The notes beneath the pieces are model-generated. The model searched no databases, was not told the DNA's origin, and was given only the letters and a program-made list of their open reading frames with translations. Of a stretch of 64,000 bases of DNA, positions 1 to 64,000 are shown one piece after another. The number at the start of each line of letters is the position of its first letter. Position 1 is the stretch's first letter. Position numbers and translations under genes: made by a program. This DNA comes from Sphingomonas cremea (GTDB lineage: Bacteria > Pseudomonadota > Alphaproteobacteria > Sphingomonadales > Sphingomonadaceae): the NCBI RefSeq assembly GCF_021502585.1, contig NZ_JAKFGM010000001.1, positions 186,001 to 250,000 on the forward strand, given 5' to 3'.

Positions 1-200
1 AAGGCGCGACCTGCCGGCGTGTCCAGGCGGTAGGTCGGGTTGGATTGGCCGCCCCGGAACTGGCTGACTGTCAGGGGACCGGCGAAGCCGTCGACATGTT
101 CATCCATCCAGCGCTCAAGAGCCGCGACATCGAAGCGAAGCCTTTCGCTGACATCGCGGGTGCCCGTGTTCGCTTCGGTGCGGTCCATCGACGCGACCAT
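1..200 (-). CDS. Phosphotransferase family protein (APH/ACAD10-11 type), 5' part only
   Basis: Reading leftward from an ATG at 200, or the in-frame ATG at 188, the frame stays open to the window edge, giving 66 codons. The visible part ends in FRGGQSNPTYRLDTPAG. The GGQSNPTY motif is typical of the N-lobe of aminoglycoside-phosphotransferase-like proteins related to ACAD10/ACAD11, which in alphaproteobacteria usually lie beside acyl-CoA dehydrogenase genes. These are kinase-fold proteins thought to phosphorylate hydroxyacyl substrates. The catalytic half lies outside the window, so activity cannot be judged. It is divergent from the metallophosphoesterase that starts at 245, and the roughly 44 bp between them must hold both promoters. 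Confidence 0.8.
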   Translation of the reverse strand, partial: MVASMDRTEANTGTRDVSERLRFDVAALERWMDEHVDGFAGPLTVSQFRGGQSNPTYRLDTPAGRA

Positions 201-244
201 GCGAGGCAAGCGGAGCGATTGCAATTGCCCCGCGTTTATTGGCC

Positions 245-1096
245 ATGGCTCGCATCGCGCACCTTTCGGACCTGCACTTCGGCGCCCATGACGACCGCCT
301 TGTGGCGGCGGTCGAAGAGCGGCTCGAAGAAGCCAAGCCTGACCTTGTGGTAATATCCGGCGATTTTACCCAGCGCGCCCGAACCGAGCAGTTCAAGGAA
401 GCCTGCCGTTTCCTGGAGCGGTTGAATGATGCGGGCCATGAGGTGCTCGGCGTTCCCGGCAATCACGATGTGCCACTCTACGATGTCTTGCGTCGCTTCA
501 TGTCGCCGCTGAGCCGATATCGGCGTTACATCGACGATACGCTCTGCCCTTATCACGAACTTCCCGGTGCTGCGGTGCTGGGTATCAACACGGCGCGATC
601 GCTGACCTTCAAGGACGGGCGAATCAACGACGAGCAAGTGGCCTTCATCCGGGAATCGTTCGCTCGAACCGGCCGGGAAACCGTGCGGATCCTCGTCACC
701 CATCATCCGATGTTCGCTCTACCGGTTGGCGAGGGACCGGAACTTGGAGAAGCAGTCGGCCGCCAGGAATTGGCGTTGCGGGCTATCGCCGAGGCTGGGG
801 TCGATTTGCTTCTTGCCGGGCATAACCATCGGGCGTCGACACACCAGGCGAGGGACCTGGTGACTGACGCGGGGCCCGCACTGGTGATTCAGGCGGGGAC
901 CGCGACATCGACCCGATTGCGCGAAGAGGAGCAGAGCTTCAACCTGCTGGAAATCGTCAAGGGGGAAGCGAAGGTGTCGGTGCAGGCTTGGAACGGCGAT
1001 AACTATCGGTCGCGCAACGCCGAAAGCTATATTCGCCATGGCGCACACTGGCAAAGCGTGTCGGGCGACCAGCTGGCCGAAGCGCCGGGCACTTGA
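245..1096 (+). CDS. Metallophosphoesterase, calcineurin-like (cyclic-nucleotide phosphodiesterase-like)
   Basis: This 283-residue protein carries the full metallophosphoesterase motif set: D9-x-H11 (SDLHFG), GD40, GNHD (N73, H74), the THH pair near 153-154 and AGHNH (H193, H195). These residues bind a di-metal centre that hydrolyses phosphodiester or phosphomonoester bonds. The compact two-layer form without extra domains resembles class III cAMP phosphodiesterases (CpdA), but substrate cannot be read from sequence. The ATG at 245 is preferred over a TTG at 239 because the protein then begins directly at the first strand, MARIAHLSDLHFG. No signal peptide is seen, so it should be cytoplasmic. 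The next gene, nadC, follows after 48 bp and may be cotranscribed. Confidence 0.85.
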   Translation: MARIAHLSDLHFGAHDDRLVAAVEERLEEAKPDLVVISGDFTQRARTEQFKEACRFLERLNDAGHEVLGVPGNHDVPLYDVLRRFMSPLSRYRRYIDDTLCPYHELPGAAVLGINTARSLTFKDGRINDEQVAFIRESFARTGRETVRILVTHHPMFALPVGEGPELGEAVGRQELALRAIAEAGVDLLLAGHNHRASTHQARDLVTDAGPALVIQAGTATSTRLREEEQSFNLLEIVKGEAKVSVQAWNGDNYRSRNAESYIRHGAHWQSVSGDQLAEAPGT

Positions 1097-1144
1097 GTCA
1101 AATGGCTCGTCGCGCCAAAGGACTGGCGCATTCGGGGAGGATTG

Positions 1145-2014
1145 ATGGACGCCGCGGCTTTCGAAACGACGGATCTGCCGCAATTCGACGTGAGCGAATT
1201 CGTTCGCCGGGTGCTTGCCGAAGATTTGGGCTCTGGCGGCGATGTCACCTCCAAGGCGACGATCGACCCTCACGCCCGCTTTACCGCGGAGATGAACTGC
1301 CGAGAGCCTATCGTCGTCGCGGGACTGGAAATCGCCGCCGCGTTTTTCCGCGCGCTCGATAGAGAAGTGCAGATCGAGCGACTGGTGCGTGACGGCGAGG
1401 CAGTTCCGGTCGGTGCGGTGTTGCTTCGGTTGAATGGCAACGCGCGAGCCATGCTTGCGGCCGAGCGGTCGGCGCTCAACACGCTCCAGCATCTGTCTGG
1501 AATCGCCACCATGACTCGTCGCTATGTCGACGCGATTGAGGGCACGGGCGCCATCCTGCTCGATACTCGCAAGACAATTCCGGGCCTGCGGCTGCTCGAA
1601 AAATATGCGGCGCGCATGGGCGGAGCCGAAAATCATCGCATGCGATTGGATGACGGATTGCTGATCAAGGACAATCACGTCGGCGTAGCCGGTGGAGTGG
1701 CCGAAGCTGTTCGCGCGGCCAAGGAATATGGCAGCGGATTGCCGATCCAGGTCGAAGTCGACCGGATTGAGCAGATTGAACCGGCGCTGGTGGCTGGCGC
1801 CGATCGCCTTCTGCTCGACAATATGAAGCCAGATTTGCTCTGCGAAGCTGTCAAACTGGTAGCCGGACGCGTTCCGTTGGAGGCGTCTGGCGGGGTGAAT
1901 TTGGACAGCATCCGCGCCATTGCAGAAACCGGGGTCGACTATATTTCCGTCGGTCGCATCACACAGTCGGCGCCTGCAGTCGACATCGGGCTGGATTATG
2001 TGCTGGATGCCTAA
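1145..2014 (+). CDS. nadC: Nicotinate-nucleotide pyrophosphorylase (quinolinate phosphoribosyltransferase)
   Basis: This enzyme converts quinolinate and PRPP to nicotinate mononucleotide, CO2 and PPi in de novo NAD synthesis. The 289 residues match the family length. Recognisable blocks are the N-terminal EDLGSGGDVTS, LNTLQHLSGIAT around 111-122, DTRKTIPGLR at 140-149, ENHR at 162-165 and KDNH at 175-178, which hold the basic residues for quinolinate and PRPP, and the C-terminal EASGGV and GVDYISVG barrel strands. The ATG at 1145 is chosen over an overlapping TTG at 1142 because a GGGGAGG ribosome site ends five bases before it. nadA and nadB are not in the window. Confidence 0.95.
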   Translation: MDAAAFETTDLPQFDVSEFVRRVLAEDLGSGGDVTSKATIDPHARFTAEMNCREPIVVAGLEIAAAFFRALDREVQIERLVRDGEAVPVGAVLLRLNGNARAMLAAERSALNTLQHLSGIATMTRRYVDAIEGTGAILLDTRKTIPGLRLLEKYAARMGGAENHRMRLDDGLLIKDNHVGVAGGVAEAVRAAKEYGSGLPIQVEVDRIEQIEPALVAGADRLLLDNMKPDLLCEAVKLVAGRVPLEASGGVNLDSIRAIAETGVDYISVGRITQSAPAVDIGLDYVLDA

Positions 2015-2071
2015 CGCATTTTTTCCGCGCCAAGAGGCCGCTTGCGGCTTATAGGACCGCAAACGACCATT

Positions 2072-2084
2072 GGAGACGCACTTG
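2072..2084 (+). promoter_or_regulatory. Ribosome binding site deciding a TTG start
   Basis: GGAG at 2072-2075 is followed after six bases by TTG at 2082. An earlier in-frame TTG at 2070 overlaps this Shine-Dalgarno and has none of its own, so the nitronate monooxygenase most likely begins MFKGLKPILYGG at 2082. Confidence 0.7.
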
Positions 2085-3488
2085 TTCAAAGGTTTGAAGC
2101 CCATCCTGTACGGCGGCCAGGAAGTCTGGCCGCTGGTCGAGGGGGGTAAAGGTGTCTCCGCGACCAACCATGCCAGTTCGGGCGCTTGGGCGGCGGCTGG
2201 CGGCATTGGCACAGTGTCGGCAGTGAATGCCGACAGCTACGATCCCGAAGGCCGCATCATCCCGCAGGTCTACAAGGCACTCACCCGGCGCGAGCGGCAC
2301 GAAGAGCTGATTCACTACGCGATCGAAGGTGCCGTGGCGCAGGTCAAGCGCGCCTATGAGATGGCGGGCGGCAAGGGCGCGATCAACATCAACGTCCTTT
2401 GGGAAATGGGCGGCGCGCAGCGCGTGCTCCACGGCGTGCTGGAGCGCACCAAGGGCATGGTCACCGGCGTCACCTGCGGCGCGGGCATGCCCTACAAGCT
2501 TTCCGAGATCGCCGCTTCCTATGGCGTTCATTACCTGCCGATCATCTCCTCCGGCCGCGCCTTCAGCGCGCTCTGGAAGCGGGCTTATTCCAAGGCCGCG
2601 GAATGGCTTGCCGCGGTCGTCTATGAAGACCCCTGGCTGGCGGGCGGCCACAACGGCCTCTCCAATGCCGAGGATCCGCGCAAACCGCAGGATCCCTATC
2701 CGCGCGTCAAGGCATTGCGAGAGACAATGCGGGAAGGCGGCATTGCCGACAGCGTGCCGATCGTCATGGCCGGCGGCGTCTGGCGCCTCGACGAGTGGAA
2801 CGACTGGATCGACAATCCGGAACTGGGGCAGATCATGTTCCAGTTCGGCACCCGTCCGCTGCTGACCCAGGAAAGCCCGATTCCACCCGAATGGAAGGCG
2901 CGGTTGATGACGCTGGAGGAGGGCGATGTGCTGCTCCACCGCTTCTCGCCGACCGGCTTCTATTCCTCGGCGGTCCGCAATCCTTTCCTGCGCTGTCTCG
3001 AATCTCGCAGCGAACGGCAAATCGCATTCACCAAGGAACCGATCGGCGACCATGCGTTCGAACTCGACGTGGGGATCGGGACCAAGAAGAATTACTGGGT
3101 GACCAAGGGCGACCTGCAGCACGCCCGCGAATGGTTTGGCGCGGGCTTCACCAATGCCATGAAGACGCCCGACGATACGCTGGTGTTCGTGACGCCCGAG
3201 GATGAAAAGATCATCCGCAAGGACCAGGCCGATTGCATGGGCTGCCTGTCGCAATGCGCTTTCTCGTCCTGGGCGGACAATGAGAAGAATTCGACCGGAA
3301 GGCTAGCCGATCCGAGGAGCTTCTGCATCCAGAAGACGCTTCAGGATATCGCCCACGGCGGGCCGGTCGAGCAGAACCTGATGTTCGCCGGACATGCGGC
3401 ATTCCGGTTCAAGAGCGACCCATTTTATTCGAACGGCTTCGTGCCGACCGTAAAGCAACTTGTCGACCGTATCCTGACGGGGGCTTGA
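2082..3488 (+). CDS. Nitronate monooxygenase family flavoprotein with Cys-rich C-terminal extension
   Basis: The N-terminal two thirds is a TIM barrel of the nitronate monooxygenase/2-nitropropane dioxygenase family, with FMN-binding features GVTCGAGMP, HYLPIISSGRAF, AGGHNGLS and PIVMAGGVW. The family oxidises alkyl nitronates or related carbon acids using FMN and O2. At 468 residues it is over 100 longer than a minimal member. The extension carries C385-x2-C388-x3-C392 and C415, a spacing suggestive of a metal or Fe-S site. Its stop overlaps the start of the SH3 gene (TGATG at 3486-3490), suggesting translational coupling. Its substrate is unknown; sphingomonads commonly hold such genes as presumptive detoxification or acyl-chain enzymes. 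Confidence 0.8.
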   Translation: MFKGLKPILYGGQEVWPLVEGGKGVSATNHASSGAWAAAGGIGTVSAVNADSYDPEGRIIPQVYKALTRRERHEELIHYAIEGAVAQVKRAYEMAGGKGAININVLWEMGGAQRVLHGVLERTKGMVTGVTCGAGMPYKLSEIAASYGVHYLPIISSGRAFSALWKRAYSKAAEWLAAVVYEDPWLAGGHNGLSNAEDPRKPQDPYPRVKALRETMREGGIADSVPIVMAGGVWRLDEWNDWIDNPELGQIMFQFGTRPLLTQESPIPPEWKARLMTLEEGDVLLHRFSPTGFYSSAVRNPFLRCLESRSERQIAFTKEPIGDHAFELDVGIGTKKNYWVTKGDLQHAREWFGAGFTNAMKTPDDTLVFVTPEDEKIIRKDQADCMGCLSQCAFSSWADNEKNSTGRLADPRSFCIQKTLQDIAHGGPVEQNLMFAGHAAFRFKSDPFYSNGFVPTVKQLVDRILTGA

Positions 3489-3967
3489 TGCTGAAGCGGG
3501 GGCTGTGCGTTGCGTTGTTGCTTGCGGTCGCGACGACTGCGAGCGCGCAGGACAAGAAGCCGCCTTACTGGGCCTCGATCGCCAGTGGCGAAGCGATGAT
3601 GCGCAGCGGGCCCGGGCGCAACTATCCCGGCATCTGGCTTTACAAGCGCCGGGATCTGCCCATCCGCGTCGTTCAGACCTATCCCAACTGGCGGAAGATC
3701 GAGGATCCGGACGGCCAGCAGGGCTGGATGCTGGTGACGTTGCTCAGTGACAGGCGAACCGGGATCGTAAAGCCGGGCGAACCCCGCAACATCCGCGTAA
3801 AGCCGGAGGCCAATGCGCCGGTGCGATATCGCGCGGAGGCAGGCGTCGTCGGCCGCATTGAAAAATGTGACGGGACATGGTGCCAAATCCAGATCGGCAA
3901 GCGCAAGGGCTGGATCGCGCAAGGCGACGTCTGGGGCACCGACGAAAATGAGGTTGTGGACGACTGA
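3488..3967 (+). CDS. Exported SH3-domain protein
   Basis: This 159-residue protein has a signal peptide (MLKRGLCVALLLAVATTASAQ) and two short SH3-like repeats. The first is ASGEAMMRSGPGRNYP...WRKIEDPDGQQGWM, the second IRVKPEANAPVRYRAEAGVVGRIEKC...KGWI. It fits the periplasmic SH3 family often annotated as SH3_4/DUF1058, thought to bind peptidoglycan or act as envelope adaptors. Its ATG overlaps the stop of the upstream monooxygenase, so the two are probably translationally coupled. Two cysteines (EKCDGTWCQI) may form a disulphide. The function is not established. Confidence 0.8.
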   Translation: MLKRGLCVALLLAVATTASAQDKKPPYWASIASGEAMMRSGPGRNYPGIWLYKRRDLPIRVVQTYPNWRKIEDPDGQQGWMLVTLLSDRRTGIVKPGEPRNIRVKPEANAPVRYRAEAGVVGRIEKCDGTWCQIQIGKRKGWIAQGDVWGTDENEVVDD

Positions 3968-3991
3968 CCTGGGAACATGGGGAGACATGAG

Positions 3992-4456
3992 ATGAAAAGC
4001 GTTTGGCTTGCGACTGCCTCGATCATTTTTGCCTTTAGTTCCAGTACCCAGTCGTCCGCTGCGCAGCGCCCGGTCATCGAGCATATCGGCAAGCCGACGC
4101 TGAATGGCCAGCCACTGCCCTTCTCCCAGGCGGTACGGGTAGGCGACATGCTTTATTTGTCGGGACAGATCGGTATCGGCGCCGACAACAAGTTGCCGGA
4201 AGGGATCGAGGCGCAGTCCCGGCAGGCGATGGACAATATCGCCGCCGTTCTGAAAGGCGCCGGGCTTGGCTGGGGCGACGTCGTCAAATGCACGGTGATG
4301 CTCGACAACATGGCCGACTGGCCCGCATTCAACAAAATCTATGTCGGCTATTTCGGCGACGCCCCCAAGCCCGCGCGCAGTGCCTTCGGCGCGGACGGCC
4401 TGGCGCTGGGCGCGTTGCTTGAGGTCGAATGCATGGCCTATGCGGGAAAGCGCTAG
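3992..4456 (+). CDS. Exported RidA/YjgF family protein
   Basis: RidA proteins deaminate reactive enamine/imine intermediates. This 154-residue version carries FSQAVRVGDMLYLSGQIG, a central NIAAVLKGAGLGWGDVVKCTVML segment, and the PARSAFGADGLALGALLEVE end, including the Arg corresponding to the catalytic Arg of RidA. Unlike the cytosolic enzyme it begins with a hydrophobic leader (MKSVWLATASIIFAFSSS) that looks like a signal peptide, so it probably acts in the periplasm. The ATG at 3992 is preferred over 3977 because GGGGAGA lies about seven bases upstream. It ends tail-to-tail with the glutaredoxin-MauE gene, the two stop codons sharing bases of CTAG at 4453-4456. Confidence 0.85.
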   Translation: MKSVWLATASIIFAFSSSTQSSAAQRPVIEHIGKPTLNGQPLPFSQAVRVGDMLYLSGQIGIGADNKLPEGIEAQSRQAMDNIAAVLKGAGLGWGDVVKCTVMLDNMADWPAFNKIYVGYFGDAPKPARSAFGADGLALGALLEVECMAYAGKR

Positions 4457-5223
4457 CCAACCAGCATCCGGCCCATCCAGACCGCCATCACGATCATCAT
4501 CAGGTTTTCGGTCAATGAGATGAATCCCAACGGCACGTTCGACGATCCGCCGACGCATGCACATTTTAGCTCTCGCCGGTCGACGTAGACCGCCTTGAAT
4601 ACCGAGATCGCTCCTTCAAGTCCGATGAACAGCGTGACTGGCGCGGCAAGCCAGATCAGGCGATCAGACAGCATCAAAATGCCGGTTACGCCCTCAAGCA
4701 GCGGGTATAGGCTGGCATAGGGCACCCAGCGTTGCGACAGCAGGTCGTAGTTGAGAAACATTGCCGAGAATTTCTCGACATCCTGCAGCTTCAGGAGCGC
4801 CAGGACGATCATCGATAATCCGATGAACCACTCGCCAGCCCGGATGGTGAATGGCGTACCGAAAACCGATGTACTGAGCGCAAGCGCGCCGAGCGCCGAA
4901 ATCGCGAACAGGGCGATGACCGGAACATAGGTCGTGCCGTTCGGGTCGCGCACGGCCTTGCCGAGGAAGCGCTTTAAATCGTCGTAGCCGCCAACCCGCA
5001 CGCCATTGATAAAGATCTGCGGAGTCGTCGCGACTTTGTGCTTCGCCTTGAAGGCGTCGATTTCATCACGGCTCGTGAGATGACGATCTTCAACCTGATA
5101 GCCATTGCTTTCCAGCAGATGCTTGGCCTTCAGGCCCCAGGGGCAGACGTGCCCGGGCATCACCATGCGATGGATAGCCGCGCGCTTAGCCGCCGCGGCG
5201 CTTACGAATTCAACTTTGGTCAT
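4453..5223 (-). CDS. Glutaredoxin-MauE/DoxX-like membrane fusion protein
   Basis: Residues 1-90 form a glutaredoxin-like domain with VCPWGLKAK (single Cys, C27), cis-Pro loop TTPQIFINGVRVGG at 66-79 and DDLKRFL. Residues 98-256 contain about four or five membrane helices of the MauE/DoxX redox-associated family, with a C221-A-C223 motif before the last helix. MauE-type proteins are linked to disulphide handling of periplasmic or membrane partners. A cytosolic monothiol domain fused to a membrane dithiol suggests electron transfer across the membrane, which is inference. AAGGA precedes the ATG. The gene lies downstream of a MerR-type promoter at 5256-5288, so induction by a metal or oxidative cue is likely. 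Confidence 0.82.
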   Translation of the reverse strand: MTKVEFVSAAAAKRAAIHRMVMPGHVCPWGLKAKHLLESNGYQVEDRHLTSRDEIDAFKAKHKVATTPQIFINGVRVGGYDDLKRFLGKAVRDPNGTTYVPVIALFAISALGALALSTSVFGTPFTIRAGEWFIGLSMIVLALLKLQDVEKFSAMFLNYDLLSQRWVPYASLYPLLEGVTGILMLSDRLIWLAAPVTLFIGLEGAISVFKAVYVDRRELKCACVGGSSNVPLGFISLTENLMMIVMAVWMGRMLVG

Positions 5224-5255
5224 TGTTCGTCCTTGCCCGTTTAACGAGTCGGACG

Positions 5256-5288
5256 ATCCTTAGCTTCCGTACCATGGTACGGAGTCAA
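5256..5288 (-). promoter_or_regulatory. MerR-type promoter/operator
   Basis: On the minus strand TTGACT (5288-5283) is separated by 20 bp from TAAGGAT (5262-5256). The spacer contains the dyad CCGTACCATGGTACGG. An over-long 19-20 bp spacer filled by a perfect dyad is the hallmark of MerR-family-controlled promoters, and the half-site CCGTAC with TTGACT strongly recalls the mer operator. It sits 33 bp upstream of the glutaredoxin-MauE start. No merR-like gene lies beside it or elsewhere in the window. Confidence 0.8.
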
Positions 5289-5424
5289 GTATGGCAAGTT
5301 GACGATTGGATGGCCTGCTCTTCGCGTTCGCCAACGTGGCGAGAGGAGGGACTCGACCGAATATCGCGCTGTCAGCTTATGTTGGGGCGGCGCACCCCCG
5401 TCGCGCCGCCCTCACAAGGATAGG

Positions 5425-5874
5425 TTAGGGCTTAACCGCGTCAGGAACCGCCATGAAGGCGACGCGCTTGACGGTCAGCTTCTCGCCCTTGTCGCTGGTC
5501 GTATCCATCGACGCGCCGATCTCGACCGGCGACGTGGTCCAGCAGACCTCGCCTTCCTTATCCATCGCGCTGGTGAAGCAGGCCTTGTCGTCCTTCATCA
5601 CCGCCGTTCCATGGTCGATATGCTTGTCGCCAGACCAGGCGACATAATTGCCGCTGGCGTCGATCGACTCGGTCGTAGCCTTGCCTTCGCGCGTGAACTC
5701 CCAGGTCGTTTCGTTGATCTGGAAGCCGGCAGGCGTCGCCAAATTGGCATCCATCGCCGCATTTTCGTCCATGGCCATGTTTGTGTCGACGGCGTTCGCG
5801 TCGGTGGTCGTTTCTGCCGGCTTGTTGCAAGCAACGAGCGCCAGCACGGCCAGTGAAGTCATCACGATCCGCAT
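5425..5874 (-). CDS. Small lipoprotein of unknown function
   Basis: From the ATG at 5874, preceded by GGGAGAGAG, a 149-residue product begins MRIVMTSLAVLALVACNKPAE, a clear signal peptide with lipobox LVAC. After a low-complexity Asn/Ala/Met linker comes a compact domain with NETTWEFTREGK, a Cys pair (KACFTS, EVCWTT) and a VKRVAFMAVPDAVKP end. The pattern matches small sphingomonad outer-membrane lipoproteins with no assigned role. A longer in-frame ATG at 6033 exists, but it would overlap the thiolase and bury the signal peptide, so it is rejected. Confidence 0.75.
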   Translation of the reverse strand: MRIVMTSLAVLALVACNKPAETTTDANAVDTNMAMDENAAMDANLATPAGFQINETTWEFTREGKATTESIDASGNYVAWSGDKHIDHGTAVMKDDKACFTSAMDKEGEVCWTTSPVEIGASMDTTSDKGEKLTVKRVAFMAVPDAVKP

Positions 5875-5941
5875 ATCTCTCTCCCTGTTTGACGAGGGGA
5901 GTCGCGTTAGCAGCTTTGCCGGCTCAGCGCACCTGATGTGG

Positions 5942-7126
5942 TCAGGCCAGTTCGACCGCCACGGCCGTCGCTTCGCCGCCGCCGATGCAAAGGGAGGCAA
6001 CGCCACGCTTCTTGCCCTTGGCCTTGAGCGCACCGATCAGCGTGACGATCAGGCGAGCGCCGCTGGCACCGATCGGGTGGCCGAGCGCGGTGGCGCCGCC
6101 ATGGACGTTGATCTTGTCGTGCGGAATGCCAAGGTCGCGCATCGCGAACATCGCAACGCAGGCGAAGGCCTCGTTGACCTCGAACAGGTCGACGTCGTCG
6201 ACGCTCCAGCCGGCCTTCTTCAGCACCTTTTCGATCGCGCCGGCAGGGGCGATGGTGAACTCGCTCGGCTCGCGGGCGTGGGCGGCGGATGCGACGATCC
6301 GGGCGACCGGTTTCAGGCCCTTGGCGTCGGCATCCGACTGGCGGGTCAGCACCAGCGCGGCGGCGCCGTCCGAAATCGAAGAGCTGGTCGCGGCAGTGAT
6401 GGTGCCGTCCTTGGCGAAGGCTGGCTTCAGTGTCGGAATCTTGTCCGGGCGGCCGCGGCCCGGGGCCTCGTCGGTGTCGACCACCGTTTCGCCGCCACGG
6501 CCCTGGATGACGACCGGAACGATCTCCTCCTTGAAGGCGCCACTGTCGATCGCCGCCTTGGCGCGCGAAAGGCTCTCGATCGAATAATTGTCCTGCTCTT
6601 CGCGGGTCAGCTGATACTGGTTGGCGGTTTCCTGGGCGAAGGTGCCCATTGCCCGGCCCGGCTCATAAGCGTCCTCGAGGCCATCGAGGAACATATGGTC
6701 ATAGGCGGTGTCATGGCCGATGCGTGCGCCCGAGCGATGCTTCTTGAGCAGGTAGGGCGCATTGGTCATCGACTCCATGCCGCCGGCGACGATCAAGTCG
6801 GCATTGCCGGCCTTCAGCGCTTCCTCGGCCATGATGACCGTCTGCATTCCGGAACCGCAGACCTTGTTGACAGTGGTCGCCTGTACCGACTTGGGCAGGC
6901 CAGCCTTGATCGCTGCCTGGCGCGCCGGGGCCTGGCCGAGGCCGGCGGGAAGCACGCAGCCCATGTAAATCCGATCAATCTCATCGCCTTTGATCCCGGC
7001 CCGCTCCACCGCTGCCTTGACCACGGTCGCCCCGAGGTCGGTGGCGGAAACATCGGCAAGAGTGCCTTGCATCGAGCCCATTGGGGTGCGTGCGGTAGAC
7101 AGGATGACGATTGGATCGGTGGCCAT
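5942..7126 (-). CDS. Acetyl-CoA acetyltransferase (thiolase)
   Basis: This 394-residue thiolase catalyses reversible condensation or thiolysis of acetyl-CoA and acetoacetyl-CoA. The catalytic set is complete: C90 in VNKVCGSGMQ, GGMESMTNAP, NEAFA, H350 in HGGATALGHPIGASGAR, and C380 in CIGGGEATA. The ATG at 7126 is chosen because the protein then opens with the standard DPIVILSTARTPMGS strand; an upstream frame extension to 7195 adds unrelated residues. It is divergent from isovaleryl-CoA dehydrogenase (7237), which fits a role in finishing leucine/isovalerate breakdown by processing acetoacetyl-CoA. A role in polyhydroxyalkanoate supply is also possible. Confidence 0.93.
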   Translation of the reverse strand: MATDPIVILSTARTPMGSMQGTLADVSATDLGATVVKAAVERAGIKGDEIDRIYMGCVLPAGLGQAPARQAAIKAGLPKSVQATTVNKVCGSGMQTVIMAEEALKAGNADLIVAGGMESMTNAPYLLKKHRSGARIGHDTAYDHMFLDGLEDAYEPGRAMGTFAQETANQYQLTREEQDNYSIESLSRAKAAIDSGAFKEEIVPVVIQGRGGETVVDTDEAPGRGRPDKIPTLKPAFAKDGTITAATSSSISDGAAALVLTRQSDADAKGLKPVARIVASAAHAREPSEFTIAPAGAIEKVLKKAGWSVDDVDLFEVNEAFACVAMFAMRDLGIPHDKINVHGGATALGHPIGASGARLIVTLIGALKAKGKKRGVASLCIGGGEATAVAVELA

Positions 7127-7236
7127 GGCAATTCGACTCCGGAGGATTTCGATTATGTTGCAGGTGCACATAAGCGCCGGGAGCGCCTTGTTCAAATGCC
7201 GAACGCGATGCTAGGCGCGCGGCAAGGGAGAATGTG

Positions 7237-8397
7237 ATGAGCGAGATGGCCGGCCTGGACTTCGACCTGGGCGAGATGGCGGAGACGATCCGCGATACGA
7301 CGCAGCGTTTCGCTGCCGACAAGATCGCGCCGATCGCCGCCGAGATCGACGAAAAGGACCGCTTTCCGGTCGAGCTATGGCCGCAGATGGGCGAACTCGG
7401 CCTGCATGGCATCACGGTCGAGGAAGAATGGGGCGGGCTTGGGCTCGGCTACCTTGAGCATGTCATCGCCCAGGAAGAAGTCGCCCGCGCCTCGGCCTCG
7501 GTCGGGCTCAGCTACGGCGCGCACAGCAATCTGTGCGTCAACCAGATCCGCCGCTGGGCGAACGAGGACCAGAAGAAGAAATATCTGCCCAAGCTGATCA
7601 GCGGCGAACATGTCGGTGCGCTGGCGATGAGCGAGGCGGGCGCCGGAAGCGATGTCGTCGGAATGAAGCTCCGTGCCGACAAGTCGGGCAACGGCTATCG
7701 CCTCAATGGCACCAAATTCTGGATCACCAATGGCTCCCACGCCGACACGCTGGTCGTCTACGCCAAGACGTCGCCCGAAGACGGCAGCCGCGGCATCACG
7801 ACCTTCATCATCGAAAAGAGCATGGAAGGCTTCTCGATCGGCCAGAAGGTCGACAAGATGGGCATGCGCGGAAGTCCGACCGCGGAACTGGTGTTCAACG
7901 ATTGCTTTGTCCCGGCCGAAAATATCATGGGCCCGGAAAACGGCGGGGTCGGCGTGCTGATGAGCGGCCTGGATTATGAGCGGACCGTGCTCGCCGGGAT
8001 CCAGCTTGGCATCATGCAGGCCTGCCTCGACGTGGTCATCCCCTACGTCCGTGAGCGAAAGCAGTTCGGTAAGCCGATCGGCGCCTTCCAGCTGATGCAG
8101 GCGAAGGTCGCCGACATGTATGTAGCGCTCAATAGCGCGCGTGCCTATGTCTATCAGGTCGCCAAGAATTGCGACGCAGGCCGGACAACCCGTTTCGACG
8201 CGGCGGGCGCTATCCTGTTGGCCAGCGAAAGCGCATTCAAGGTCGCCGGGGAAGCCGTTCAGGCATTGGGCGGCGCTGGTTACACCAAAGACTGGCCAGT
8301 CGAACGCTACATGCGTGACGCCAAGCTGCTCGATATCGGCGCCGGCACCAACGAAATCCGCCGCATGCTGATCGGCCGTGAGCTGATCGGGGCCTGA
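7237..8397 (+). CDS. liuA: Isovaleryl-CoA dehydrogenase
   Basis: This 386-residue acyl-CoA dehydrogenase has the full family architecture: SEAGAGSDV and [10 protein letters not shown] flavin-contact motifs, [22 protein letters not shown] and the [10 protein letters not shown] end. The catalytic base appears to be E248 in [11 protein letters not shown], the helix-G position used by isovaleryl-CoA dehydrogenases, rather than the usual C-terminal Glu; the corresponding GTNEI position is followed by I. Together with both methylcrotonyl-CoA carboxylase genes downstream this supports oxidation of isovaleryl-CoA to 3-methylcrotonyl-CoA. The ATG at 7237 lies six bases after AAGGGAG. An alternative GTG at 7234 has poor spacing. 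Confidence 0.9.
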
Positions 8398-8450
8398 TCG
8401 CGGCGAGCGCGCTTTTGCGTTAATGCCGCTCCTAGCAGGGGAGGGGCGTG

Positions 8451-9299
8451 ATGAAGAATTTCGTGATTCTGCTGGCGTTTGCAGGCCTGGCCGCATGCAA
8501 TCGCAACGGTTCCGAGGACGGCAAGGCACCAGTGTCGGCGACGCCTGCCGCTTTGAGCTTTGAAGGCGCCGACTACAAGGACGACGCCGCCAAGATCGCG
8601 CACGGCAAACGCCTCGCAACGATCCTCGACTGCACCGGCTGCCACGGCGAGAATCTTCAGGGCAAGAACGTCACCGCAGACGACCCCAACTATGGGGACA
8701 TGAACGCCCCAAATGTCACGCTCCTGCTCGAAAAGTATAGCGATGCCGACCTCGACAAGCTGTTCCGCCACGGCGTGCCCAAGGATGGCCGCGAATTCTG
8801 GTTCATGCCGGTGGAGTCATTCCAGTTCCTGAGCGACGACGATTACGAGGCGCTCAAGGCCTACATCCGTAGCTTCAAGCCGGCAGGGACGCAGTTGCCG
8901 CCGATCAAGAAGGGCAAGGGTTTTTACGAGGATGTCGAGCGGGGCTTCGGCGATGCCCAGCAACAAATAGCGCGATATCGCGCCAACCTGCCCTCCGACA
9001 TGGGGAAGGAGCATGAATGGGGCCGTTATCTGGTCGAGACGACCTGCACGGCATGCCACAACAGCCAACTTCAGGGATATGAGGGCTTTACGCCCAATCT
9101 CGACGTTGCAGGAGCTTACAGCGAAGCAGAACTGACCCGCCTGCTTACCACCGGCGAGGGCAAGGTGAAGAAGGAACTCGGAATGATGTCCGACATGGCG
9201 CGCAACCATTTCTCGCAACTGACTTCGCGCGAGCGCGACGCCATCGTCGATTACGTCCTGGCCCGCGCCGGCCGTCCGCAGCCGGCGCAGGCTCAGTAA
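8451..9299 (+). CDS. Di-haem cytochrome c lipoprotein
   Basis: The 282-residue product begins with a lipoprotein signal (lipobox LAAC, C16). It carries two c-type haem motifs, C61-TG-C64-H65 and C199-TA-C202-H203, each in a domain of about 100 residues. MPVESFQFLSDDD in domain one and MSDMARNHFSQLTSRE in domain two may supply axial Met ligands. It resembles di-haem cytochrome subunits that accept electrons from periplasmic dehydrogenases. The position directly after isovaleryl-CoA dehydrogenase is probably coincidental, since that enzyme passes electrons to ETF. The physiological partner is unknown. It ends one base from the convergent M13 peptidase. Confidence 0.87.
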   Translation: MKNFVILLAFAGLAACNRNGSEDGKAPVSATPAALSFEGADYKDDAAKIAHGKRLATILDCTGCHGENLQGKNVTADDPNYGDMNAPNVTLLLEKYSDADLDKLFRHGVPKDGREFWFMPVESFQFLSDDDYEALKAYIRSFKPAGTQLPPIKKGKGFYEDVERGFGDAQQQIARYRANLPSDMGKEHEWGRYLVETTCTACHNSQLQGYEGFTPNLDVAGAYSEAELTRLLTTGEGKVKKELGMMSDMARNHFSQLTSRERDAIVDYVLARAGRPQPAQAQ

Positions 9300-9300
9300 G

Positions 9301-11385
9301 TCACCAGACTTTCACGCGCTTCTCGGGCGCAAGGTAAAGCTTGTCGCCCGGCTTCACATTGAACGCCGAGTACCACGGATCGAGGTTGCGCACTGTGAGC
9401 GCGCGATATTGGCCTGGTGCATGGCCATCCGTTGCGATGCGAGCGCGGAGAGCGGCGTCGCGCATCTTGGTCGCCCAGGTCTGGGCATAGGCAATGAAGA
9501 AGCGCTGGTCGCCCGTAAAGCCGTCGATCACCGGCGCCTCCTTGCCGCCCAGCGATGCCTTGTAGGCGTCGTAGGCCGCGGACAGGCCTGCCACGTCGGC
9601 GATATTTTCGGCCAGCGTCTGGCGTCCCTTCAGGTGCAGGCCGGGTAGCGCCTCATAGCCGTCATATTGAGCGACGAGTGCCTGGCCGGCCTGGTTGAAC
9701 TTGGCGAGATCCGCTGGCGTCCACCAGTTCCTGAGGCGCCCCTGGCTGTCGAAGGTAGAACCGAGATTGTCGAAGCTATGGCTGATCTCATGCCCGATCA
9801 CTGCACCGATCGCGCCATAGTTGGCGGCCGCGTCCGCGCCGCGATGGTAAAAGGGGACTTCGAGGATTCCGGCGGGGAAGTTCAATGCGTTCTGAAGCGG
9901 GATGTTGATCGCATTGACGATTTGCGGGACCATCCACCACTCGTTCTTGTCGGGCGCCTGGCCCAGCTTTGACAGTTGGTGGCGGTATTCGAACTGCAAT
10001 GCCCGCTGGTAATTTCCATAGGCATCGTCAGGCTTGATTTCGAGCGTGGAATAGTCGCGCCACTTGTCGGGATAACCGACGCCGACATGCATCGTCGTCA
10101 CCTTGGCGCGGGCTTCCTTCTTGGTCTCCGGGGCCATCCATTCAAGCGCGGCGATCCGCTTGTCGAAGGCTGACTTTATGCCGCCGACCATCTTGTCGAT
10201 CTCGGTCTTCTCCGACGCCGGGAAATATTTGGCGACGTAGAGCTGGCCGACGGCGTCGCCGAGCAGCCCGTTCAAACTTTGCTGCAACTGCTTGTCGCGC
10301 GGCCGCTCCTCCGGCGCACCGGTCAGGGTCGTGCCGAAGAAGGCGAAATCATCCTTATGCATTTGGGTCGGAAGCACCGGGCCCGACTGGATGATCTGGT
10401 GGAACGCTAGCCAATCCTTCCACGCCTCCAGCGGCTCCGACGCGACCAGCGCGGCGAGTTTGCGGGTCGGCTCCGGATGCCAGACGACGATGGTCGGGAC
10501 GGTCGCCAGCTGCGCACCCTGGAAAAAGGCGTTCCAGTCCAGGCCCGGCGCCTTCTTGGCGAAGTCGGCCTGGCTCCACGGATTATTGGCCTTGAAGCTG
10601 TCTTCGGTCTCGACGATCGTCGCGTGCGCAGCAGCAATCTTGGCTTCCAGGTCATAGACTCGCTTGGCCCGCGCTTCGGCATTGTCGAGGCCGGCTGCGG
10701 CCAGCGACTTCGTGATGAAGGGCTTATAGGCGTTGCGGATCTTCGCCATCTCCGGGTCGGACGAAATGTAATAGTCGCGGTCGGGCAGGCCGATGCCGCC
10801 CTGCAGCAGATAGGGGACGTTCTTCGACGGGTCGGACATCGACTGGGTGACGAAGATTCCGAACAAATTCTCGGTTTGAAGGTCGGTCGCATTCAATGGG
10901 TCGACGTCGGCGCGAATGGTCGATCCGATCGCCGATGCCAGCGCGCGCTTGTCGGCGATCGCTTCGAACCGGTCGATGTCGGCCTTGAGCGCGGGCAGGG
11001 TCCGCGCATCGATCCCCGCCTGGTCCATGAAGGCGCCGCGATAATCGGCGACCTTGCGTTCGTTTGAGCCCGCTGCGGCGTCCGACTTGGCGACGTCCGC
11101 CATCAGCGAATCCATCCGCTTCTCCAGCTCCTGCTGGGTGATGTAGAAGGCGCCGATAGAGCTGCGGTCGGCCGGGATTTCGGTGTTCTTGAACCAGCTG
11201 CCGTTGGCGTAATTGAAAAAGTCGTCGCCGGGCTTCACGCTCTTGTCCATCGAGGCAAGTTCGATGCCCGACTTGCTGGCCGCAGTTGCTTCGACCTGAT
11301 TGTCGGTCGTGCCGCTCCGGCAGGCCGCCGCTCCGAGCGCAAGGCCGGCGCTGCCGAGCAGCAGGACAAGTGTCTTGTGGCGCAT
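9301..11385 (-). CDS. M13 family zinc metallopeptidase (neprilysin/PepO-like), lipoprotein
   Basis: The 694-residue product starts at the ATG at 11385, preceded by GGGAG, with a lipoprotein leader MRHKTLVLLLGSAGLALGAAAC. The neprilysin fold follows, with a large N-terminal helical region and a catalytic C-terminal lobe: H532-E533-I-S-H536, the third zinc ligand in TLAENIADVAGL, and NAINIPLQNALNFPAG upstream. It closes with the typical DPWYSAFNVKPGDKLYLAPEKRVKVW pattern, C-terminal Trp included. Such enzymes degrade oligopeptides of roughly up to 40 residues at the cell surface or in the periplasm. It is antisense to, and independent of, the leucine genes around it. Confidence 0.93.
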   Translation of the reverse strand: MRHKTLVLLLGSAGLALGAAACRSGTTDNQVEATAASKSGIELASMDKSVKPGDDFFNYANGSWFKNTEIPADRSSIGAFYITQQELEKRMDSLMADVAKSDAAAGSNERKVADYRGAFMDQAGIDARTLPALKADIDRFEAIADKRALASAIGSTIRADVDPLNATDLQTENLFGIFVTQSMSDPSKNVPYLLQGGIGLPDRDYYISSDPEMAKIRNAYKPFITKSLAAAGLDNAEARAKRVYDLEAKIAAAHATIVETEDSFKANNPWSQADFAKKAPGLDWNAFFQGAQLATVPTIVVWHPEPTRKLAALVASEPLEAWKDWLAFHQIIQSGPVLPTQMHKDDFAFFGTTLTGAPEERPRDKQLQQSLNGLLGDAVGQLYVAKYFPASEKTEIDKMVGGIKSAFDKRIAALEWMAPETKKEARAKVTTMHVGVGYPDKWRDYSTLEIKPDDAYGNYQRALQFEYRHQLSKLGQAPDKNEWWMVPQIVNAINIPLQNALNFPAGILEVPFYHRGADAAANYGAIGAVIGHEISHSFDNLGSTFDSQGRLRNWWTPADLAKFNQAGQALVAQYDGYEALPGLHLKGRQTLAENIADVAGLSAAYDAYKASLGGKEAPVIDGFTGDQRFFIAYAQTWATKMRDAALRARIATDGHAPGQYRALTVRNLDPWYSAFNVKPGDKLYLAPEKRVKVW

Positions 11386-11639
11386 TTCTTTCTCCCTTGG
11401 CGCGGCCGGTCTGACTCCGCCGCTTTGCAAGTCGCATTGGGGACGCTACGCGCAGGGCACTAGAAGGTTTCGACAAACGGGGATTTGGGTCAGATGAGCG
11501 AGCAGCCGAGCGCAGGAGAGGGATTGCGCAGCAATCACGAAACAGCGCGAAGAGTTCGCGAGCTCCGGACGGCCTGCCGCTCTGCGGACAGGACCGACGG
11601 CGCGAATTCACTTCGCGCCGGCATTGCCGGGAGGTTCCA

Positions 11640-13241
11640 ATGAGCGCACCGCGGCTCGATACGAAGATCGACCTGTCCAGCGAGGAATCGCGTGCTCGTG
11701 CCGCGCACAATCGCGCACTGGCTGAAAAGCTGCGCAAGGATGTCGCCAAGGCAGCCAAGGGCGGCAACGAGAAGTCGCGGGAGCGCCATATCTCGCGTGG
11801 CAAGCTGCTTCCCCGCGACCGGGTCGAGCGGCTGCTCGACCCCGGATCGCCGTTCCTGGAAATCGGCCAGCTCGCGGCTTGCGACCTTTATCATCGCGAG
11901 GTGCCCGGTGCAGGCATGATCGCCGGCGTCGGCCGCGTGTCGGGGCGGCAGGTGATGATCGTCGCCAATGATGCAACGGTGAAGGGCGGCACCTATTATC
12001 CGCTCACGGTCAAGAAGCATCTCCGCGCGCAGGAAATTGCCGAGGCCAACCGGCTGCCATGCATCTACCTGGTCGACAGCGGGGGCGCCAACCTGCCCCA
12101 CCAGGCGGAGGTATTCCCCGACCGCGATCATTTCGGCCGCATCTTCTTCAACCAGGCCAATATGAGCTCGAAGGGCATCGCCCAGATCGCCTGCGTGATG
12201 GGCAGCTGCACCGCGGGCGGCGCCTATGTCCCGGCCATGAGCGACGAGAGCATCATCGTCCGTAACCAGGGCACCATCTTCCTCGCCGGTCCGCCGCTGG
12301 TTAAGGCAGCAACGGGCGAGGAGATCAGCGCGGAGGACTTGGGCGGCGGCGACCTTCATGCGCGCAAGTCGGGCGTGGTCGATCATCTCGCCGAGAATGA
12401 CGAACATGCACTGACCATCGTCCGCGATATCGTTTCGCACTTGGGAAGCGAAGTGGGGGCGGGGCTCGAACTGCGCGAGCCGCGCCCTCCACACTACGAC
12501 GCCGAAGAACTTTACTCGATCATCCCCGAGGATGTCCGCGCGCCCTATGACGTGCATGAGGTGATCGCCCGCATCGTCGATGGCTCCGAGTTTCACGAGT
12601 TCAAGCCTTTGTTCGGCTCATCCCTGGTATGCGGCTTTGCCCATATCTGGGGAATGCCGGTCGCGATCCTCGCCAACAACGGCGTGCTGTTCAGCGAGAG
12701 CGCGGTTAAGGGCGCCCACTTCATCGAGCTCGCCTGCCAGCGCCGCATTCCCTTGCTGTTCCTGCAGAATATCTCCGGCTTCATGGTCGGCGGCAAATAT
12801 GAGGCGGAGGGAATCGCCAAGCATGGCGCCAAGTTGGTCACCGCCGTCGCCACCGCCACCGTTCCCAAGGTCACCGTGCTGATCGGCGGCAGCTTCGGCG
12901 CCGGCAACTACGGCATGTGTGGCCGCGCCTATTCGCCCCGCTTCCTGTTCACCTGGCCCAACAGCCGGATTAGCGTGATGGGCGGTGAGCAGGCGGCGAG
13001 CGTGCTCGCAACGGTCCACGCCGATGCGGCCAAATGGACGGCGGAGGAAGCAGAGGCGTTCAAGCGGCCGATCCGCGATGATTATGAGGCGCAGGGTAAC
13101 CCGTGGCACGCCACCGCACGGCTGTGGGACGACGGGATCATCGACCCGGTGCAGACGCGGGACGTGCTGGGCCTGGCCTTCGCGGCCTGCCTCAACGCGC
13201 CAATCCCCGACAAGCCGCAGTTCGGCGTGTTCAGGATGTGA
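11640..13241 (+). CDS. liuB: 3-methylcrotonyl-CoA carboxylase, carboxyltransferase (beta) subunit
   Basis: This 533-residue carboxyltransferase has both crotonase-like halves. Recognisable segments are [20 protein letters not shown] near the N-terminus, [61 protein letters not shown] and the C-terminal [16 protein letters not shown] and SVMGGEQAA oxyanion motifs. The SGGANLPHQ and FNQA pattern separates methylcrotonyl-CoA from propionyl-CoA carboxylase. With LiuD (15217) it carboxylates 3-methylcrotonyl-CoA to 3-methylglutaconyl-CoA. GGGAGG lies shortly before the ATG. Its stop overlaps the first possible bioB start (TGATG), so the cluster is translationally coupled. Confidence 0.93.
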
Positions 13242-14236
13242 TGAGAGTGATGACGATGCCTACCAACTGGACCCGCGCCGAAATCACCGACCTGTTCGAC
13301 CTACCGTTCACCGAGCTCGTGTTCCGCGCGGCCGAGATACATCGCGTCAACCACGCGGCGGGCGAGGTGCAGCTGTGCACCCTGCTGTCGATCAAGACGG
13401 GCGGCTGCCCCGAGGACTGCGGCTATTGCTCGCAATCCGCCCACGCCAAGAGTGGTCTCAAGGCCGAGAAATTGATGGACGTCGACGCGGTGCTGGCCGC
13501 GGCGGCCGAGGCCAAGCGCCAAGGCTCGCAGCGCTTCTGCATGGGCGCCGCGTGGCGGGAGCCCAAGAACCGCGACATGGACAAGGTGTGCCAGATGGTC
13601 GCCGGCGTGAAGGCGATGGGGCTGGAAACCTGCATGACGCTCGGCATGCTGACCGGCAGCCAGGCGCGCGCACTTAAGGATGCCGGCCTCGACTATTACA
13701 ACCACAACATCGACACCTCGCCCGAACATTATGGCGAGATCATCTCGACCCGGACCTTCCAGGACCGGCTCGACACGCTTGAGGAAGTGCGCAGCGTCGG
13801 GATCAGCGTCTGCTGCGGCGGGATCGTCGGCATGGGCGAAAGCCGCGAAGACCGCGTCGGCTTCATCCACGCGCTGGCGACGCTGCCGCTCCACCCGGAA
13901 AGCGTGCCGATCAACGCGCTGGTCCCGGTCAAGGGCACGGTGCTTGGCGACATGTTCGCGGGCGAGCGGATGATCGACGACATCGAGTTCGTTCGCACGG
14001 TCGCGGTGGCGCGGATCACCATGCCGCGATCGATGGTCCGCCTGTCGGCCGGCCGCGAGAGCATGAGTGAATCGACGCAGGCACTTTGCTTCCTGGCGGG
14101 CGCCAACAGCATTTTCACCGGCGATAAGCTGCTGACGGCCGCCAACGCCGGCGACAATGCGGATGCTGCGCTGTTCGCCAAGCTGGGCCTTAAGGCGATG
14201 GAGGCCGAGGAGCCGATGCGGGTAAAGGCGGCATGA
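13241..14236 (+). CDS. bioB: Biotin synthase
   Basis: This radical-SAM enzyme inserts sulfur into dethiobiotin. The radical-SAM cysteines are C56-x3-C60-x2-C63 in [13 protein letters not shown]. Also present are [24 protein letters not shown], the ICCGGI-like [13 protein letters not shown] (auxiliary 2Fe-2S Cys) and the C-terminal [17 protein letters not shown]. Three in-frame ATGs (13241, 13250, 13256) compete; 13241 overlaps the liuB stop and is used here, but 13256 would give the conventional [10 protein letters not shown] start. Its place between the two subunits of a biotin-dependent carboxylase suggests that cofactor supply is matched to leucine catabolism. No other bio genes are visible. 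Confidence 0.93.
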
Positions 14237-14739
14237 CCAGGGGCCTGCCTTTGCTTGCCAGTCTGCTGCTTGCTTCGTGCGGGCATGATGCGCAGCCCGA
14301 AACAAATTCGGACCCGGTTACCAATGCGGCGGCGGTCGAACAACCGGCCAACCAATGCATGCCACCAACACTCGCGATGGAAAATGGCGCTCAGCCGTTT
14401 GGCCAGGGTTCGGCATTGCTGGGCGAGTTCAAGGCCAACTTTGCCGCCGCATTTGAACGCTCCTGTGCAAAGGGCCTGTTCAAGGAAAAGCCGCTGATCG
14501 ACCCCAAGGCGGCAGACCAGAAGCAGCTATTCCTGGTCAACGCACCGGAGGCGAACATCGCCTCCATCTACCTCAGTAAGATCGATGCCAACCGGATGGT
14601 GCTGGAATATCCGTTCCTTACCGGCGATGGACGGACCCAGGTGCCGTCGGCCGACGAACTTGAAGAGGCGATTTATTGCGAGGTGGTCGGCGCGACCCCG
14701 GAAGAACAGGAAGCGAGCGGCCGATGCCTTGCCGATTGA
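14233..14739 (+). CDS. Lipoprotein of unknown function
   Basis: The ATG overlaps the bioB stop (ATGA at 14233). The 168-residue product has a lipoprotein leader ending LLASC (C16), then a roughly 30-residue Asn/Pro/Ala-rich linker and a small globular domain with four cysteines (NQCMPP, RSCAKG, IYCEVV, GRCLAD). No family is recognised. The close coupling to bioB/liu genes is probably an operon insertion without functional meaning, though co-expression is expected. Confidence 0.7.
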
Positions 14740-14755
14740 ACGGGAAAACAAAGTC

Positions 14756-15220
14756 ATGAGCTTGATTGTCCTTGCATCCTTTTTGGCAGCGCAGGCCGCA
14801 AAGCCGAATCCCCCTGCCGTTTCTGACGAGCGAGCCGCGGTCATGGCGGCAGTCGACCGGGTGTTTGCGGCCATCAACAGCAATGATGCGGCCGCCTTCA
14901 AGGAGATGATGGTGCCGGAAGGCACGAACGTATCGGTACGCTACCAGCCTGACGGAAGCGCGACGCTCCGCGTCAAAACCAACCTCCAGGAAATCGCCGA
15001 GGCAGCGACCGAGAAGCGCCGCTTTACCGAGAAATATTGGGACCCGACGCTATTGATCCACAATGGTGTTGCCATGTTTTGGGCGCCCTATTCCTTCGAC
15101 ATCGACGGCAAGCGATCGCATTGCGGCATCGACCAGTTCGACTTCGTCAAGATCGACGGTCAGTGGAAGCTTGCCAATTCGATGTGGACGGTCGAACCGG
15201 ATGGTTGTCCGAAGCAATGA
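14756..15220 (+). CDS. Exported SnoaL/NTF2-like protein (DUF4440-type)
   Basis: From the ATG at 14756, 154 residues begin MSLIVLASFLAAQAA, a short signal peptide. The rest is an NTF2-like alpha+beta barrel: ERAAVMAAVDRVFAAINSNDAAAFKEMMVPEG is the cone helix, and VAMFWAPYSFDIDGKRSHCGIDQFDFVKIDGQWKLANSMWTVEP is the sheet. Proteins of this type are small-molecule binding or isomerase-like with diverse roles. Its stop overlaps the liuD ATG (ATGA at 15217-15220), so it sits inside the liu transcription unit. A second DUF4440-like lipoprotein is at 22946. Confidence 0.75.
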   Translation: MSLIVLASFLAAQAAKPNPPAVSDERAAVMAAVDRVFAAINSNDAAAFKEMMVPEGTNVSVRYQPDGSATLRVKTNLQEIAEAATEKRRFTEKYWDPTLLIHNGVAMFWAPYSFDIDGKRSHCGIDQFDFVKIDGQWKLANSMWTVEPDGCPKQ

Positions 15221-17094
15221 TCAAGTCTCTGCTCATCGCCAACCGGGGCGAGATCGCTTGCCGGATTATCCGCACCGCTCGGAAGCTCGGCGTGCATACA
15301 GTTGCGGTCTATTCGGATGCCGACGCCAAGGCGCTCCACGTCCGCATGGCCGACGAGGCAGTGCACATCGGCCCCAGTCCTGCGATCGAGAGCTATTTGC
15401 GCGGTGAGAAGATCATCGCGGCGGCGAAGGCGACCAAGGCGCAGGCGGTCCATCCGGGATATGGGTTCCTGTCGGAAAATGCCGACTTCGCTCAGGCCGT
15501 CATCGATGCCGGGCTTATCTGGGTCGGGCCCAAGCCGGACAGCATCCGCGCCATGGGCCTGAAGGACGCGGCCAAGAAACTGATGGCTGACGCCGGCGTA
15601 CCGGTGACGCCTGGCTACCATGGCGAAGATCAGGACCCGGCGCTCTTGAAGTTCGAAGCCGACGCGATCGGCTATCCGGTGCTGATCAAGGCGGTCGCCG
15701 GCGGCGGCGGCAAGGGCATGCGGCGGGTCGATGCCGCAGAGGACTTCCAGGAGGCACTCGACAGCTGCAAGCGCGAGGCGGCGAGCAGCTTTGGCGACGA
15801 CCGGGTGCTGATCGAAAAGTACATTCTCTCGCCCCGGCATATCGAAGTGCAGGTGTTCGGCGACAGCCATGGCAATGTCGTCCATTTGTTCGAACGCGAC
15901 TGCTCGCTGCAGCGGCGTCACCAGAAGGTGATCGAAGAAGCCCCGGCTCCCGGGATGGACGAGGCAACGCGCGAGGCGGTGTGCGGCGCGGCCGTGCGCG
16001 CGGCCAAGGCGGTCAATTACGAGGGCGCTGGAACGATCGAGTTCATCGCCGACGCCTCGAAGGGCCTGAAGGCCGACCGCATCTGGTTCATGGAAATGAA
16101 CACGCGGCTACAGGTCGAACATCCTGTGACGGAGGAAATCACCGGGCAGGACCTGGTCGAATGGCAGCTGCGCGTGGCAAGCGGCGAGAAGCTGCCGAAG
16201 AAACAGGACGAGCTGTCGATCAACGGCCACGCAATTGAAGCGCGGCTCTACGCCGAGGACCCGGCCAAGGGATTTTTGCCGAGCGTTGGGCGGCTCGAGC
16301 ATTTCGATCTGGGTGACGAGGGCCGGATCGAAACCGGGGTAGAGGAGGGGGATGCCATCTCGCCTTTTTACGACCCGATGATCGCCAAGCTGGTCGCTTG
16401 GGGCGAAGATCGCGCTGAGGCTATTGGCGAATTGGCGAGCGTCCTCGACGAGGTTGAGGTTTGGCCGGTGCGGACCAATGCCGGTTTCCTGTTCAATGCG
16501 CTGCTTGACGAGGATTTTGGTGGCACTCGGATCGACACTGGCTTCATCGAGCGCAAGCTCGATGAGCTTGTGCCCGATCCGGAGCCGGATGAGGCAATCT
16601 GGCGCGGTGCCGCGGCAGTAGCGACTGCCGAGGATGAGGAAGAGGCAATTGGCGAACTGTCCGGCTTCAGGCTCAACGCCAGCCCCAATCTCGGTGTTGC
16701 GCTTGGGCGTGGCGGCAAATTCCAGCGGATTGAGCTTGAGGATGGGGAGCCGATGGCCGCCGTTTCCGGCTTTCGCGACGAGGAACGCGTGGTCGTTTTC
16801 TATGAGGGCCAGTCCTATGAATTCGACCGCTCTTCGCGCGGCAGCGTAGGCGCGGCGGCGGGGGACGGCGCAATCCTTGCGCCGATGCCGGGCAAGGTGA
16901 CCAGCGTCGAGGTTTCGAAAAGTGGAAAGGTTGCCAAGGGACAACGCTTGCTGACCCTGGAAGCCATGAAAATGGAACATGGGCTGGTCGCACCCTTCGA
17001 CGGTGTGGTCGCGGAGTTGAACGTCAAGGCTGGCGCGCAGGTGCAGGTCGATGCTGTGTTGGCGGTGATTGAACCTGCCGGTTCCCCGGCGTAG
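15217..17094 (+). CDS. liuD: 3-methylcrotonyl-CoA carboxylase, biotin carboxylase/carrier (alpha) subunit
   Basis: At 625 residues this has biotin carboxylase at about 1-445 (IANRGEIACRIIRTARKLG, VAGGGGKGMR ATP loop, HIEVQVFGDSHGNVVHLFERDCSLQRRHQKVIEEAP, MEMNTRLQVEHPVTE), a linker or BT region, and a biotinyl domain from about 555 with K585 in EAMKMEHG as the biotin attachment lysine. It uses ATP and bicarbonate to carboxylate biotin for LiuB. Its ATG overlaps the preceding stop. The last codons and the TAG fall inside the left arm of a 26-bp inverted repeat (17081-17180). Glutaconyl-CoA hydratase and HMG-CoA lyase genes are not in the window. Confidence 0.93.
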   Translation: MIKSLLIANRGEIACRIIRTARKLGVHTVAVYSDADAKALHVRMADEAVHIGPSPAIESYLRGEKIIAAAKATKAQAVHPGYGFLSENADFAQAVIDAGLIWVGPKPDSIRAMGLKDAAKKLMADAGVPVTPGYHGEDQDPALLKFEADAIGYPVLIKAVAGGGGKGMRRVDAAEDFQEALDSCKREAASSFGDDRVLIEKYILSPRHIEVQVFGDSHGNVVHLFERDCSLQRRHQKVIEEAPAPGMDEATREAVCGAAVRAAKAVNYEGAGTIEFIADASKGLKADRIWFMEMNTRLQVEHPVTEEITGQDLVEWQLRVASGEKLPKKQDELSINGHAIEARLYAEDPAKGFLPSVGRLEHFDLGDEGRIETGVEEGDAISPFYDPMIAKLVAWGEDRAEAIGELASVLDEVEVWPVRTNAGFLFNALLDEDFGGTRIDTGFIERKLDELVPDPEPDEAIWRGAAAVATAEDEEEAIGELSGFRLNASPNLGVALGRGGKFQRIELEDGEPMAAVSGFRDEERVVVFYEGQSYEFDRSSRGSVGAAAGDGAILAPMPGKVTSVEVSKSGKVAKGQRLLTLEAMKMEHGLVAPFDGVVAELNVKAGAQVQVDAVLAVIEPAGSPA

Positions 17095-17180
17095 GCCGGG
17101 GCCCAGTCATCGCAAGCAAGGCGCAGCGATTTGTTTTTTTGGCCCTTCGGGCGTCTGGGCCCCGGCCTTCGCCGGGGAAC
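17081..17180. repeat. REP-like long inverted repeat overlapping the liuD stop
   Basis: The arm at 17081-17106 and the arm at 17155-17180 are reverse complements over 26 bp with one mismatch, built on the core CCCCGGC..GCCGGGG. The 48-base loop holds a small GGCCCTTCGGGC hairpin and a run of seven T. The left arm contains the liuD stop codon. This could be an intergenic palindromic element that doubles as a transcription attenuator or mRNA 3'-end stabiliser before the SDR gene. Confidence 0.85.
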
Positions 17181-17191
17181 AAGGAGGTAGA

Positions 17192-17971
17192 ATGAAGATC
17201 GACGGAACAGCAGCAGTCGTCACCGGCGGCGCTTCGGGACTGGGCGAGGCGACGGCGAGGGCGCTGGCCGCCAAGGGCGCCAAGGTCGCCATCTTCGACC
17301 GCGACGCCGACAAGGGCGAGAAGGTCGCGGCCGAGATCGGCGGCATATTCTGCGAGGTCGACGTAACCAGCGACGAGAAGGTCGCGGCCGCCTTTGAAAA
17401 GGCCCGCACGGCCCATGGGCAGGAACGGATCCTGGTTAATTGCGCGGGCGTCGCCAATGCGGCGAAGACCGTCGGCAAGGACAAAGCCACCGGGGAGCTA
17501 AAGCGCTACCCGATGAACCAGTTTGAGCTGGCAATCGGCATCAATTTGATCGGCACCTTCCGCTGCATCGCTTACTCGGCCTACGGAATGGTCTCGGCCG
17601 ATCCTCTGGAGGACGGCGAGCGTGGAGTGATCATCAACACCGCTTCGGTCGCCGCCGAGGACGGACAGATCGGGCAGGCGGCCTATTCGGCGTCGAAGGG
17701 CGGCGTGCTGGCAATGGCGCTGCCGATCGCGCGCGACCTGATGAACGACGGGGTCCGTGTGAACACCATCCTCCCGGGCGTGTTCAAGACTCCGATGGTG
17801 GCGATGATGCCGCCCAATGTGCAGGACGCGCTGGCGGCGCAGGTTCCCTTCCCGAAGCGCCTCGGCCAGGCCGAGGAATATGGCCGGCTGGCCGTGTTCA
17901 TCGTCGAAAATACTTATTTGAATGCCGAGAGCATCCGCCTCGACGGCGGCATCCGGATGGCCCCGCGTTGA
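17192..17971 (+). CDS. SDR-family dehydrogenase (3-hydroxyacyl-CoA dehydrogenase type II-like)
   Basis: This 259-residue short-chain dehydrogenase has the nucleotide motif TGGASGLG at 11-18, NCAG, and the catalytic Y165-SAS-K169 with Ser in NTASVAA. The VNTILPGVFKTPM loop and the stretch VGKDKATGELKRYPMNQFELAIGINLIGTF resemble type II 3-hydroxyacyl-CoA dehydrogenases (HSD17B10-like), which oxidise 2-methyl-3-hydroxybutyryl-CoA and similar substrates. That would suit a branched-chain degradation cluster, but the exact substrate is inference. AAGGAGGT precedes the ATG, directly after the inverted repeat. Its TGA overlaps the TTG start of cysQ. Confidence 0.87.
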   Translation: MKIDGTAAVVTGGASGLGEATARALAAKGAKVAIFDRDADKGEKVAAEIGGIFCEVDVTSDEKVAAAFEKARTAHGQERILVNCAGVANAAKTVGKDKATGELKRYPMNQFELAIGINLIGTFRCIAYSAYGMVSADPLEDGERGVIINTASVAAEDGQIGQAAYSASKGGVLAMALPIARDLMNDGVRVNTILPGVFKTPMVAMMPPNVQDALAAQVPFPKRLGQAEEYGRLAVFIVENTYLNAESIRLDGGIRMAPR

Positions 17972-18798
17972 TCTCCGACGAAAAGCAGCTGGTCGAGGTC
18001 CTGGTTGTCACCGCCCGGGCGGCGGGGGCGGAGATATTGCGGCTGGTCCAGGCTGGCTTCGAGATCGAAACCAAGGGCGATCAATCGCCGGTCACCGTCT
18101 GCGACTGGGCGGCGGAGCAGGTCATCCTCCGCGCGCTGGCGGCGGCCGCGCCGGATGTGCCGGTCATCGCCGAGGAAGAAGTCTCTGCCGGCCGGATCCC
18201 GGCGCATGACGATACCTATTTCCTCGTCGACCCGCTCGACGGGACCAAGGAGTTCGTTCGAGGCGGCGACGACTACACCGTCAACATCGGACTGATCGCA
18301 GGGGGTCAGCCAAAGCTCGGGGTGGTCTACCAGCCGGCGATCGACAAATTGTGGGCCGGGCTGGTCGGCGACGGAGCGTTCGTCGAGGTCGGGGGAAGCC
18401 GCCGGCCGATCCATTGCCGGCCGCTGGGCGTCGAGCGTGCGGCGATTGCCTCCAAGTCGCATTACAACCAGGCGACCGACGATTATCTCGCCGAGGCGAT
18501 TGGCGTCTGCGACCATGTTTCGGTCGGTTCGAGTCTCAAATTCTGTGTCGTCGCGGAAGGCAAGGCCGACATCTACCCGCGCCTCAGCCCGACCAGCGAA
18601 TGGGACACCGCCGCTGGCCATGCCGTGCTGCTGGCTGCGGGCGGACGGGTCGATGGGCTGGATGGACTGCCGCTCGCCTATGGCAAGCCCGCCTTCCTCA
18701 ACCGGGGCTTTTGCGCGACGGCGGGCTGGCCGGCGCCTCCGATCGGACCGTTCATGGATGAATTTTCCGGGGGCGGCGAGCTTCCCCAAGGGGTCTGA
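17968..18798 (+). CDS. cysQ: 3'(2'),5'-bisphosphate nucleotidase (CysQ), inositol monophosphatase superfamily
   Basis: This hydrolyses 3'-phosphoadenosine 5'-phosphate (PAP), a by-product of sulfate assimilation. The 276-residue protein has the Mg2+-binding motifs AEEE around 69, D88-P-L-D91-GTKEF, VRGGDDYTVNIGLI, and the C-terminal EWDTAAGHAVLLAAGG. The KEF/TVNI sequence is characteristic of CysQ rather than SuhB. The start is a TTG at 17968 overlapping the SDR stop (TTGA), chosen because the alternative starts are far downstream and the N-terminus is then full length. Its last 120 bases are overlapped on the other strand by a weak hypothetical gene. Confidence 0.88.
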   Translation: MISDEKQLVEVLVVTARAAGAEILRLVQAGFEIETKGDQSPVTVCDWAAEQVILRALAAAAPDVPVIAEEEVSAGRIPAHDDTYFLVDPLDGTKEFVRGGDDYTVNIGLIAGGQPKLGVVYQPAIDKLWAGLVGDGAFVEVGGSRRPIHCRPLGVERAAIASKSHYNQATDDYLAEAIGVCDHVSVGSSLKFCVVAEGKADIYPRLSPTSEWDTAAGHAVLLAAGGRVDGLDGLPLAYGKPAFLNRGFCATAGWPAPPIGPFMDEFSGGGELPQGV

Positions 18799-19058
18799 TC
18801 GGAAGGCCAGGAAGCGCCAGCGCGGACCGGCCATGTCGATCCTACCAACCTGTCGTCGGCCAGGTCGGCACGCTTGAGCTGCTGAAGCTCCGCCCGGAGC
18901 TCAACCAGTCGCGGGCGCAGTCGAGCGGTATCGATATTGCTGACACCGTCGGCAATGAGCTGCGTCACAACACGCTCGGCGTCGCCGAGGGCAGTGGCCA
19001 GTTCATCGGACCAGCGAGCTCGAGCGATCGCGCGAGAGGTTGGATATCGGTTCATCAT
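18678..19058 (-). CDS. Hypothetical protein, overlapping the cysQ 3' end
   Basis: The frame from ATG 19058 (or 19055) encodes MNRYPTSRAIARARWSDELA, then an alpha-helical stretch (ERVVTQLIADG, RLVELRAELQQLKRADL) ending near GSTWPV. This first 80-residue part reads like a genuine short helical protein. The remainder, overlapping cysQ antisense, is Pro/Gly/Ser-rich and looks like run-on after loss of an original stop. No strong Shine-Dalgarno is seen. It is the only coding candidate in the 396 bp between cysQ and the MarR-like gene. Confidence 0.4.
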   Translation of the reverse strand: MMNRYPTSRAIARARWSDELATALGDAERVVTQLIADGVSNIDTARLRPRLVELRAELQQLKRADLADDRLVGSTWPVRAGASWPSDQTPWGSSPPPENSSMNGPIGGAGQPAVAQKPRLRKAGLP

Positions 19059-19194
19059 GCAGCCGCCATTGGGGAATGGCGATTATCGCCCGGTATCAAG
19101 GTGCTCCATTTCGGAGGCATTTCGGGCTGACATTGCCACGTTTTCGGCGCTAACAACCTCCTGCTCGGTTCATTTCGTCGCGGAAGTGGTGATT

Positions 19195-20121
19195 ATGAAT
19201 GCGAGCGCTTATCAACTTTCGTCTGGCCTCGACCAATATGGCAAGCCGCCTGTCCTGATTGCGGCGTCGTCGCAGCCGGCCGCGGTACGTGCGGTCCAGG
19301 CTGTCGAGCAGGCGGGGTTCCCGGTTTTTGCACTGCCGATTGAGGATGCGATCCCCAGATTGGGCACGCAGGGCAACGCAAGCGCGGTGTGGATCGAGAT
19401 TGAGGAGGATGGCGGCGATATCCTCGATCGGCTGCTTGATCGAGTTTAGGCGGAAGTCGGCACTGGCCGGTTTCCCGCGATCGTCTCTGCACCGGCGGCG
19501 CTGGTCGATCCGATCGCTGCTCGAATTCACGAGCCATCCATCGAGCTTCTGTTCGATCCAACGCCGACCGATCGATGCGCGGCACTGATGCTGGTGACCG
19601 CACTTGCGCGCCAGGAAAATGTCGCGGTGAACGAAGATATTTCTGCTGAGCCAAGCACGGTTCGCCTGCGCCAATTGTCCGACGAAGTCAGCAGGATCGC
19701 GGCGACCCTTGCACGGCTGTCGATAGGGCCGGAGGCAACCAGGATCGAAAGGCCGCAGGCCATGGCTGGCGAAGCCGCGCCGGTTTCGCTGGACACCGTG
19801 CGGCAGGTGATCCGGGCGCGTCGCCTGCGCGCTCGATTCTTCGACGAGGAACTGCTCGCCGATCCCGCGTGGGACTTGCTGCTCGACTTGCTGCAGGCCG
19901 AGATTGCCCAGCATCGCGTACCCGTCTCGTCGCTCTGCATCGCAGCTTCCGTGCCGGCAACGTCAGCGCTTCGATGGATCAAGACCATGACTGACGCCGG
20001 GCTCTTCAAGCGCCGTGCCGATCCCCATGACGGTCGCCGGGTGTTCGTGGAACTGGCACCCTCTGCCAGCGATGCGATGCGCCGCTATTTCGCCGAAGTG
20101 GGCAGGGTCGCGGTAATTTAG
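19195..20121 (+). pseudogene. MarR-like winged-helix regulator interrupted by an in-frame TAG
   Basis: One reading frame of 309 codons runs from ATG 19195 to 20121 with a single TAG at 19447-19449, after residue 84. Before it is a response-regulator-like N-terminal half (PPVLIAASSQPAAVRAVQAVEQAGF..EIEEDGGDILDRLLDRV). Coding continues in the same frame directly after it (AEVGTGRFPAIVSAPAALVDPIAARI). The C-terminal part has a MarR-type winged helix: VSSLCIAASVPATSALRWIKTMTDAGLFKRRADPHDGRRVFVEL. An ATG at 19588 could restart translation and make a 177-residue protein that keeps the whole DNA-binding domain. The options are a recent nonsense mutation, sequencing error, or a gene split into two products. 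Confidence 0.8.
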
Positions 20122-20206
20122 ATGCCCCGTCATTCCGCCTTTGCCTTGATCGTCTGTTAGATAAATCGGACTAGGGTTATTGCGTTCCCGGAACAATCTG
20201 ACTTTG

Positions 20207-20229
20207 ATCCAAAATGGACAAATTTGGAT
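20207..20229. promoter_or_regulatory. Operator-like dyad upstream of the S24 repressor gene
   Basis: ATCCAAA (20207-20213) and TTTGGAT (20223-20229) form a perfect 7-bp dyad with a 9-bp spacer, ending six bases before the ATG at 20236. A site covering the ribosome-binding region of a repressor gene suggests autorepression. This is inferred from position and symmetry only. Confidence 0.5.
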
Positions 20230-20235
20230 AGGCTG

Positions 20236-20937
20236 ATGTCGAACGACGGGACCCAGCTCATCGATGATCTCATGCGATTCCTGCCGAACGGGATGACGGC
20301 GAACAGCTGGGCAGTGAAGGCCGGCGTCAGCCGGACGATTTGGGCCGATATCAAGCGTCACGGAAATCCGTCGCGCCGCACCCTGGAAAAGCTGATGACG
20401 GCCGTCGGATCGTCGCTGGCGGAGTTCGAGGCGCTTCGCATCGGTGCTGGGTCGCTACTGGCCGAGCATATTCCGGCAATCGGCGTCGGCGACGCCCGCC
20501 GCGGGGCCTGGCGGCCGGCGCCCCTGGAGCCAATTCCGCTGTATGAGGCATCGAAGGCTGGGGAATGGGGAGTGCCTGGCTCTGGGATCGAACTGACCGA
20601 GTTGAGCGAAAAAATCGGTGACTGGCTGCCCCGCCCGGTCGGCCTGGCCGGCGATGGCGATGTTTATGCTGTGCCAATACCGGGCCAATCGATGTGGCCC
20701 AGGTTCCGGCCGGGCAGGCGATTGCTGGTGTCGCCCGCTGCCCCCGTCGAAGTCGGTGACGATGTCCTGGTGCGGCTGGTCATGCGCAAGGGTCGGCAAG
20801 GACCGGTGCTGATCAAGGAATTGACGCGGCGATCGGCAGGCCATGTCGAGCTTCGGCAATTCAATCCCGACATCAGCTTCAGGGTCGGATCAGCCGAAAT
20901 AGCATCGGTTCACAAGGTCGTGGGTGAGGCGATTTAG
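20236..20937 (+). CDS. S24/LexA-like repressor with N-terminal HTH
   Basis: The 233-residue protein has an N-terminal helix-turn-helix (WAVKAGVSRTIWADIKRHGNPSRRTLEKLMTAVG, about 20-55). The C-terminal S24 fold has nucleophile S152 in PIPGQSMWPRF and general-base K194 in GPVLIKELTRR. A linker Ala-Gly (EASKAGEWG) could be the self-cleavage site. This is the architecture of prophage CI/C repressors and of stand-alone chromosomal LexA-like regulators. No phage genes accompany it. The ATG at 20236 follows GGATAGG; a TTG at 20224 is the alternative. A dyad just upstream suggests autoregulation. tRNA-Val follows on the other strand. Confidence 0.8.
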   Translation: MSNDGTQLIDDLMRFLPNGMTANSWAVKAGVSRTIWADIKRHGNPSRRTLEKLMTAVGSSLAEFEALRIGAGSLLAEHIPAIGVGDARRGAWRPAPLEPIPLYEASKAGEWGVPGSGIELTELSEKIGDWLPRPVGLAGDGDVYAVPIPGQSMWPRFRPGRRLLVSPAAPVEVGDDVLVRLVMRKGRQGPVLIKELTRRSAGHVELRQFNPDISFRVGSAEIASVHKVVGEAI

Positions 20938-20973
20938 AAGGCGCGCGTGCCCCATGCTCTGACTGAGTGGGGC

Positions 20974-21049
20974 TGGTGGGCGCTGACGGGCTCGAACCGC
21001 CGACCCTCTCGGTGTAAACGAGATGCTCTACCAACTGAGCTAAGCGCCC
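20974..21049 (-). tRNA. tRNA-Val (anticodon TAC)
   Basis: The minus strand folds into a 76-nt tRNA: acceptor GGGCGCT/AGCGCCC, D-arm GCTCAGTTGGTAGAGC, anticodon stem CTCGT..ACGAG-type with loop TTTACAC (TAC reads GTA-type valine codons), T-arm GGCGGTTCGAGCCCGTC with GTTCGAG, discriminator A and an encoded CCA end. Confidence 0.97.
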
Positions 21050-21133
21050 GCTCTTCGCGGAAACCGCGCCACTGCCACGGTCGCAAAGCGGGGGCAAGTC
21101 CGGCGGCGTCCGCAATGCAATATATGGCCGTCC

Positions 21134-21163
21134 AATGACCGCAATGGGCGGCAAGCGGACGCT
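21134..21163. repeat. Hairpin repeat, copy 1
   Basis: AATGACCGC followed by AATGGGCGGCA and AGCGGACGCT. It belongs to an interspersed family with consensus AATGnCCGC-AATGGGTGGAA-AGCGGnCATT whose ends pair. It lies between tRNA-Val and the PilZ gene. Confidence 0.75.
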
Positions 21164-21229
21164 GGGTCGCGGCAGCCGCGATCTGTTGATCCTAATCCGT
21201 TCTTAATCAAACCAATCTATACTGCCCGA

Positions 21230-21637
21230 ATGGCCGACGCCCGCCCTGACCGGCGCAATGCGCCCCGGAATGACGACCCCGAGCTTCGGGGACGGAGAGC
21301 CGAGCCGCGCGCACACCTTGAATTGCCCGCTTCCGTTGAAGCCCTCGACGGCCATAACTCCGTCAGCCTTCTCGACGTTTCCCGCTCCGGGGCCCGGCTG
21401 CAAGCAGCTGCCTTGCCCGCGGCGGGAAAGGACGTCGTCCTAAGGTGCGGCGCGATTGATACGTTCGGTACGGTGGTTTGGAACGTCGCCGGACGATGCG
21501 GGGTGCAATTTGAGGAGCCGATTAGCAGACAGGAGCTTATTGCGCTTCGAGCCGTCGCGGTTGCGATAGAAAGTTCCGGAATGACGCCCGAAGAGTTGCA
21601 GGCCACGGCTGACTGGGCAAATGGCCTGGCTCGATAA
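21230..21637 (+). CDS. PilZ domain protein
   Basis: The 135-residue protein consists almost wholly of one PilZ domain: the basic RxxxR region (RGRRAEPRAHLELPASVEAL), the DVSRSGARL motif (D/NxSxxG) and GRCGVQFEEP at the end of the barrel. These residues bind cyclic di-GMP. A disordered Arg/Asp-rich N-terminus precedes it. The likely role is a c-di-GMP effector, possibly in surface behaviour or motility. A PAS-GGDEF-EAL-PilZ protein lies at 24781-26898. No clear Shine-Dalgarno precedes the ATG. A hairpin repeat begins right after the stop. Confidence 0.82.
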   Translation: MADARPDRRNAPRNDDPELRGRRAEPRAHLELPASVEALDGHNSVSLLDVSRSGARLQAAALPAAGKDVVLRCGAIDTFGTVVWNVAGRCGVQFEEPISRQELIALRAVAVAIESSGMTPEELQATADWANGLAR

Positions 21638-21638
21638 T

Positions 21639-21667
21639 ATGCCCGCTCTGGGTGGAAAGCGGACACT
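21639..21667. repeat. Hairpin repeat, copy 2
   Basis: ATGCCCGCTCTGGGTGGAAA then GCGGACACT. It starts two bases after the PilZ stop and is a diverged member of the family. Confidence 0.6.
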
Positions 21668-21698
21668 CCCTCCTTCACGTCATTCCCGCGAAAGGAAG

Positions 21699-22001
21699 TT
21701 AAGTGCGGGGCGTCTCCGTCTCCGCTTCGATCCTGGTGGCAGGCCCGGCCACCTGGTTCACTTCGCAGATGCTAAGGGGTGGGGCCAGGTCCCATTGCTC
21801 GATCAGGTCCCACAGCACCTGTTCGCTGGGCGCGCGAAAAACACAGTAGCACTTGTCTTCTGTCAGGTAGCTTTGAATCCATTCGACACCGGGTGCGACG
21901 CCGTGGAGCGCCGAACAGGACCTGCGCACCGACTGGTCCCGCTGAAAGGGGCTTAGCCGGCCCAGGCCAGGCATGCTCTTTTCGATGACGAACTCAGGCA
22001 T
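21699..22001 (-). CDS. DUF4242 (nickel-binding-like) small protein
   Basis: The 100-residue product begins MPEFVIEKSMPGLG, preceded by GGAGG at good spacing. The pattern PGxGxLSPFQRDQSVRRSCSAL, VEWIQSYLTEDKCYCVFRAPSEQVL and ICEVNQV is that of DUF4242, a ferredoxin-like fold domain whose Streptomyces member is described as nickel-binding. The function here is unknown. A second DUF4242 domain occurs in this window as the N-terminus of the class III cyclase protein at 35908-36735. Confidence 0.78.
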   Translation of the reverse strand: MPEFVIEKSMPGLGRLSPFQRDQSVRRSCSALHGVAPGVEWIQSYLTEDKCYCVFRAPSEQVLWDLIEQWDLAPPLSICEVNQVAGPATRIEAETETPRT

Positions 22002-22048
22002 GGCGCGCCTCCACACGTCTCATTGCCGGATTACCACATCCGTCGGCT

Positions 22049-22077
22049 AATGTCCGCAATGGTGGAAAGCGGTCATT
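22049..22077. repeat. Hairpin repeat, copy 3
   Basis: AATGTCCGC-AATGGTGGAAA-GCGGTCATT. The terminal nine bases pair with one mismatch, making this one of the best preserved copies. Confidence 0.8.
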
Positions 22078-22138
22078 GGGAACCGCGCCTGAACTACCGA
22101 GGGCTGTACCGACGCGGACCGCAGTTCTTGCCTGGCCG

Positions 22139-22699
22139 TCAGCCCCGCTCGCCCCCTGGTTGCTGCACGGGGGGTGGCGGTCCCTGGCAGTAGCCCCCCA
22201 CTGGAATCGGGGAACCGTCCTGGCATCGCGGTGTCACGGGTGCCGGTGCCGCTGGCGGCGGAGGCGGCGCTTGGTTGGGATAGCCGTACCGGTAAGCACG
22301 ACTTTGCGAAACGACCGAGCCGAGCAGGAACCCTAAGATGCCCGCGCCAAGGCCAATCCATACGCCGTTGTCGTTGTCGTGGTGGTCGTGACGGTAATAC
22401 CCACCGTACCCATAATAGCTGGGATAACCGACATACCCGCCATAGGGCCGATAACCGCCATATCCTTGGTAGCCGTAGTAGGCGGGATAACCGCCATACC
22501 CGTATCCACGCGCATAGCCCCCTCCGTAGCCGCGCTGGTAGCCAGCGCCTCGACCATAATCTCCTCCGCCATGACCTCCTCCGCGATGGCCTCCACCATA
22601 GCCACCGCCGCCATGGCGTTGAGCAATCGCCTCGTTTGGCAGCGCAATCATTAGACCCGCCAAAACCAAGGCCAGCTTATTGGCCATTCCGCTAGACAC
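22139..22699 (-). CDS. Gly/Tyr-rich exported protein with glycine-zipper segment
   Basis: The 186-residue product begins MSSGMANKLALVLAGLMIALPNEAIAQ, a signal peptide. It is followed by a long low-complexity Gly/Tyr/His region (repeats of GYGG, GGHRGGG), an acidic-basic patch RHDHHDNDNG, a glycine-zipper-like hydrophobic segment GVWIGLGAGILGFLLGSVV, and a Pro-rich tail with two Cys (RCQDG, YCQGP). It resembles surface-exposed or outer-membrane-associated low-complexity proteins of sphingomonads; no function is assigned. The GTG at 22699 is preferred because AAAGGA lies nine bases upstream; the internal ATG at 22687 lacks a site. Confidence 0.72.
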   Translation of the reverse strand: MSSGMANKLALVLAGLMIALPNEAIAQRHGGGGYGGGHRGGGHGGGDYGRGAGYQRGYGGGYARGYGYGGYPAYYGYQGYGGYRPYGGYVGYPSYYGYGGYYRHDHHDNDNGVWIGLGAGILGFLLGSVVSQSRAYRYGYPNQAPPPPPAAPAPVTPRCQDGSPIPVGGYCQGPPPPVQQPGGERG

Positions 22700-22855
22700 A
22701 GGGCACCGTCCTTTCTGCGCTTGTCTGGGTGCGGATGGACTGAAGGCTGATCGTCAGACCCGGCCCAGACACAAGCTCATTGCGCCCTTGCGCCCCGGTC
22801 GCGGCAGTCCACAATCAGGAGATACCCTTATGTCACTGCATTGAGGGCGGGGGCT

Positions 22856-22884
22856 AATGGCCGGAGTGGCGGAAAGCGGACAGT
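22856..22884. repeat. Hairpin repeat, copy 4
   Basis: AATGGCCGGAGTGGCGGAAA then GCGGACAGT. It lies in the promoter region of the DUF4440-like lipoprotein gene. Confidence 0.6.
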
Positions 22885-22945
22885 GGCGATGTGACGCGAT
22901 GCGCGTTAACCGTGCTATGGCGAGGAAGAGCGAGAGGAGGTCCCA

Positions 22946-23458
22946 ATGACGAAAACGCTATTGCTACTTTCTGTCACAGCGCTGCTGCTGCCCGCGTGCC
23001 AGGCAGGCGAGAAGTCCGGAAAAAACGTCGCCGAAGGGAATGCCGCCGCCGCTGTCAACGTTGGCGCGGATGAGCAGGCAATCCGCGGGCAAGTCGATCG
23101 TTGGCTTCAGCTCGTGAAAGCCAAGGATGCTGCAGGGATTGCGGCACTCTACGCCGAGGACGGCGCGGTGATGCCACCCAATGCGCCGATCGGCAAAGGA
23201 CGGACCGCGATCCAGCAAACCTGGGCATCGATGATGGAGACGCCCGGCTTCGATCTGACCTTCGTTCCGGAGCAGATCATTGTGTCGTCGTCGGGTGACA
23301 TGGCACTCGATCGTGGGACGTATAAGCTAGCGGTTGCGCCCAACGGCACTGCGCAGACCGACACCGGCAAGTACGTGGTCGTTTGGCGGAAGATCGGCAG
23401 CGAGTGGAAAGCCGCTGCGGACATCTTCAACAGCGATCTGCCAGCCAGCGGAGGCTAA
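22946..23458 (+). CDS. SnoaL/DUF4440-like lipoprotein
   Basis: The 170-residue protein has a lipoprotein leader (MTKTLLLLSVTALLLPAC, lipobox LPAC) and an Ala/Asn linker. An NTF2-like domain follows: EQAIRGQVDRWLQLVKAKDAAGIAALYAEDGAVMPPNAP, GRTAIQQTWASMM and GKYVVVWRKIGSEWKAAADIFNSDLP. This is the standard ketosteroid-isomerase-like pattern of DUF4440 proteins. It is preceded by GAGGAGG. Its substrate or binding partner is unknown. Confidence 0.82.
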   Translation: MTKTLLLLSVTALLLPACQAGEKSGKNVAEGNAAAAVNVGADEQAIRGQVDRWLQLVKAKDAAGIAALYAEDGAVMPPNAPIGKGRTAIQQTWASMMETPGFDLTFVPEQIIVSSSGDMALDRGTYKLAVAPNGTAQTDTGKYVVVWRKIGSEWKAAADIFNSDLPASGG

Positions 23459-23566
23459 CGGCTGCGGGGCCCCGCATCGTTGCCAGAGGCCTGTGCGTCA
23501 TAATTGCGGATCGCCGTTTGGAACGTAACTGACGACGAACGCCGGCGGCCGGCTACTGTAGGGCCC

Positions 23567-23596
23567 AATGACCGCAATGGGTCAAAAGCGGACATT
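23567..23596. repeat. Hairpin repeat, copy 5
   Basis: AATGACCGC-AATGGGTCAAAA-GCGGACATT, with ends pairing over nine bases and one mismatch. It lies just after the convergent membrane-protein gene's 3' side. Confidence 0.8.
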
Positions 23597-23606
23597 AAAG
23601 GATACT

Positions 23607-24179
23607 CTACTGCCCGATGGACCAGGACAGGTTATTGTAAAGCATCACTGCGGAAATCCAGCCGATTGCGAGCGCGTGAATCCACATCCGCGGAGTGAGG
23701 GTGGCGATGACTGCCATCGCGAAGTTGATCATTGCTGGCCCAGAAGCTGCCATCAGCCGAGGGATGCCCAGAGACCAATGATCCACCCAGTAAAAGAGAA
23801 TGTAGCCGCCAAGGGTGGCCGTCATCAGCGACCACAGGTGAACGCGGGACCATAGGTAAAACTGCTTCAGGTCGATGCCGCCTTCTGGAATTTCATCAGG
23901 CAGGGCAGCTGCCATCATCAAGAAACTTAGAACCAAGATCAGAAACCTGGGGAGGAACGAGGCGATCGATTCCGATGTAACATTGCTAAACCAGCTAAAA
24001 CTCCACCACCAGATAACCAAGGTGACCAGCAACATGAGAGCCGCGAGGGAAGGCGTGGCCCAGTGCCACTTCACCCGCCTTCCGCCTCGAAGCAGCCTAT
24101 GGAAACTGGTAAGAAGGTCCGCCACGCCGAGACCGATAATTATCGCGACAAACGCTAGCACAAAGTCAGCTATCGACAT
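23607..24179 (-). CDS. Multi-pass membrane protein of unknown function
   Basis: The 190-residue protein has about five predicted membrane segments: FVLAFVAIIIGLGVADLL, SLAALMLLVTLVIWWW, FLILVLSFLMMAAAL, LMTATLGGYILFYWV, and MINFAMAVIATLT. The acidic/aromatic loops (PDEIPEGGIDLKQFY) carry no recognised motif. GGGGG lies seven bases before the ATG. It is flanked on both sides by hairpin repeats. Trp-rich membrane proteins of this length occur as orphans in many proteobacteria. Confidence 0.72.
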   Translation of the reverse strand: MSIADFVLAFVAIIIGLGVADLLTSFHRLLRGGRRVKWHWATPSLAALMLLVTLVIWWWSFSWFSNVTSESIASFLPRFLILVLSFLMMAAALPDEIPEGGIDLKQFYLWSRVHLWSLMTATLGGYILFYWVDHWSLGIPRLMAASGPAMINFAMAVIATLTPRMWIHALAIGWISAVMLYNNLSWSIGQ

Positions 24180-24219
24180 TGAAAGCCCCCATGTCGAAGC
24201 AGCCTTGCACCTTAGGATA

Positions 24220-24247
24220 ACGACCGCAATGGCGGGAAAGCGGTCGT
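24220..24247. repeat. Hairpin repeat, copy 6
   Basis: ACGACCGC-AATGGCGGGAAA-GCGGTCGT. The arms are perfectly complementary although their sequence differs from the consensus at two paired positions, indicating compensatory change. Confidence 0.8.
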
Positions 24248-24301
24248 AATCGCAATGCCTAGAAGGCGTCTATCTCAAGAACCGGAAATTGCAGCGGGCT
24301 G

Positions 24302-24595
24302 TCAGGGAATGAAGCTGCAGACGATCATTTTGTTGACGACAGTTGGGGCGACCTTGTTTACGAACTGCGCCCGCATCGCCGGATCGTTACGCAGCGCATC
24401 GCCTACCTGGTCCTTTATCGCTTCCTGCTGAGCTGATTGCGGGGCTAGGCGCTCCTGGGCCAAATCCGCGCATGTCGCGCTATTGTATTTCTGAACAAGC
24501 CTGGCCGCTGCTGCGTCGAGCAGCGGATAGCTGGATGGCGCCGAGGCTTGGACGGCTGATGCAAGTATAAGGGCTGAAATCGTCATCGCGATCAT
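24302..24595 (-). CDS. Small exported hypothetical protein
   Basis: The 97-residue product begins MIAMTISALILASAVQASAP, a short signal peptide. A helical domain follows with two cysteines (ATCADLAQERL and the C-terminal VCSFIP). AAGGAG lies about eight bases before the ATG. The layout of a leader, one helix bundle and two Cys able to pair is that of small periplasmic sphingomonad proteins lacking a named family. The function is unknown. Confidence 0.7.
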   Translation of the reverse strand: MIAMTISALILASAVQASAPSSYPLLDAAAARLVQKYNSATCADLAQERLAPQSAQQEAIKDQVGDALRNDPAMRAQFVNKVAPTVVNKMIVCSFIP

Positions 24596-24741
24596 CCTAA
24601 ATCTCCTTATCGGAATAAGGGACGCGATCAGATTGCTCCCCCTTTGTGAGACCTAGATTTGACGCCCGGTCGATCCAGTTCAATCCGGCAAGTTACCTAG
24701 TCGGATGCAAGGGATCAGGGGCGAGAGTGCCCGGGGTCGGG

Positions 24742-24770
24742 AATGACCGGAATGGCTCGAAAGCTGCCAC
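24742..24770. repeat. Hairpin repeat, copy 7 (degenerate)
   Basis: AATGACCGGAATGGCTCGAA then AGCTGCCAC. The left half fits the family; the right arm has decayed. It lies next to the 3' end of the PAS-GGDEF-EAL gene. Confidence 0.5.
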
Positions 24771-24780
24771 CAATTCCGTG

Positions 24781-26898
24781 TCAGCCCGCCTGAGGGGCCT
24801 CGCCTGCCGTTAGATAGTGCGAGGCCAGGGCAGTTGCCGGCTTCGCTACTGGCTTCGCCGGCTGCAGCAGCTTGAGGTTGAATTTTTCCTTGAATTGCAC
24901 CCCGAATTGCATGCCCTTGACCCATCGGATCGTCGCATCGACGAGCCCGCCGGCGGCAAAGTCGAGCCGGATTTCGGCACCGACCGGAAGCTCGTCACGG
25001 CATTCGACCAGGGCGCCGCCGCTCGAGATGTTCCTGAGGCGCGCGCCCTTGACCTGGCCGTCATAGTGGAGAAGCGCCGCCCTGATGATCCGGACGCGGG
25101 TTTCTCGGGCCCTGGTGAATCCGTCCGGCTTCACCGGGCTCGCCTTCGCCGCCAGCTCCAGCGCCTCGTCGGCCGGCATCGGCTTGCCGAAGATATATCC
25201 CTGGACCAGGGAACAGCCGAGGTTCCTGACCAGCAACAGCTCGTCCTGGGTTTCAACACCCTCGGCCGTCGTCTGCATCTGCAGATCCGACGCCAGGCCG
25301 ACCATGGCACGGATCAGGGCCGCGTTCCGGCTCTCCGGATCGGATGCGCCGCGCACGAAGGACTGGTCGATCTTGATCTTGTCGAACGGCACCCGCAGCA
25401 AATAGCTGAGGCTTGAATAACCGGTCCCGAAGTCGTCGAGCGCAAGCTTCACGCCAATCTTCTTCAAACTGTCGATCATGTCGTGAACATGCTCGTCGTT
25501 GCTGAGCAGCACGCCCTCGGTAATCTCCAGCTCCAGCCGCTTGGCCGCGAGCCCGACGTCGCTCAACACGGACCTGACGGTGGACGGAAGCGCATGCGCC
25601 TTGAACTGGACAGGCGACAGGTTCACCGCGACCGACACCTGCTGTGGCCATTTCACGGCCTCGGCGCAGGCCGTTCGAAGGACCCACTCGCCGATCTCGT
25701 TGATAAGGCCGATTTCCTCGGCCAGAGGGATGAATAGGGCCGGGCTTACCGGGCCGTGTTCGGGATGATCCCATCGGATCAATGCCTCGAACCCGGTGAC
25801 GGCCTCGCTCGACGCGTCGACGCTGGGCTGGAACACGACCCTCAACTGGCCCTTCTCCAGCGCGACGCGCAGGTCCGATTCCATCAGCTGCCGCTCACGC
25901 GCGGCCTCGTGCATTTCCGGCTCGAAAAAGCGGAACGTGCCTTTCCCCGCGGCCTTGGCGGCATATAGGGCAAGGTCGGCATCGCGCATCAAATCGTCGG
26001 ACGTGCGATCGTCATAGTCCGAAGTGACGATGCCGACCGACGCACCGATAGATACTGCGGTACCGTTGATGGTGTAGGGCCGCGACAGGCTGTCGATGAT
26101 CGCCTGCGCCAGATCCGACAGTTCCTTCTTGTCGGATGTAGCCGGCAGCACGACCTCGAACTCGTCGCCGCCGAGGCGCCCGACTTGCCCCAGCTTGCTG
26201 ACCTCGTCGCGAAGCCGCAGCGACACGAGCCGGAGCAGCGTATCTCCCGCCGGGTGGCCCAGCGTGTCGTTCACCGCCTTGAAGCGGTCGAGATCCAGCA
26301 GGAATACGGAGCAGCGGTGCTTTCTTCGCGCGGCGCTGACCAGGGCGTCGTCGAGTGCGCGGCGCAGGACTTCGCGATTGGGAAGCCCGGTCAGCGAATC
26401 CTGGCGTGCAAGCCGATCGAGTTCGACCTCCGACTGCCGCATCTTGGTCAGGTCGGACGCATAGCCGCGAAACCCGAAGAAGCGGCCGACCTCGTCATGG
26501 ATGGGCCGGCCCGAAATCGACCACCAGATCTCGCTCTTGGTCTTTGCCCGGACGATAAGGTCCTGGAACGCCACGTGCGAAGACAGGTAAAAGCCAAGGG
26601 TCCTTTCCGATGTTCCTCCACCGTCGGATGCCTCCGACAGGATCAGGTCCGTGAAAGAACGGCCGATCAGGTCATTGGACTCCCGTCCCAGCGCGCGGGC
26701 TACGCTATCGCTGATGTAGGATAGCGCTCCATCGCGGCTGGTTTCCCAGAACCAGCCTTTTTCGCTGTTCTCAAACTCCTGGATCAGGCCTTCCGCGCGG
26801 ACAGACTCCGGCCGCGACTCTTCCTGGGCGGAATTGCCCCCTGTCCTTAGAAAATGGCGGATCGGTCCCACACGCACTCCTTGTCCGCGTCCAGCCAT
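24781..26898 (-). CDS. PAS-GGDEF-EAL-PilZ cyclic di-GMP protein
   Basis: This is a 705-residue soluble protein. A PAS domain spans about 45-150 (GWFWETSRDGALSYISDSVARALG). The GGDEF domain at about 165-335 has an intact RLGGDEF (243-247), and the EAL domain at about 345-590 has FEALIRW (EAL at 371-373) and DDFGTGYSSLSYL. A C-terminal PilZ-like domain is near 600-690 (RETRVRIIRAALLHYDGQVKGARLRNISSGGALVE). Both catalytic signatures are intact, so it could make and degrade c-di-GMP, with PAS as sensor and PilZ as feedback site. No membrane segment and no clear RxxD inhibition site is seen. The start at 26898 lacks a strong ribosome site and the N-terminus may be shorter. Confidence 0.88.
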   Translation of the reverse strand: MAGRGQGVRVGPIRHFLRTGGNSAQEESRPESVRAEGLIQEFENSEKGWFWETSRDGALSYISDSVARALGRESNDLIGRSFTDLILSEASDGGGTSERTLGFYLSSHVAFQDLIVRAKTKSEIWWSISGRPIHDEVGRFFGFRGYASDLTKMRQSEVELDRLARQDSLTGLPNREVLRRALDDALVSAARRKHRCSVFLLDLDRFKAVNDTLGHPAGDTLLRLVSLRLRDEVSKLGQVGRLGGDEFEVVLPATSDKKELSDLAQAIIDSLSRPYTINGTAVSIGASVGIVTSDYDDRTSDDLMRDADLALYAAKAAGKGTFRFFEPEMHEAARERQLMESDLRVALEKGQLRVVFQPSVDASSEAVTGFEALIRWDHPEHGPVSPALFIPLAEEIGLINEIGEWVLRTACAEAVKWPQQVSVAVNLSPVQFKAHALPSTVRSVLSDVGLAAKRLELEITEGVLLSNDEHVHDMIDSLKKIGVKLALDDFGTGYSSLSYLLRVPFDKIKIDQSFVRGASDPESRNAALIRAMVGLASDLQMQTTAEGVETQDELLLVRNLGCSLVQGYIFGKPMPADEALELAAKASPVKPDGFTRARETRVRIIRAALLHYDGQVKGARLRNISSGGALVECRDELPVGAEIRLDFAAGGLVDATIRWVKGMQFGVQFKEKFNLKLLQPAKPVAKPATALASHYLTAGEAPQAG

Positions 26899-26972
26899 GC
26901 ACGGATGTGGTTTAAATTCGGTTAGGTTTGGGGATTGATTTGCCGGGGGGTGGGCGTCGGCCGGCAGGCTCC

Positions 26973-27000
26973 AATGACCGCAACGGGTCGAAAACGGAAA
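26973..27000. repeat. Hairpin repeat, copy 8
   Basis: AATGACCGC-AACGGGTCGAAA-ACGGAAA. The left arm is well preserved and the right arm partly lost. It sits just before the 3' end of the XRE/S24-like gene. Confidence 0.6.
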
Positions 27001-27012
27001 ACAGGCTAAGGC

Positions 27013-27576
27013 CTATATCGCCCGCACCAGCCGCACTGCTACTGCTGCCCATGCCGGGTCGGCGACGACACTCTGTCTGCCGCCGGCGCCTGGCGGCAGG
27101 AGGTGCAGCTTGCCGTCCTCGCGGCCGATCAGGCGGCCGAACAGGAAGCGGCCCGCCGGACGCGGAACGAGGATGTCGCGGTTGAGCGCATGGGCGAAAT
27201 CCTCGGGCTCGATCCGTTCCAGCCAGATCTCGTCGCCCGCGCGATAGTCTCCGCTACTGGCCGAAACCGTCATCGCGATTTGTCCGGCGCCAACCTTGGG
27301 CGGCACTACCAGCGCCTGGCGCTTGGGTGCGGCCGCGCCGTTGCTGCCAAGGATGGCGACGACCGGAAGCTCGGCCCTCTCGGGATGGTCGACTAGGTCG
27401 GATGCATCGACACCCAGCGCGGTCGCGATGCGGTTCAGCCAGCCGACCGATACGGTGCGGGTCCCCGTCTCCAGCCGGCCGATCGTCTGCGGCGTGGTTG
27501 GCGGTTTGCAGGCCTTGGCAACCTCATCCAGCGTCATGCCGCGTGCGCGGCGCACTTCGCGGATCCGTGTGATCAT
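27013..27576 (-). CDS. XRE-family regulator with S24-like C-terminal domain
   Basis: The start MITRIREVRRARGMTLDEVAKACK gives a 187-residue protein. The N-terminal Cro/CI-type HTH (TLDEVAKACKPPTTPQTIGRLETGTRTVSVGWLNRIATALGV) is followed by an S24-like beta domain (VPPKVGAGQIAMTVSASSGDYRAGDEIWLERI, LVPRPAGRFLFGRLIGREDGKLHLLPPG). The usual GxSM nucleophile motif is replaced by SASSGDY, so peptidase or self-cleavage activity is doubtful. The longer frame to 27657 would run into mobile-element sequence. The gene reads away from the DUF6456 gene, with which it probably once shared a divergent promoter now split by the 4.9-kb tandem IS insertion. Confidence 0.82.
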   Translation of the reverse strand: MITRIREVRRARGMTLDEVAKACKPPTTPQTIGRLETGTRTVSVGWLNRIATALGVDASDLVDHPERAELPVVAILGSNGAAAPKRQALVVPPKVGAGQIAMTVSASSGDYRAGDEIWLERIEPEDFAHALNRDILVPRPAGRFLFGRLIGREDGKLHLLPPGAGGRQSVVADPAWAAVAVRLVRAI

Positions 27577-27644
27577 GTCCGGGCTTTCTTCACGATATGA
27601 ACCCAAATGGTTTTTCTGCTGTCCTACAATTTCGCCGTTATGGC

Positions 27645-27652
27645 AAGAGGCG
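27645..27652. repeat. Target-site duplication AAGAGGCG, left copy
   Basis: This 8-bp sequence immediately precedes the left inverted repeat of element A. The same octamer recurs at 30029-30036 and 32580-32587. Confidence 0.9.
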
Positions 27653-27670
27653 GGCATTTATATACTTGAC
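27653..27670 (+). repeat. Left terminal inverted repeat of element A
   Basis: GGCATTTATATACTTGAC. It overlaps a TTGACA hexamer (27666-27671) that could act as a -35 box. Confidence 0.88.
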
Positions 27671-27713
27671 AAAACATCGTCTCGCTGGCACTAAGTCAGC
27701 AAGAGGAACGGCA

Positions 27714-28622
27714 ATGACATTCGATCTCACCAATCCGGTTTTCAGCGACGCCGAAAAGGCCCGCGAATATCTCGAAAGCCTTCATTGGCCGGATGGGGCC
27801 GTTTGCCCTCACTGTAATCTGATGAACAACACCAAGGTTGGTGGCAAAACCGCTCGCCCTGGCCTCTATATGTGCAACGCTTGCCGCAAGCAGTTCACCG
27901 TCACGGTCGGGACCATCTTTGAGGATAGCAAAATCCCGCTCAACAAGTGGCTGCTGGCCTTCCGCCTTATCAACGGCGGTAAGAAGGGCATCAGCGCCAA
28001 CGAGATTAAGCGGCACCTCGGTATCAGCTACAAATCGGCGTGGTTCATGATGCACCGCATTCGTGAAGCGATGCAGGATGACGGCTCTCCGCTTGGCGGT
28101 CCCGGTAAGGTAGTTGAGTCCGATGAAGCCATTGTTGGCGGCTTCAAGCGCAAGCGCCTGTCCGGCAAGATTGCCCCCAAAAAGAAGATCGTCACGCTAG
28201 TCGAGCGCGGCGGCTCTGCCCGCTCATTCCACATCACCAACATCACTCATAAGAACGTGCGTCACGCTCTAGTGACCAGCGCGCACCGCTCGTCTGTCCT
28301 AATGACGGACGACGCCCGCTTTTATAACAACATCGGGCGCGAGTTTGCCGAGCATCACACGACGCTTCACAGCAATCGCGAGTTCGCCAAAGCTGGCGGC
28401 ATTCACAGCAACACCGCAGAGAACTTCTTCTCAATCTTCAAGCGCGGTTTGGTTGGCACTTACCATCACATGAGCGCCGCCCATTTGCACCGCTATCTGG
28501 TCGAGTTCGACTTTCGCTATAACACCCGCAAGGTTTCAGATGCGGAGCGCACCGAAGAGGCATTGAAAGGTGCGCGCGGGAAACGCCTCACCTATCGTCA
28601 ACCTAGCAGCCTCGCAGCCTAA
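27714..28622 (+). CDS. IS1595-family transposase A
   Basis: The 302-residue frame-0 product has an N-terminal zinc ribbon (C31, C34, C54, C57 in CPHC..CNAC), a helical DNA-binding region (HLGISYKSAWFMMHRIREAM) and the ISXO2-like catalytic core: D137 in ESDEA, DDARFYN (D199/D200) and HSNTAENFFS, giving the DD(N/E) set. The ATG at 27714 follows AAGAGGAAC; an upstream frame extension to 27597 crosses the element's end and is rejected. All catalytic residues are intact, so the copy is probably functional. It stops at TAA 28620-28622, but a conserved tail follows in the +1 frame (see next entry). Confidence 0.93.
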   Translation: MTFDLTNPVFSDAEKAREYLESLHWPDGAVCPHCNLMNNTKVGGKTARPGLYMCNACRKQFTVTVGTIFEDSKIPLNKWLLAFRLINGGKKGISANEIKRHLGISYKSAWFMMHRIREAMQDDGSPLGGPGKVVESDEAIVGGFKRKRLSGKIAPKKKIVTLVERGGSARSFHITNITHKNVRHALVTSAHRSSVLMTDDARFYNNIGREFAEHHTTLHSNREFAKAGGIHSNTAENFFSIFKRGLVGTYHHMSAAHLHRYLVEFDFRYNTRKVSDAERTEEALKGARGKRLTYRQPSSLAA

Positions 28623-28680
28623 ATACTCCCTAGCGCCGCCCTTCATTGGCGAGCGCCGAAAGCGCTGGACACGTTCCTAA
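28620..28680 (+). other. Conserved +1-frame transposase tail (element A)
   Basis: Skipping the T of the TAA at 28620 gives KYSLAPPFIGERRKRWTRS and then TAA at 28678-28680. The equivalent position in element B gives a tail of identical length with 15 of 19 residues the same. Ten codons differ synonymously and only four non-synonymously. This pattern supports translation of the tail, either by +1 frameshifting at GCC-TAA or by reinitiation. Confidence 0.6.
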
Positions 28681-28924
28681 CTTGTTCACGGTGAACGAGC
28701 AGGGAACAAGACTCGACTTTTTGGCCGTTTTGTGGTAATATAAAAATAGGGCGTCTCCCGACTCGTAATCGGGGACGCCCTGTGTTGATCAGCAGTGTTT
28801 CGGAACGGTCCGCTGATCGGTTTGTGAGGCTTGAAGCAAGCCCCGCGTGACAACGTGGTTATGCTTCATTCCAAGCAAATTTGCAAGGGCCGTTCTCCTT
28901 TTGTTTTGAAGGAGATACGGTAAA
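28681..28924. other. Non-coding spacer with strong hairpin
   Basis: This 244-bp stretch between the transposase tail and the HTH-like gene has no credible ORF. At 28748-28781 AGGGCGTCTCCC pairs with GGGGACGCCCT around a 10-11 base loop. On the minus strand the hairpin is followed by ATTTTTATATT, making a good Rho-independent terminator for leftward transcripts, perhaps shielding the transposase from antisense read-through. GGCTTGAAGCAAGCC further right is a second small hairpin. AAGGAGA at the right end is the ribosome site of the next gene. Confidence 0.65.
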
Positions 28925-29113
28925 ATGAAGCGTAAAAACTCAAATCATGTGACCGCCGAGATGGCCGCCAAGATCAAATATCTGGTCGGCGTGATCGGCC
29001 TGTTCCAGCATCAAGCGGCTGCCATTCTCGGCATCAATCAAGGCCGCGTTTCCGAGGTCATGAGCGGTAAGCGCCACGGCGGGATTCCGCCGCAGCTTTC
29101 GTTCGACTTCTAG
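28925..29113 (+). CDS. Small HTH-like passenger protein
   Basis: The 62-residue product has TAEMAAKIKYLVGVIGLFQHQAAAILGINQGRVSEVMSGKRH. This is a helix-turn-helix of the type seen in small alphaproteobacterial proteins, where AAAILGINQGRVSEV is the recognition region, ending PPQLSFDF. AAGGAGA lies upstream of the ATG and a Rho-independent terminator lies immediately downstream, so it is an independent unit or the end of one. It is carried inside element A. A role in controlling the element or host genes is possible but unproven. Confidence 0.75.
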   Translation: MKRKNSNHVTAEMAAKIKYLVGVIGLFQHQAAAILGINQGRVSEVMSGKRHGGIPPQLSFDF

Positions 29114-29119
29114 GAGCGG

Positions 29120-29149
29120 GAGGGGGCGGCTTTCGGGCCGCCCTCTTTT
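29120..29149 (+). terminator. Rho-independent terminator after the HTH-like gene
   Basis: GAGGGGGCGGC pairs with GCCGCCCTC around a short TTTCGG loop, followed by TTTT. It begins seven bases after the stop codon. Confidence 0.85.
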
Positions 29150-29237
29150 GACCGCCTGTTTATCTCTTCATTGCTGATCGGCGGCGTTGCCAAGGCGCGG
29201 CGGATTAGGTCATCAAACTCCGGTCCGGGAGATTGTA

Positions 29238-29882
29238 ATGAGTCAGCGTCACAAGTCGAAACGTGGGCCGAAGGGGACGGGGAAGCCAGATCCCTCGAAG
29301 GACCGCGCCGTCCACGATGCGGCGAGGGGGAAGAAGCAAATGACATTCGAAGACCTCGCCAGAATGGTGCCGTCCGCAGAGATACTAGACCAATATTTCC
29401 AACACATCGATCACGAAAGCGACAGGGGCGCTGCCGTGATGGTCGCGGCTCTCGTTGAGAGGGCCTTAGAAAACCATCTGAGATCCAAACTTCATGATCC
29501 CGGTGATGGCACACAGGATAAATGGTTCTGCGGCATCAACGCGCCCTTCCGAACCTTCTCAGCAAAGATCAGCCTGGGCCGCGCACTGGAAATCCTTGAT
29601 GCAGACGTCGAGGCGATGCTGGTGCGCATCAAAAACATCCGCAATCTATTTGCACACGGGATGATCCCGCTCGACTTTACCAACCCGACTATTGCCGCCG
29701 AATGCTCTCACTTGGTCCCTAAACCCGTAGTCGGCCTCGGCATACCTATGCGGATGGCATTCGCCACATCCTGCATCACTATCGCGCGCCTCCTAGGGAT
29801 GACGGAACTCTTCCGCTCAAACCTCGGCGATACGGCTGGGAACGGCCAAGGCCCTCTCCAAAAGGCCCCTACTCCAAGCTAG
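29238..29882 (+). CDS. MltR-like passenger protein
   Basis: The 214-residue protein (start 29238, GGGAG eight bases upstream) has a basic N-terminus (MSQRHKSKRGPKGTGKPD) and a helical domain: DHESDRGAAVMVAALVERALENHLRSKL, INAPFRTFSAKISLGRALEILDADVEAMLVRIKNIRNLFAHG. DRGxxxxxAxxxExxL, FSAKIxxxxALG and IRNxFAHx are hallmarks of the mannitol-repressor (MltR)/DUF4145-like fold. Such proteins occur as orphans next to mobile elements and defence genes; no mannitol genes are nearby. Its role as cargo of element A is unknown. Confidence 0.75.
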   Translation: MSQRHKSKRGPKGTGKPDPSKDRAVHDAARGKKQMTFEDLARMVPSAEILDQYFQHIDHESDRGAAVMVAALVERALENHLRSKLHDPGDGTQDKWFCGINAPFRTFSAKISLGRALEILDADVEAMLVRIKNIRNLFAHGMIPLDFTNPTIAAECSHLVPKPVVGLGIPMRMAFATSCITIARLLGMTELFRSNLGDTAGNGQGPLQKAPTPS

Positions 29883-30010
29883 GGAATCTGGGCTTTTGCG
29901 ATCGAGCAGCGCCAATGAGCGCGCCGCTGACTCAAGCATGGATGGTGTAATTGCCTCATTGGTTAGTCGCCGGCCTGTCTCGGTTTTCATAACGAATCAG
30001 CCCTTGTTTT

Positions 30011-30028
30011 GTAAAGTATATAAGTGCC
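30011..30028 (-). repeat. Right terminal inverted repeat of element A
   Basis: Read on the minus strand: GGCACTTATATACTTTAC. Confidence 0.88.
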
Positions 30029-30036
30029 AAGAGGCG
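30029..30036. repeat. Target-site duplication AAGAGGCG, middle copy shared by elements A and B
   Basis: The octamer is exactly abutted by the right end of A and the left end of B, with no extra bases on either side. Confidence 0.9.
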
Positions 30037-30054
30037 GGCAATTATATACTTTAC
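30037..30054 (+). repeat. Left terminal inverted repeat of element B
   Basis: GGCAATTATATACTTTAC. Confidence 0.88.
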
Positions 30055-30100
30055 TTAGCAGTCCGTTTGGGGCATAAACTGCTTCACAAGGAGCAGTCCC

Positions 30101-31015
30101 GTGAACGTCAACATCACCGACCCCATTTTCCACAATGAAGCGAAAGCGTTAGCGCATATCGAAGCGCAGCGTTGGCCGGACGGCGAACCGATTTGCCCGC
30201 ATTGTGGCTCTACGCACATCACCAAAATGGGCGGTAAAACCCAAGCCGGAATGTTCCTTTGCAATGATTGCCGCGACAAGTTCACGGTGCGAACCGGAAC
30301 GGTCATGGAGCGCAGCCATATCCCGCTTCACAAGTGGTTACTGGCAACGCACCTTATGGCCGCTTCAAAGAAGGGCATGAGCGCGCTTCAGATGAGCCGT
30401 ATGCTTGGCATCACCTACAAGAGCGCTTGGTTTCTCTGCCATCGTATCCGCGAGGCAATGGACAAAGCCAACGATACCGGCCCGCTTGGCGGCCCCGGTA
30501 AGGTGATCGAGAGCGACGAAGCCTTTGTCGGCGGCTTCAAGAAGAAGCGCCTGTCAGGCAACGTTGCGCCGAAGAAGAAGATCGTCACGCTGGTCGAGCG
30601 TGGCGGTCCTGCCCGTTCGTTCCACATCACCAATATCGACCACACGACCATCCGCGCCGCGCTGGTCACCAATTGCCACCGTTCGTCGGTCCTGATGACC
30701 GATGACGCTCGCTTTTATAACAATATCGGTCGCGAGTTTGCGGCTCATGGAACCACGCTTCACAGCAACCGCGAGTTCAGCCGTGGCGACGGCCACCACA
30801 GCAATACCGCAGAGAACTTCTTCAGCATCCTCAAGCGTGGCGTTATCGGCACCTACCATCACTGGAGCGCTGCCCATACGCACCGCTACCTTGCCGAGTT
30901 CGACCTTCGCTATTCAACCAAGGATAAGTCAGACACTGACCGCGCCAACGACATTCTCAAGGGCATGGAAGGCCGTCGCCTGACCTATCGGCGGATTGGT
31001 TTGCTCGCCGCCTGA
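30101..31015 (+). CDS. IS1595-family transposase B
   Basis: The 304-residue product starts at GTG 30101, seven bases after AAGGAG. It has a zinc ribbon (C32, C35, C54, C57), a DNA-binding region MLGITYKSAWFLCHRIREAM, and catalytic D139 in ESDEA, DDARFYN and HSNTAENFFS. It is homologous to transposase A along its whole length but diverged at many residues. The frame-0 stop is TGA 31013-31015 after LLAA; the conserved +1-frame tail follows. All key residues are present, so it may be active. Confidence 0.93.
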   Translation: MNVNITDPIFHNEAKALAHIEAQRWPDGEPICPHCGSTHITKMGGKTQAGMFLCNDCRDKFTVRTGTVMERSHIPLHKWLLATHLMAASKKGMSALQMSRMLGITYKSAWFLCHRIREAMDKANDTGPLGGPGKVIESDEAFVGGFKKKRLSGNVAPKKKIVTLVERGGPARSFHITNIDHTTIRAALVTNCHRSSVLMTDDARFYNNIGREFAAHGTTLHSNREFSRGDGHHSNTAENFFSILKRGVIGTYHHWSAAHTHRYLAEFDLRYSTKDKSDTDRANDILKGMEGRRLTYRRIGLLAA

Positions 31016-31073
31016 TTATTATGAGGCACCGCCTGAAATCGGTGAACGCCGTAAGCGCTGGACTCGAAGCTGA
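31013..31073 (+). other. Conserved +1-frame transposase tail (element B)
   Basis: Skipping the T at 31013 gives DYYEAPPEIGERRKRWTRS and TGA at 31071-31073. Length, position relative to the frame-0 stop (directly after LAA) and the APP-IGERRKRWTRS core match element A, with differences concentrated at third codon positions of this frame. Confidence 0.6.
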
Positions 31074-31119
31074 CTTAGGTTAGCTTCGCGCTGCCGAATC
31101 GCCATGCGGAGTATGCATT

Positions 31120-31386
31120 ATGGCGAAGCATCAGATTACGTGTGTGACGCTGGACGGGCCGGACTCCAATCGGACGATTGATGCCGTTGGCGGACCCCAA
31201 TTCGGAATCTGGCCAATTGCGAAAGCAATCGCCTGGACTAAGGCAGGCCATGGGTCTTGGACCAATGTGAATGGCAATCCTGCGCCGGTGTTTCGTCGGG
31301 GCACTCCTCTGACTGGCGAGTATCTGACAACATCGCCAGACGGCTATCTGCCCAACAATCTGCTGAAGCTAACGCCTTGCCCGTAA
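31120..31386 (+). CDS. DUF3892-like passenger protein
   Basis: The 88-residue product, MAKHQITCVTLDGPDSNRTI then DAVGGPQFG..., has the short-protein pattern of DUF3892: a lysine-rich start, an IDAVGG motif, a central I..AI helix and the end SPDGYLPNNLLKLTPCP. GGAG precedes the ATG by eight bases. Its last 149 bases are overlapped on the other strand by the 98-residue gene ending at 31238. It lies just downstream of the transposase in element B. The function of the family is unknown. Confidence 0.65.
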   Translation: MAKHQITCVTLDGPDSNRTIDAVGGPQFGIWPIAKAIAWTKAGHGSWTNVNGNPAPVFRRGTPLTGEYLTTSPDGYLPNNLLKLTPCP

Positions 31387-31534
31387 GGAATGCCATCGGC
31401 GACGCCGAGATTGTGGGATCAAGCGCCCATGCAAGCGCGGATTGGGCTGCATAGATTTCAGGATATCGCGGGTTTCCGACGCCACAATCTAGCGCCCGAT
31501 TCAGACGCGCCAGCTCTCGTTCTATAAAGCCCAT
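31238..31534 (-). CDS. Small passenger protein of unknown function
   Basis: The 98-residue frame begins MGFIERELARLNRALDCGVG, then NPRYPEIYAAQSALAWALDPTISASPMAFL. The N-terminal half looks like a small alphaproteobacterial protein type with a YAAQ-ALSWAL-P core. GGAGG lies five bases before the ATG and a TATAAT box within an inverted-repeat-like sequence lies just upstream. The C-terminal half overlaps the DUF3892-like gene antisense and is less convincing. The function is unknown. Confidence 0.62.
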   Translation of the reverse strand: MGFIERELARLNRALDCGVGNPRYPEIYAAQSALAWALDPTISASPMAFLTGKALASADCWADSRLAMLSDTRQSEECPDETPAQDCHSHWSKTHGLP

Positions 31535-31542
31535 ACGGCCTC

Positions 31543-31560
31543 CAGTAATTATATACTTTT
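31543..31560 (-). promoter_or_regulatory. Internal copy of the terminal-repeat motif acting as probable promoter
   Basis: AAAAGTATATAATTACTG on the minus strand matches the TIR core AAGTATATAATT and contains a consensus TATAAT box about 15 bases before the 31534 start codon. It lies between two divergent passenger frames (31534 minus, 31578 plus) and is not flanked by AAGAGGCG. Confidence 0.5.
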
Positions 31561-31577
31561 AAAGCAGGGAGAGTGAA

Positions 31578-31679
31578 ATGACCGACAGTTATGCAAACAT
31601 GATCGTCAACGAGCTTCGCAAGATTGCCTCGGAGCTGCATCAACTCCGCCTCGCGGCAGAGCGCGCAGCAAGGAAATAG
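31578..31679 (+). CDS. 33-residue passenger ORF
   Basis: ATG 31578 follows GGGAGAG at good spacing. The peptide (MTDSYANMIVNELRKIASEL then HQLRLAAERAARK) is one amphipathic basic helix. It is too short for family recognition. Support is the ribosome site, its position in a divergent promoter region and the absence of any other frame in the segment. Confidence 0.45.
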   Translation: MTDSYANMIVNELRKIASELHQLRLAAERAARK

Positions 31680-31685
31680 GCCCTG

Positions 31686-31832
31686 CTACTTTGCCTTGGG
31701 AGCGCCGCGCTTAGGTTCGGCGCTCTTCTTGTGCGGCTTGTGCGGGGTCGCCAGCATCACTTTGAGCGTGGCCTCGGCGCGCGCCCTAGTCTCCTCTTCG
31801 GAGTAGGTTTCACTCTTTTCGGAGTCTGACAT
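31686..31832 (-). CDS. Small conserved-type passenger protein (48 residues)
   Basis: From ATG 31832 the minus strand encodes MSDSEKSETYSEEETRARAE, then ATLKVMLATPHKPHKKSAEPKRGAPKAK and TAG. The layout of an acidic YSEEET-RA start, a TLKxMLxTPxKPHK core and a basic tail recalls a widespread alphaproteobacterial small protein group of unknown function. GGAGG lies about seven bases upstream of the ATG. The start codon overlaps that of the next gene on the plus strand (CATG at 31830-31833), so each gene's ribosome site lies inside the other's coding sequence. Confidence 0.65.
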   Translation of the reverse strand: MSDSEKSETYSEEETRARAEATLKVMLATPHKPHKKSAEPKRGAPKAK

Positions 31833-32487
31833 GAAAGCCTCCACGACAGGCGAGCTTTACGCTGCATTTATGCAAGAGATCAAACAGCGCATCGGTAAGG
31901 TAGAGCGGATCATCGTAGAGGTGGCGCATAGGCCTGAGGGCGAGGAGGCCAGCTATCTAGTAGAGTTGGCGCACCTACAAATTAGGTTCATCTGCGAGCT
32001 GACCGCGCTTGCATCCCTGGCCGCCCATAACTCTTACGGGATCAGGAAGGATCTGCTCAAGAAGTGGCATGCCGACATAATCTTCGATGAGTTGGAACGA
32101 ATTAATCCGCACTCGTTTCCGGTTCCCGTTCGAGCCACGGTTGGACCCGATGGGGTCTATCAATTCCAGCCCGCGAAAGAACGCAGGCTGAGCCGAGCAC
32201 ATCTAAAGCAAATATACGGAAATTGCGGACGCCTCCTGCATCGGGGCGTCCTTAAACATACATTGCAAGGCCGCGAGCGAACATACGACCTGAATCAAGT
32301 GGCCGCGTGGCTGAAGCAGCTATACGGGCTGCTCGCGGAGCACATGATCTTGCTGCCCAAAGAGCAGCAAGTCCTTATGGTCAATCTTATTGATGGCGAG
32401 GGCGGGCGGGTTCAGGTTGCGAAGGCTGTTTCAGACGGACCGTTCGCAGTATCTCCAGACTTCCGTCTAGGCCACAAAGACCCTTAA
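31831..32487 (+). CDS. Passenger protein of unknown function (218 residues)
   Basis: ATG 31831 follows CGGAG with seven-base spacing. The product is mostly helical: ELYAAFMQEIKQRIGKVERIIVEVAHRPEGEEASYLVELAHLQIRFICELTALASLAAH, then a basic middle (RLSRAHLKQIYGNCGRLLHRGVL) and a C-terminal WLKQLYGLLAEHMILLPKEQQVLMVNL. There is no signal peptide or membrane span and no catalytic motif. It is cargo of element B. Its codon use is less GC-biased than neighbouring core genes, in keeping with foreign origin. Confidence 0.65.
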   Translation: MKASTTGELYAAFMQEIKQRIGKVERIIVEVAHRPEGEEASYLVELAHLQIRFICELTALASLAAHNSYGIRKDLLKKWHADIIFDELERINPHSFPVPVRATVGPDGVYQFQPAKERRLSRAHLKQIYGNCGRLLHRGVLKHTLQGRERTYDLNQVAAWLKQLYGLLAEHMILLPKEQQVLMVNLIDGEGGRVQVAKAVSDGPFAVSPDFRLGHKDP

Positions 32488-32561
32488 CGCGGACCACCGC
32501 GCCGTCATAAAGTGATGCGCCGGCCTGTCCTGTTTGGTTATAGCGACTCATTGGCTGCTCA

Positions 32562-32579
32562 CTCAAGTATATAATTGCC
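32562..32579 (-). repeat. Right terminal inverted repeat of element B
   Basis: Read on the minus strand: GGCAATTATATACTTGAG. On the plus strand it offers TATAAT (32570-32575) pointing toward the DUF6456 gene, without an obvious -35 box. Confidence 0.88.
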
Positions 32580-32587
32580 AAGAGGCG
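32580..32587. repeat. Target-site duplication AAGAGGCG, right copy
   Basis: Third copy of the octamer, directly after the right end of element B. Confidence 0.9.
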
Positions 32588-32613
32588 GCGACTCGCAATT
32601 GATAGGAGCAGCC

Positions 32614-33108
32614 ATGACCAAGGCGTCGACTTCCCCCTCCCGCCTGCTTGCCGAAAGGCCGGTCGCGGGCGATGCGGCCGCTCCCGCAAATAAGCGTCCG
32701 GCGCGCTCGGTCACCGTCAATCTGACCGAAAGCCCGTTGGGCTGGCTGCTCGCGCGCGGCCATATCAGCCGGCGGCAGTTTGACGCGGGTGAGCAGCTGC
32801 GGACGGACTGGGAACGTGCGCAACTGGCGCCTCGGGTGACGATGGCCTGGGATGCCGCGCCGGTCGCTCGAAGCCGCGGCGGGGCCGTCCGGCAGCCGGA
32901 TATGAGCGGCGCGCAGCTTGACGCGCGGCGCAGGTTCGAAAGTGCCGTGGCCGAAGCCGGGCCGGGACTGGCCGACATATTGTGGCGGGTAGTTTGCGCC
33001 GGGGAGGGGATGCGCGACGCGGAGACGGCGCTCGCCTGGCCGGCGCGGGCCGGAAAGGTCGTGCTGGGGCTGGCGCTTGACCGGGTGGCTGCGTACTACC
33101 GCCTTTGA
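32614..33108 (+). CDS. DUF6456 domain protein
   Basis: The 164-residue product has a variable N-terminus, then VNLTESPLGWLLARGHISRRQFDAGEQLRTDWERAQLAPRVTMAWDAAP and a second conserved stretch ALDARRRFESAVAEAGPGLADILWRVVCAGEGMRDAETAL-WPARAGKVVLGLALDRVAAYY. This matches DUF6456, a helical, probably DNA-associated domain found in sphingomonads and other alphaproteobacteria. GGAG lies seven bases before the ATG. It is divergent from the XRE gene at 27576. The tandem IS elements end 26 bp upstream of it, so its native promoter has been displaced or replaced. Confidence 0.8.
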   Translation: MTKASTSPSRLLAERPVAGDAAAPANKRPARSVTVNLTESPLGWLLARGHISRRQFDAGEQLRTDWERAQLAPRVTMAWDAAPVARSRGGAVRQPDMSGAQLDARRRFESAVAEAGPGLADILWRVVCAGEGMRDAETALAWPARAGKVVLGLALDRVAAYYRL

Positions 33109-33203
33109 CCCGCAAAGTTCGTGAAATTGGCGCCTCATCCCGAGACTTTTGTGAACTTAGTGAACTTAAGCACCGGGCAATGCGGCCAAGCAGGAGTATC
33201 CAG

Positions 33204-33848
33204 ATGATCCTTTATGGTTCGACCATGTCGCCGTTTGTCCGCAAGGTTGCCGCATATGCCGCGGAAAAGGGCATCGAACTCGACATCCAGCAAACTGGCT
33301 TTCCAAATCACACTCCGGAATTCAGCGCCGCAAGCCCGTTCAAGAAGATGCCGGCGCTGGTCGATGGCGATTATAGCCTCGCCGACTCCAGCGCGATCAT
33401 CCACTATCTCGAGGCCAAATTTCCGAAGCCCGAGCTGATCCCCGCCGACCCGCGTGAGCGCGGCCGGACGATCTGGTTCGACGAGTTCGCGGACACGTTG
33501 CTGTTCGCGTGCGGGGCCAAGATCTTCTTCAACCGCGTAGTGGCGCCGCGCTTCCTCGGCCGCGATGGCGACCTTGGGGCGGCGGAGGTGGCGGAGCGCG
33601 ACGAGTTGCCGCCGCTGCTCGATTATCTTGAAGGGGTCATTCCGGACAGCGGCTTCCTGGTCGGCGACCGGCTGACACTCGCGGACATTTCCGTGGCCGG
33701 CCCGTTCGCCAACTTCGGCCATTGCGGCGTGGCGATCGACGAGGCGCGCTATCCGAAGACCATGCGCTATGTTCGCTCGATCCTGGCTCGCCCCAGCTTC
33801 GCCCAATATGTCGAGCGAGAAGCAGCCTTCCTCGCCAAGACCGCATAA
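33204..33848 (+). CDS. Glutathione S-transferase family protein
   Basis: The 214-residue protein has a thioredoxin-like N-domain (MILYGSTMSPFVRKVAAYAAEKG, with Ser10 as likely thiol-stabilising residue; SPFKKMPALVDGD with cis-Pro; LADSSAIIHYLEAKFP glutathione gamma-Glu site). Its helical C-domain ends in LTLADISVAGPFANFGHCGVAID, with the N-capping motif typical of GSTs. AGGAG precedes the ATG at 33204. It is a cytosolic enzyme; the substrate is unknown. A bidirectional terminator follows. Confidence 0.88.
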   Translation: MILYGSTMSPFVRKVAAYAAEKGIELDIQQTGFPNHTPEFSAASPFKKMPALVDGDYSLADSSAIIHYLEAKFPKPELIPADPRERGRTIWFDEFADTLLFACGAKIFFNRVVAPRFLGRDGDLGAAEVAERDELPPLLDYLEGVIPDSGFLVGDRLTLADISVAGPFANFGHCGVAIDEARYPKTMRYVRSILARPSFAQYVEREAAFLAKTA

Positions 33849-33853
33849 AAATA

Positions 33854-33881
33854 GGGCCGCGTATCCGGAGATGTGCGGCCC
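33854..33881. terminator. Bidirectional-looking terminator
   Basis: GGGCCGC and GCGGCCC pair around a 14-base loop. On the minus strand the hairpin is followed by TATTTTTAT, which would end the 33902-34282 transcript. On the plus strand it closes the GST gene with only weak T content. Confidence 0.65.
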
Positions 33882-33901
33882 AAATATTTGATTCGTAGGG
33901 T

Positions 33902-34282
33902 TTATTTTCCTTCGGACGTGCCCTCGTCGTCCTTGTCGACCAGCTCGTTGCTGGTGTCGCGCTCGCCCTTGGATCCGACGAAGCCGCCTTCGACGTCGCC
34001 TTCTTCCTGCGACTGCAGCGAAGCGCCTTCGATGTCGGTGCGCTGTTGGGTCGCAGTCTCGCCCTGCAAACCCTCGTCCGGGCTATCGGATTGCTGGGAC
34101 TGGCCCAATTCCGGCTGCTGCCCTTGCTGCGCGGTTTCAAATTGCCCTGATTGAGCCTGCTGTTCGCGCTGTTCGCTGGTCTCAGGCTGCTGGGTGTCTT
34201 GGCCGGTCGGTTGCTTTGGCGACTGCGCCTTGGTGATGTCGGACTCTTGATCCGTCGGCTTCCGGATTTCGCGATCTTCCAT
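33902..34282 (-). CDS. Low-complexity acidic/Gln-rich protein
   Basis: The 126-residue product, MEDREIRKPTDQESDITKAQ and onward, is dominated by Gln, Glu, Ser, Asp and Gly, and predicted disordered. The more conserved-looking end is GDVEGGFVGSKGERDTSNELVDKDDEGTSEGK. AAGGA lies eight bases before the ATG at 34282. The composition recalls hydrophilin-like stress proteins. That is only a compositional comparison, with no family motif. Confidence 0.7.
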   Translation of the reverse strand: MEDREIRKPTDQESDITKAQSPKQPTGQDTQQPETSEQREQQAQSGQFETAQQGQQPELGQSQQSDSPDEGLQGETATQQRTDIEGASLQSQEEGDVEGGFVGSKGERDTSNELVDKDDEGTSEGK

Positions 34283-34480
34283 ACTGGCTATCCTTCTCAA
34301 ATACCTTCCCCGCGCTCGTATTGGATAACCGGCAAGGATTGCCCGCGTTCCGCGCCCTACGAGCGCAATGCGATGAATTGAGACGGGTGTCGGGAAGCCT
34401 ACACAAGCGTTGGCCCGATTCCGCCATTTCGCACCCGAACCGGAAATGCGATCCTGCGACGAGCCGATGCGGCGGCCAAG

Positions 34481-34509
34481 AAAAAGCCGCCGGGCGCGAA
34501 CCCGGCGGC
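34481..34509 (-). terminator. Rho-independent terminator of the rpsF-rpsR-rplI operon
   Basis: On the minus strand GCCGCCGGG pairs with CCCGGCGGC around TTCGCG, followed by TTTTTCTT. It lies 26 bp downstream of the rplI stop. Confidence 0.9.
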
Positions 34510-34535
34510 CAATTCTCTCGACGAAGGATGAGGAA

Positions 34536-35153
34536 CTAGGCCTCGTCGCTTTCGCCTTCGGTCGTCGCGGCAGGAGCCTCGGCGGCCGGTTCTTCAGGAA
34601 CGGTGCCTGGCTCAGCGTTGGGATCGAACGCTTCGGTAAAGCCGGCCTCTTCGCGTTCGAACATCGACGCCATCACGTCGACGCCCTGCGCCTGCAGTTC
34701 GGCTTCCTCGGGCGAGCGGGCAACGTTGACCTTGACCGTCACCGCCACCTCGGGGTGGAGAGCGATCTTCACCTCGTGCATGCCGATTGCCTTGATCGGG
34801 CGGTCGAGCACGACCTGGCTCTTGGTGACCTTGGCGCCTTCGGCTTCGAGCGCCTCGACAATGTCGCGGGCACTGACCGAGCCATAGAGCGCGCCGACGT
34901 TCGACGCCTGGCGGATCAGCTGGACGGTCTTGCCGTCGACGCCCTTCGAAGCCTTCTCGGCTTCGCTGCGCTTCTCGGCGTTGTCGGCCTCGATCTTGGC
35001 GCGGTTGGACTCGAAGACCTTCTTGTTCGCCTCATTGGCACGAAGGGCCTTCTTGTTCGGCAGAAGATAATTGCGCGCGAAGCCGTTCTTGACGGTGACC
35101 ACGTCACCGATCTGGCCGAGCTTCTCGACGCGTTCGAGCAGGATGACTTCCAT
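34536..35153 (-). CDS. rplI: 50S ribosomal protein L9
   Basis: L9 binds 23S rRNA at the base of the L1 stalk and spans the ribosome surface. The 205-residue protein has the N-terminal rRNA-binding lobe ([32 protein letters not shown]), the long connecting helix, and the C-lobe ([53 protein letters not shown]). An acidic Ala/Glu/Pro tail of about 50 residues extends beyond the usual 150-residue length, as is common in sphingomonads. It is the last gene of the S6-S18-L9 operon. Confidence 0.97.
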
Positions 35154-35165
35154 CTCTAGCTCTCC

Positions 35166-35390
35166 TTACTTTACGACGTACGGAAGCAGGCCGATATGGC
35201 GGGCGCGCTTGATCGCCTTTGCCAGCTCGCGCTGCTTCTTGGTCGACACCGCGGTAATGCGGCTCGGGACGATCTTGCCACGCTCCGAGACAAAGCCCTG
35301 GAGCAGGCGGACGTCCTTATAATCGATGCGGGGCGCATCCTTGCCCGAAAAGGGGCAGCTCTTGCGACGGCGGAAGAAGGGGCGTGCCAT
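35166..35390 (-). CDS. rpsR: 30S ribosomal protein S18
   Basis: The 74-residue product [20 protein letters not shown], then [51 protein letters not shown], is a standard S18 that pairs with S6 on the small-subunit platform. Only Cys12 is present, so no zinc-binding CxxC set. It lies between rpsF and rplI with short spacers (3 and 12 bp). Confidence 0.97.
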
Positions 35391-35393
35391 TGG

Positions 35394-35762
35394 TTAGACC
35401 TCCATCTCGTCGCGGCGGGGGCCACGGGTGCGCTCACGGTCCTGCTTGCGCATCATCGCCGACGGGCCCTTTTCATGGGCGTCGACACGGATGGTCATGA
35501 AGCGGATCACGTCTTCGTTGATACCGGTCTGGCGCTCCAGCTCGGCCATTGCCGGAGCCGGGGCATCGACGTCGAGCATGACGTAGTGCGCCTTGCGGTT
35601 CTTGGCGATGCGGTAAGCGAGGCCGCGCAGGCCCCAAGTTTCAGTCTTGACCACCTTGCCGCCGTTGTCGGCGATAATTTTGGTGGCGTTTTCCGCGAGC
35701 GCATCGACCTGGGCTTGAGCCAGGTCCTGGCGCGCGAGGAAAACATGCTCGTAAAGCGGCAT
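35394..35762 (-). CDS. rpsF: 30S ribosomal protein S6
   Basis: From ATG 35762 the 122-residue protein reads [20 protein letters not shown] with [26 protein letters not shown] and [27 protein letters not shown], a complete S6 fold. A longer frame starting at 35843 is rejected because S6 proteins begin at MPLYE. It is the first gene of the operon; the promoter should lie in 35763-35900. A basic, Arg-rich tail ([15 protein letters not shown]) replaces the Glu tail of enterobacterial S6. Confidence 0.97.
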
Positions 35763-35907
35763 GTTCCATGCACCTATGTTTGGCCGATCGCTGACGTCCG
35801 CACCGTGCGAAACGCCCCTCCGGCTGTCGTTCAAAACAAGCAAGGCGGCGGGATTACCCGTCGCCCGGCTGGCGCGCCTATGGCTCAGTGGGTGTGCAAA
35901 AGCAAGA

Positions 35908-36735
35908 TCAGCAGGTGATTTCGACGGCGTGAGTATGCACCGGCGTCAGGAATCCCTTGAGCTCGCGATGGCCGGCGTCGGCAAATTGGAGCCCCTTGCC
36001 CAGGCAAAGGTCAGCGATGACGCTGGAGACGAGGACCTGGCCCGGCTCGGCACTGGCACATAAGCGGGCGGCAAGTTGAACGGTCGATCCAAACAGATCG
36101 TCGTTGTCCTCCACAGGTTCACCCGCACTGATGCCGATGCGTACATTGACATCGTAGCCATCGTTTTCGCCGTTATGCTCCTTGAATCCTGCCTGGATCT
36201 GGCAGGCGCAGCGCACCGCGCAGCTGGCCGAATTGAACGCCGCCATGATCCCGTCGCCGGTGTGCTTGACCTCTCGCCCACGGTTACTGCTGAGGGCCTC
36301 ACGGACTATCCGGTTATGGACGTGGAGTAGGTCCATCGCGGCAACGTCTCCGAACTGCGAGGCGTGGTCGGTAGATCCCACAACGTCAGTGAACATCACC
36401 GTCCGGACACCGGGATCGCGCTTGCCGGATTCCGGTTCGACGGCGGCACCGGCTTCGTTGATCTCGGCGGTGCCCATGAAACCCTCGATCAGGTCGGGAT
36501 CGACCTCGATCAATTTCTCGGCGACGAAACCATGTGCTTCCCTGTGAACGCAGTGCGCGGCTTCGGCCGACGGCGCTTCAACCAGACAAAACAGCTTTCC
36601 GCAGTCCTGGTTGAACCAATACTTAAGATACTCGACGTCGTGATTGGCCTGGACATCCATGTCGGCCAGATGTGCCTTGGCGATATCTTGCGCCGTGGCG
36701 CCGTCAACGGTGTGAATGTCCATGTAAAGCGGCAT
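35908..36735 (-). CDS. DUF4242-class III nucleotide cyclase fusion
   Basis: Residues 1-90 form a DUF4242 domain ([65 protein letters not shown]). Residues 108-275 are a class III adenylate/guanylate cyclase domain with metal ligands D117 (FTDVVGST) and D161 ([11 protein letters not shown]), K157 and R224. The position normally occupied by the transition-state Asn (VNxAAR) is Gln220 (TVQLAAR), so activity may be altered. The DUF4242 domain probably senses a metal or small ligand. GGAGGAGG lies seven bases before the ATG at 36735. A stand-alone DUF4242 protein is at 21699-22001. Confidence 0.85.
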
Positions 36736-36785
36736 GACTCGCCTCCTCCGCGCAGCGACTGCATACATGAAATCGAGGCTTGGAG

Positions 36786-37796
36786 TCAGTTTTCGAGCAG
36801 GTTTCGATACAGAGCCTCATATCGAGCCGCCATGTGATCGACCGTGAAGCGTTCGGCGACCAGGCGACGACATGCCGATCGATCGAGTTCGCCAATCCGA
36901 TCGATTGCCGCCACTGCCTCTTCGAAGCTGTCGACCAGGAAGCCGTTTACGCCATGCTCGATCAATTCCGGCATCGAGCCGCGACGGTAGGCGATGACCG
37001 GCGTTCCGCAGGCCATCGCTTCAATCACCGAAAGGCCGAATGGTTCTTCGAAATGGATCAGATGAAGTAGCGCTCGAGCCTCGCCGAGCGCGCGCGTTCG
37101 CTCCGCGCCACCCAACACTCCTCGATACTCGACATGTTCGCCATCAATGAAGGGAGCCACTTCAGCAGCGAAATAGTCGGCGTCCTGGACGATGCCGGCC
37201 ATGACCAGCTTTCGACCAACCCTATGCGCAGCCCGCACCGCTTCTCCAGCACCCTTGTCGGGATGGAATCGGCCAAAGAATAGCAAGTCATCGCTGCCGG
37301 TTGGGTTGAAGGGAAATTCGTCGATCGGAATTCCGTGATGGATCGTCGCGGCATAGGTGAGGGATGGATGGCGGTCGGCACCGCTGATCGCAACATAGGC
37401 CGATCGATCGTTGTAGCGCTGGAATACCGGCAAAATGGATGGCGAAGAGAAGCCGTGGATGGTGGTGACGATCGGCGTGTCGGTCATCCGCGAGAAGATC
37501 AGCGGCATGAAATCGGCCTGGTTATGGATCAGGTCGAAATCGCCCGCCCGCTCGAAAAGATGCGCGATGTGCAGCGCCTCCCACACCTTGGCATTTAGCG
37601 ACGTGTCCTCGGAATAGCCGCGTGGCGCGACGCCATCGAGCTTTCCGCTGGTGACGCTGTCGAGGGTTGCGAACAGGGTGACGTCAACTCCTCGTGCGAC
37701 CAGCGCCTCGGTCAGGAGGCTGGTAACCAGTTCCCATGGCCCATAGGCGCGCGGCGGGGTCCGCCAACTGATCGAGCTAAGCATCGCAATGCGCAT
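36786..37796 (-). CDS. Glycosyltransferase family 4 protein
   Basis: The 336-residue GT-B protein starts MRIAMLSSISWRTPPRAYGPWELV, a pattern of GT4 enzymes acting with nucleotide sugars. It has the C-lobe nucleotide-binding region (LLFFGRFHPDKGAGEAVRAAHRVG) and the catalytic E(x)7E motif in EEPFGLSVIEAMACGTPVIAYRRGSMPELIEHG. The start is one base after the stop of the GH13 gene, so both are translated from one message. Pairing a retaining glycosyltransferase with an alpha-glucosidase suggests a soluble glucoside such as trehalose, sucrose or glucosylglycerate-type sugars; the exact sugar is unknown. Confidence 0.88.
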   Translation of the reverse strand: MRIAMLSSISWRTPPRAYGPWELVTSLLTEALVARGVDVTLFATLDSVTSGKLDGVAPRGYSEDTSLNAKVWEALHIAHLFERAGDFDLIHNQADFMPLIFSRMTDTPIVTTIHGFSSPSILPVFQRYNDRSAYVAISGADRHPSLTYAATIHHGIPIDEFPFNPTGSDDLLFFGRFHPDKGAGEAVRAAHRVGRKLVMAGIVQDADYFAAEVAPFIDGEHVEYRGVLGGAERTRALGEARALLHLIHFEEPFGLSVIEAMACGTPVIAYRRGSMPELIEHGVNGFLVDSFEEAVAAIDRIGELDRSACRRLVAERFTVDHMAARYEALYRNLLEN

Positions 37797-37797
37797 G

Positions 37798-39393
37798 CTA
37801 GGTGCCCAACCGAAGTATCAGGCCCTCATCGGGGCGAAGCCAGCCATCGGGCGGCCGGCTTCCGAGAGTCGACAAGATCAGGTCGCCAGACCCCAACCCG
37901 TCGGGCAGGCAGCGCTCGGTACCGGACAGGTTCAGTAGGATCTGCAGACGGGAAGTGCCATGGCTCCGCTGATAAGCAAGGATATGCTTGCTTCCTTCCG
38001 ACAGCAGAATTGAACCAATGGAAAGCGCGGGCTCCGATCGTCGCAGCTGCAGCAGCGCACGGTACAGTGAAAGCATTGAGTTGGGGTCGGTTTGCTGAAC
38101 CGCAACATTGCGTGTCCGCCAATCCATATGCAGCGGGAGCCAGGGTTCGGCGGCGCTAAATCCGCCATGGGGTGAATCGTCCCAGGCGATGGGCGTCCGC
38201 GACGGGTCGCGCCCGAGGCCGATCCCCGGTTCACGCAATTCCTTTGGGTCGTGCACGCGGTCGGGTGGGATAATCACATTGCCGATGCCGATCTCATCTC
38301 CCTGGTAAAGCGTCGGCGTTCCGCGAAGCGTAAGGAGCAGCATCGCGGCAATCCGCGCCTGCGCCTCTCCTAGCCTGGCAGCGATGCGGGGATAATCGTG
38401 GCTGGCGATGACCCAGTTGGGCCAACCTCCAGGTGGGAGCGCGGCTTCATATTCGGCGAACATGTTGCGAAGAAAACCGGCGTTCCACGGAGCTTCGACC
38501 AGCTGGAAATTGAACGGCAAATGCACGCCCGGTCGATCGCGACCGTAATATTCCATCATGTCCGCGACGGGCAGGACGATCTCGCCAACCAATAATCTGT
38601 CGCCGTAGCTGTCTGCTAGCGATCGGAACTCGGCGGCCAGCTCATGCACTTCCGGTTGGTTTGTGGAATGGAGCTGGCGCAGCTTGAGCTTCTCGCCCAT
38701 TTCCGGCCGGTAGTCGGGATTGACCGGATTGTCCGGCAGCCCTTCAGCCTTGGCGATGTGCCACAGGACGTCGATGCGGAATCCGTCGACGCCGCGGTCG
38801 AGCCAGAAGCGAAGTACGTTGTACATGGCGGCCCGCATCTCAGGGTTGCGCCAGTTGAGGTCGGGCTGTTCCTTCAGGAAGGCATGCAAATAATATTGCC
38901 CAGTTGCCTCGTCAAACGTCCAGGCAGAGCCACCAAAATCGCTGATCCAATTGTTGGGCGGCCCGCCATCGGCAGCTGGATCGCGCCAGATATACCAGTC
39001 GCGCTTGGCGCTATCGCGAGACGACCGGCTGTCCCGAAACCAGGCGTGCTGGTCGCTGCTGTGATTGGGAACGAAATCTAGCAGCACTTTGAGACCCCGC
39101 TCATGTGCCGACGTGAGCAGCCGATCGAAGGCGCCAAGCGTTCCGAATAGCGGATCGATGCCGCAATAATCCGCCACGTCATAGCCGAAGTCGGCCATCG
39201 GTGAGGGGAAGATGGGGGACAGCCAGATGGCGTCGATGCCGAGCGTCGCGAGATAGTCGAGCCTGCGTTCGATGCCCGCCAAGTCGCCAATTCCATCGCC
39301 GTCGCTGTCCTGAAATGAGCGCGGATAGATTTGGTAGATGACGCCGCTCTCCCACCAATGGACGAATTGCGGAGAGGCGGATGTGTCGGTCAT
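37798..39393 (-). CDS. GH13 alpha-glucosidase/alpha-amylase family enzyme
   Basis: From ATG 39393 (MTDTSASPQFVHWWESGVIY) the 531-residue protein has GH13 regions: DFVPNHSSDQHAWF (region I), GVDGFRIDVLWHIAKAEG (nucleophile Asp, region II), LLVGEIVLP (acid/base Glu, region III) and IASHDYPRIAARLG (region IV, where the usual NHD is SHD). LNWRNPEMRAAMYNVLRFWLDRG is typical of oligo-1,6-glucosidase/alpha-glucosidase subfamilies. No signal peptide, so it acts on imported or endogenous glucosides. An upstream in-frame extension overlaps the divergent Rieske gene and is rejected. Confidence 0.9.
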   Translation of the reverse strand: MTDTSASPQFVHWWESGVIYQIYPRSFQDSDGDGIGDLAGIERRLDYLATLGIDAIWLSPIFPSPMADFGYDVADYCGIDPLFGTLGAFDRLLTSAHERGLKVLLDFVPNHSSDQHAWFRDSRSSRDSAKRDWYIWRDPAADGGPPNNWISDFGGSAWTFDEATGQYYLHAFLKEQPDLNWRNPEMRAAMYNVLRFWLDRGVDGFRIDVLWHIAKAEGLPDNPVNPDYRPEMGEKLKLRQLHSTNQPEVHELAAEFRSLADSYGDRLLVGEIVLPVADMMEYYGRDRPGVHLPFNFQLVEAPWNAGFLRNMFAEYEAALPPGGWPNWVIASHDYPRIAARLGEAQARIAAMLLLTLRGTPTLYQGDEIGIGNVIIPPDRVHDPKELREPGIGLGRDPSRTPIAWDDSPHGGFSAAEPWLPLHMDWRTRNVAVQQTDPNSMLSLYRALLQLRRSEPALSIGSILLSEGSKHILAYQRSHGTSRLQILLNLSGTERCLPDGLGSGDLILSTLGSRPPDGWLRPDEGLILRLGT

Positions 39394-39468
39394 TGCTCGC
39401 TGCAACGCGGGGCGGACGAGTCGGTGCCGAGATTGCCGTCGCGGCCCTCTCGTGGCAAAGGTCGCCGC

Positions 39469-40641
39469 ATGGCGACGCACCTCAAGAGCATCCAACCCAC
39501 GCCCGACCCGCTCGATGACATGAGCTTGCCGGGTTGGCTTTATTTCGATCCCGAATTTCTAGAGGCAGAGAAACGAGCCTTCCTGCGCGCGACGCCGCAA
39601 GTCGTCTGTCATGAGAGCGAAATTGCCGAGCCGGGTGAGTGGCGATCGCTCGACTATCTGGGCGAAAGCGTGATCGTCATTCGCGGCGACGATGACGAAG
39701 TTCGCGCCTTCACTAATGTGTGCCGGCACCGCGGCTCGCGGCTGGTAGACGGAGAGGCAGGCTGCGCCAAGGTGCTCACCTGCCCCTATCACGCCTGGAG
39801 CTATGCTCGCGATGGTCGGTTGGTCGGCGTTCCGCATCGGACCGAATATCCGGGTCTGCAAACCGAGCAACTGGGCTTGGTGCCGGTCGCGCTGGAACGA
39901 TGGAGGGGTTTCCTGTTCGTGGCGCTCGAGCCGGGCGCACCATCGGTCCACGAAATGATGGCGCCGTACGAGCATGAGGTGGCGCCCTATCGGTTCGAGG
40001 ATTTGCGAGCGATCGGGCGCGTCACGCTCCGGGATCGCGATCTCAACTGGAAAACGATCGCCGATAATTATTCAGACGGGCTGCACATCCCGGTCGGACA
40101 CCCTGGCCTCACTAGGCTGTTTGGACGGACTTATGCGATCGAGGCGCGCGAGCATGTCGATCGGATGGAAGGTGAGCTTCGCGAGGACGAATCATCGAAC
40201 CCATCGGAACGGGCCTATCAACGATATTTGCCGGAGGCCGAGTACCTGCCGCCATCGCATCGCAAGAAATGGCTCTACTACAAGCTATTCCCCAACGTCG
40301 CGTTCGACATTTACCCGGACCAGGTCGATTTCATGCAGTTCTTGCCGGTGTCGGCAACGAAATCGGTGATCCGCGAGATCAGTTACGGGCTGCCCGACAA
40401 CCGGCGGGAAATGAAGGCGGTCCGCTATTTGAACTGGCGTATCAATCGGCGGGTCAATGCGGAGGACACCGAACTGATCACCCGCGTCCAGCAGGGCATG
40501 GCCAGTCCGACATATGTTGCCGGGCCGCTGGGGACGAGCGAGGTGTGCCTTCGTTCGTTTGCGCAGAAGCTCCGCCGGCTCATTCCAGAGGCGCGGCTGG
40601 AGCAGCCTCCGGCACCAGGCTGGAGCCAGCGATCGAATTGA
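39469..40641 (+). CDS. Rieske non-haem iron oxygenase, alpha subunit
   Basis: The 390-residue protein has an N-terminal Rieske domain with 2Fe-2S ligands C85-x-H87 and C105-x2-H108 (CRHRGSRL..CPYHAWSY). The catalytic domain has the mononuclear iron ligands H206 and H211 in DNYSDGLHIPVGHPGL, with an Asp near PDQVDFMQF. The DNYxxxxHxxxxH arrangement is that of ring-hydroxylating or quaternary-amine-demethylating oxygenases. No reductase gene is adjacent, and the substrate is open. AAAGG lies seven bases before the ATG at 39469. Its 3' end overlaps the convergent APC permease by 62 bp. Confidence 0.87.
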   Translation: MATHLKSIQPTPDPLDDMSLPGWLYFDPEFLEAEKRAFLRATPQVVCHESEIAEPGEWRSLDYLGESVIVIRGDDDEVRAFTNVCRHRGSRLVDGEAGCAKVLTCPYHAWSYARDGRLVGVPHRTEYPGLQTEQLGLVPVALERWRGFLFVALEPGAPSVHEMMAPYEHEVAPYRFEDLRAIGRVTLRDRDLNWKTIADNYSDGLHIPVGHPGLTRLFGRTYAIEAREHVDRMEGELREDESSNPSERAYQRYLPEAEYLPPSHRKKWLYYKLFPNVAFDIYPDQVDFMQFLPVSATKSVIREISYGLPDNRREMKAVRYLNWRINRRVNAEDTELITRVQQGMASPTYVAGPLGTSEVCLRSFAQKLRRLIPEARLEQPPAPGWSQRSN

Positions 40642-41905
40642 GTCGATGCATGGTGGCGCGGACGACCAACCCAGCCGCCAGCAGCACCAGGCACCAAAGC
40701 CCGGCTTCCAGGCCGATCCCGTAAGTCGCGAAGGCCAAGAATAGCAGGCCAGTTGCAATGACCGCTCGTGCGACCCGTGTGGGGCTGAGCTTCCAGGCGG
40801 CCAGCGCGCTCGCGAAATAGAGGGCAATGATCGCCGCGGTCGACAAAAGGATCATGAACGTGAACAGATTGGCAGTGGCACGATTGCTGTTTGCCAGCAG
40901 GATCAGAATAGTCAGGCCCGATCCGACGACCTGGGCCACTACCGGAGTGTTGATGCCCCGCGTTTTGGCCATGATGACCGGCAAGTCGCCGCGCAGCGCC
41001 ATGGCATAGCCCAGTTCGCCGGTAGCGAGGATCAACCCATTGAGGCAGCCGATCGCACTGATCGCAATGGCCAGTGCGGCGAAGGTGGCGACGCCATGCC
41101 CCCAGCGGGATACCAGGGCATCGGCAAACGGGGCCGGCGAAGCCGCGACGACACTTGCCGGCAAAAGCAGCTGGATGCTGGTTCCCGCCATTAAATAAAG
41201 AACGACAACGAAGGCCGTGCCACTGATCAGCGCGCGCGGAATCGTGCGGCCCGGGTCGCGGACCTTGCCAACCGGCGTAGTGGCGCCCTCGAAGCCGGTG
41301 AATGCGAAAAAGGTCAGCGCGGTGGCGGCGGCAACACTGGCGACCGTGATCGGCATAGTTGGCAACGGTTCGTAAGTGCCACCGCTCGCGCCCCGTTCCA
41401 GGAAGAGCCAGATCACCGCCAGCAGCGGCAATAGCTTGATTGCCACCGTCAGGAGCGACAGTCCGCCGGCAGCTCGCACACCGATGGCGTTGACGGCCGT
41501 AAGTAGCACGACAAAGCCGATGGCAACGGGAACAACCTGGTCCTTCGCGCCGAAATACAACCCGGCAAAAGACAAGGCCGACGCCGTTCCGACCGCAACG
41601 GACGCCTGTGCCACCCAGTTGGAAACCCAGAATGCCCATGCCACGAGGAAGGCGATTTTTGGACCGAATTCGCGTTCGATATTGGCCTGAATGCCATCGC
41701 CGCCAAGGCGCGACAGCCGGGCCATCGCGAAAACGACGCACAGCACCCCAACACCGCTGATCAGCCAGCCGATCAGGACATTTCGGCCCAGTGGAGCCAG
41801 GCTCACCGGAAGCAAGAAGATTCCCGATCCGATGATCGTTCCGACAACCAGCGCGGTAGTCATCCAGATGCCGATTGTTTGAGGCTTGCCGGCGTGGTCG
41901 TCCAT
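40580..41905 (-). CDS. APC-superfamily amino acid permease
   Basis: The 441-residue membrane protein starts MDDHAGKPQTIGIWMTTALV and has about 12 membrane helices. The first is TALVVGTIIGSGIFLLPVSLA, with the GTIIGSGIF unwound-helix motif used for amino-acid binding. The AFTGFEGATTPVGKVRDPGRTIPRALISG loop is typical of APC transporters. GAGGGGG precedes the ATG; the much longer frame to 42097 adds unrelated sequence. Its convergent overlap with the Rieske oxygenase gene hints at, but does not prove, a shared amine or amino-acid substrate. Confidence 0.87.
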   Translation of the reverse strand: MDDHAGKPQTIGIWMTTALVVGTIIGSGIFLLPVSLAPLGRNVLIGWLISGVGVLCVVFAMARLSRLGGDGIQANIEREFGPKIAFLVAWAFWVSNWVAQASVAVGTASALSFAGLYFGAKDQVVPVAIGFVVLLTAVNAIGVRAAGGLSLLTVAIKLLPLLAVIWLFLERGASGGTYEPLPTMPITVASVAAATALTFFAFTGFEGATTPVGKVRDPGRTIPRALISGTAFVVVLYLMAGTSIQLLLPASVVAASPAPFADALVSRWGHGVATFAALAIAISAIGCLNGLILATGELGYAMALRGDLPVIMAKTRGINTPVVAQVVGSGLTILILLANSNRATANLFTFMILLSTAAIIALYFASALAAWKLSPTRVARAVIATGLLFLAFATYGIGLEAGLWCLVLLAAGLVVRATMHRLNSIAGSSLVPEAAPAAPLE

Positions 41906-41985
41906 GCGTTCCCCCTCAACCTTGGCAATCGCCGCGCGTCGGCCTAGGCCGCGCCGACACATTGCGTAGACCAACAGGGAGTAAC

Positions 41986-42924
41986 ATGCGCGCATTTCTT
42001 TTTCCGGGGCAGGGCAGCCAATCGGTTGGCATGGGCTCGGGCCTTGCCGAGGCGAGCTCCTCTGCCCGTGACGTGTTTGGTGAAGTTGACGAGGCACTTG
42101 GTCAGAGCCTCTTCAAGCTGATGCGAGAGGGACCGGAGGATGAGCTGAAGCTCACCGCTAACGCCCAGCCAGCGATCATGGCCCATGCGCTGGCCGTCTA
42201 TGCCGCGCTGAGCCGCGAGGGCGGGGTCGAGTTGGAGAAGGCGGCGCAATTCGTCGCGGGGCACAGCCTTGGCGAATATTCGGCGCTGGCTGCGGCCGGA
42301 TCGTTCGATCTGCCGACCACGGCGAGGCTGTTGAAGCTTCGCGGGCAGGCGATGCAGGCTGCGGTTCCAGTCGGCCTCGGCGCAATGGCGGCCTTGCTTG
42401 GGGCAGACCTGGAGCTTGCCCAGCGCATCGCGACGGCCGCCGCAGAAGGTGAAGTCTGCACCGTCGCCAATGACAATGATCCTAGCCAGGTCGTGCTGTC
42501 GGGCCACAAGGGTGCGATCGACCGTGCGATCGCCATGGCCAAGGACATGGGCGCCAAGCGCGCAGTACCGCTGCCGGTGTCGGCGCCGTTCCACTGCCCA
42601 TTGATGCAGCCGGCCGCAGATGCCATGGCCGAGGCGCTGGCCAAGACGGTGATCGAGCCGCCGCATGTGCCGCTCTTTGCAAACGTCACTGCCACCGCGG
42701 TAGCCGACCCTTCGGAGATAGAACGGCTGCTAGTCAGCCAAGTGACCGGCATGGTTCGCTGGCGCGAAAGCATTGCCAACATGGCTGCGGCCGGGGTTGG
42801 CGAATTTGTCGAGCTTGGCGGCAAAGTGCTCGGCCCGATGGTCAAGCGCATCGCGCCCGATGCCAAGGTGACCAGCGTGGTGACGATCGAAGATATCGAA
42901 GTGCTTGCGAAGGAGATCGCATGA
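41986..42924 (+). CDS. fabD: Malonyl-CoA:ACP transacylase
   Basis: FabD moves malonate from CoA to acyl carrier protein to start fatty-acid elongation. The 312-residue protein has FLFPGQGSQSVGMG, active S94 in AGHSLGEYSALAAAG, and the His of PVSAPFHCPLM. GGGAG lies upstream of ATG 41986. A longer frame beginning at 41875 is not supported. The stop overlaps the fabG start (ATGATG), so the two are translationally coupled. fabH, acpP and fabF are not in the window. Confidence 0.97.
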   Translation: MRAFLFPGQGSQSVGMGSGLAEASSSARDVFGEVDEALGQSLFKLMREGPEDELKLTANAQPAIMAHALAVYAALSREGGVELEKAAQFVAGHSLGEYSALAAAGSFDLPTTARLLKLRGQAMQAAVPVGLGAMAALLGADLELAQRIATAAAEGEVCTVANDNDPSQVVLSGHKGAIDRAIAMAKDMGAKRAVPLPVSAPFHCPLMQPAADAMAEALAKTVIEPPHVPLFANVTATAVADPSEIERLLVSQVTGMVRWRESIANMAAAGVGEFVELGGKVLGPMVKRIAPDAKVTSVVTIEDIEVLAKEIA

Positions 42925-43661
42925 TGTTCGACCTCAGTGGGATGACCGCGCTGGTGACAGGCGCATCTGGCGGTCTCGGCAGCGCGATCGCCAAGGCGCT
43001 ATCCGATCAGGGTGCTCGGCTGGCGCTTTCGGGTTCCAACGCGGCCAAATTGGATGCATTCGCCAAGGAGCTTGGCGGCGATCACGCGACCTTGGTTTGC
43101 AACCTCTCGAACCCCGAAGAGGTCGACCAGCTGATCCCGCGCGCGATCGAAGCATTGGGGAAGCTCGATATCCTCGTCAACAACGCCGGAATCACACGCG
43201 ATAACCTGGCAATGCGGATGAAAGACGAGGAATTTTCCGAGGTCCTCAAGGTCAATCTCGAAGCCGTCTTTCGACTGATGCGGGCTGCGATGAAGCCGAT
43301 GATGAAGGCTCGCTTCGGGCGGATAATTTCGGTGACGTCGGTGGTCGGCGTTACGGGCAACCCGGGCCAAGCCAATTATGTCGCGTCCAAAGCCGGTCTT
43401 ATCGGCATGTCCAAGGCGATTGCCCAGGAAGTCGCGAGCCGCGGGATCACCGTCAATTGCGTCGCGCCCGGCTTTATGACCTCGGCCATGACCGATGCGC
43501 TAAATGAGCAACAAAAGGCCGGAATTCTTTCGAAAATCCCGACGGGGGCGATGGGCACCGGAGAGGACATTGGGGCGGCCGTAGTCTACCTTGCCTCCAA
43601 GGAAGCCGGCTACGTCACCGGCCAAACGCTGCACATCAACGGCGGTATGGCGATGCCGTAA
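42921..43661 (+). CDS. fabG: 3-oxoacyl-ACP reductase
   Basis: This NADPH-dependent SDR reduces 3-oxoacyl-ACP in fatty-acid synthesis. The 246-residue protein has TGASGGLG, NNAGITRDN, the SVVGVTGNPGQANYVASKAG catalytic Ser-Tyr-Lys, and VAPGFMTSAMTDAL with the C-terminal TGQTLHINGGMAM. It starts inside the fabD stop. A short GC-rich inverted repeat (AGGGCG-CGCCCT, 43661-43677) after the stop may end the message just before the dnaK promoter. Confidence 0.97.
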   Translation: MMFDLSGMTALVTGASGGLGSAIAKALSDQGARLALSGSNAAKLDAFAKELGGDHATLVCNLSNPEEVDQLIPRAIEALGKLDILVNNAGITRDNLAMRMKDEEFSEVLKVNLEAVFRLMRAAMKPMMKARFGRIISVTSVVGVTGNPGQANYVASKAGLIGMSKAIAQEVASRGITVNCVAPGFMTSAMTDALNEQQKAGILSKIPTGAMGTGEDIGAAVVYLASKEAGYVTGQTLHINGGMAMP

Positions 43662-43676
43662 GGGCGATCAGCCGCC

Positions 43677-43704
43677 CTTGTCGCCTGAAAACACACACCT
43701 ATAT
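43677..43704 (+). promoter_or_regulatory. RpoH (sigma-32) type promoter of dnaK
   Basis: CTTG (43677-43680), 17 bp, then CCTATAT (43698-43704). This fits the alphaproteobacterial heat-shock consensus CTTG-N17/18-CYTATnT and lies 70 bp upstream of the dnaK start codon. Confidence 0.75.
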
Positions 43705-43774
43705 CGCCCGCGAAACATCAATTCGCGGACGGCTGGGCAGCTTGTCCGCGAGGGGCAAGTAGAGGGTAAGAAAT

Positions 43775-45706
<1,932 letters not shown>

Positions 45707-45771
45707 GAGGTCATGACAAAGGCGGCGCCGGCACATGAGCGGTCGGCGCCGCTCGTCATGGGTGGGGATTG

Positions 45772-46890
45772 ATGGCCACGGATTATTATGAGCTGCTCGG
45801 CGTTCCGCGGACCGCCGACGAAAAGACAATCAAAGCGGCCTATCGCAAGCTGGCGATGGAGAGCCATCCCGATCGTCATGGCGGCTGCACCGACAAGGAA
45901 GCCCATTTCAAGGCGATCAGCGAAGCCTATGATTGCCTGAAGGATCCGCAGAAGCGCGCTGCCTATGACCGCTTTGGACATGCTGCATTCCAAAATGGCG
46001 GAGGGGGCGGGCCGTTCGGCGCCGGTGCGGGCGGGTTCGAGGGCTTCTCGGACATTTTCTCGTCGATCTTTGGCGAGTTCATGGACCCTCGTGCCCAGCG
46101 GGCAAGCGCTGCGCGCGGCTCGGACCTCCGCTACGACCTCGAGTTGACGCTGGAAGAAGCGTTTTCGGGTGCAGAAAAGACGATATCCATTCAGGCCATG
46201 GCTGGCTGCGAACAGTGCAATGCTTCTGGCTCGATAGGTCAGACTGCGGCACGGGCTTGTTCCAGTTGCGGGGGCGCAGGCAAGGTTCGTGCACAGCAGG
46301 GCTTTTTTGTGGTCGAGCGAACCTGCCCCGGCTGCATGGGGTCAGGTGAGACCGTCGCCGATCCTTGCCCGGCCTGCGACGGAGATGGCCGCGCGCACAA
46401 GACCCGCAAGCTCAGCGTCAACGTTCCGGCGGGTGTCGACGAAGGCACCCGCATTCGCGTCGCCGGCGAAGGCGAGGCGGGGGTACGCGGCGCCGCGGCG
46501 GGTGATCTCTACCTGTTCGTCCATTTGAAGCGGCATGCCTTATTCAGCCGCGAAGGGTCGACCCTTATTGCCGAAGCACCGATCAGCTTTACCACGGCGG
46601 CGCTGGGCGGATGCATCGTCATCCCCGGGATCGATGGCGAGAAAATCGAGCTCAAGATCCCCGCAGGAATTCAATCGGGTGAGATGCTGCGTCATCGCGG
46701 TGCCGGGATGAGCGTCCTCAATGGGAGGGGTCGCGGCGATTTGATGACACGTATCCTGGTCGAAACACCGACCAAGCTCAGCAAGGATCAGAAGGCGATC
46801 CTCGAACAGTTTCGCGAAACCGAGACGGGCGACGAATGTCCGGCGAGTAAGGGCTTCTTCAGCCGCATAAGAGATAAGCTGGGCGGCTAG
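45772..46890 (+). CDS. dnaJ: Chaperone DnaJ (Hsp40)
   Basis: The 372-residue co-chaperone has a J domain with HPD (ESHPDRHGG) and a Gly/Phe-rich linker (FQNGGGGGPFGAGAGGFEGFSDIFSSIFGEF). Four zinc-finger CxxC modules follow (CEQCNASG, CSSCGGAG, CPGCMGSG, CPACDGDG), then two C-terminal client-binding domains. A tail FFSRIRDKLGG closes it. The ATG at 45772 is used in place of a TTG three bases earlier. Its TAG overlaps the stop of the convergent phytochrome-like gene (CTAG). Confidence 0.97.
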   Translation: MATDYYELLGVPRTADEKTIKAAYRKLAMESHPDRHGGCTDKEAHFKAISEAYDCLKDPQKRAAYDRFGHAAFQNGGGGGPFGAGAGGFEGFSDIFSSIFGEFMDPRAQRASAARGSDLRYDLELTLEEAFSGAEKTISIQAMAGCEQCNASGSIGQTAARACSSCGGAGKVRAQQGFFVVERTCPGCMGSGETVADPCPACDGDGRAHKTRKLSVNVPAGVDEGTRIRVAGEGEAGVRGAAAGDLYLFVHLKRHALFSREGSTLIAEAPISFTTAALGGCIVIPGIDGEKIELKIPAGIQSGEMLRHRGAGMSVLNGRGRGDLMTRILVETPTKLSKDQKAILEQFRETETGDECPASKGFFSRIRDKLGG

Positions 46891-47711
46891 GGCGTCCAGC
46901 CTTGCCGCGCCATGCGTGCGGCAAGGCGGTCGGCGAACAATCCGGCCACGGCCCGCCGCTCGGCGCCACATCGGCGCGCGACGCCATGGTGCGCCTCGAT
47001 CGTCCCAACCCACTCGCCATCGATCCGCAGCGGCAAAGTCATGGCGGCTCGGACGCCTTGGTTTGAAAGTTGGCTAAGCTCTTCCTCGCTCGGCGCCGGG
47101 AAGATTGTTTCGCCGAGTAGGGCGTCGTCCAGATGACCCAGAAGCGGCACCGCTTCCGAAGTGCAATCGGCTACGATCCGAGCGCTTTGGCAAGGTTTAC
47201 CGGAGACCTCGGAAGTTGCTGGAGGCAGGCTGCCGCGTTCGCAGCGACCAATGACAATGCCAGCGCGACTCTGAAGGGTCAGTCGATTGAAGCCGGTTAG
47301 GGCAGATAATTGGCGCAAGCCCTGCCCGGCCATGTCTTGCACATCGTCGGCGTTGATCCGGTCCAGCAACGACTGCACCATGCCGATGCCATCGGCCAAA
47401 CGACCTTCCACTGCCGGTTCGGCTTCGATCAGAAAATAATCGCCCCGGCGTCGCGCGTGAATATCGAAACTAACGTCGCAACGGCCCCAGCGAACACCGA
47501 AATCATGGATCTGGCTACCTGCGCGGCTGAGCCAGGCCATGCGATTACGCAGGGCATGGATGGCATTGCTGCCGATCAGCTGGGTCAATGGGCGGCCTAG
47601 CAGGGTTTCCGGCTTGCCCTGCTCCAGCAATCCGGCATTGAGGCTGATCGTTTCGACCCGCCAATCGGGGCCGACCAGGAACAGCAGCGCGCATGGCTGG
47701 ATTGCGGTCAC
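46887..47711 (-). CDS. Truncated phytochrome-like PAS2-GAF protein
   Basis: Starting at GTG 47711, with GGGGA five bases upstream and the AhpD-like stop 16 bases back, the 274-residue protein begins MTAIQPCALLFLVGPDWRVE. It matches the PAS2 domain of bacteriophytochromes (IQPHGALL), followed by a phytochrome GAF-like domain (LTGFNRLTLQ, ARIVADCTSEAVPLLG, QGVRAAMTLPLRIDGEWVGTIEAHH). The N-terminal extension that bears the bilin-binding Cys, the GAF DIP motif, the PHY domain and any kinase output are absent. It is therefore probably a chromophore-free or differently ligated sensor or regulator. Its stop overlaps that of dnaJ. Confidence 0.75.
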   Translation of the reverse strand: MTAIQPCALLFLVGPDWRVETISLNAGLLEQGKPETLLGRPLTQLIGSNAIHALRNRMAWLSRAGSQIHDFGVRWGRCDVSFDIHARRRGDYFLIEAEPAVEGRLADGIGMVQSLLDRINADDVQDMAGQGLRQLSALTGFNRLTLQSRAGIVIGRCERGSLPPATSEVSGKPCQSARIVADCTSEAVPLLGHLDDALLGETIFPAPSEEELSQLSNQGVRAAMTLPLRIDGEWVGTIEAHHGVARRCGAERRAVAGLFADRLAARMARQGWTP

Positions 47712-47727
47712 TCGGTCCCCGAATGCA

Positions 47728-48177
47728 TCAGGCTTTCGCCCTTGGGACTGGAGTCCGGAATCCAATGGCAAATCGATTCCAGCCGTTGATCCCAGCAATG
47801 GCAAGTGTGATCGCCACCCTTTCGCGCTCGTCGAATACAGCTGACAAAGCCTCGTAATCCGCATCGGGTGCATTGGTATCGGCGATGAGGGTCAGTGCCT
47901 CGGTCCAGGCCAAGGCCGCTTTTTCCCGGTCGTTGAAAAAATTCGTTTCCCGCCAAACGGACAGGAGGTCGAGCCTCTGTTGGGTTTCGCCATCGGCACG
48001 AGCCTCGCGACTGTGCATGTTGATGCAAAAAGCGCAGCCATTGATTTGCGATGCCCGCAGCTTGATCAGGTGAAAAAGGCCGGGCTCGAGGCCCATATCC
48101 TTTACGGCTTGTTCCAGGCCCATCATCGCCTTGACGGCTTCAGGACCAACCACCCCGTAATTCAGCCGCATCGTCAT
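47728..48177 (-). CDS. AhpD-like carboxymuconolactone decarboxylase family protein
   Basis: The 149-residue protein has the family core LEPGLFHLIKLRASQINGCAFCINMHSREARADGE, with the C-x2-C and downstream His of AhpD-like peroxidase/alkylhydroperoxidase activity, and VAITLAIAGINGWNRFAIGFR. These small helical proteins act in thiol-dependent peroxide reduction. AGGAGG lies six bases before the ATG at 48177. It is followed 16 bases later by the PAS2-GAF gene and preceded by purB, all on the same strand. Confidence 0.87.
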   Translation of the reverse strand: MTMRLNYGVVGPEAVKAMMGLEQAVKDMGLEPGLFHLIKLRASQINGCAFCINMHSREARADGETQQRLDLLSVWRETNFFNDREKAALAWTEALTLIADTNAPDADYEALSAVFDERERVAITLAIAGINGWNRFAIGFRTPVPRAKA

Positions 48178-48190
48178 GCTCCGCCTCCTG

Positions 48191-49510
48191 TCAGGCTCCG
48201 AATACGCGGTCAAAAATGGTGTCGACCCGCTTCAGGTGATAGCCGAGGTCAAACAATTCCTCGAGTTGGCTGTCGGACAACTTCGAGCTGACCTCTGGGT
48301 CTGCCTTAAGCAAGTCGAGCAGCGACAGCTGGCCGTAAGAATCCCACACTCTCATCGCGTTGCGTTGAACCAACGCGTAGCTGTCCTCGCGACTGAGGCC
48401 TGCCTGGGTCAAAGCGAGTAGGACGCGCTGCGAGTGGACCAGGCCTCCCATTCGATCGAGGTTCTTCTGCATCCGCTCCGGGTAGACCAGCAGCTTGTCG
48501 ATCACGCCGGTGAGGCGGGCGAGCGCGAAATCAAGCGTGATGCAGGCATCGGGGCCGATGAAACGCTCGACGCTGGAGTGCGAAATATCCCGTTCGTGCC
48601 ATAGCGCGACATTTTCCATCGCCGGGACCACAGCCGAACGGACGACACGGGCAAGGCCGGTGAGGTTTTCGGTCAGCACCGGGTTGCGCTTGTGCGGCAT
48701 GGCCGACGAGCCCTTCTGGCCGGGCGAGAAATATTCCTCTGCCTCGAGCACTTCGGTGCGCTGCAAATGGCGGATCTCGATGGCCAGGCGCTCGATCGAC
48801 GAGGCGATCACGCCAAGAGTTGCAAAGAACATGGCGTGGCGATCGCGGGGGATGACCTGGGTCGAGGTCGGCTCGGGGGTCAGGCCCAATTCCTTGGCGA
48901 CATGCTCTTCGATCGCAGGGTCGATGTTGGCGAAGGTACCGACGGCTCCGGAAATGGCGCAGGTGGCGATGTCATCGCGGGCGGCTTTAAGGCGGGCGCG
49001 GTTGCGGTCGAACTCGGCATATGCCTGGGCGAGTTTCAGCCCGAAGGTCACCGGCTCGGCATGGATGCCGTGGCTGCGGCCGATGGTCGGGGTCAACTTA
49101 TGCTCATAAGCTCGGCGCTTCAGAACATCGAGAAGCCGTTCGAGGTCCTCGATCAACTGGTCGGCAGACTGCTTCAGCTGCACGGCAAGGCTGGTGTCGA
49201 GAACGTCGCTGCTGGTCATGCCCTGGTGGAGCCAGCGCCGTTCCGGCCCCAACTTTTCGCCGGCCCAGGTCAGGAAGGCGATTACGTCATGCTTGGTCAC
49301 TGCCTCGATCGCGTCGATCGCGGGCACGTCTATTTCGCCCAGTACGTTGGCGTCATAGGCCTTCCGGATGGTGGACGCGTCCTCCGTCGGGATCATTCCG
49401 ATCCGGCCCATTGCCTCGGCCGCGTACACCTCAATTTCCCACCAAATGCGGTAGCGGTTCTCCGCCGACCAGATGGCGGTCATTGCGGGACGGGAATAGC
49501 GGGGGACCAT
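48191..49510 (-). CDS. purB: Adenylosuccinate lyase
   Basis: PurB removes fumarate from SAICAR and from adenylosuccinate in purine synthesis. The 439-residue protein has HQGMTSSDVLDTSLAVQL, TIGRSHGIHAEPVTFGLK with catalytic His, and the signature GSSAMPHKRNPVLTENLTGLARV. It is full length and ends FDRVFGA. AAGG lies upstream of the ATG. It reads away from the DUF1801 gene; the 293-bp spacer between them (49511-49803) shows nothing beyond probable promoters. Confidence 0.96.
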   Translation of the reverse strand: MVPRYSRPAMTAIWSAENRYRIWWEIEVYAAEAMGRIGMIPTEDASTIRKAYDANVLGEIDVPAIDAIEAVTKHDVIAFLTWAGEKLGPERRWLHQGMTSSDVLDTSLAVQLKQSADQLIEDLERLLDVLKRRAYEHKLTPTIGRSHGIHAEPVTFGLKLAQAYAEFDRNRARLKAARDDIATCAISGAVGTFANIDPAIEEHVAKELGLTPEPTSTQVIPRDRHAMFFATLGVIASSIERLAIEIRHLQRTEVLEAEEYFSPGQKGSSAMPHKRNPVLTENLTGLARVVRSAVVPAMENVALWHERDISHSSVERFIGPDACITLDFALARLTGVIDKLLVYPERMQKNLDRMGGLVHSQRVLLALTQAGLSREDSYALVQRNAMRVWDSYGQLSLLDLLKADPEVSSKLSDSQLEELFDLGYHLKRVDTIFDRVFGA

Positions 49511-49803
49511 GCGGGGCCTTCAAGCAGGAGGGATGTGAGGCGCGCGTAGCAAGGGTGGGGCGAGGGGGCAATCATGGCTTCGGATGGCCGAAGCTGGCTT
49601 GCTTGACCATGTGTCGAGTTTTCGAGGAAGCGTTTCAAAGTCACAAATGCCGCAGTGACTCGCACACGCGAGGTGTGGTCGGCGACTTGGGATGAAAAGG
49701 GCGTGAGGGCCATTGCCGAGCCTTTCACGCCAGGCCCAAGCAGGACAGAGAATTTTCGCCGTGGAACTCGCGTTCACGGGGAACGGAGGGAGCGCGAAGC
49801 GTC

Positions 49804-50217
49804 ATGGCGAATAGTGAGTCACAGCAGGAACGGTCACCATCCCAGCTCATAGACGATAAAATCCAGGGGCTCGGGGACTGGCGGGGCGATATGCTCGCCC
49901 GGGTGCGGAAGCTCATCCGGGAGGCCGATCCCCAAGTGATCGAGGAGGTCAAGTGGCGTAAGCCCTCCAACCCGTCCGGGGTGCCGGTGTGGGAGCATGC
50001 CGGAATAATTTGCACCGGCGAGACCTACAGGAACAAGGTGAAGCTGACCTTCGCCAAAGGCGCTTTGCTTGCCGATCCGTCAGGGCTTTTCAATTCCAGC
50101 CTGGAAGGCAACTCCAGGCGTGCCATCGATCTCCATGATGGCGACGAGATCGATGAAGAGGCGTTGAAGGCGCTCATTTGCGAGGCAGCCGCCCTGAATC
50201 AGTCCCAGCGTCGCTGA
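49804..50217 (+). CDS. DUF1801 domain protein
   Basis: The 137-residue protein carries the YdhG/DUF1801 pattern: IDDKIQGLGDWRGDMLARVRKLIREADPQVIEEVKWRKPSNPSGVPVWEHAGIICTGETYRNKVKLTFAKGA. Hydrophobic and positively charged residues line a small alpha+beta fold related to frataxin-like proteins. GGAGGG lies upstream. The function is unknown, and no partner genes adjoin it. Confidence 0.82.
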   Translation: MANSESQQERSPSQLIDDKIQGLGDWRGDMLARVRKLIREADPQVIEEVKWRKPSNPSGVPVWEHAGIICTGETYRNKVKLTFAKGALLADPSGLFNSSLEGNSRRAIDLHDGDEIDEEALKALICEAAALNQSQRR

Positions 50218-50366
50218 AAGAATGCGGGCATTAGGGGATTTCTCTCAAGGGACCTCAGGGATTGGCCGGATTGCATTGCCTCGCGAACCCCATTCTTTGT
50301 GCCGTGAGTGGAGCTGGCCGGGCATGACGCCCTGAGCCTCGCAAAGGGCCACGGAAGGCACCTCAG

Positions 50367-50918
50367 ATGAGCCGTATTCACCTAACTCATTGGCTGCAGG
50401 CACCATTCGTGACGGGCCGGGTGGCGCTTTTTTGCGGGATCGTTGCAGTCGCGCTTCCTACAATCATTCGCTTTTCCACCAGCGGCGTCGTGAGGGGGTG
50501 TGAGTTCACTCCCTACCTTCCATTCGTCCTTCTCTCCGCAATCCTTCTGGGATCATGGCCGGCTGGCGCAGTTGCGTTAGCATCTGCGACGGTGTTCGGC
50601 GGGCTGTTCGTCGGTCCGCCGAGCAAATTTTTCGAACAACCCTGCGCCATGTCGTCCGCAGCAATGTTCCTTGCCGCATCCGCGCTGATCATAGGCATTG
50701 TAATTATAACCAGACGCGCAATTGCGGGCATTCTCAGCCACCCTGATGGAGCTTCGGGCGGGGTCATCTTCAGCTTGGAGGAAGATCAAGTTTGGGCGAA
50801 CTGGTACGGGCAAGGCCCACCGGTATGTTTGGGATCGCGAAAAAAGGTCGGCAAAATGATGGAAGATTTCCTGGCCCAAGAGGAGTTGGCCAAGCGCCTC
50901 AATGGCCAGTTTGAATAG
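50367..50918 (+). CDS. Membrane protein with DUF4118-like region
   Basis: The 183-residue protein has four probable membrane helices within 17-125: VALFCGIVAVALPTIIRF, LPFVLLSAILLGSWPAGAVALASATVFGGLFV and AAMFLAASALIIGIVIITRRA. This resembles the DUF4118 four-helix unit found in KdpD-type sensors. A short cytoplasmic tail (GGVIFSLEEDQVWANWYGQGPPVCLGSRKKVGKMMEDFL) replaces any kinase domain. A histidine kinase gene lies 164 bp downstream in the same direction, so the pair may function together. Confidence 0.72.
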   Translation: MSRIHLTHWLQAPFVTGRVALFCGIVAVALPTIIRFSTSGVVRGCEFTPYLPFVLLSAILLGSWPAGAVALASATVFGGLFVGPPSKFFEQPCAMSSAAMFLAASALIIGIVIITRRAIAGILSHPDGASGGVIFSLEEDQVWANWYGQGPPVCLGSRKKVGKMMEDFLAQEELAKRLNGQFE

Positions 50919-51082
50919 GCGAATGGCCGAAGCTTCGCCCGTTGTCTAGATCGCAGGAAGGCTCGTTCCGAATAGGCCTGAATTCAGACAATTTATTTAA
51001 TGGCCCAATCCATGTTATTGCCTAGTCAAATGTACTGAGTCCGCCGCGGCCAGCCGAAGTGGACGACCACGGGGGCGTGGCA

Positions 51083-52267
51083 ATGAAAATGGATCCAGCG
51101 CTGCTCATCGCGGAGCCTAACTCCGGCACGGCCGATGCAAATCCCCGGCCCTCAAAGTCGCAGACAGCAGCAATAGCCCGCGCTGAAAAAATAGCGCTCC
51201 CCAAGCATAAGATAGATTTTGTTGATGTTTTTCAGCAGCTTATCAACGGCCTACCGGAGCAGATCGCTTTGCTCGACGAGCATTGGGTGATCCTAGCCGT
51301 CAACGAGGCCTGGACAAAGACTGCTGCCTTGTACGGCTACTCAGCGCTTCAGCCTGGCACGAATTATTTCGAGTTTTGCCGGGAAAGGGCAGAGGAAGGC
51401 CATGGAGCCGCTCGTCCGGCCGTCGATGGCATCAAGCAGATTGCTGCCGGCGTTTCCGACTCATTTCGTTATCTATACGACGGCAATGATCGGTGGGAGG
51501 GGCATACATTCCAGCTTTGCGTCAATCGCCTGGAAATCGCAGGTCGGGTCTTCGCCACCGTTACTCGCTATGATGTGACGGAACTGGTGCAGCTGCGCCG
51601 GCTGCGTGAAGGCTTCGGCCACTCTTTGATGGAAGGTCAGGCGGAAGAGCGACGGCGCATCGCTCGAGAAATACATGATTCAACGCTGCAGCTTCTCACC
51701 GGCTTGGGGCTGGCACTTGGTCAGTTAAAGCGCGCTCGGAAATCCAACGAAGCGCTGGATATCGTTGCGGAGATGGAACTCCTCCTGGGCGAAACCCAGC
51801 GAGAGATTCGCTCGATCTCATATTTGGCGCATCCGCCACTTCTCAAGGAAATGGGATTGCACGGTGCTTTGCAGGCGCTTGTCGATGGCTTCGGGCGCCG
51901 TACTGGAATGTCGGCCTCCCTCCATATTGAGGACGGACCACAGCTTAGCTGGCCCGGAGCCGAGGAGGTATTGTACCGGATTGTCCAGGAAGCGCTTTCC
52001 AACGTTCATCGTCACGCCCATGCGACGAAGGTTGCAGTCGGGCTGTTTGGTCGAAGGACAATGTTTCACGCAGTGATATTGGACAATGGTATCGGGATGC
52101 CTGCGCATGTTTGGCGTGGAGTCGGTTTGCCAGGCATGCGTGAACGATTGTCGGAGCTTGGGGGAAGGCTTGTCGTCCGATCGGCCTCGCCTGGAACCAT
52201 CATAATTGCGAGCTTGCCTGCAAAGCCTCGCATCCGGGCCGTCGGAGATCTTGCCCTTCACGCCTGA
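51083..52267 (+). CDS. Sensor histidine kinase (NarX/DegS type, HisKA_3)
   Basis: The 394-residue soluble protein has a PAS-like sensor at about 48-165 (FQQLINGLPEQIALLDEHWVILAVNEAW). The HisKA_3 dimerisation helix EERRRIAREIHDSTLQLLTGLG carries phospho-acceptor H198. An HATPase_c domain follows with VLYRIVQEALSNVHRHAHAT (N box), LDNGIGMP (G1) and GVGLPGMRERLSELGG (G2). There is no membrane segment. The ATG at 51083 follows GGGGGCG; a GTG at 51059 is an alternative. The cognate LuxR-type response regulator is not adjacent. Confidence 0.87.
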   Translation: MKMDPALLIAEPNSGTADANPRPSKSQTAAIARAEKIALPKHKIDFVDVFQQLINGLPEQIALLDEHWVILAVNEAWTKTAALYGYSALQPGTNYFEFCRERAEEGHGAARPAVDGIKQIAAGVSDSFRYLYDGNDRWEGHTFQLCVNRLEIAGRVFATVTRYDVTELVQLRRLREGFGHSLMEGQAEERRRIAREIHDSTLQLLTGLGLALGQLKRARKSNEALDIVAEMELLLGETQREIRSISYLAHPPLLKEMGLHGALQALVDGFGRRTGMSASLHIEDGPQLSWPGAEEVLYRIVQEALSNVHRHAHATKVAVGLFGRRTMFHAVILDNGIGMPAHVWRGVGLPGMRERLSELGGRLVVRSASPGTIIIASLPAKPRIRAVGDLALHA

Positions 52268-52288
52268 GTGTCGCCAGTCCAGTCCTGC

Positions 52289-52480
52289 TTATGGTTGATC
52301 CTCTCCAACTGCTTGCAGTCGATCGCGGGCCACGGAGATCATGTTCTGGAACCGAGGAAGTTCTCGGACCGCGTCGATATCGGCGTAGCGGAGAAATGCT
52401 GGCTATCGAGGCGCTCGAAGAATTGCTGGAGGAGGTCCATGGGCCCATCCAGATCGGAATGCGAAACGTGAGGCCACATG
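52289..52480 (-). pseudogene. Possible degraded TPR-type gene remnant
   Basis: This lies in the roughly 300 bp between the histidine kinase and the 57-residue gene, where no intact gene is seen. One minus frame ends PAFLRYADIDAVRELPRFQN and MISVARDRLQAVGEDQP, resembling the C-terminal end of TPR-containing proteins. Immediately upstream a stop blocks that frame while another frame reads DGPMDLLQQFFERLDSQHF. Together these look like a frameshifted fragment. Support is weak and depends on by-eye resemblance. Confidence 0.25.
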
Positions 52481-52568
52481 CGGCCTTAAAAAGGACCCAA
52501 AGATTGTCAGGAGAAAATGACCCCCGAAGGGACGTCGCGGCCGTAGCGCATGGAAAGCCGGGGATCGC

Positions 52569-52742
52569 CTAAAGCTGGGCTGCGTCCCTTTCTGCCTCCA
52601 GCCGCTTCACATCGGCCTCACCTTCATCGGCCATCTTCCGCAGCAGCTCGATCGCCTCTCTGTCGCGGATCGATTTTGCGAGGCGTCGACACATTTCAAT
52701 GCGCGCTCTCATGTTTGCGATTAATTGATCCGTTTCCCCCAT
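52569..52742 (-). CDS. Small helical hypothetical protein (57 residues)
   Basis: From ATG 52742: MGETDQLIANMRARIEMCRR, then LAKSIRDREAIELLRKMADEGEADVKRLEAERDAAQL and TAG. It is one long charged helix with a regular heptad-like pattern (IEMCRRLAKSI..AIELLRKMADEGEADVKRL), the layout of small sphingomonad proteins seen beside regulatory genes. No obvious Shine-Dalgarno precedes it. Composition, clean frame and lack of a competing ORF support it; the function is unknown. Confidence 0.6.
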   Translation of the reverse strand: MGETDQLIANMRARIEMCRRLAKSIRDREAIELLRKMADEGEADVKRLEAERDAAQL

Positions 52743-52831
52743 GCTTGAGGAAAGCCTTAGGAGCGACTTGGTTCCCTGAGAGAACAGGCGACCTCAAGTG
52801 AAAAACAGATTTGCGCCAAAATCGGCGGGCA

Positions 52832-53512
52832 TCAAATCAACCCCAGCGCCTTCATGCTGCTGCGCCCCTGGCTGCCGACAATGACGTGATCGTGGACAGT
52901 GACGCGCATGTGGCGCCCGGCTTCGATCAGCTCGCGGGTCAGGCGGATATCCTGGCTGCTGGGGGACGGGTCGCCTGATGGGTGGTTGTGGACGATGATG
53001 ATCGCCGTCGCACCGAGAGCGATCGCGCGGCTGATCACCTCCCGGACATGGACCGAGGCTTCGTCGACCGATCCGCTCCACATCGCCTCATTAGCGACAA
53101 GCATGTTCTTGGCGTTCAGGAACAGGACGCGGACTTCCTCGACCGGCGAATGAGCCATCGCCGCCTGGAGATAGTCGCCGAGCGCGTCCCAGCTCGACAG
53201 GATCGGCCGGCCCTCCATCCGGGTTTCAAGAAGGCGCAGCGCGCTCGCTTCGGCGATCTTGAGCGCTCCGACCATCCCCTCGGTCAGGCCTTCCTTGCGG
53301 AGTGTTTCGGCATCGGCCCATAGCAGCGGGCCAAGGCCGCCGAATTTTGCGATCAAGGCCTTCGCATCTTTCTTCGTGTCGCGACGGGGAATGGCCAGCG
53401 CCAGCAGATATTCGACCAGCTCATGGTCCAGCAGCGCCTTGCCGCCACCGTCGAACAATCGTTGGCGCAGGCGGGCGCGATGCCCTGAAGCGTCCTCAGG
53501 CCGATCGGCCAT
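52832..53512 (-). CDS. radC: RadC family JAB-domain protein
   Basis: The 226-residue protein has an N-terminal helix-hairpin-helix region (LRQRLFDGGGKALLDHELVEYLLALAIPRRDTKKDAKALIAKFGG). The C-terminal JAMM/MPN+ metalloprotease-like domain has a Glu in SPVEEVRVLFL and HNHPSGDPSPSSQD, the zinc-binding His-x-His-x7-Asp set. GGGGA lies seven bases before the ATG at 53512. The DNA-repair role suggested by the name is disputed in the literature, and the true substrate is unknown. It is divergent from the ydbH operon. Confidence 0.92.
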   Translation of the reverse strand: MADRPEDASGHRARLRQRLFDGGGKALLDHELVEYLLALAIPRRDTKKDAKALIAKFGGLGPLLWADAETLRKEGLTEGMVGALKIAEASALRLLETRMEGRPILSSWDALGDYLQAAMAHSPVEEVRVLFLNAKNMLVANEAMWSGSVDEASVHVREVISRAIALGATAIIIVHNHPSGDPSPSSQDIRLTRELIEAGRHMRVTVHDHVIVGSQGRSSMKALGLI

Positions 53513-53635
53513 GACCAATTCCCCCACAAATGGGCCGACCGAGCGGAGCCGAGGCTAGGCAAAGCGCGTTTCCCATGCAACGCCGCATTGGTGCGGTAAC
53601 GGAACGGTCGGCCCGCGGAGAGGTTTTTTGCGTCA

Positions 53636-56600
53636 ATGACTGCGGACAAGGACCATCCTCTGCTCGATAAGGTCGAACATGGCCTGGAAAAGGCCGGGAT
53701 GGTCGAGCATGTCGCCGTGCACGACCGCAGCGGCTGGCATTATGCATGGCGGGCTACGCGGATCGGGTTGCTGGTCCTTCTCCTTCTCCTTGTCATTGCG
53801 GCGGCGGCCGTGTGGATCTGGCGAAAGTCGATCGCCGACAATTATATTCGCGACGAGCTCGAGCGGCGAGGCGTCACCGCAACCTATCAGCTGGATCGCG
53901 TCGGATTCCGGACCCAGCAGGTAAGCAACCTTGTCGTTGGCGATCCATCGAATCCCGACCTCAGCGTGCGCCGGGCGGTCATCCAACTCAAACTGCAGTG
54001 GAACGGCAGTTTCAAAATCTATCGCGTCGCGGCGCGCGGGGCGCGGCTCAAAGGGCGTATCGTCGGCAATAAGGTGAGCTGGGGCGAGGTCGACAAGCTG
54101 CTTCCGCCGCCCACCGGCAAACCGTTCACGCTTCCCGACCTTACCGTCGATCTGAAAGACACGACGGTGGCATTAGCCACACCTGCGGGACCGATGGGTT
54201 TCGCTGTCGAGGGTCGCGGCAATCTTTCAGGCGGATTCAAGGGCAAATTGGCGGCTGCAGCGCCCCGGTTGAAGCCTGGCGCCTGCACGCTCGACCAATT
54301 TCGCGCGTTTGTCGACATTGGTGTCGTTGCACGCCGGCCGAAGGTCCAGGGGCCGATCGGCGCCGTCGCTTTTGCATGCCCGGCAAGCAATCTACGGTTG
54401 GACGAGCCACGGGCAGAAATCGATTCAAGCTTCTCCGAAGCGTTCGGTAGTTTTGACGGGCGCGGACGGCTGACCCTTGCGTCGTTCAAGGCTGGTGGCA
54501 ACGGCCTTGCCGGGGTCAACAGCAACATCAGTTTCAAGGGGAAGCCGACCCAGATCCTTGGTCGAATGGAGCTTGCGGCGCAGCACGCCCGCCTTGACCG
54601 GATCGTCGCCGGGCGGACGCGCTTCGATGGCCAATATCGGCTCGACGCCCGCCGCGGAGCGCTGACGGTGACTGGCGATTATGGGGCGAGCTCCGTCAGC
54701 GTGGAGCAATCGCTGTTTTCCATGCTTACCGGGCCGCTGGCCTCGACCAAGGGTACGCCGCTGGGGCCGATCGGGGCAGCGATCGCCGACGCTATCCGCC
54801 GTGCCGCCGGCCAGTTCGATGTCGATGGCTCGCTCCGGCTCGTCAATCGACCGGGTGGCGGGGCAGTCCGCATTGGCACCGCAACTGGGATGGCCCCGAC
54901 CGGTGCCCGCATCAGTGTCAGTGGCGGCGATGGGATCACTTATTACTGGCCGTCCAACCGGCTTCGGATCGACGGCAATATCGCTTTGCAGGGCGGCGGG
55001 TTGCCGACGGCGCGCATCAAGCTGAGCCAACCGCGAAGCGGAGCGCCGATGAGTGGCTTTGCCGATATCGCGCCCATGTCCGCAGGGGGAGCGAAGCTGA
55101 CTCTCGGCACGGTTCGATTTGCAGCGCGACGCGACGGATGGACCGAGGTCAATACCGTGGCGGTTCTTGACGGGCCATTCTCCGGCGGCCGAGTAATCGG
55201 GCTCCGCATCCCTATCTCTGGGCGCTTCGGCGCCGGAGGAGCGCTGAGGTTCGGCGAAGGCTGCCTCGATACGCGGTTTGCGAGCCTGACGGCCGGCGGG
55301 CTGAAGCTTGGACCAACCCGGCTGCCGTTGTGTCCGGAGGGGCGCGCAATTGTCCAGAAATCGCCCGGCGGCGGGCTAGCTGTCGGCCTCGTAACACGCA
55401 ACGTCCGCCTGCACGGGCGTATGGGTCAATCGCCCTTTGCGCTTGACGCCGCCAGAGTCCGTTATGGCGGCGAGAAGTTCAGCGGCAGCGCCATCGCGGT
55501 CAGGATGGGGCAGCCGGATTCGCCAGTCCTGATCAATGCCAAGTCCGTTGCCGGCACGCTGGCCGGCGGCGGCGCCAACGGCACATTCGCCGATGGGGGC
55601 GCAATCATCGGCAAAGTGCCGCTCAAACTGAGCGATGCATCGGGCAAATGGCGGGTCAGGCAGGGAGATGTAACGGTCGATGGCGGGCTGACGCTTTCAG
55701 ACCTGGCCGATCCGCCCAAATTCTATCCGCTGCGAGGCGATGACGTTCACTTCACCCTTACCAATAGCCGGATTAACGCGACCGGTGCGCTTCACCATCC
55801 GGCCAGCGGTACCAAGGTGACCGATGTAACGATCGCCCACAGTTTGGCGACTGGTGACGGCAACGCAGTGCTCGATGTACCTGGAATCACATTTGGCCCA
55901 GGTCTTCAGCCCGAGGAACTCACCAGGCTGACCGAGGGAGTGATCGCGCTGGTTCAAGGCAGTCTGAGCGGGCATGGCCGCATCGCCTGGAACGGCAAGG
56001 GCGAAGTCAATTCGACCGGCAAGTTCACGACCAACGACATGGACCTGGCGGCGGCTTTTGGCCCTGTGAATGGGATGAGTGGGACGATCCGGTTCACCGA
56101 CCTGCTCGGTATGCAGACGGCTCCCGGTCAAACCTTGACGGTGAAGAGCGTCAACCCTGGCATTCTCGTCGAGAATGGGGTGATCCGCTACCAGTTGCTG
56201 CCCGACCAGCTGGTCAAGGTCGAGCGTGGCGAATGGCCATTCATGGGTGGAAGGCTGATCCTCCAGGAAACGATCCTCAATTTCGGCCGACCGAGCCCGA
56301 AGCGGCTGACGTTCGAGGTTGTCGGGCTCGACGCAGAGACGTTCGTAGGTTCGATGGGCTTCAAGGAGATTTCCGCGACCGGCACTTTCGATGGCGTATT
56401 GCCGATGATTTTCGACGACGAAGGCGGCCGGATCGTTGGCGGCCGGCTCGATAGCCGCGAAGGCGGCGGAACGGTGGCCTACAACGGTGTCGTCAACCGG
56501 GCGAACCTGGGGATGATGGGGGGCTTCGCCTTCGACGCGCTGCGCGACCTTAAGTATAAATTGATGATCATTCGCCTCGATGGCTATCTGGACGGCGAGT

Positions 56601-56902
56601 TCGCGACGCGAATGACGATCGTCGGGGTGGGGCTGGGCAATACCAGCACGCAGCGGCTGATCCGGTCGGTCAACCGCATTCCGTTCAATTTCAACGTGAC
56701 GATCAAGGGCCCGTTCCGCGCGCTGATCGCAACGGCCAAGAGCTTCCGCGACCCGACGCAAACGATCGAACCAGCACTACCGCGACCGCTCGACAAAGTG
56801 CCCGGCATCATCGTCGAGACCCGGCGGATCGAGGAAGACAAGGAGCAGTCACAGACGCCGGTCGACGAGAAGGCCGCCGAAACCCCAACGACCCAACCAT
56901 GA
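53636..56902 (+). CDS. ydbH: YdbH-like AsmA-family inter-membrane lipid-transport protein
   Basis: The 1088-residue protein has an inner-membrane anchor (IGLLVLLLLLVIAAAAVWIW, about 43-62) and a very long beta-rich periplasmic region. The DctA/YdbH domain near the C-terminus includes GMSGTIRFTDLLGMQTAPGQTL, YQLLPDQLVKVERGEWPFMGGRLIL and LKYKLMIIRLDGYLDGEFATRMTIVGVG. In Escherichia coli YdbH is one of three partly redundant AsmA-like bridges (with TamB and YhdP) carrying phospholipids to the outer membrane. The presence of ynbE and ydbL homologues directly downstream confirms the assignment. Confidence 0.88.
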   Translation: MTADKDHPLLDKVEHGLEKAGMVEHVAVHDRSGWHYAWRATRIGLLVLLLLLVIAAAAVWIWRKSIADNYIRDELERRGVTATYQLDRVGFRTQQVSNLVVGDPSNPDLSVRRAVIQLKLQWNGSFKIYRVAARGARLKGRIVGNKVSWGEVDKLLPPPTGKPFTLPDLTVDLKDTTVALATPAGPMGFAVEGRGNLSGGFKGKLAAAAPRLKPGACTLDQFRAFVDIGVVARRPKVQGPIGAVAFACPASNLRLDEPRAEIDSSFSEAFGSFDGRGRLTLASFKAGGNGLAGVNSNISFKGKPTQILGRMELAAQHARLDRIVAGRTRFDGQYRLDARRGALTVTGDYGASSVSVEQSLFSMLTGPLASTKGTPLGPIGAAIADAIRRAAGQFDVDGSLRLVNRPGGGAVRIGTATGMAPTGARISVSGGDGITYYWPSNRLRIDGNIALQGGGLPTARIKLSQPRSGAPMSGFADIAPMSAGGAKLTLGTVRFAARRDGWTEVNTVAVLDGPFSGGRVIGLRIPISGRFGAGGALRFGEGCLDTRFASLTAGGLKLGPTRLPLCPEGRAIVQKSPGGGLAVGLVTRNVRLHGRMGQSPFALDAARVRYGGEKFSGSAIAVRMGQPDSPVLINAKSVAGTLAGGGANGTFADGGAIIGKVPLKLSDASGKWRVRQGDVTVDGGLTLSDLADPPKFYPLRGDDVHFTLTNSRINATGALHHPASGTKVTDVTIAHSLATGDGNAVLDVPGITFGPGLQPEELTRLTEGVIALVQGSLSGHGRIAWNGKGEVNSTGKFTTNDMDLAAAFGPVNGMSGTIRFTDLLGMQTAPGQTLTVKSVNPGILVENGVIRYQLLPDQLVKVERGEWPFMGGRLILQETILNFGRPSPKRLTFEVVGLDAETFVGSMGFKEISATGTFDGVLPMIFDDEGGRIVGGRLDSREGGGTVAYNGVVNRANLGMMGGFAFDALRDLKYKLMIIRLDGYLDGEFATRMTIVGVGLGNTSTQRLIRSVNRIPFNFNVTIKGPFRALIATAKSFRDPTQTIEPALPRPLDKVPGIIVETRRIEEDKEQSQTPVDEKAAETPTTQP

Positions 56903-56912
56903 GGATGAAGCC

Positions 56913-57134
56913 ATGACGCGAACAAGATTCTTGTTAGCAGCCGGTGGGGCGGCGTTGGTGCTGCCACTGACGGGCTGCATTTCGGTCTCGCCGCCTGACA
57001 AGCCGATCGAAATCAATTTGAACGTCACCATCCGGCAGGAAGTGTTGGTCAGGCTGCAGCGCGACGTCGAACAGCTGATCGAGCAAAATCCGGAGGCATT
57101 CCCGCAGCCCCAGCCGCAGCCGCCGAGGCAGTAA
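56913..57134 (+). CDS. ynbE: YnbE-like outer-membrane lipoprotein
   Basis: The 73-residue product has a lipoprotein signal (FLLAAGGAALVLPLTGC) and the short YnbE core PDKPIEINLNVTIRQEVLVRLQRDVEQLIEQ, followed by a Pro/Gln tail. YnbE is the outer-membrane partner that forms a beta-strand-augmented complex with YdbH in E. coli. GAGG precedes the ATG. The stop overlaps the ydbL start (TAATG at 57132-57136), supporting a coupled operon. Confidence 0.88.
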   Translation: MTRTRFLLAAGGAALVLPLTGCISVSPPDKPIEINLNVTIRQEVLVRLQRDVEQLIEQNPEAFPQPQPQPPRQ

Positions 57135-57511
57135 TGAGGAAATTCCTCCTCTTCTTGTTCGCGTTCGCAAGCCTGCTCGCGACAGTGCCAGTCGCGGCGC
57201 AGGAGTCGGCGCCTATCGTTCAAGCACGGCGAGCTGGGCTGATCGGTGAACGGTATGATGGCTATCTGGGCTTCGTCGTTCCGAACGTTCCCGCAGAGCT
57301 GCACAGGCAGGTCAATTCAATCAATATCCGCCGCCGCTCGCTCTATCATGACCTTGCCGCTCGCAAGGGCGTCACGCCCGAAGAGGTAGGGATTACCGCT
57401 GCCTGCAGCCTCCTGGGCCGGATTGGGATCGGAGAATATTATTTGTCAGGACAGGGCGGCTGGCGACGTTACGTTCCGGGCCAGTCACCGGTACCCGCCT
57501 ACTGCGGCTGA
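57134..57511 (+). CDS. ydbL: YdbL-like periplasmic protein (DUF1318)
   Basis: The 125-residue protein has a signal peptide (MRKFLLFLFAFASLLATVPVAAQ). The DUF1318 core follows: QARRAGLIGERYDGYLGFVVPNVPAELHRQVNSINIRRRSLYHDLAARKGVTPEEVGI. In E. coli YdbL modulates assembly of the YdbH-YnbE bridge. It carries two Cys (TAACSLL, AYCG) able to pair. Its last 13 bases overlap the convergent lipoprotein gene. Confidence 0.87.
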   Translation: MRKFLLFLFAFASLLATVPVAAQESAPIVQARRAGLIGERYDGYLGFVVPNVPAELHRQVNSINIRRRSLYHDLAARKGVTPEEVGITAACSLLGRIGIGEYYLSGQGGWRRYVPGQSPVPAYCG

Positions 57512-58293
57512 CCTGCCTCGAAACTGTCGCGATATTCCGCCTTTAGCGCGGCGATCAGGTCGGGAGTGGCAGCAAGTTCAATCTCATAACTGCCCTCAAC
57601 ATAGGGCCCGGCGACATAGGGCGACGCGGTCAGGGTCAGACGGTCGAACCGCCCATTTCCGTCCATGTCCGTCGGCACGATCGCGATATCTTCCAGCTTG
57701 GGGCAATCGTCGAACATGCCATCGCCGCCTACTGACTCGCCGCGCTTCTCCTCACGCGCCTTGTTGAGCGCATCGCACCAGCGTTGAGTGAGGAGCCTGT
57801 CCATGTTGGTGGGTTCTGCAAACAGGTCGGCGACCTTGATCTCCTTCACCGCCTGGCGGTCCCAAAGCAGTCCATTGGTGCCATAATTGCCATGCGCGCC
57901 ACCGGTATAGGCCGCGGCATCGACCGATAGGCTCAGTAACCGAGCCGACTGGCCCGCCGTCGTGTAGTCGGTGGTCGAGCTATAGCCGTGGAACTCAAAG
58001 CCTTCCTTTTCACGGAGCGCCTTATCCTCCTTTGCCCCGGCGATGAGCTCGGCCCTGACCTTGTTCATATCCCTGCTGAAGCGATCGACAAGCTGCGGCA
58101 CCGCCGCCGCTTCAGCCGACCAACCATAGTGAAATTCGATAAGGTCGTTCTTCTCGTCATGGACGAACGCCTTGGCGGCGGGCGCGGCTGGCCTCGTCGC
58201 GGGTGCGGCGTCGGCAGCCTGATTAGAAGGGGAAGGGGCCGGTTGTTGGCCGCAGGAAGAAAGCAGCACCAACAGGGGAAGGACATGTTTCAT
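57499..58293 (-). CDS. Lipoprotein with DUF3298/DUF4163-like domain
   Basis: From ATG 58293 the 264-residue product begins MKHVLPLLVLLSSCGQQPAP (lipobox LSSC), then an Ala/Pro linker. The domain has HDEKNDLIEFHYGWSAEAAAVPQLVDRFSRDMNKVRAEL, LLSLSVDAAAYTGGAHGNYGTNGLLWD and VKEIKVADLFAEPTNMDRLLTQRWCDAL. GGAH-x2-YG and the VADLFxxP motif are typical of the DUF4163/DUF3298 pair found in RsiV-like proteins. That RsiV link concerns lysozyme sensing, but no sigma factor is adjacent here. Overlaps ydbL by 13 bp. Confidence 0.82.
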   Translation of the reverse strand: MKHVLPLLVLLSSCGQQPAPSPSNQAADAAPATRPAAPAAKAFVHDEKNDLIEFHYGWSAEAAAVPQLVDRFSRDMNKVRAELIAGAKEDKALREKEGFEFHGYSSTTDYTTAGQSARLLSLSVDAAAYTGGAHGNYGTNGLLWDRQAVKEIKVADLFAEPTNMDRLLTQRWCDALNKAREEKRGESVGGDGMFDDCPKLEDIAIVPTDMDGNGRFDRLTLTASPYVAGPYVEGSYEIELAATPDLIAALKAEYRDSFEAGQPQ

Positions 58294-58470
58294 GGCGCTG
58301 ACTTTGACATGTGGGCGCGCGCTCGCCAAGCGGGCCCGACTATCGGTTGACTAATGCCATACCCCTTCATAAAGGGGCGGCGCCTTGGCGGGCTTGTCGG
58401 CCGCCATGTTCCTTGCCTTTCGCGCATGCGCTTTTCGAGCGTCGCTGCGCACATCAGGAGTAGTAGGTGC

Positions 58471-58803
58471 ATGGTTGAAGACGAGAACGGACAGGCGGAG
58501 ACATCTCCTGAGGATGCCCGATTGACTTCGCTCAGAGAGCGGCTGAAGCGGGCGGACAAGTTGGAGAACGAAACCAGGCCGCAAATCGATTCGCGGACTG
58601 TCATTCGCTCGGCGGGCCTTCGGGCGGCGCAGAGCCTCGTCGGGATGCCGTTCGGCGGAGCGGTAATCGGTTGGGTGCTCGATCGCCTGTTCGATACTGC
58701 GCCGTGGATCATGCTGGCGTTAATGTTCATCGGCTTTGCCGGTGGTGTCATGGACGTCATGAAATATTCAAAGGGAAGCCCTGATCGGGGCTCGGGAAAG
58801 TAG
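58471..58803 (+). CDS. atpI: ATP synthase accessory protein AtpI
   Basis: The 110-residue product MVEDENGQAETSPEDARLTS and onward has a charged N-terminal helix. Two membrane spans follow (VGMPFGGAVIGWVLDRLFDTAPWIMLALMFIGFAGGVMDVMKY) with the AtpZ/AtpI signature of glycines around GxxxGxxLD. It leads the F0 operon and is thought to help c-ring assembly or Mg2+ supply. The ATG at 58471 lies close to AGG and GGAG. The frame upstream to 58354 has no supporting features. Confidence 0.85.
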   Translation: MVEDENGQAETSPEDARLTSLRERLKRADKLENETRPQIDSRTVIRSAGLRAAQSLVGMPFGGAVIGWVLDRLFDTAPWIMLALMFIGFAGGVMDVMKYSKGSPDRGSGK

Positions 58804-58806
58804 ACT

Positions 58807-59586
58807 GTGGCTGCCGGAACCAAGATCGACCCGATGCATCAGTTCCAGATTGACCCGATCATAGGGCAACTGGGATCGAACAACCCGTTCGCCTTCACCA
58901 ACAGCGCGCTTTGGATGATGCTCCTGCTCGCTGCGATCACCGGATTCATGGCGATGGGCATGCGGCGCGAGCTCGTGCCGGGGCGCTGGCAAGTCGCCGC
59001 CGAGGGCCTGATCAGTTTCGTCAACTCAATGGTCCAAGAGAGCATTGGCCCTTCGGGCAAGCGCTACCTGCCGTGGGTGTTTACGGCCTTCATTTTCATC
59101 CTGTTCGCCAATCTGGCCGGCGCCATGCCATTTGCCCTGGTCCCTGGCGCGCATCCCTTCACGGTCACCAGCCAGTTTACGGTGACCGGCGTCATGTCGA
59201 TTATCAGCTTCTTGATCGTGCTTGGTGTCGGCTTTGGTACGCATGGCCTGCACTTTTTCTCGTTGTTCGTGCCGAAAGGCACTCCATTCGTCCTCAAGCT
59301 GCTCATTACGCCGGTCGAGGTTATCAGCTTTGCAGTGAAGCCGTTCAGCCTTGGGCTGCGACCCTTCATCGCGATGTTCGCCGGGCATATCCTGCTCGAC
59401 GTCTTTGGCAATTTCGTCGTTCAAGGGATCAACAGCCAGACCGCGGCTGGCTACGGGGTCTCGGTATTGGCCTTCGTGTTTGTCATTTTCGTCAATGCGC
59501 TCGAGCTGCTGATTGGCGCCATTCAGGCTTACGTCTTCGCGCTTCTGACGTCGCTCTACATCGGCGACTCGGTCAACCTTCACTAG
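58807..59586 (+). CDS. atpB: ATP synthase F0 subunit a
   Basis: The 259-residue protein starts at GTG 58807 (MAAGTKIDPMHQFQIDPIIG). It has about five helices, with the essential Arg in KPFSLGLRPFIAMFAGHILLDVFGNFVVQG and a final ELLIGAIQAYVFALLTSLYIGDSV helix. This subunit forms the half-channels that pass protons to the c-ring. It lies three bases after atpI. The conserved region reads RPFIAM rather than the common RLFxNM, so the usual Asn is Ala here, a variation I take to be lineage-specific. Confidence 0.95.
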   Translation: MAAGTKIDPMHQFQIDPIIGQLGSNNPFAFTNSALWMMLLLAAITGFMAMGMRRELVPGRWQVAAEGLISFVNSMVQESIGPSGKRYLPWVFTAFIFILFANLAGAMPFALVPGAHPFTVTSQFTVTGVMSIISFLIVLGVGFGTHGLHFFSLFVPKGTPFVLKLLITPVEVISFAVKPFSLGLRPFIAMFAGHILLDVFGNFVVQGINSQTAAGYGVSVLAFVFVIFVNALELLIGAIQAYVFALLTSLYIGDSVNLH

Positions 59587-59617
59587 GCAATTTCGTCTTT
59601 CTACAAGGAGCTTAAAT

Positions 59618-59845
59618 ATGGAACTCGCTTCAGCCCAGGTCATCGGCGCAGGTCTCGCCGCTATCGGTGTAGGCGCCGCTGCCGCGGGCGTCGGTTATGT
59701 ATTCGGCGCTTTCCTTCAGGGCGCACTTCGTAATCCGGCCGCAGCCGACGGTCAGCAGGGGCGCCTGTTCATTGGTTTCGCCGCTGCCGAACTGCTCGGC
59801 CTGATGGCGTTCGCCGTGGCGATGATCATCCTTTACGCTCGCTAA
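59618..59845 (+). CDS. atpE: ATP synthase F0 subunit c
   Basis: The 75-residue hairpin has the Gly/Ala-rich first helix (AGLAAIGVGAAAAGVGYVFGAFLQ), the polar loop ALRNPAA, and the second helix with proton carrier E58 in GFAAAELLGLMAFAVAMII. AAGGAG lies about nine bases upstream. No sodium-type motif, so it is a proton-translocating ring. An 8-bp GC hairpin follows in the spacer before atpF'. Confidence 0.97.
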   Translation: MELASAQVIGAGLAAIGVGAAAAGVGYVFGAFLQGALRNPAAADGQQGRLFIGFAAAELLGLMAFAVAMIILYAR

Positions 59846-59855
59846 GAGAATTGGA

Positions 59856-59875
59856 GGCGGGGGCTCGCCCCCGCC
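59856..59875 (+). other. Intercistronic GC hairpin after atpE
   Basis: GGCGGGGG and CCCCCGCC pair perfectly around CTCG. No T-tract follows, so this is more likely a processing or stabilising structure, or a weak attenuator, than a terminator. Confidence 0.7.
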
Positions 59876-59890
59876 GAAAACGAGGCAAAG

Positions 59891-60385
59891 ATGCCCCAAT
59901 TTACTCAGCTTTCGGATGTCGTCCTGTCGCAGCTGTTCTGGCTGGCGATTACCCTTGGCTTCATCTACTTCGTCATCGGTCGCGGCATGCTGCCGAAAAT
60001 CCAGTCGACCGTTGACGCACGTGCGCAGCGCATCGCTGACGACCTCGCCGCGGCTGAACAGGCCAGGGCTGAGGCCGATGAGAGCGAAGCAGCATTTCGC
60101 CTGCGCATGGACGAAAGTCGCGCTGAGGCGATGAAGCATATTGCTGCAGCTAAGGAGCAAGGGGCCAAGGCAACCGAGCAAAAAATCGCCAAGGCGGACA
60201 AGGCAATCCAGGCCAAGGCTGATAAGGCGGAAGCCAAGATCCGCTCCAGCAGGGATGAGGCCCTTGCCAATATCGAGAATGTCGCGGCCGAGCTGGTCCA
60301 GGACATCACCGGCAAGGTTGCCGGGCTCAAGGTAAGCCGTGACGATGCGGCACACGCGGTAAAGGCGGCATTGATCAATGGCTGA
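59891..60385 (+). CDS. atpF': ATP synthase F0 subunit b'
   Basis: The 164-residue protein has one N-terminal membrane helix (VVLSQLFWLAITLGFIYFVIG) and a long charged coiled-coil stalk (AQRIADDLAAAEQARAEADESEAAFRLRMDESRAEAMKHIAAAKEQG and onward). Photosynthetic and many alphaproteobacteria have this second b-type subunit as partner of b in the peripheral stalk. It overlaps atpF by eight bases at its end. Confidence 0.93.
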   Translation: MPQFTQLSDVVLSQLFWLAITLGFIYFVIGRGMLPKIQSTVDARAQRIADDLAAAEQARAEADESEAAFRLRMDESRAEAMKHIAAAKEQGAKATEQKIAKADKAIQAKADKAEAKIRSSRDEALANIENVAAELVQDITGKVAGLKVSRDDAAHAVKAALING

Positions 60386-60941
60386 AGCCCACCAAGGCGC
60401 GATTGTCGCGCACACTGAGGTTGCCGAACAGCCTGGCGTTGAGCACGAGGCGGCGGTCTTCGGCATTTTTGGACCGGCGTTCTTTGTCGCGCTGGCCATG
60501 CTGGTGGTGTTTGCCCTCGCGATCTGGAAGAAAGTCCCGGCAGCAATCGGCAAGGCACTCGATCGCAAGATCGCAGCCATTCGCGAGCAGCTCGAGGAAG
60601 CCAGCGCGCTCCGCAAGGAAGCTGAAGAGCTTCGGCAGGAATATCTGACCAAGGCCAAGTCGGCCGATGCCGAGGCAGCGGCGATGATCGAACGTGCTCA
60701 GCGGGAGGCCGAGGCGATTGTCGCAAAGGCGGCCACTGACGCCGAAGCGCTGGTGGCCCGTCGCCAGGCGATGGCGGAGGCAAAAATCGCCGCTGAGGAA
60801 CGTGCCGCGATCGACGAGCTACGCGCTACGGCCGCCAAGTCGGCGACAGCCGCTGCCGCCAAACTGATTGCCGAGCGCAACGACGCCAAGGCCGACCAGG
60901 CTCTGGTCGACGAGGCAATTGCCGGACTTGCGAAACGATAA
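60378..60941 (+). CDS. atpF: ATP synthase F0 subunit b
   Basis: The 187-residue protein has a short extramembrane N-terminus and a membrane helix (PAFFVALAMLVVFALAIWKKVP). An Ala/Glu-rich coiled coil follows (IGKALDRKIAAIREQLEEASALRKEAEELRQEYLTKAKSADAEAAAM), continuing to VDEAIAGLAKR. It pairs with b' to hold F1. It is the last F0 gene; the F1 genes are not adjacent, as is usual in alphaproteobacteria. Confidence 0.94.
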   Translation: MAEAHQGAIVAHTEVAEQPGVEHEAAVFGIFGPAFFVALAMLVVFALAIWKKVPAAIGKALDRKIAAIREQLEEASALRKEAEELRQEYLTKAKSADAEAAAMIERAQREAEAIVAKAATDAEALVARRQAMAEAKIAAEERAAIDELRATAAKSATAAAAKLIAERNDAKADQALVDEAIAGLAKR

Positions 60942-60961
60942 TCTAGCCCATTTGCGAGCAT

Positions 60962-60998
60962 GCCGAAGCAATCCAGTTATAGGCTGGAATGCTTCGGC
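60962..60998. terminator. Hairpin after the F0 operon
   Basis: GCCGAAGCAATCCAG and CTGGAATGCTTCGGC pair with one mismatch around TTATAGG, between the convergent atpF and CBS genes. There is no U-tract, so the terminator call is tentative. Confidence 0.5.
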
Positions 60999-61022
60999 GA
61001 TCCATTTCACTTGCAATGGCCG

Positions 61023-61454
61023 CTACTGCTGATGCTGCCCGCCCGGCGCGCTAACGCCTTCAAGCGCCTGTTCGGCCGACTTGGTGATGCTTTCCCGGGC
61101 CAGATCGCCGAGGCTGACGATCCCAACGAGGCGTTCCTCGGAATCGATCACCGGTAGGCGTCGCACCTGCTCTTCGCTCATCCGGCGGGCAACCGCTTGC
61201 ACATCATCATCCTCATGCGCGCAGATGATTCCATCGCTCATCAGTTCACCAACAGGCGTGTCCGGGCCGCGGCCTTCGGCGACGCCTCGTACCGCAATGT
61301 CGCGGTCGGTGATCATGCCGATCACCCGGTCGCCCTCGCATACTGGGATTGAACCGGCGTCGGCACGGAGCATGAAGGCGGCCGCTTCGCGCGCGGTCTG
61401 GTCGGCGCTGACCGTTTCGACTTCGGTGGTCATCACTTCACTGATCTTCATCAT
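61023..61454 (-). CDS. CBS-domain protein
   Basis: The 143-residue protein is a tandem CBS pair (Bateman module): MKISEVMTTEVETVSADQTAREAAAFMLRADAGSIPVCEGDRVIGMITDRDIAVRGVAEGRGPDTPVGELMSDGIICAHEDDDVQAVARRMSEEQVRRLPVIDSEERLVGIVSLGDLA, with both GxITDRD and LVGIVSLGDLA ends. It would bind an adenine nucleotide as energy sensor. GGAG lies seven bases before ATG 61454. A short Gln/Gly-rich tail follows. Its target is unknown. Confidence 0.9.
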   Translation of the reverse strand: MMKISEVMTTEVETVSADQTAREAAAFMLRADAGSIPVCEGDRVIGMITDRDIAVRGVAEGRGPDTPVGELMSDGIICAHEDDDVQAVARRMSEEQVRRLPVIDSEERLVGIVSLGDLARESITKSAEQALEGVSAPGGQHQQ

Positions 61455-61514
61455 CGTCGCTCTCCTTTTCGTTCGCCTGTCAAAACGAACCGTGGGGAGG
61501 CCTCGTTCCGGAGC

Positions 61515-63536
61515 TTATGGGACATTCTCCGTAAGCAGGTCGTAGGTCGCGACCAGTTCGTCCTTCTGGTTGAAGATTTCGACCGCCCAGCGGACCACGC
61601 CCGTATCTTCGCTCTTTAGCGATTTGGCCCGAACGGTGAGTTCGACCCGCATGGAATCACCCGGATAAAGCGGCGTGAGGAATCGCAAATTCTCAAGGCC
61701 GGTGTTGGCGAGTACGGGTCCCGGGTCCGGATCGACGAATAGCCCAGCGGCAAAGCTCAGGATAAGATAGCCGTGCGCAACCCGGCCCTCGAAGATCGGG
61801 GAGGCCTTTGCCGCCTCCTCATCCATATGGGCATAGAATTTGTCGCCCGTGAACTCGGCAAAATGCTCGATATCCTCGATCGTGACCGCACGGCTCTTCG
61901 TCTTGAGGGTGTCGCCAATCTTCAGCTCCGACATGCGGCAACGGAAGGGGTGCAGCTTCACCTCATGCTTCGGCCCGCCGGGGATATACTGCTCGCTGAT
62001 TGCGGCGATCATGGTTGGAGACGACTGGATCGCGGTGCGCTGCATATAATGTTTGACGCCGCGTACACCGCCCATCTCCTCGCTGCCGCCGGCGCGGCCC
62101 GGACCGCCATGAACTAGCACCGGCAGGGGAGAGCCATGACCGGTAGATTCGGCGGCGTTGGTGCGGTCGATAACGAGCATCCGGCCATGATAGGCCGCAG
62201 CGCCCTGGACGAATTCGCGCGCAACGTCGGGTGAAAGAGTAAACAGCGATAGTGCCAGGCTGCCCATTCCCCGATTGGCGAGGCTGATGGCGTCAGCGAT
62301 GTTTCGATACGGCATGACGGTTGAAACCGGCCCGAATGCCTCGACATCATGGACGGCAGCGGTGCCCCACGGGTCGTCGGTCCTGAGCAGGATGGGCTCC
62401 ATGAAGGCGCCTCCCGCGATACCCGGGCTGGCGTCGGGGTTGCCGGCGACGATCCGCGCGCCCGCGGCAGTCAGCTTGGCGATCTGGCCGCGGACATCGT
62501 CGCGTTGATCGGTCGAGACCAGCGCACCCATGCGGCTTTCCTTTTCGCGCGGATCGCCGACGCGCGTAGCGGAAAGACGTTCGCGGATCGCGGCTTCGAC
62601 CGCATCGAGATGCTCCGCGGGGGCCATGGCGCGGCGGATGGCGGTGCACTTCTGCCCCGCCTTGACCGTCATCTCATTGACCACTTCCTTGACGAAAAGG
62701 TCGAACTCAGGCGTGCCCGGCGCGGCGTCGGGGCCCAGAAGCGAGGCATTCAAACTATCCTGCTCGGCAACGAACTTGACGCTTTCGCGCTGGACGACAG
62801 GGTGGGAGCGGAGCTTGAGCGCGGTCGAAGCCGAGCCGGTGAAGCTGACTACGTCCTGGCCGGTAAGGTGATCGAAAAGATCACCGACCCCGCCAACGAT
62901 CAATTGTACCGCACCCGGTGGCAGCAGGCCCGTGTCAATCATCACCCGGACTGCGGCTTCGCAGAGGTAAGCAGTCGAACTCGCCGGTTTGACGATCGCC
63001 GGCATGCCCGCGAGCAAGGTAGGCGCGAGTTTTTCGAGCATGCCCCAGACCGGGAAGTTGAAGGCGTTGATGTGGACCGCCGCGCCCTGCATCGACGTGT
63101 AAATATGCTGGCCGATGAAGCTGCCGCTTTTCGAAAGCGGCTCGACCGCACCATCAAGCAGGACATGGGCGTCTGGGAGCTCGCGGCGAGCCTTGGACGA
63201 GAAGCTGAAGAGGGTGCCGGCGCCGCCCTCAATATCGATCCAGCCATCCTTGCGGGTGGCGCCTGTCAGATAGTTAAGTTCATACAGCTCTTCCTTGCGA
63301 GACATAATCGCCAGGCCGAGCCCTTTGATCATCCGCGCCCGATCGTGGAATGTCATTGCGCGAAGTGCCGGTCCGCCAACCTCTCGGGCGTGACGCAGCA
63401 TGTCACCGAAATCCAGCCCACCCGAACCGATCGTGGCGACCAAACTTCCATCGATTGCAGATGTAAGTTCGGCAAGCACTCCATGGCCCGGAATCCAGGC
63501 GTCTCGAGCGTAATTGAGCAGCTGCACGGTTTTCAC
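61515..63536 (-). CDS. paaZ: PaaZ-like bifunctional aldehyde dehydrogenase/enoyl-CoA hydratase
   Basis: The 673-residue protein fuses an aldehyde dehydrogenase (1-525; E258 in VKFVAEQDSLNASLLG, nucleophile C297 in VKAGQKCTAIRR) with a MaoC-like hydratase domain (about 540-673; FTGDKFYAHMDEEAAKASPIFEGRVAHGYLILSFAAG with catalytic Asp and His). This is the architecture of PaaZ, which opens the oxepin-CoA ring and oxidises the resulting aldehyde in phenylacetate degradation. No other paa genes are visible in the window. They may lie beyond the right edge or elsewhere. Confidence 0.93.
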   Translation of the reverse strand: MKTVQLLNYARDAWIPGHGVLAELTSAIDGSLVATIGSGGLDFGDMLRHAREVGGPALRAMTFHDRARMIKGLGLAIMSRKEELYELNYLTGATRKDGWIDIEGGAGTLFSFSSKARRELPDAHVLLDGAVEPLSKSGSFIGQHIYTSMQGAAVHINAFNFPVWGMLEKLAPTLLAGMPAIVKPASSTAYLCEAAVRVMIDTGLLPPGAVQLIVGGVGDLFDHLTGQDVVSFTGSASTALKLRSHPVVQRESVKFVAEQDSLNASLLGPDAAPGTPEFDLFVKEVVNEMTVKAGQKCTAIRRAMAPAEHLDAVEAAIRERLSATRVGDPREKESRMGALVSTDQRDDVRGQIAKLTAAGARIVAGNPDASPGIAGGAFMEPILLRTDDPWGTAAVHDVEAFGPVSTVMPYRNIADAISLANRGMGSLALSLFTLSPDVAREFVQGAAAYHGRMLVIDRTNAAESTGHGSPLPVLVHGGPGRAGGSEEMGGVRGVKHYMQRTAIQSSPTMIAAISEQYIPGGPKHEVKLHPFRCRMSELKIGDTLKTKSRAVTIEDIEHFAEFTGDKFYAHMDEEAAKASPIFEGRVAHGYLILSFAAGLFVDPDPGPVLANTGLENLRFLTPLYPGDSMRVELTVRAKSLKSEDTGVVRWAVEIFNQKDELVATYDLLTENVP

Positions 63537-63646
63537 TCGGGTCTCCTCGGTGGCGCCAAGGTCCCTTAGAGTTTCAACAGTCGCGGAGAAAGGCGCGATT
63601 TCGCAGTCTGTCGCTCGCAGGGGTCAGGTGCAGCGTCGCAAACGCC

Positions 63647-64000
63647 TCACTTAGGCGCCCAGCCAAGTGTCATGGCCACGTCGCCGGGCTTGCCGCCGGG
63701 AAAATCGACAATTTCCACCCGCAGCTTATAGCCCTTGTCGCGAAAATATTTTTCCCAGAGTTGGTAAATTTCCTTCGGAACACCCGTCAGAGTTTGTTCC
63801 CAGCCTTCTTCCATCTGATTGATCGCGCGGCCGCCGTCAGTGCAGAGCTGGTTCGGGAATCGGTGGACCTGTACCTCCGTCCGGAGGTTTCGAACCGCGC
63901 CTTCGATCATCGTAATCGCTCGCTTGATCGCTTCCTCATCGGAAACCCCGGACGGCTTGGTCAATTGATCGAGCAACGCCTTCTTCTCAGCTTCGGCCTG
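63647..64000 (-). CDS. Hypothetical protein, 5' end beyond window
   Basis: The frame is open to the right edge (QAEAEKKALLDQLTKPSGVSDEEAIKRAI at the visible start), so the gene begins outside. The 117 visible residues are helical then a small alpha+beta domain: VQVHRFPNQLCTDGGRAINQMEEGWEQTLTGVPKEIYQLWEKYFRDKGYKLRVEIVDFPGGKPGDVAMTLGWAPK. The Lys/Glu-rich N-terminal part suggests a coiled coil. No family is recognised. Confidence 0.7.
   Translation of the reverse strand, partial: QAEAEKKALLDQLTKPSGVSDEEAIKRAITMIEGAVRNLRTEVQVHRFPNQLCTDGGRAINQMEEGWEQTLTGVPKEIYQLWEKYFRDKGYKLRVEIVDFPGGKPGDVAMTLGWAPK

Follow-up and report, generated by a model that had tools for sequence, protein, structure and literature searches.

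Transposases A and B, two IS1595-family proteins encoded in a 64,000-nucleotide stretch of the Sphingomonas cremea genome (contig NZ_JAKFGM010000001.1, positions 186,001 to 250,000; the window), are very probably subject to a +1 programmed ribosomal frameshift that gives a transposase with a basic C-terminal tail. This is the best reading because the tail in the +1 frame is under selection and the same arrangement is found in 247 of 288 anchored relatives. Computation revealed an extra base ahead of a leucine codon, purifying selection on the tail that follows, and a constraint on the two codons, codon 1 and codon 2, that precede the extra base. The shift would be ribosomal, with either codon 2 or codon 1 in the P site, and its products may differ in activity.

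Two IS1595-type elements in tandem

Elements A and B are both complete, of the IS1595 type, and lie head to tail between positions 27645 and 32587 of the window (Table 1). Copies of the duplication that separates them are also found to the left of A (27645-27652) and to the right of B (32580-32587); the 8 bp sequence is thus present three times and shared, as if one element had inserted exactly at the target duplication of the other. An 8 bp target duplication and a single transposase gene per element have been described for the IS1595 family (PMC8101967, in the part covered here), and both A and B have the inverted repeats, of 24 and 25 nt, and the 8 bp duplication of the family. Each element has one frame-0 transposase ORF, plus the selected +1-frame tail, plus passenger ORFs. 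The passenger products are a 62-aa helix-turn-helix-like protein (weak HTH_37), a DUF4145-like protein (below the cut-off), a DUF3892 protein and one without a family. A Mesorhizobium plasmid (L040) likewise has a DUF3892 gene behind its related transposase.

Table 1. Features of elements A and B, in positions of the window
Feature	Position	Strand	Description
Element A	27653..30028	+	ends are 24-nt inverted repeats, 27653-27676 / 30005-30028, 92% complementary
Transposase A, IS1595 family, frame-0 ORF	27714..28622	+	302 aa, end SLAA-TAA
Shift window of A	28593..28605	+	TAT CGT CAA [C] CTA, placed by homology mapping
+1-frame tail of A	28603..28680	+	LAASQPKYSLAPPFIGERRKRWTRS then TAA
Target-site duplication between A and B	30029..30036	+	AAGAGGCG, 8 bp
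Element B	30037..32579	+	ends are 25-nt inverted repeats, 30037-30061 / 32555-32579, 88% complementary
Transposase B, IS1595 family, frame-0 ORF	30101..31015	+	304 aa, GTG start, end LLAA-TGA
Shift window of B	30986..30998	+	TAT CGG CGG [A] TTG, placed by homology mapping
+1-frame tail of B	30996..31073	+	LVCSPPDYYEAPPEIGERRKRWTRS then TGA
Passenger genes	28925-29113, 29238-29882, 31120-31386, 31831-32487		inside elements A/B

The two transposases are 66% identical. Transposase A matches PF12762 (6.8e-28, 98 bits, cut-off 27) and PF12760 (1.2e-10, 41.6 bits, cut-off 25.4), as does transposase B (6.5e-24, 85.1 bits and 42 bits, against the same cut-offs), and NF033547 is matched by both (A 1.7e-51, 175.2 bits; B 169.6 bits; cut-off 75). 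Both have the ISXO2-like DDE domain and the N-terminal zinc ribbon of the IS1595 family. In the predicted structure of the transframe product of B, the core is folded up to the shift window, thus both products should carry the whole catalytic core. Residues 296-322 have a pLDDT below 50, in a prediction for which the alignment held the tail residues of one sequence only.

Placement of the probable shift among relatives

The S. cremea genome itself contains two matches at E <= 0.001, which are A and B. Matches at E <= 1e-60 were present in 61 of 396 genomes drawn from the same order and in 56 of 385 from the class, and a draw from the phylum gave 33 of 398 genomes matching at E <= 1e-50, with 31 from the same class and 2 from the rest of the phylum; the three draws overlap. 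Further loci were the best 80 of 581 from named genomes, the best 80 of 584 from viral contigs, and two added from plasmids. With 21 duplicates dropped, the 324 loci became 303 distinct loci, and 288 of these were anchored at KRLTY, near the end of the core. The 15 that were not anchored are four cut at contig ends (L269, L293, L335, L338) and eleven others: two cut short (L148, L252), two of another subgroup (L259, L260), and seven in which the motif is altered and x-x-L is in frame (L213, L217, L224, L226, L234, L235, L258). Since the loci were found through similarity to tail-bearing queries, they do not represent a random sample of the IS1595 family. KRLTY was absent by eye from eight more distant IS1595 plasmid regions (six annotated proteins and the frames of the other two), which were left out of the counts. 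Annotation was inspected for two plasmid records; for L041 it gives the frame-0 reading only, and for L040, where the match is in two pieces and the gene table is incomplete, it has no gene there. Judged by these two records, gene annotation may miss the tail.

After KRLTY, the order in 247 of the 288 anchored rows is codon 1, codon 2, one base, and a leucine codon in the +1 frame. Elsewhere the leucine is at frame-0 codon 3 (22 rows), in the -1 frame (10), in no frame (8) or in both (1). For an earlier set of 217 rows, leucine was present at the +1 offset in 185 and at every other offset from the end of the tyrosine to +39 in no more than 52. Seventeen of the 22 in-frame rows are distant relatives (35-42% identity) that end in KRLMY-R-D-L-I-A or similar. 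On a core-only tree of 262 tips, in which the trait was not used, the in-frame and +1 states require 2 changes, where none of 200 shuffles needed fewer than 15. This tree has 19 in-frame rows, with L225, which has both readings, counted among them, and 18 of the 19 form one clade (support 0.998). The in-frame relatives and the core tree together indicate that what sets the +1 clade apart is a single additional base separating codon 2 from the leucine, and homology to the in-frame Y-x-x-L places the shift between the tyrosine and the leucine.

An earlier note, made from the letters of this DNA alone, had taken the shift to occur at the stop codon of the frame-0 ORF. What it read from the sequence is accurate. 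Frame 0 of A ends in GCC TAA (28617-28622) and the +1 frame from 28621 reads KYSLAPPFIGERRKRWTRS, with a stop at 28678-28680; frame 0 of B ends in GCC TGA (31010-31015) and the +1 frame from 31014 reads DYYEAPPEIGERRKRWTRS, with a stop at 31071-31073. Between these tails 10 codons differ synonymously, 4 differ non-synonymously and 5 are identical, just as it had counted. By homology, the +1 reading starts 18 bases further upstream, with the leucine codon from 28603 in A and from 30996 in B, and if the shift follows codon 2 the skipped bases would be 28602 and 30995.

A shift at the frame-0 stop codon itself (GCC_TAA / GCC_TGA), as in prfB or antizyme, is very improbable. It is the case that GCC precedes the stop in 25 of 34 close relatives, and that in 4 of the 247 rows (L156, L178, L315, L318) the stop is at codon 2, within the shift window. 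In the other 243, however, it is 4-18 codons past the tyrosine. The distance across the 247 rows is therefore 1-18 codons, while the +1 leucine and its in-frame counterpart are fixed in place, so the stop cannot serve as a marker of the shift. The type of stop differs too, being TAA in 164, TGA in 50 and TAG in 33. A stop in the A site at the point of shifting, the hallmark of the prfB and antizyme type, would thus apply to the four codon 2 cases only. Directly after codon 2, frame 0 has no synonymous excess, with 0 synonymous against 90 other single changes at codon 3 and 30 against 86 at the next codon, on a tree of 241 rows that excludes L077 and L323. On these comparisons of sequence, the shift is placed upstream of the frame-0 stop. 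Of the programmed frameshift that had been proposed, the +1-frame tail selected as protein is retained, and the alignment of many homologues bears out the arrangement; the codon-stop shift at GCC-TAA is not retained.

Some rows depart from the common arrangement. Among the other in-frame rows, L060, L068, L241 and L331 have TGA at codon 2 after a KRLTY-type motif, with the leucine codon in frame (Y-x-TGA-L), and perhaps have lost the tail or are of a readthrough type. In L071, which is within the +1 clade, the leucine is in frame and the protein ends soon after, as if the extra base and the tail were lost together. L077, called as +1, falls beside the in-frame clade on the tree. The rows with leucine in the -1 frame include L149, L205, L302, L307 and L340; some have, for example, CGG GAC TCA after the tyrosine, and the -1 frame of L302 and L307 encodes short tails rich in lysine. 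These rows are possibly a second, -1 solution.

Selection on the tail

Tail pN/pS comes to 0.54 when read in +1 and to 1.04 and 1.03 when read in the two other frames; in +1, pS exceeds pN in 40 of the 46 pairs. These pairs are disjoint, were picked by nucleotide identity only, and have tails of 12-60 codons (221 of 247 rows). The purifying selection that had been suggested from A and B is therefore borne out among the relatives, and the out-of-frame extension is conserved as protein.

On the 241-row tree, changes that involve a stop in the +1 frame number 77 at offset -8 and 0 over the nine codons at -5 through +19; in frame 0, stops are gained from +12 on. Frame-0 changes in the G-K-R-L-T-Y codons are mostly synonymous, a pattern that ends after the tyrosine, and part of this excess is present by construction as these codons are the anchor motif. 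The 0 non-synonymous changes at the leucine are also by construction, the class being defined by this residue; its 107 synonymous changes indicate that the residue is kept, not the bases. For the stretch from the leucine to the frame-0 stop, pN/pS is 0.93 in frame 0, 0.73 in +1 and 0.70 in +2 (74 pairs), and the frames are not separated.

The median open length after the leucine is 25 codons in the +1 frame and 6 in frame 0; the +1 stretch is shorter than 12 codons in 19 of the 247 rows. Net charge is positive in 224 of 240 tails, with a median of +7 and a median length of 25 residues. Lysine and arginine make up 32% of the tail and 16% of the core, and the other frames of the tail DNA have 20% and 12%. 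Tail types include GERRKRW, KQKARxxxRWRKR, KPKLTRxQFR, RSRWRTKPHR and QLSFxF. Going by its pattern of change, the +1 tail frame is probably translated.

It could be argued that reinitiation or coupling past the transposase stop yields the tail as a small protein in its own right, since the tail directly overlaps the gene end and since some distant relatives, L044 and L045 among them, have an ATG-started downstream ORF over the stop, in another frame. Yet the relatives share no conserved start codon in the +1 frame, and this frame is often closed just upstream (offset -8). The +1 reading starts at the leucine, for which all six codons are used, in register with the in-frame Y-x-x-L, and a separate protein is extremely unlikely.

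In L044, L045, L047-L050, L052, L057, L058 and L067, an ATG-started downstream ORF (e.g. MPKKK...AGELSPT) overlaps the +1 tail in another frame. One DNA seems to code twice at these loci, for RRWRTKPHR and AGELSP.

Addition or removal of a base by transcriptional slippage or RNA editing is documented, as slippage, for several IS elements (PMC5009743 and PMC6211511, in the parts covered here), and six consecutive G are present in the shift windows of L051 and L183. The shift windows of A and B, however, are free of homopolymer runs, as are those with the frequent CGG-CGG and CAA-CAA pairs. The frame change is in a single direction in 247 of the 288 anchored rows, and the decay of recently broken genes would not yield the pN/pS found for the tail. 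Slippage, editing or recent breakage is therefore a highly unlikely explanation of the arrangement.

The probable shift site and known recoding systems

A purine ends codon 1 in 219 and codon 2 in 230 of 243 rows (the four with a stop at codon 2 being left out), against 26590 of 73844 for all codons of the same genes (36%), with these counts inflated by glutamine, glutamate and lysine codons, which always end in a purine, and by relatedness. For the in-frame relatives it is 9 of 18 at codon 1 and 7 of 18 at codon 2. CGG encodes 126 of the 136 arginines at codon 2 and 440 of 6187 elsewhere; for glutamine, CAA accounts for 29 of 29 at codon 1, 30 of 45 at codon 2 and 340 of 1617 elsewhere. In a set of 184 rows, residues whose codons could end either way mostly follow the rule as well, purine-ended codons accounting for 98 of 100 arginines (codon 2), 19 of 19 threonines, 9 of 9 glycines and 8 of 8 prolines, and serine at codon 2 is off the rule, with 4 of 8. 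The site is conserved beyond coding need: taken from the sequences, the constraint on codons 1 and 2 is greater than the protein requires, as a recoding site would show.

Other ways to describe the site were considered. CGG is not rare in the host, at 17.6 per 1000 codons and 26% of arginine codons in 15 ORFs of the window, so the rare-codon reading was rejected and purine-ended is the better description. A missing cognate tRNA, as in Ty3, was also rejected, tRNA-Arg(CCG) being present in the genome (30 of 41 tRNA matches scanned). The same applies to a conserved hairpin CGGCGG/CCGCC, for which inspection by eye found CGGCGG unchanged when its partner changes (GCA GCC, GGA GCC).

Neither a known stimulator nor P-site re-pairing was found for the site. 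Folding of 124 of the 247 rows gave no strong RNA structure: z is -0.66 for the downstream stretch, -0.56 for the surroundings of the site and -0.56 farther on, and -0.37 and -0.20 in upstream controls. There was no specific, well-placed anti-Shine-Dalgarno pairing in the 124 rows, as the local peak on the shift window (mean -2.9 kcal/mol) is at the level seen from -33 to -21 (-2.6 to -3.4). Manual inspection of the codons gave no consistent rule for P-site re-pairing and no classical slippery pairing.

The programmed +1 frameshift that is preferred here would act in a large IS1595-family clade to which A and B belong, here mostly from Alphaproteobacteria, with the extra base between codon 2 and the leucine. 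A ribosome at Tyr-codon 1-codon 2-N-Leu could stay in frame 0 and reach the stop, giving a product with a complete catalytic core and a short, non-conserved end. Alternatively, it could move forward one base within the shift window and read leucine, then mostly T or V, then the basic tail. The shift would fall within the seven bases between the tyrosine and the leucine. With codon 2 in the P site the site would be NNR_N_YTN, resembling the GCG_AGU_U of Ty3; with codon 1 in the P site and codon 2 held in the A site it would resemble tandem AGG_AGG, and the four rows with a stop at codon 2 would resemble stop-codon shifts.

The version with codon 1 in the P site, in which codon 2 is slow in the A site (held as a tandem NNR or as a stop) and the junction residue comes from bases 2-3 of codon 2 plus N, is a real possibility, held at somewhat under even probability. 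L156, L178, L315 and L318, with a stop at codon 2, have no stop in the matched core and have the +1 leucine; in L315 and L318 the +1 stretch is short, at 9 and 8 codons. Among pairs, changes at codon 1 are synonymous in frame 0 only in 10 cases and in +1 only in 1, and at codon 2 in 2 and 3; codon 1 behaves as a frame-0 codon, and codon 2 leans to neither frame. On the tree, synonymous against other changes at codon 1 are 32 v 29 in frame 0 and 19 v 49 in +1, and at codon 2 they are 28 v 39 and 37 v 54. Shifting at tandem AGG_AGG or AGA_AGA has been described (PMC5009743, in part). Against this version, third-base changes at codon 2 keep the frame-0 residue in several subgroups (CCG/CCA, ACA/ACG, AGT/AGC, GGG/GGA), and CGG is not a rare codon in the host.

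The first three systems are compared from the part of a 2016 review covered here (PMC5009743). The IS1 and IS3 families and others have, as the IS1595 clade would, a recoded transframe transposase and a shorter in-frame product. Their ribosomal cases, however, are -1 and join an upstream DNA-binding ORF to a catalytic ORF, whereas the shift in IS1595 would be +1, would come where the gene is about to end, and would contribute nothing but a tail. The prfB gene for release factor 2, with CUU_UGA_C and an internal Shine-Dalgarno, shares the +1 direction and conservation in many bacteria. In contrast to prfB, the IS1595 site has a stop in the shift window in 4 of 247 rows, no CUU at codons 1-2 and no usable Shine-Dalgarno, and its shift would add a tail rather than most of the protein. 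The yeast element Ty3 (GCG_AGU_U) is closer in some respects, being a mobile element with a +1 shift in which a purine-ended P-site codon without realistic re-pairing is followed by one skipped base (compare CGG_A_CUG). Shifting in Ty3 is linked to the lack of a cognate tRNA and to slow decoding in the A site, and it makes Gag-Pol, but here the host has tRNA-Arg(CCG) and the part added would be a C-terminal tail.

Another +1 system has a bacterial-type gene and a second, extended product, as IS1595 would, but the shift is at a proline codon that is followed by a pseudoknot or a stop, and it serves structural proteins and no transposase. The GeneTack clusters of frameshifted prokaryotic genes are conserved frame transitions found genome-wide and include +1 transposase clusters; its transposase clusters, which lie at A-rich sites, were ascribed to transcriptional realignment (PMC3711429, in part). 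The term IS1595 is absent from the main text of PMC3711429 in the portion covered, and the covered portions of PMC3281130, PMC12428005 and PMC8101967 do not connect the IS1595 family with recoding. No +1 tail or recoding for IS1595 was present among the titles and abstract openings of the matches listed, a scope outside which lie preprints, ISfinder and the 2009 family paper.

It is likely that this is a family-wide +1 shift in an insertion sequence at a previously undescribed kind of site, consisting of two purine-ended codons, a skipped base and a leucine, with no stop, Shine-Dalgarno or structure as stimulator. The shift would apparently have a single origin, be kept across Alphaproteobacteria, and fuse a basic tail to the transposase. 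The likeliest role of the tail would be to extend the transposase for DNA binding or regulation, with the shift acting to restrain transposition. Transposons often use recoding; +1 is the direction for which the 2016 review, in the part covered, states that no IS with ribosomal frameshifting had been identified (PMC5009743). Here, 247 distinct loci share one conserved +1 arrangement. Because the protein motif recurs in frame in more distant relatives, homology maps the shift site, which is open to direct testing. Since the site breaks the usual rules, it provides a natural test of bacterial +1 frame loss at sense codons.
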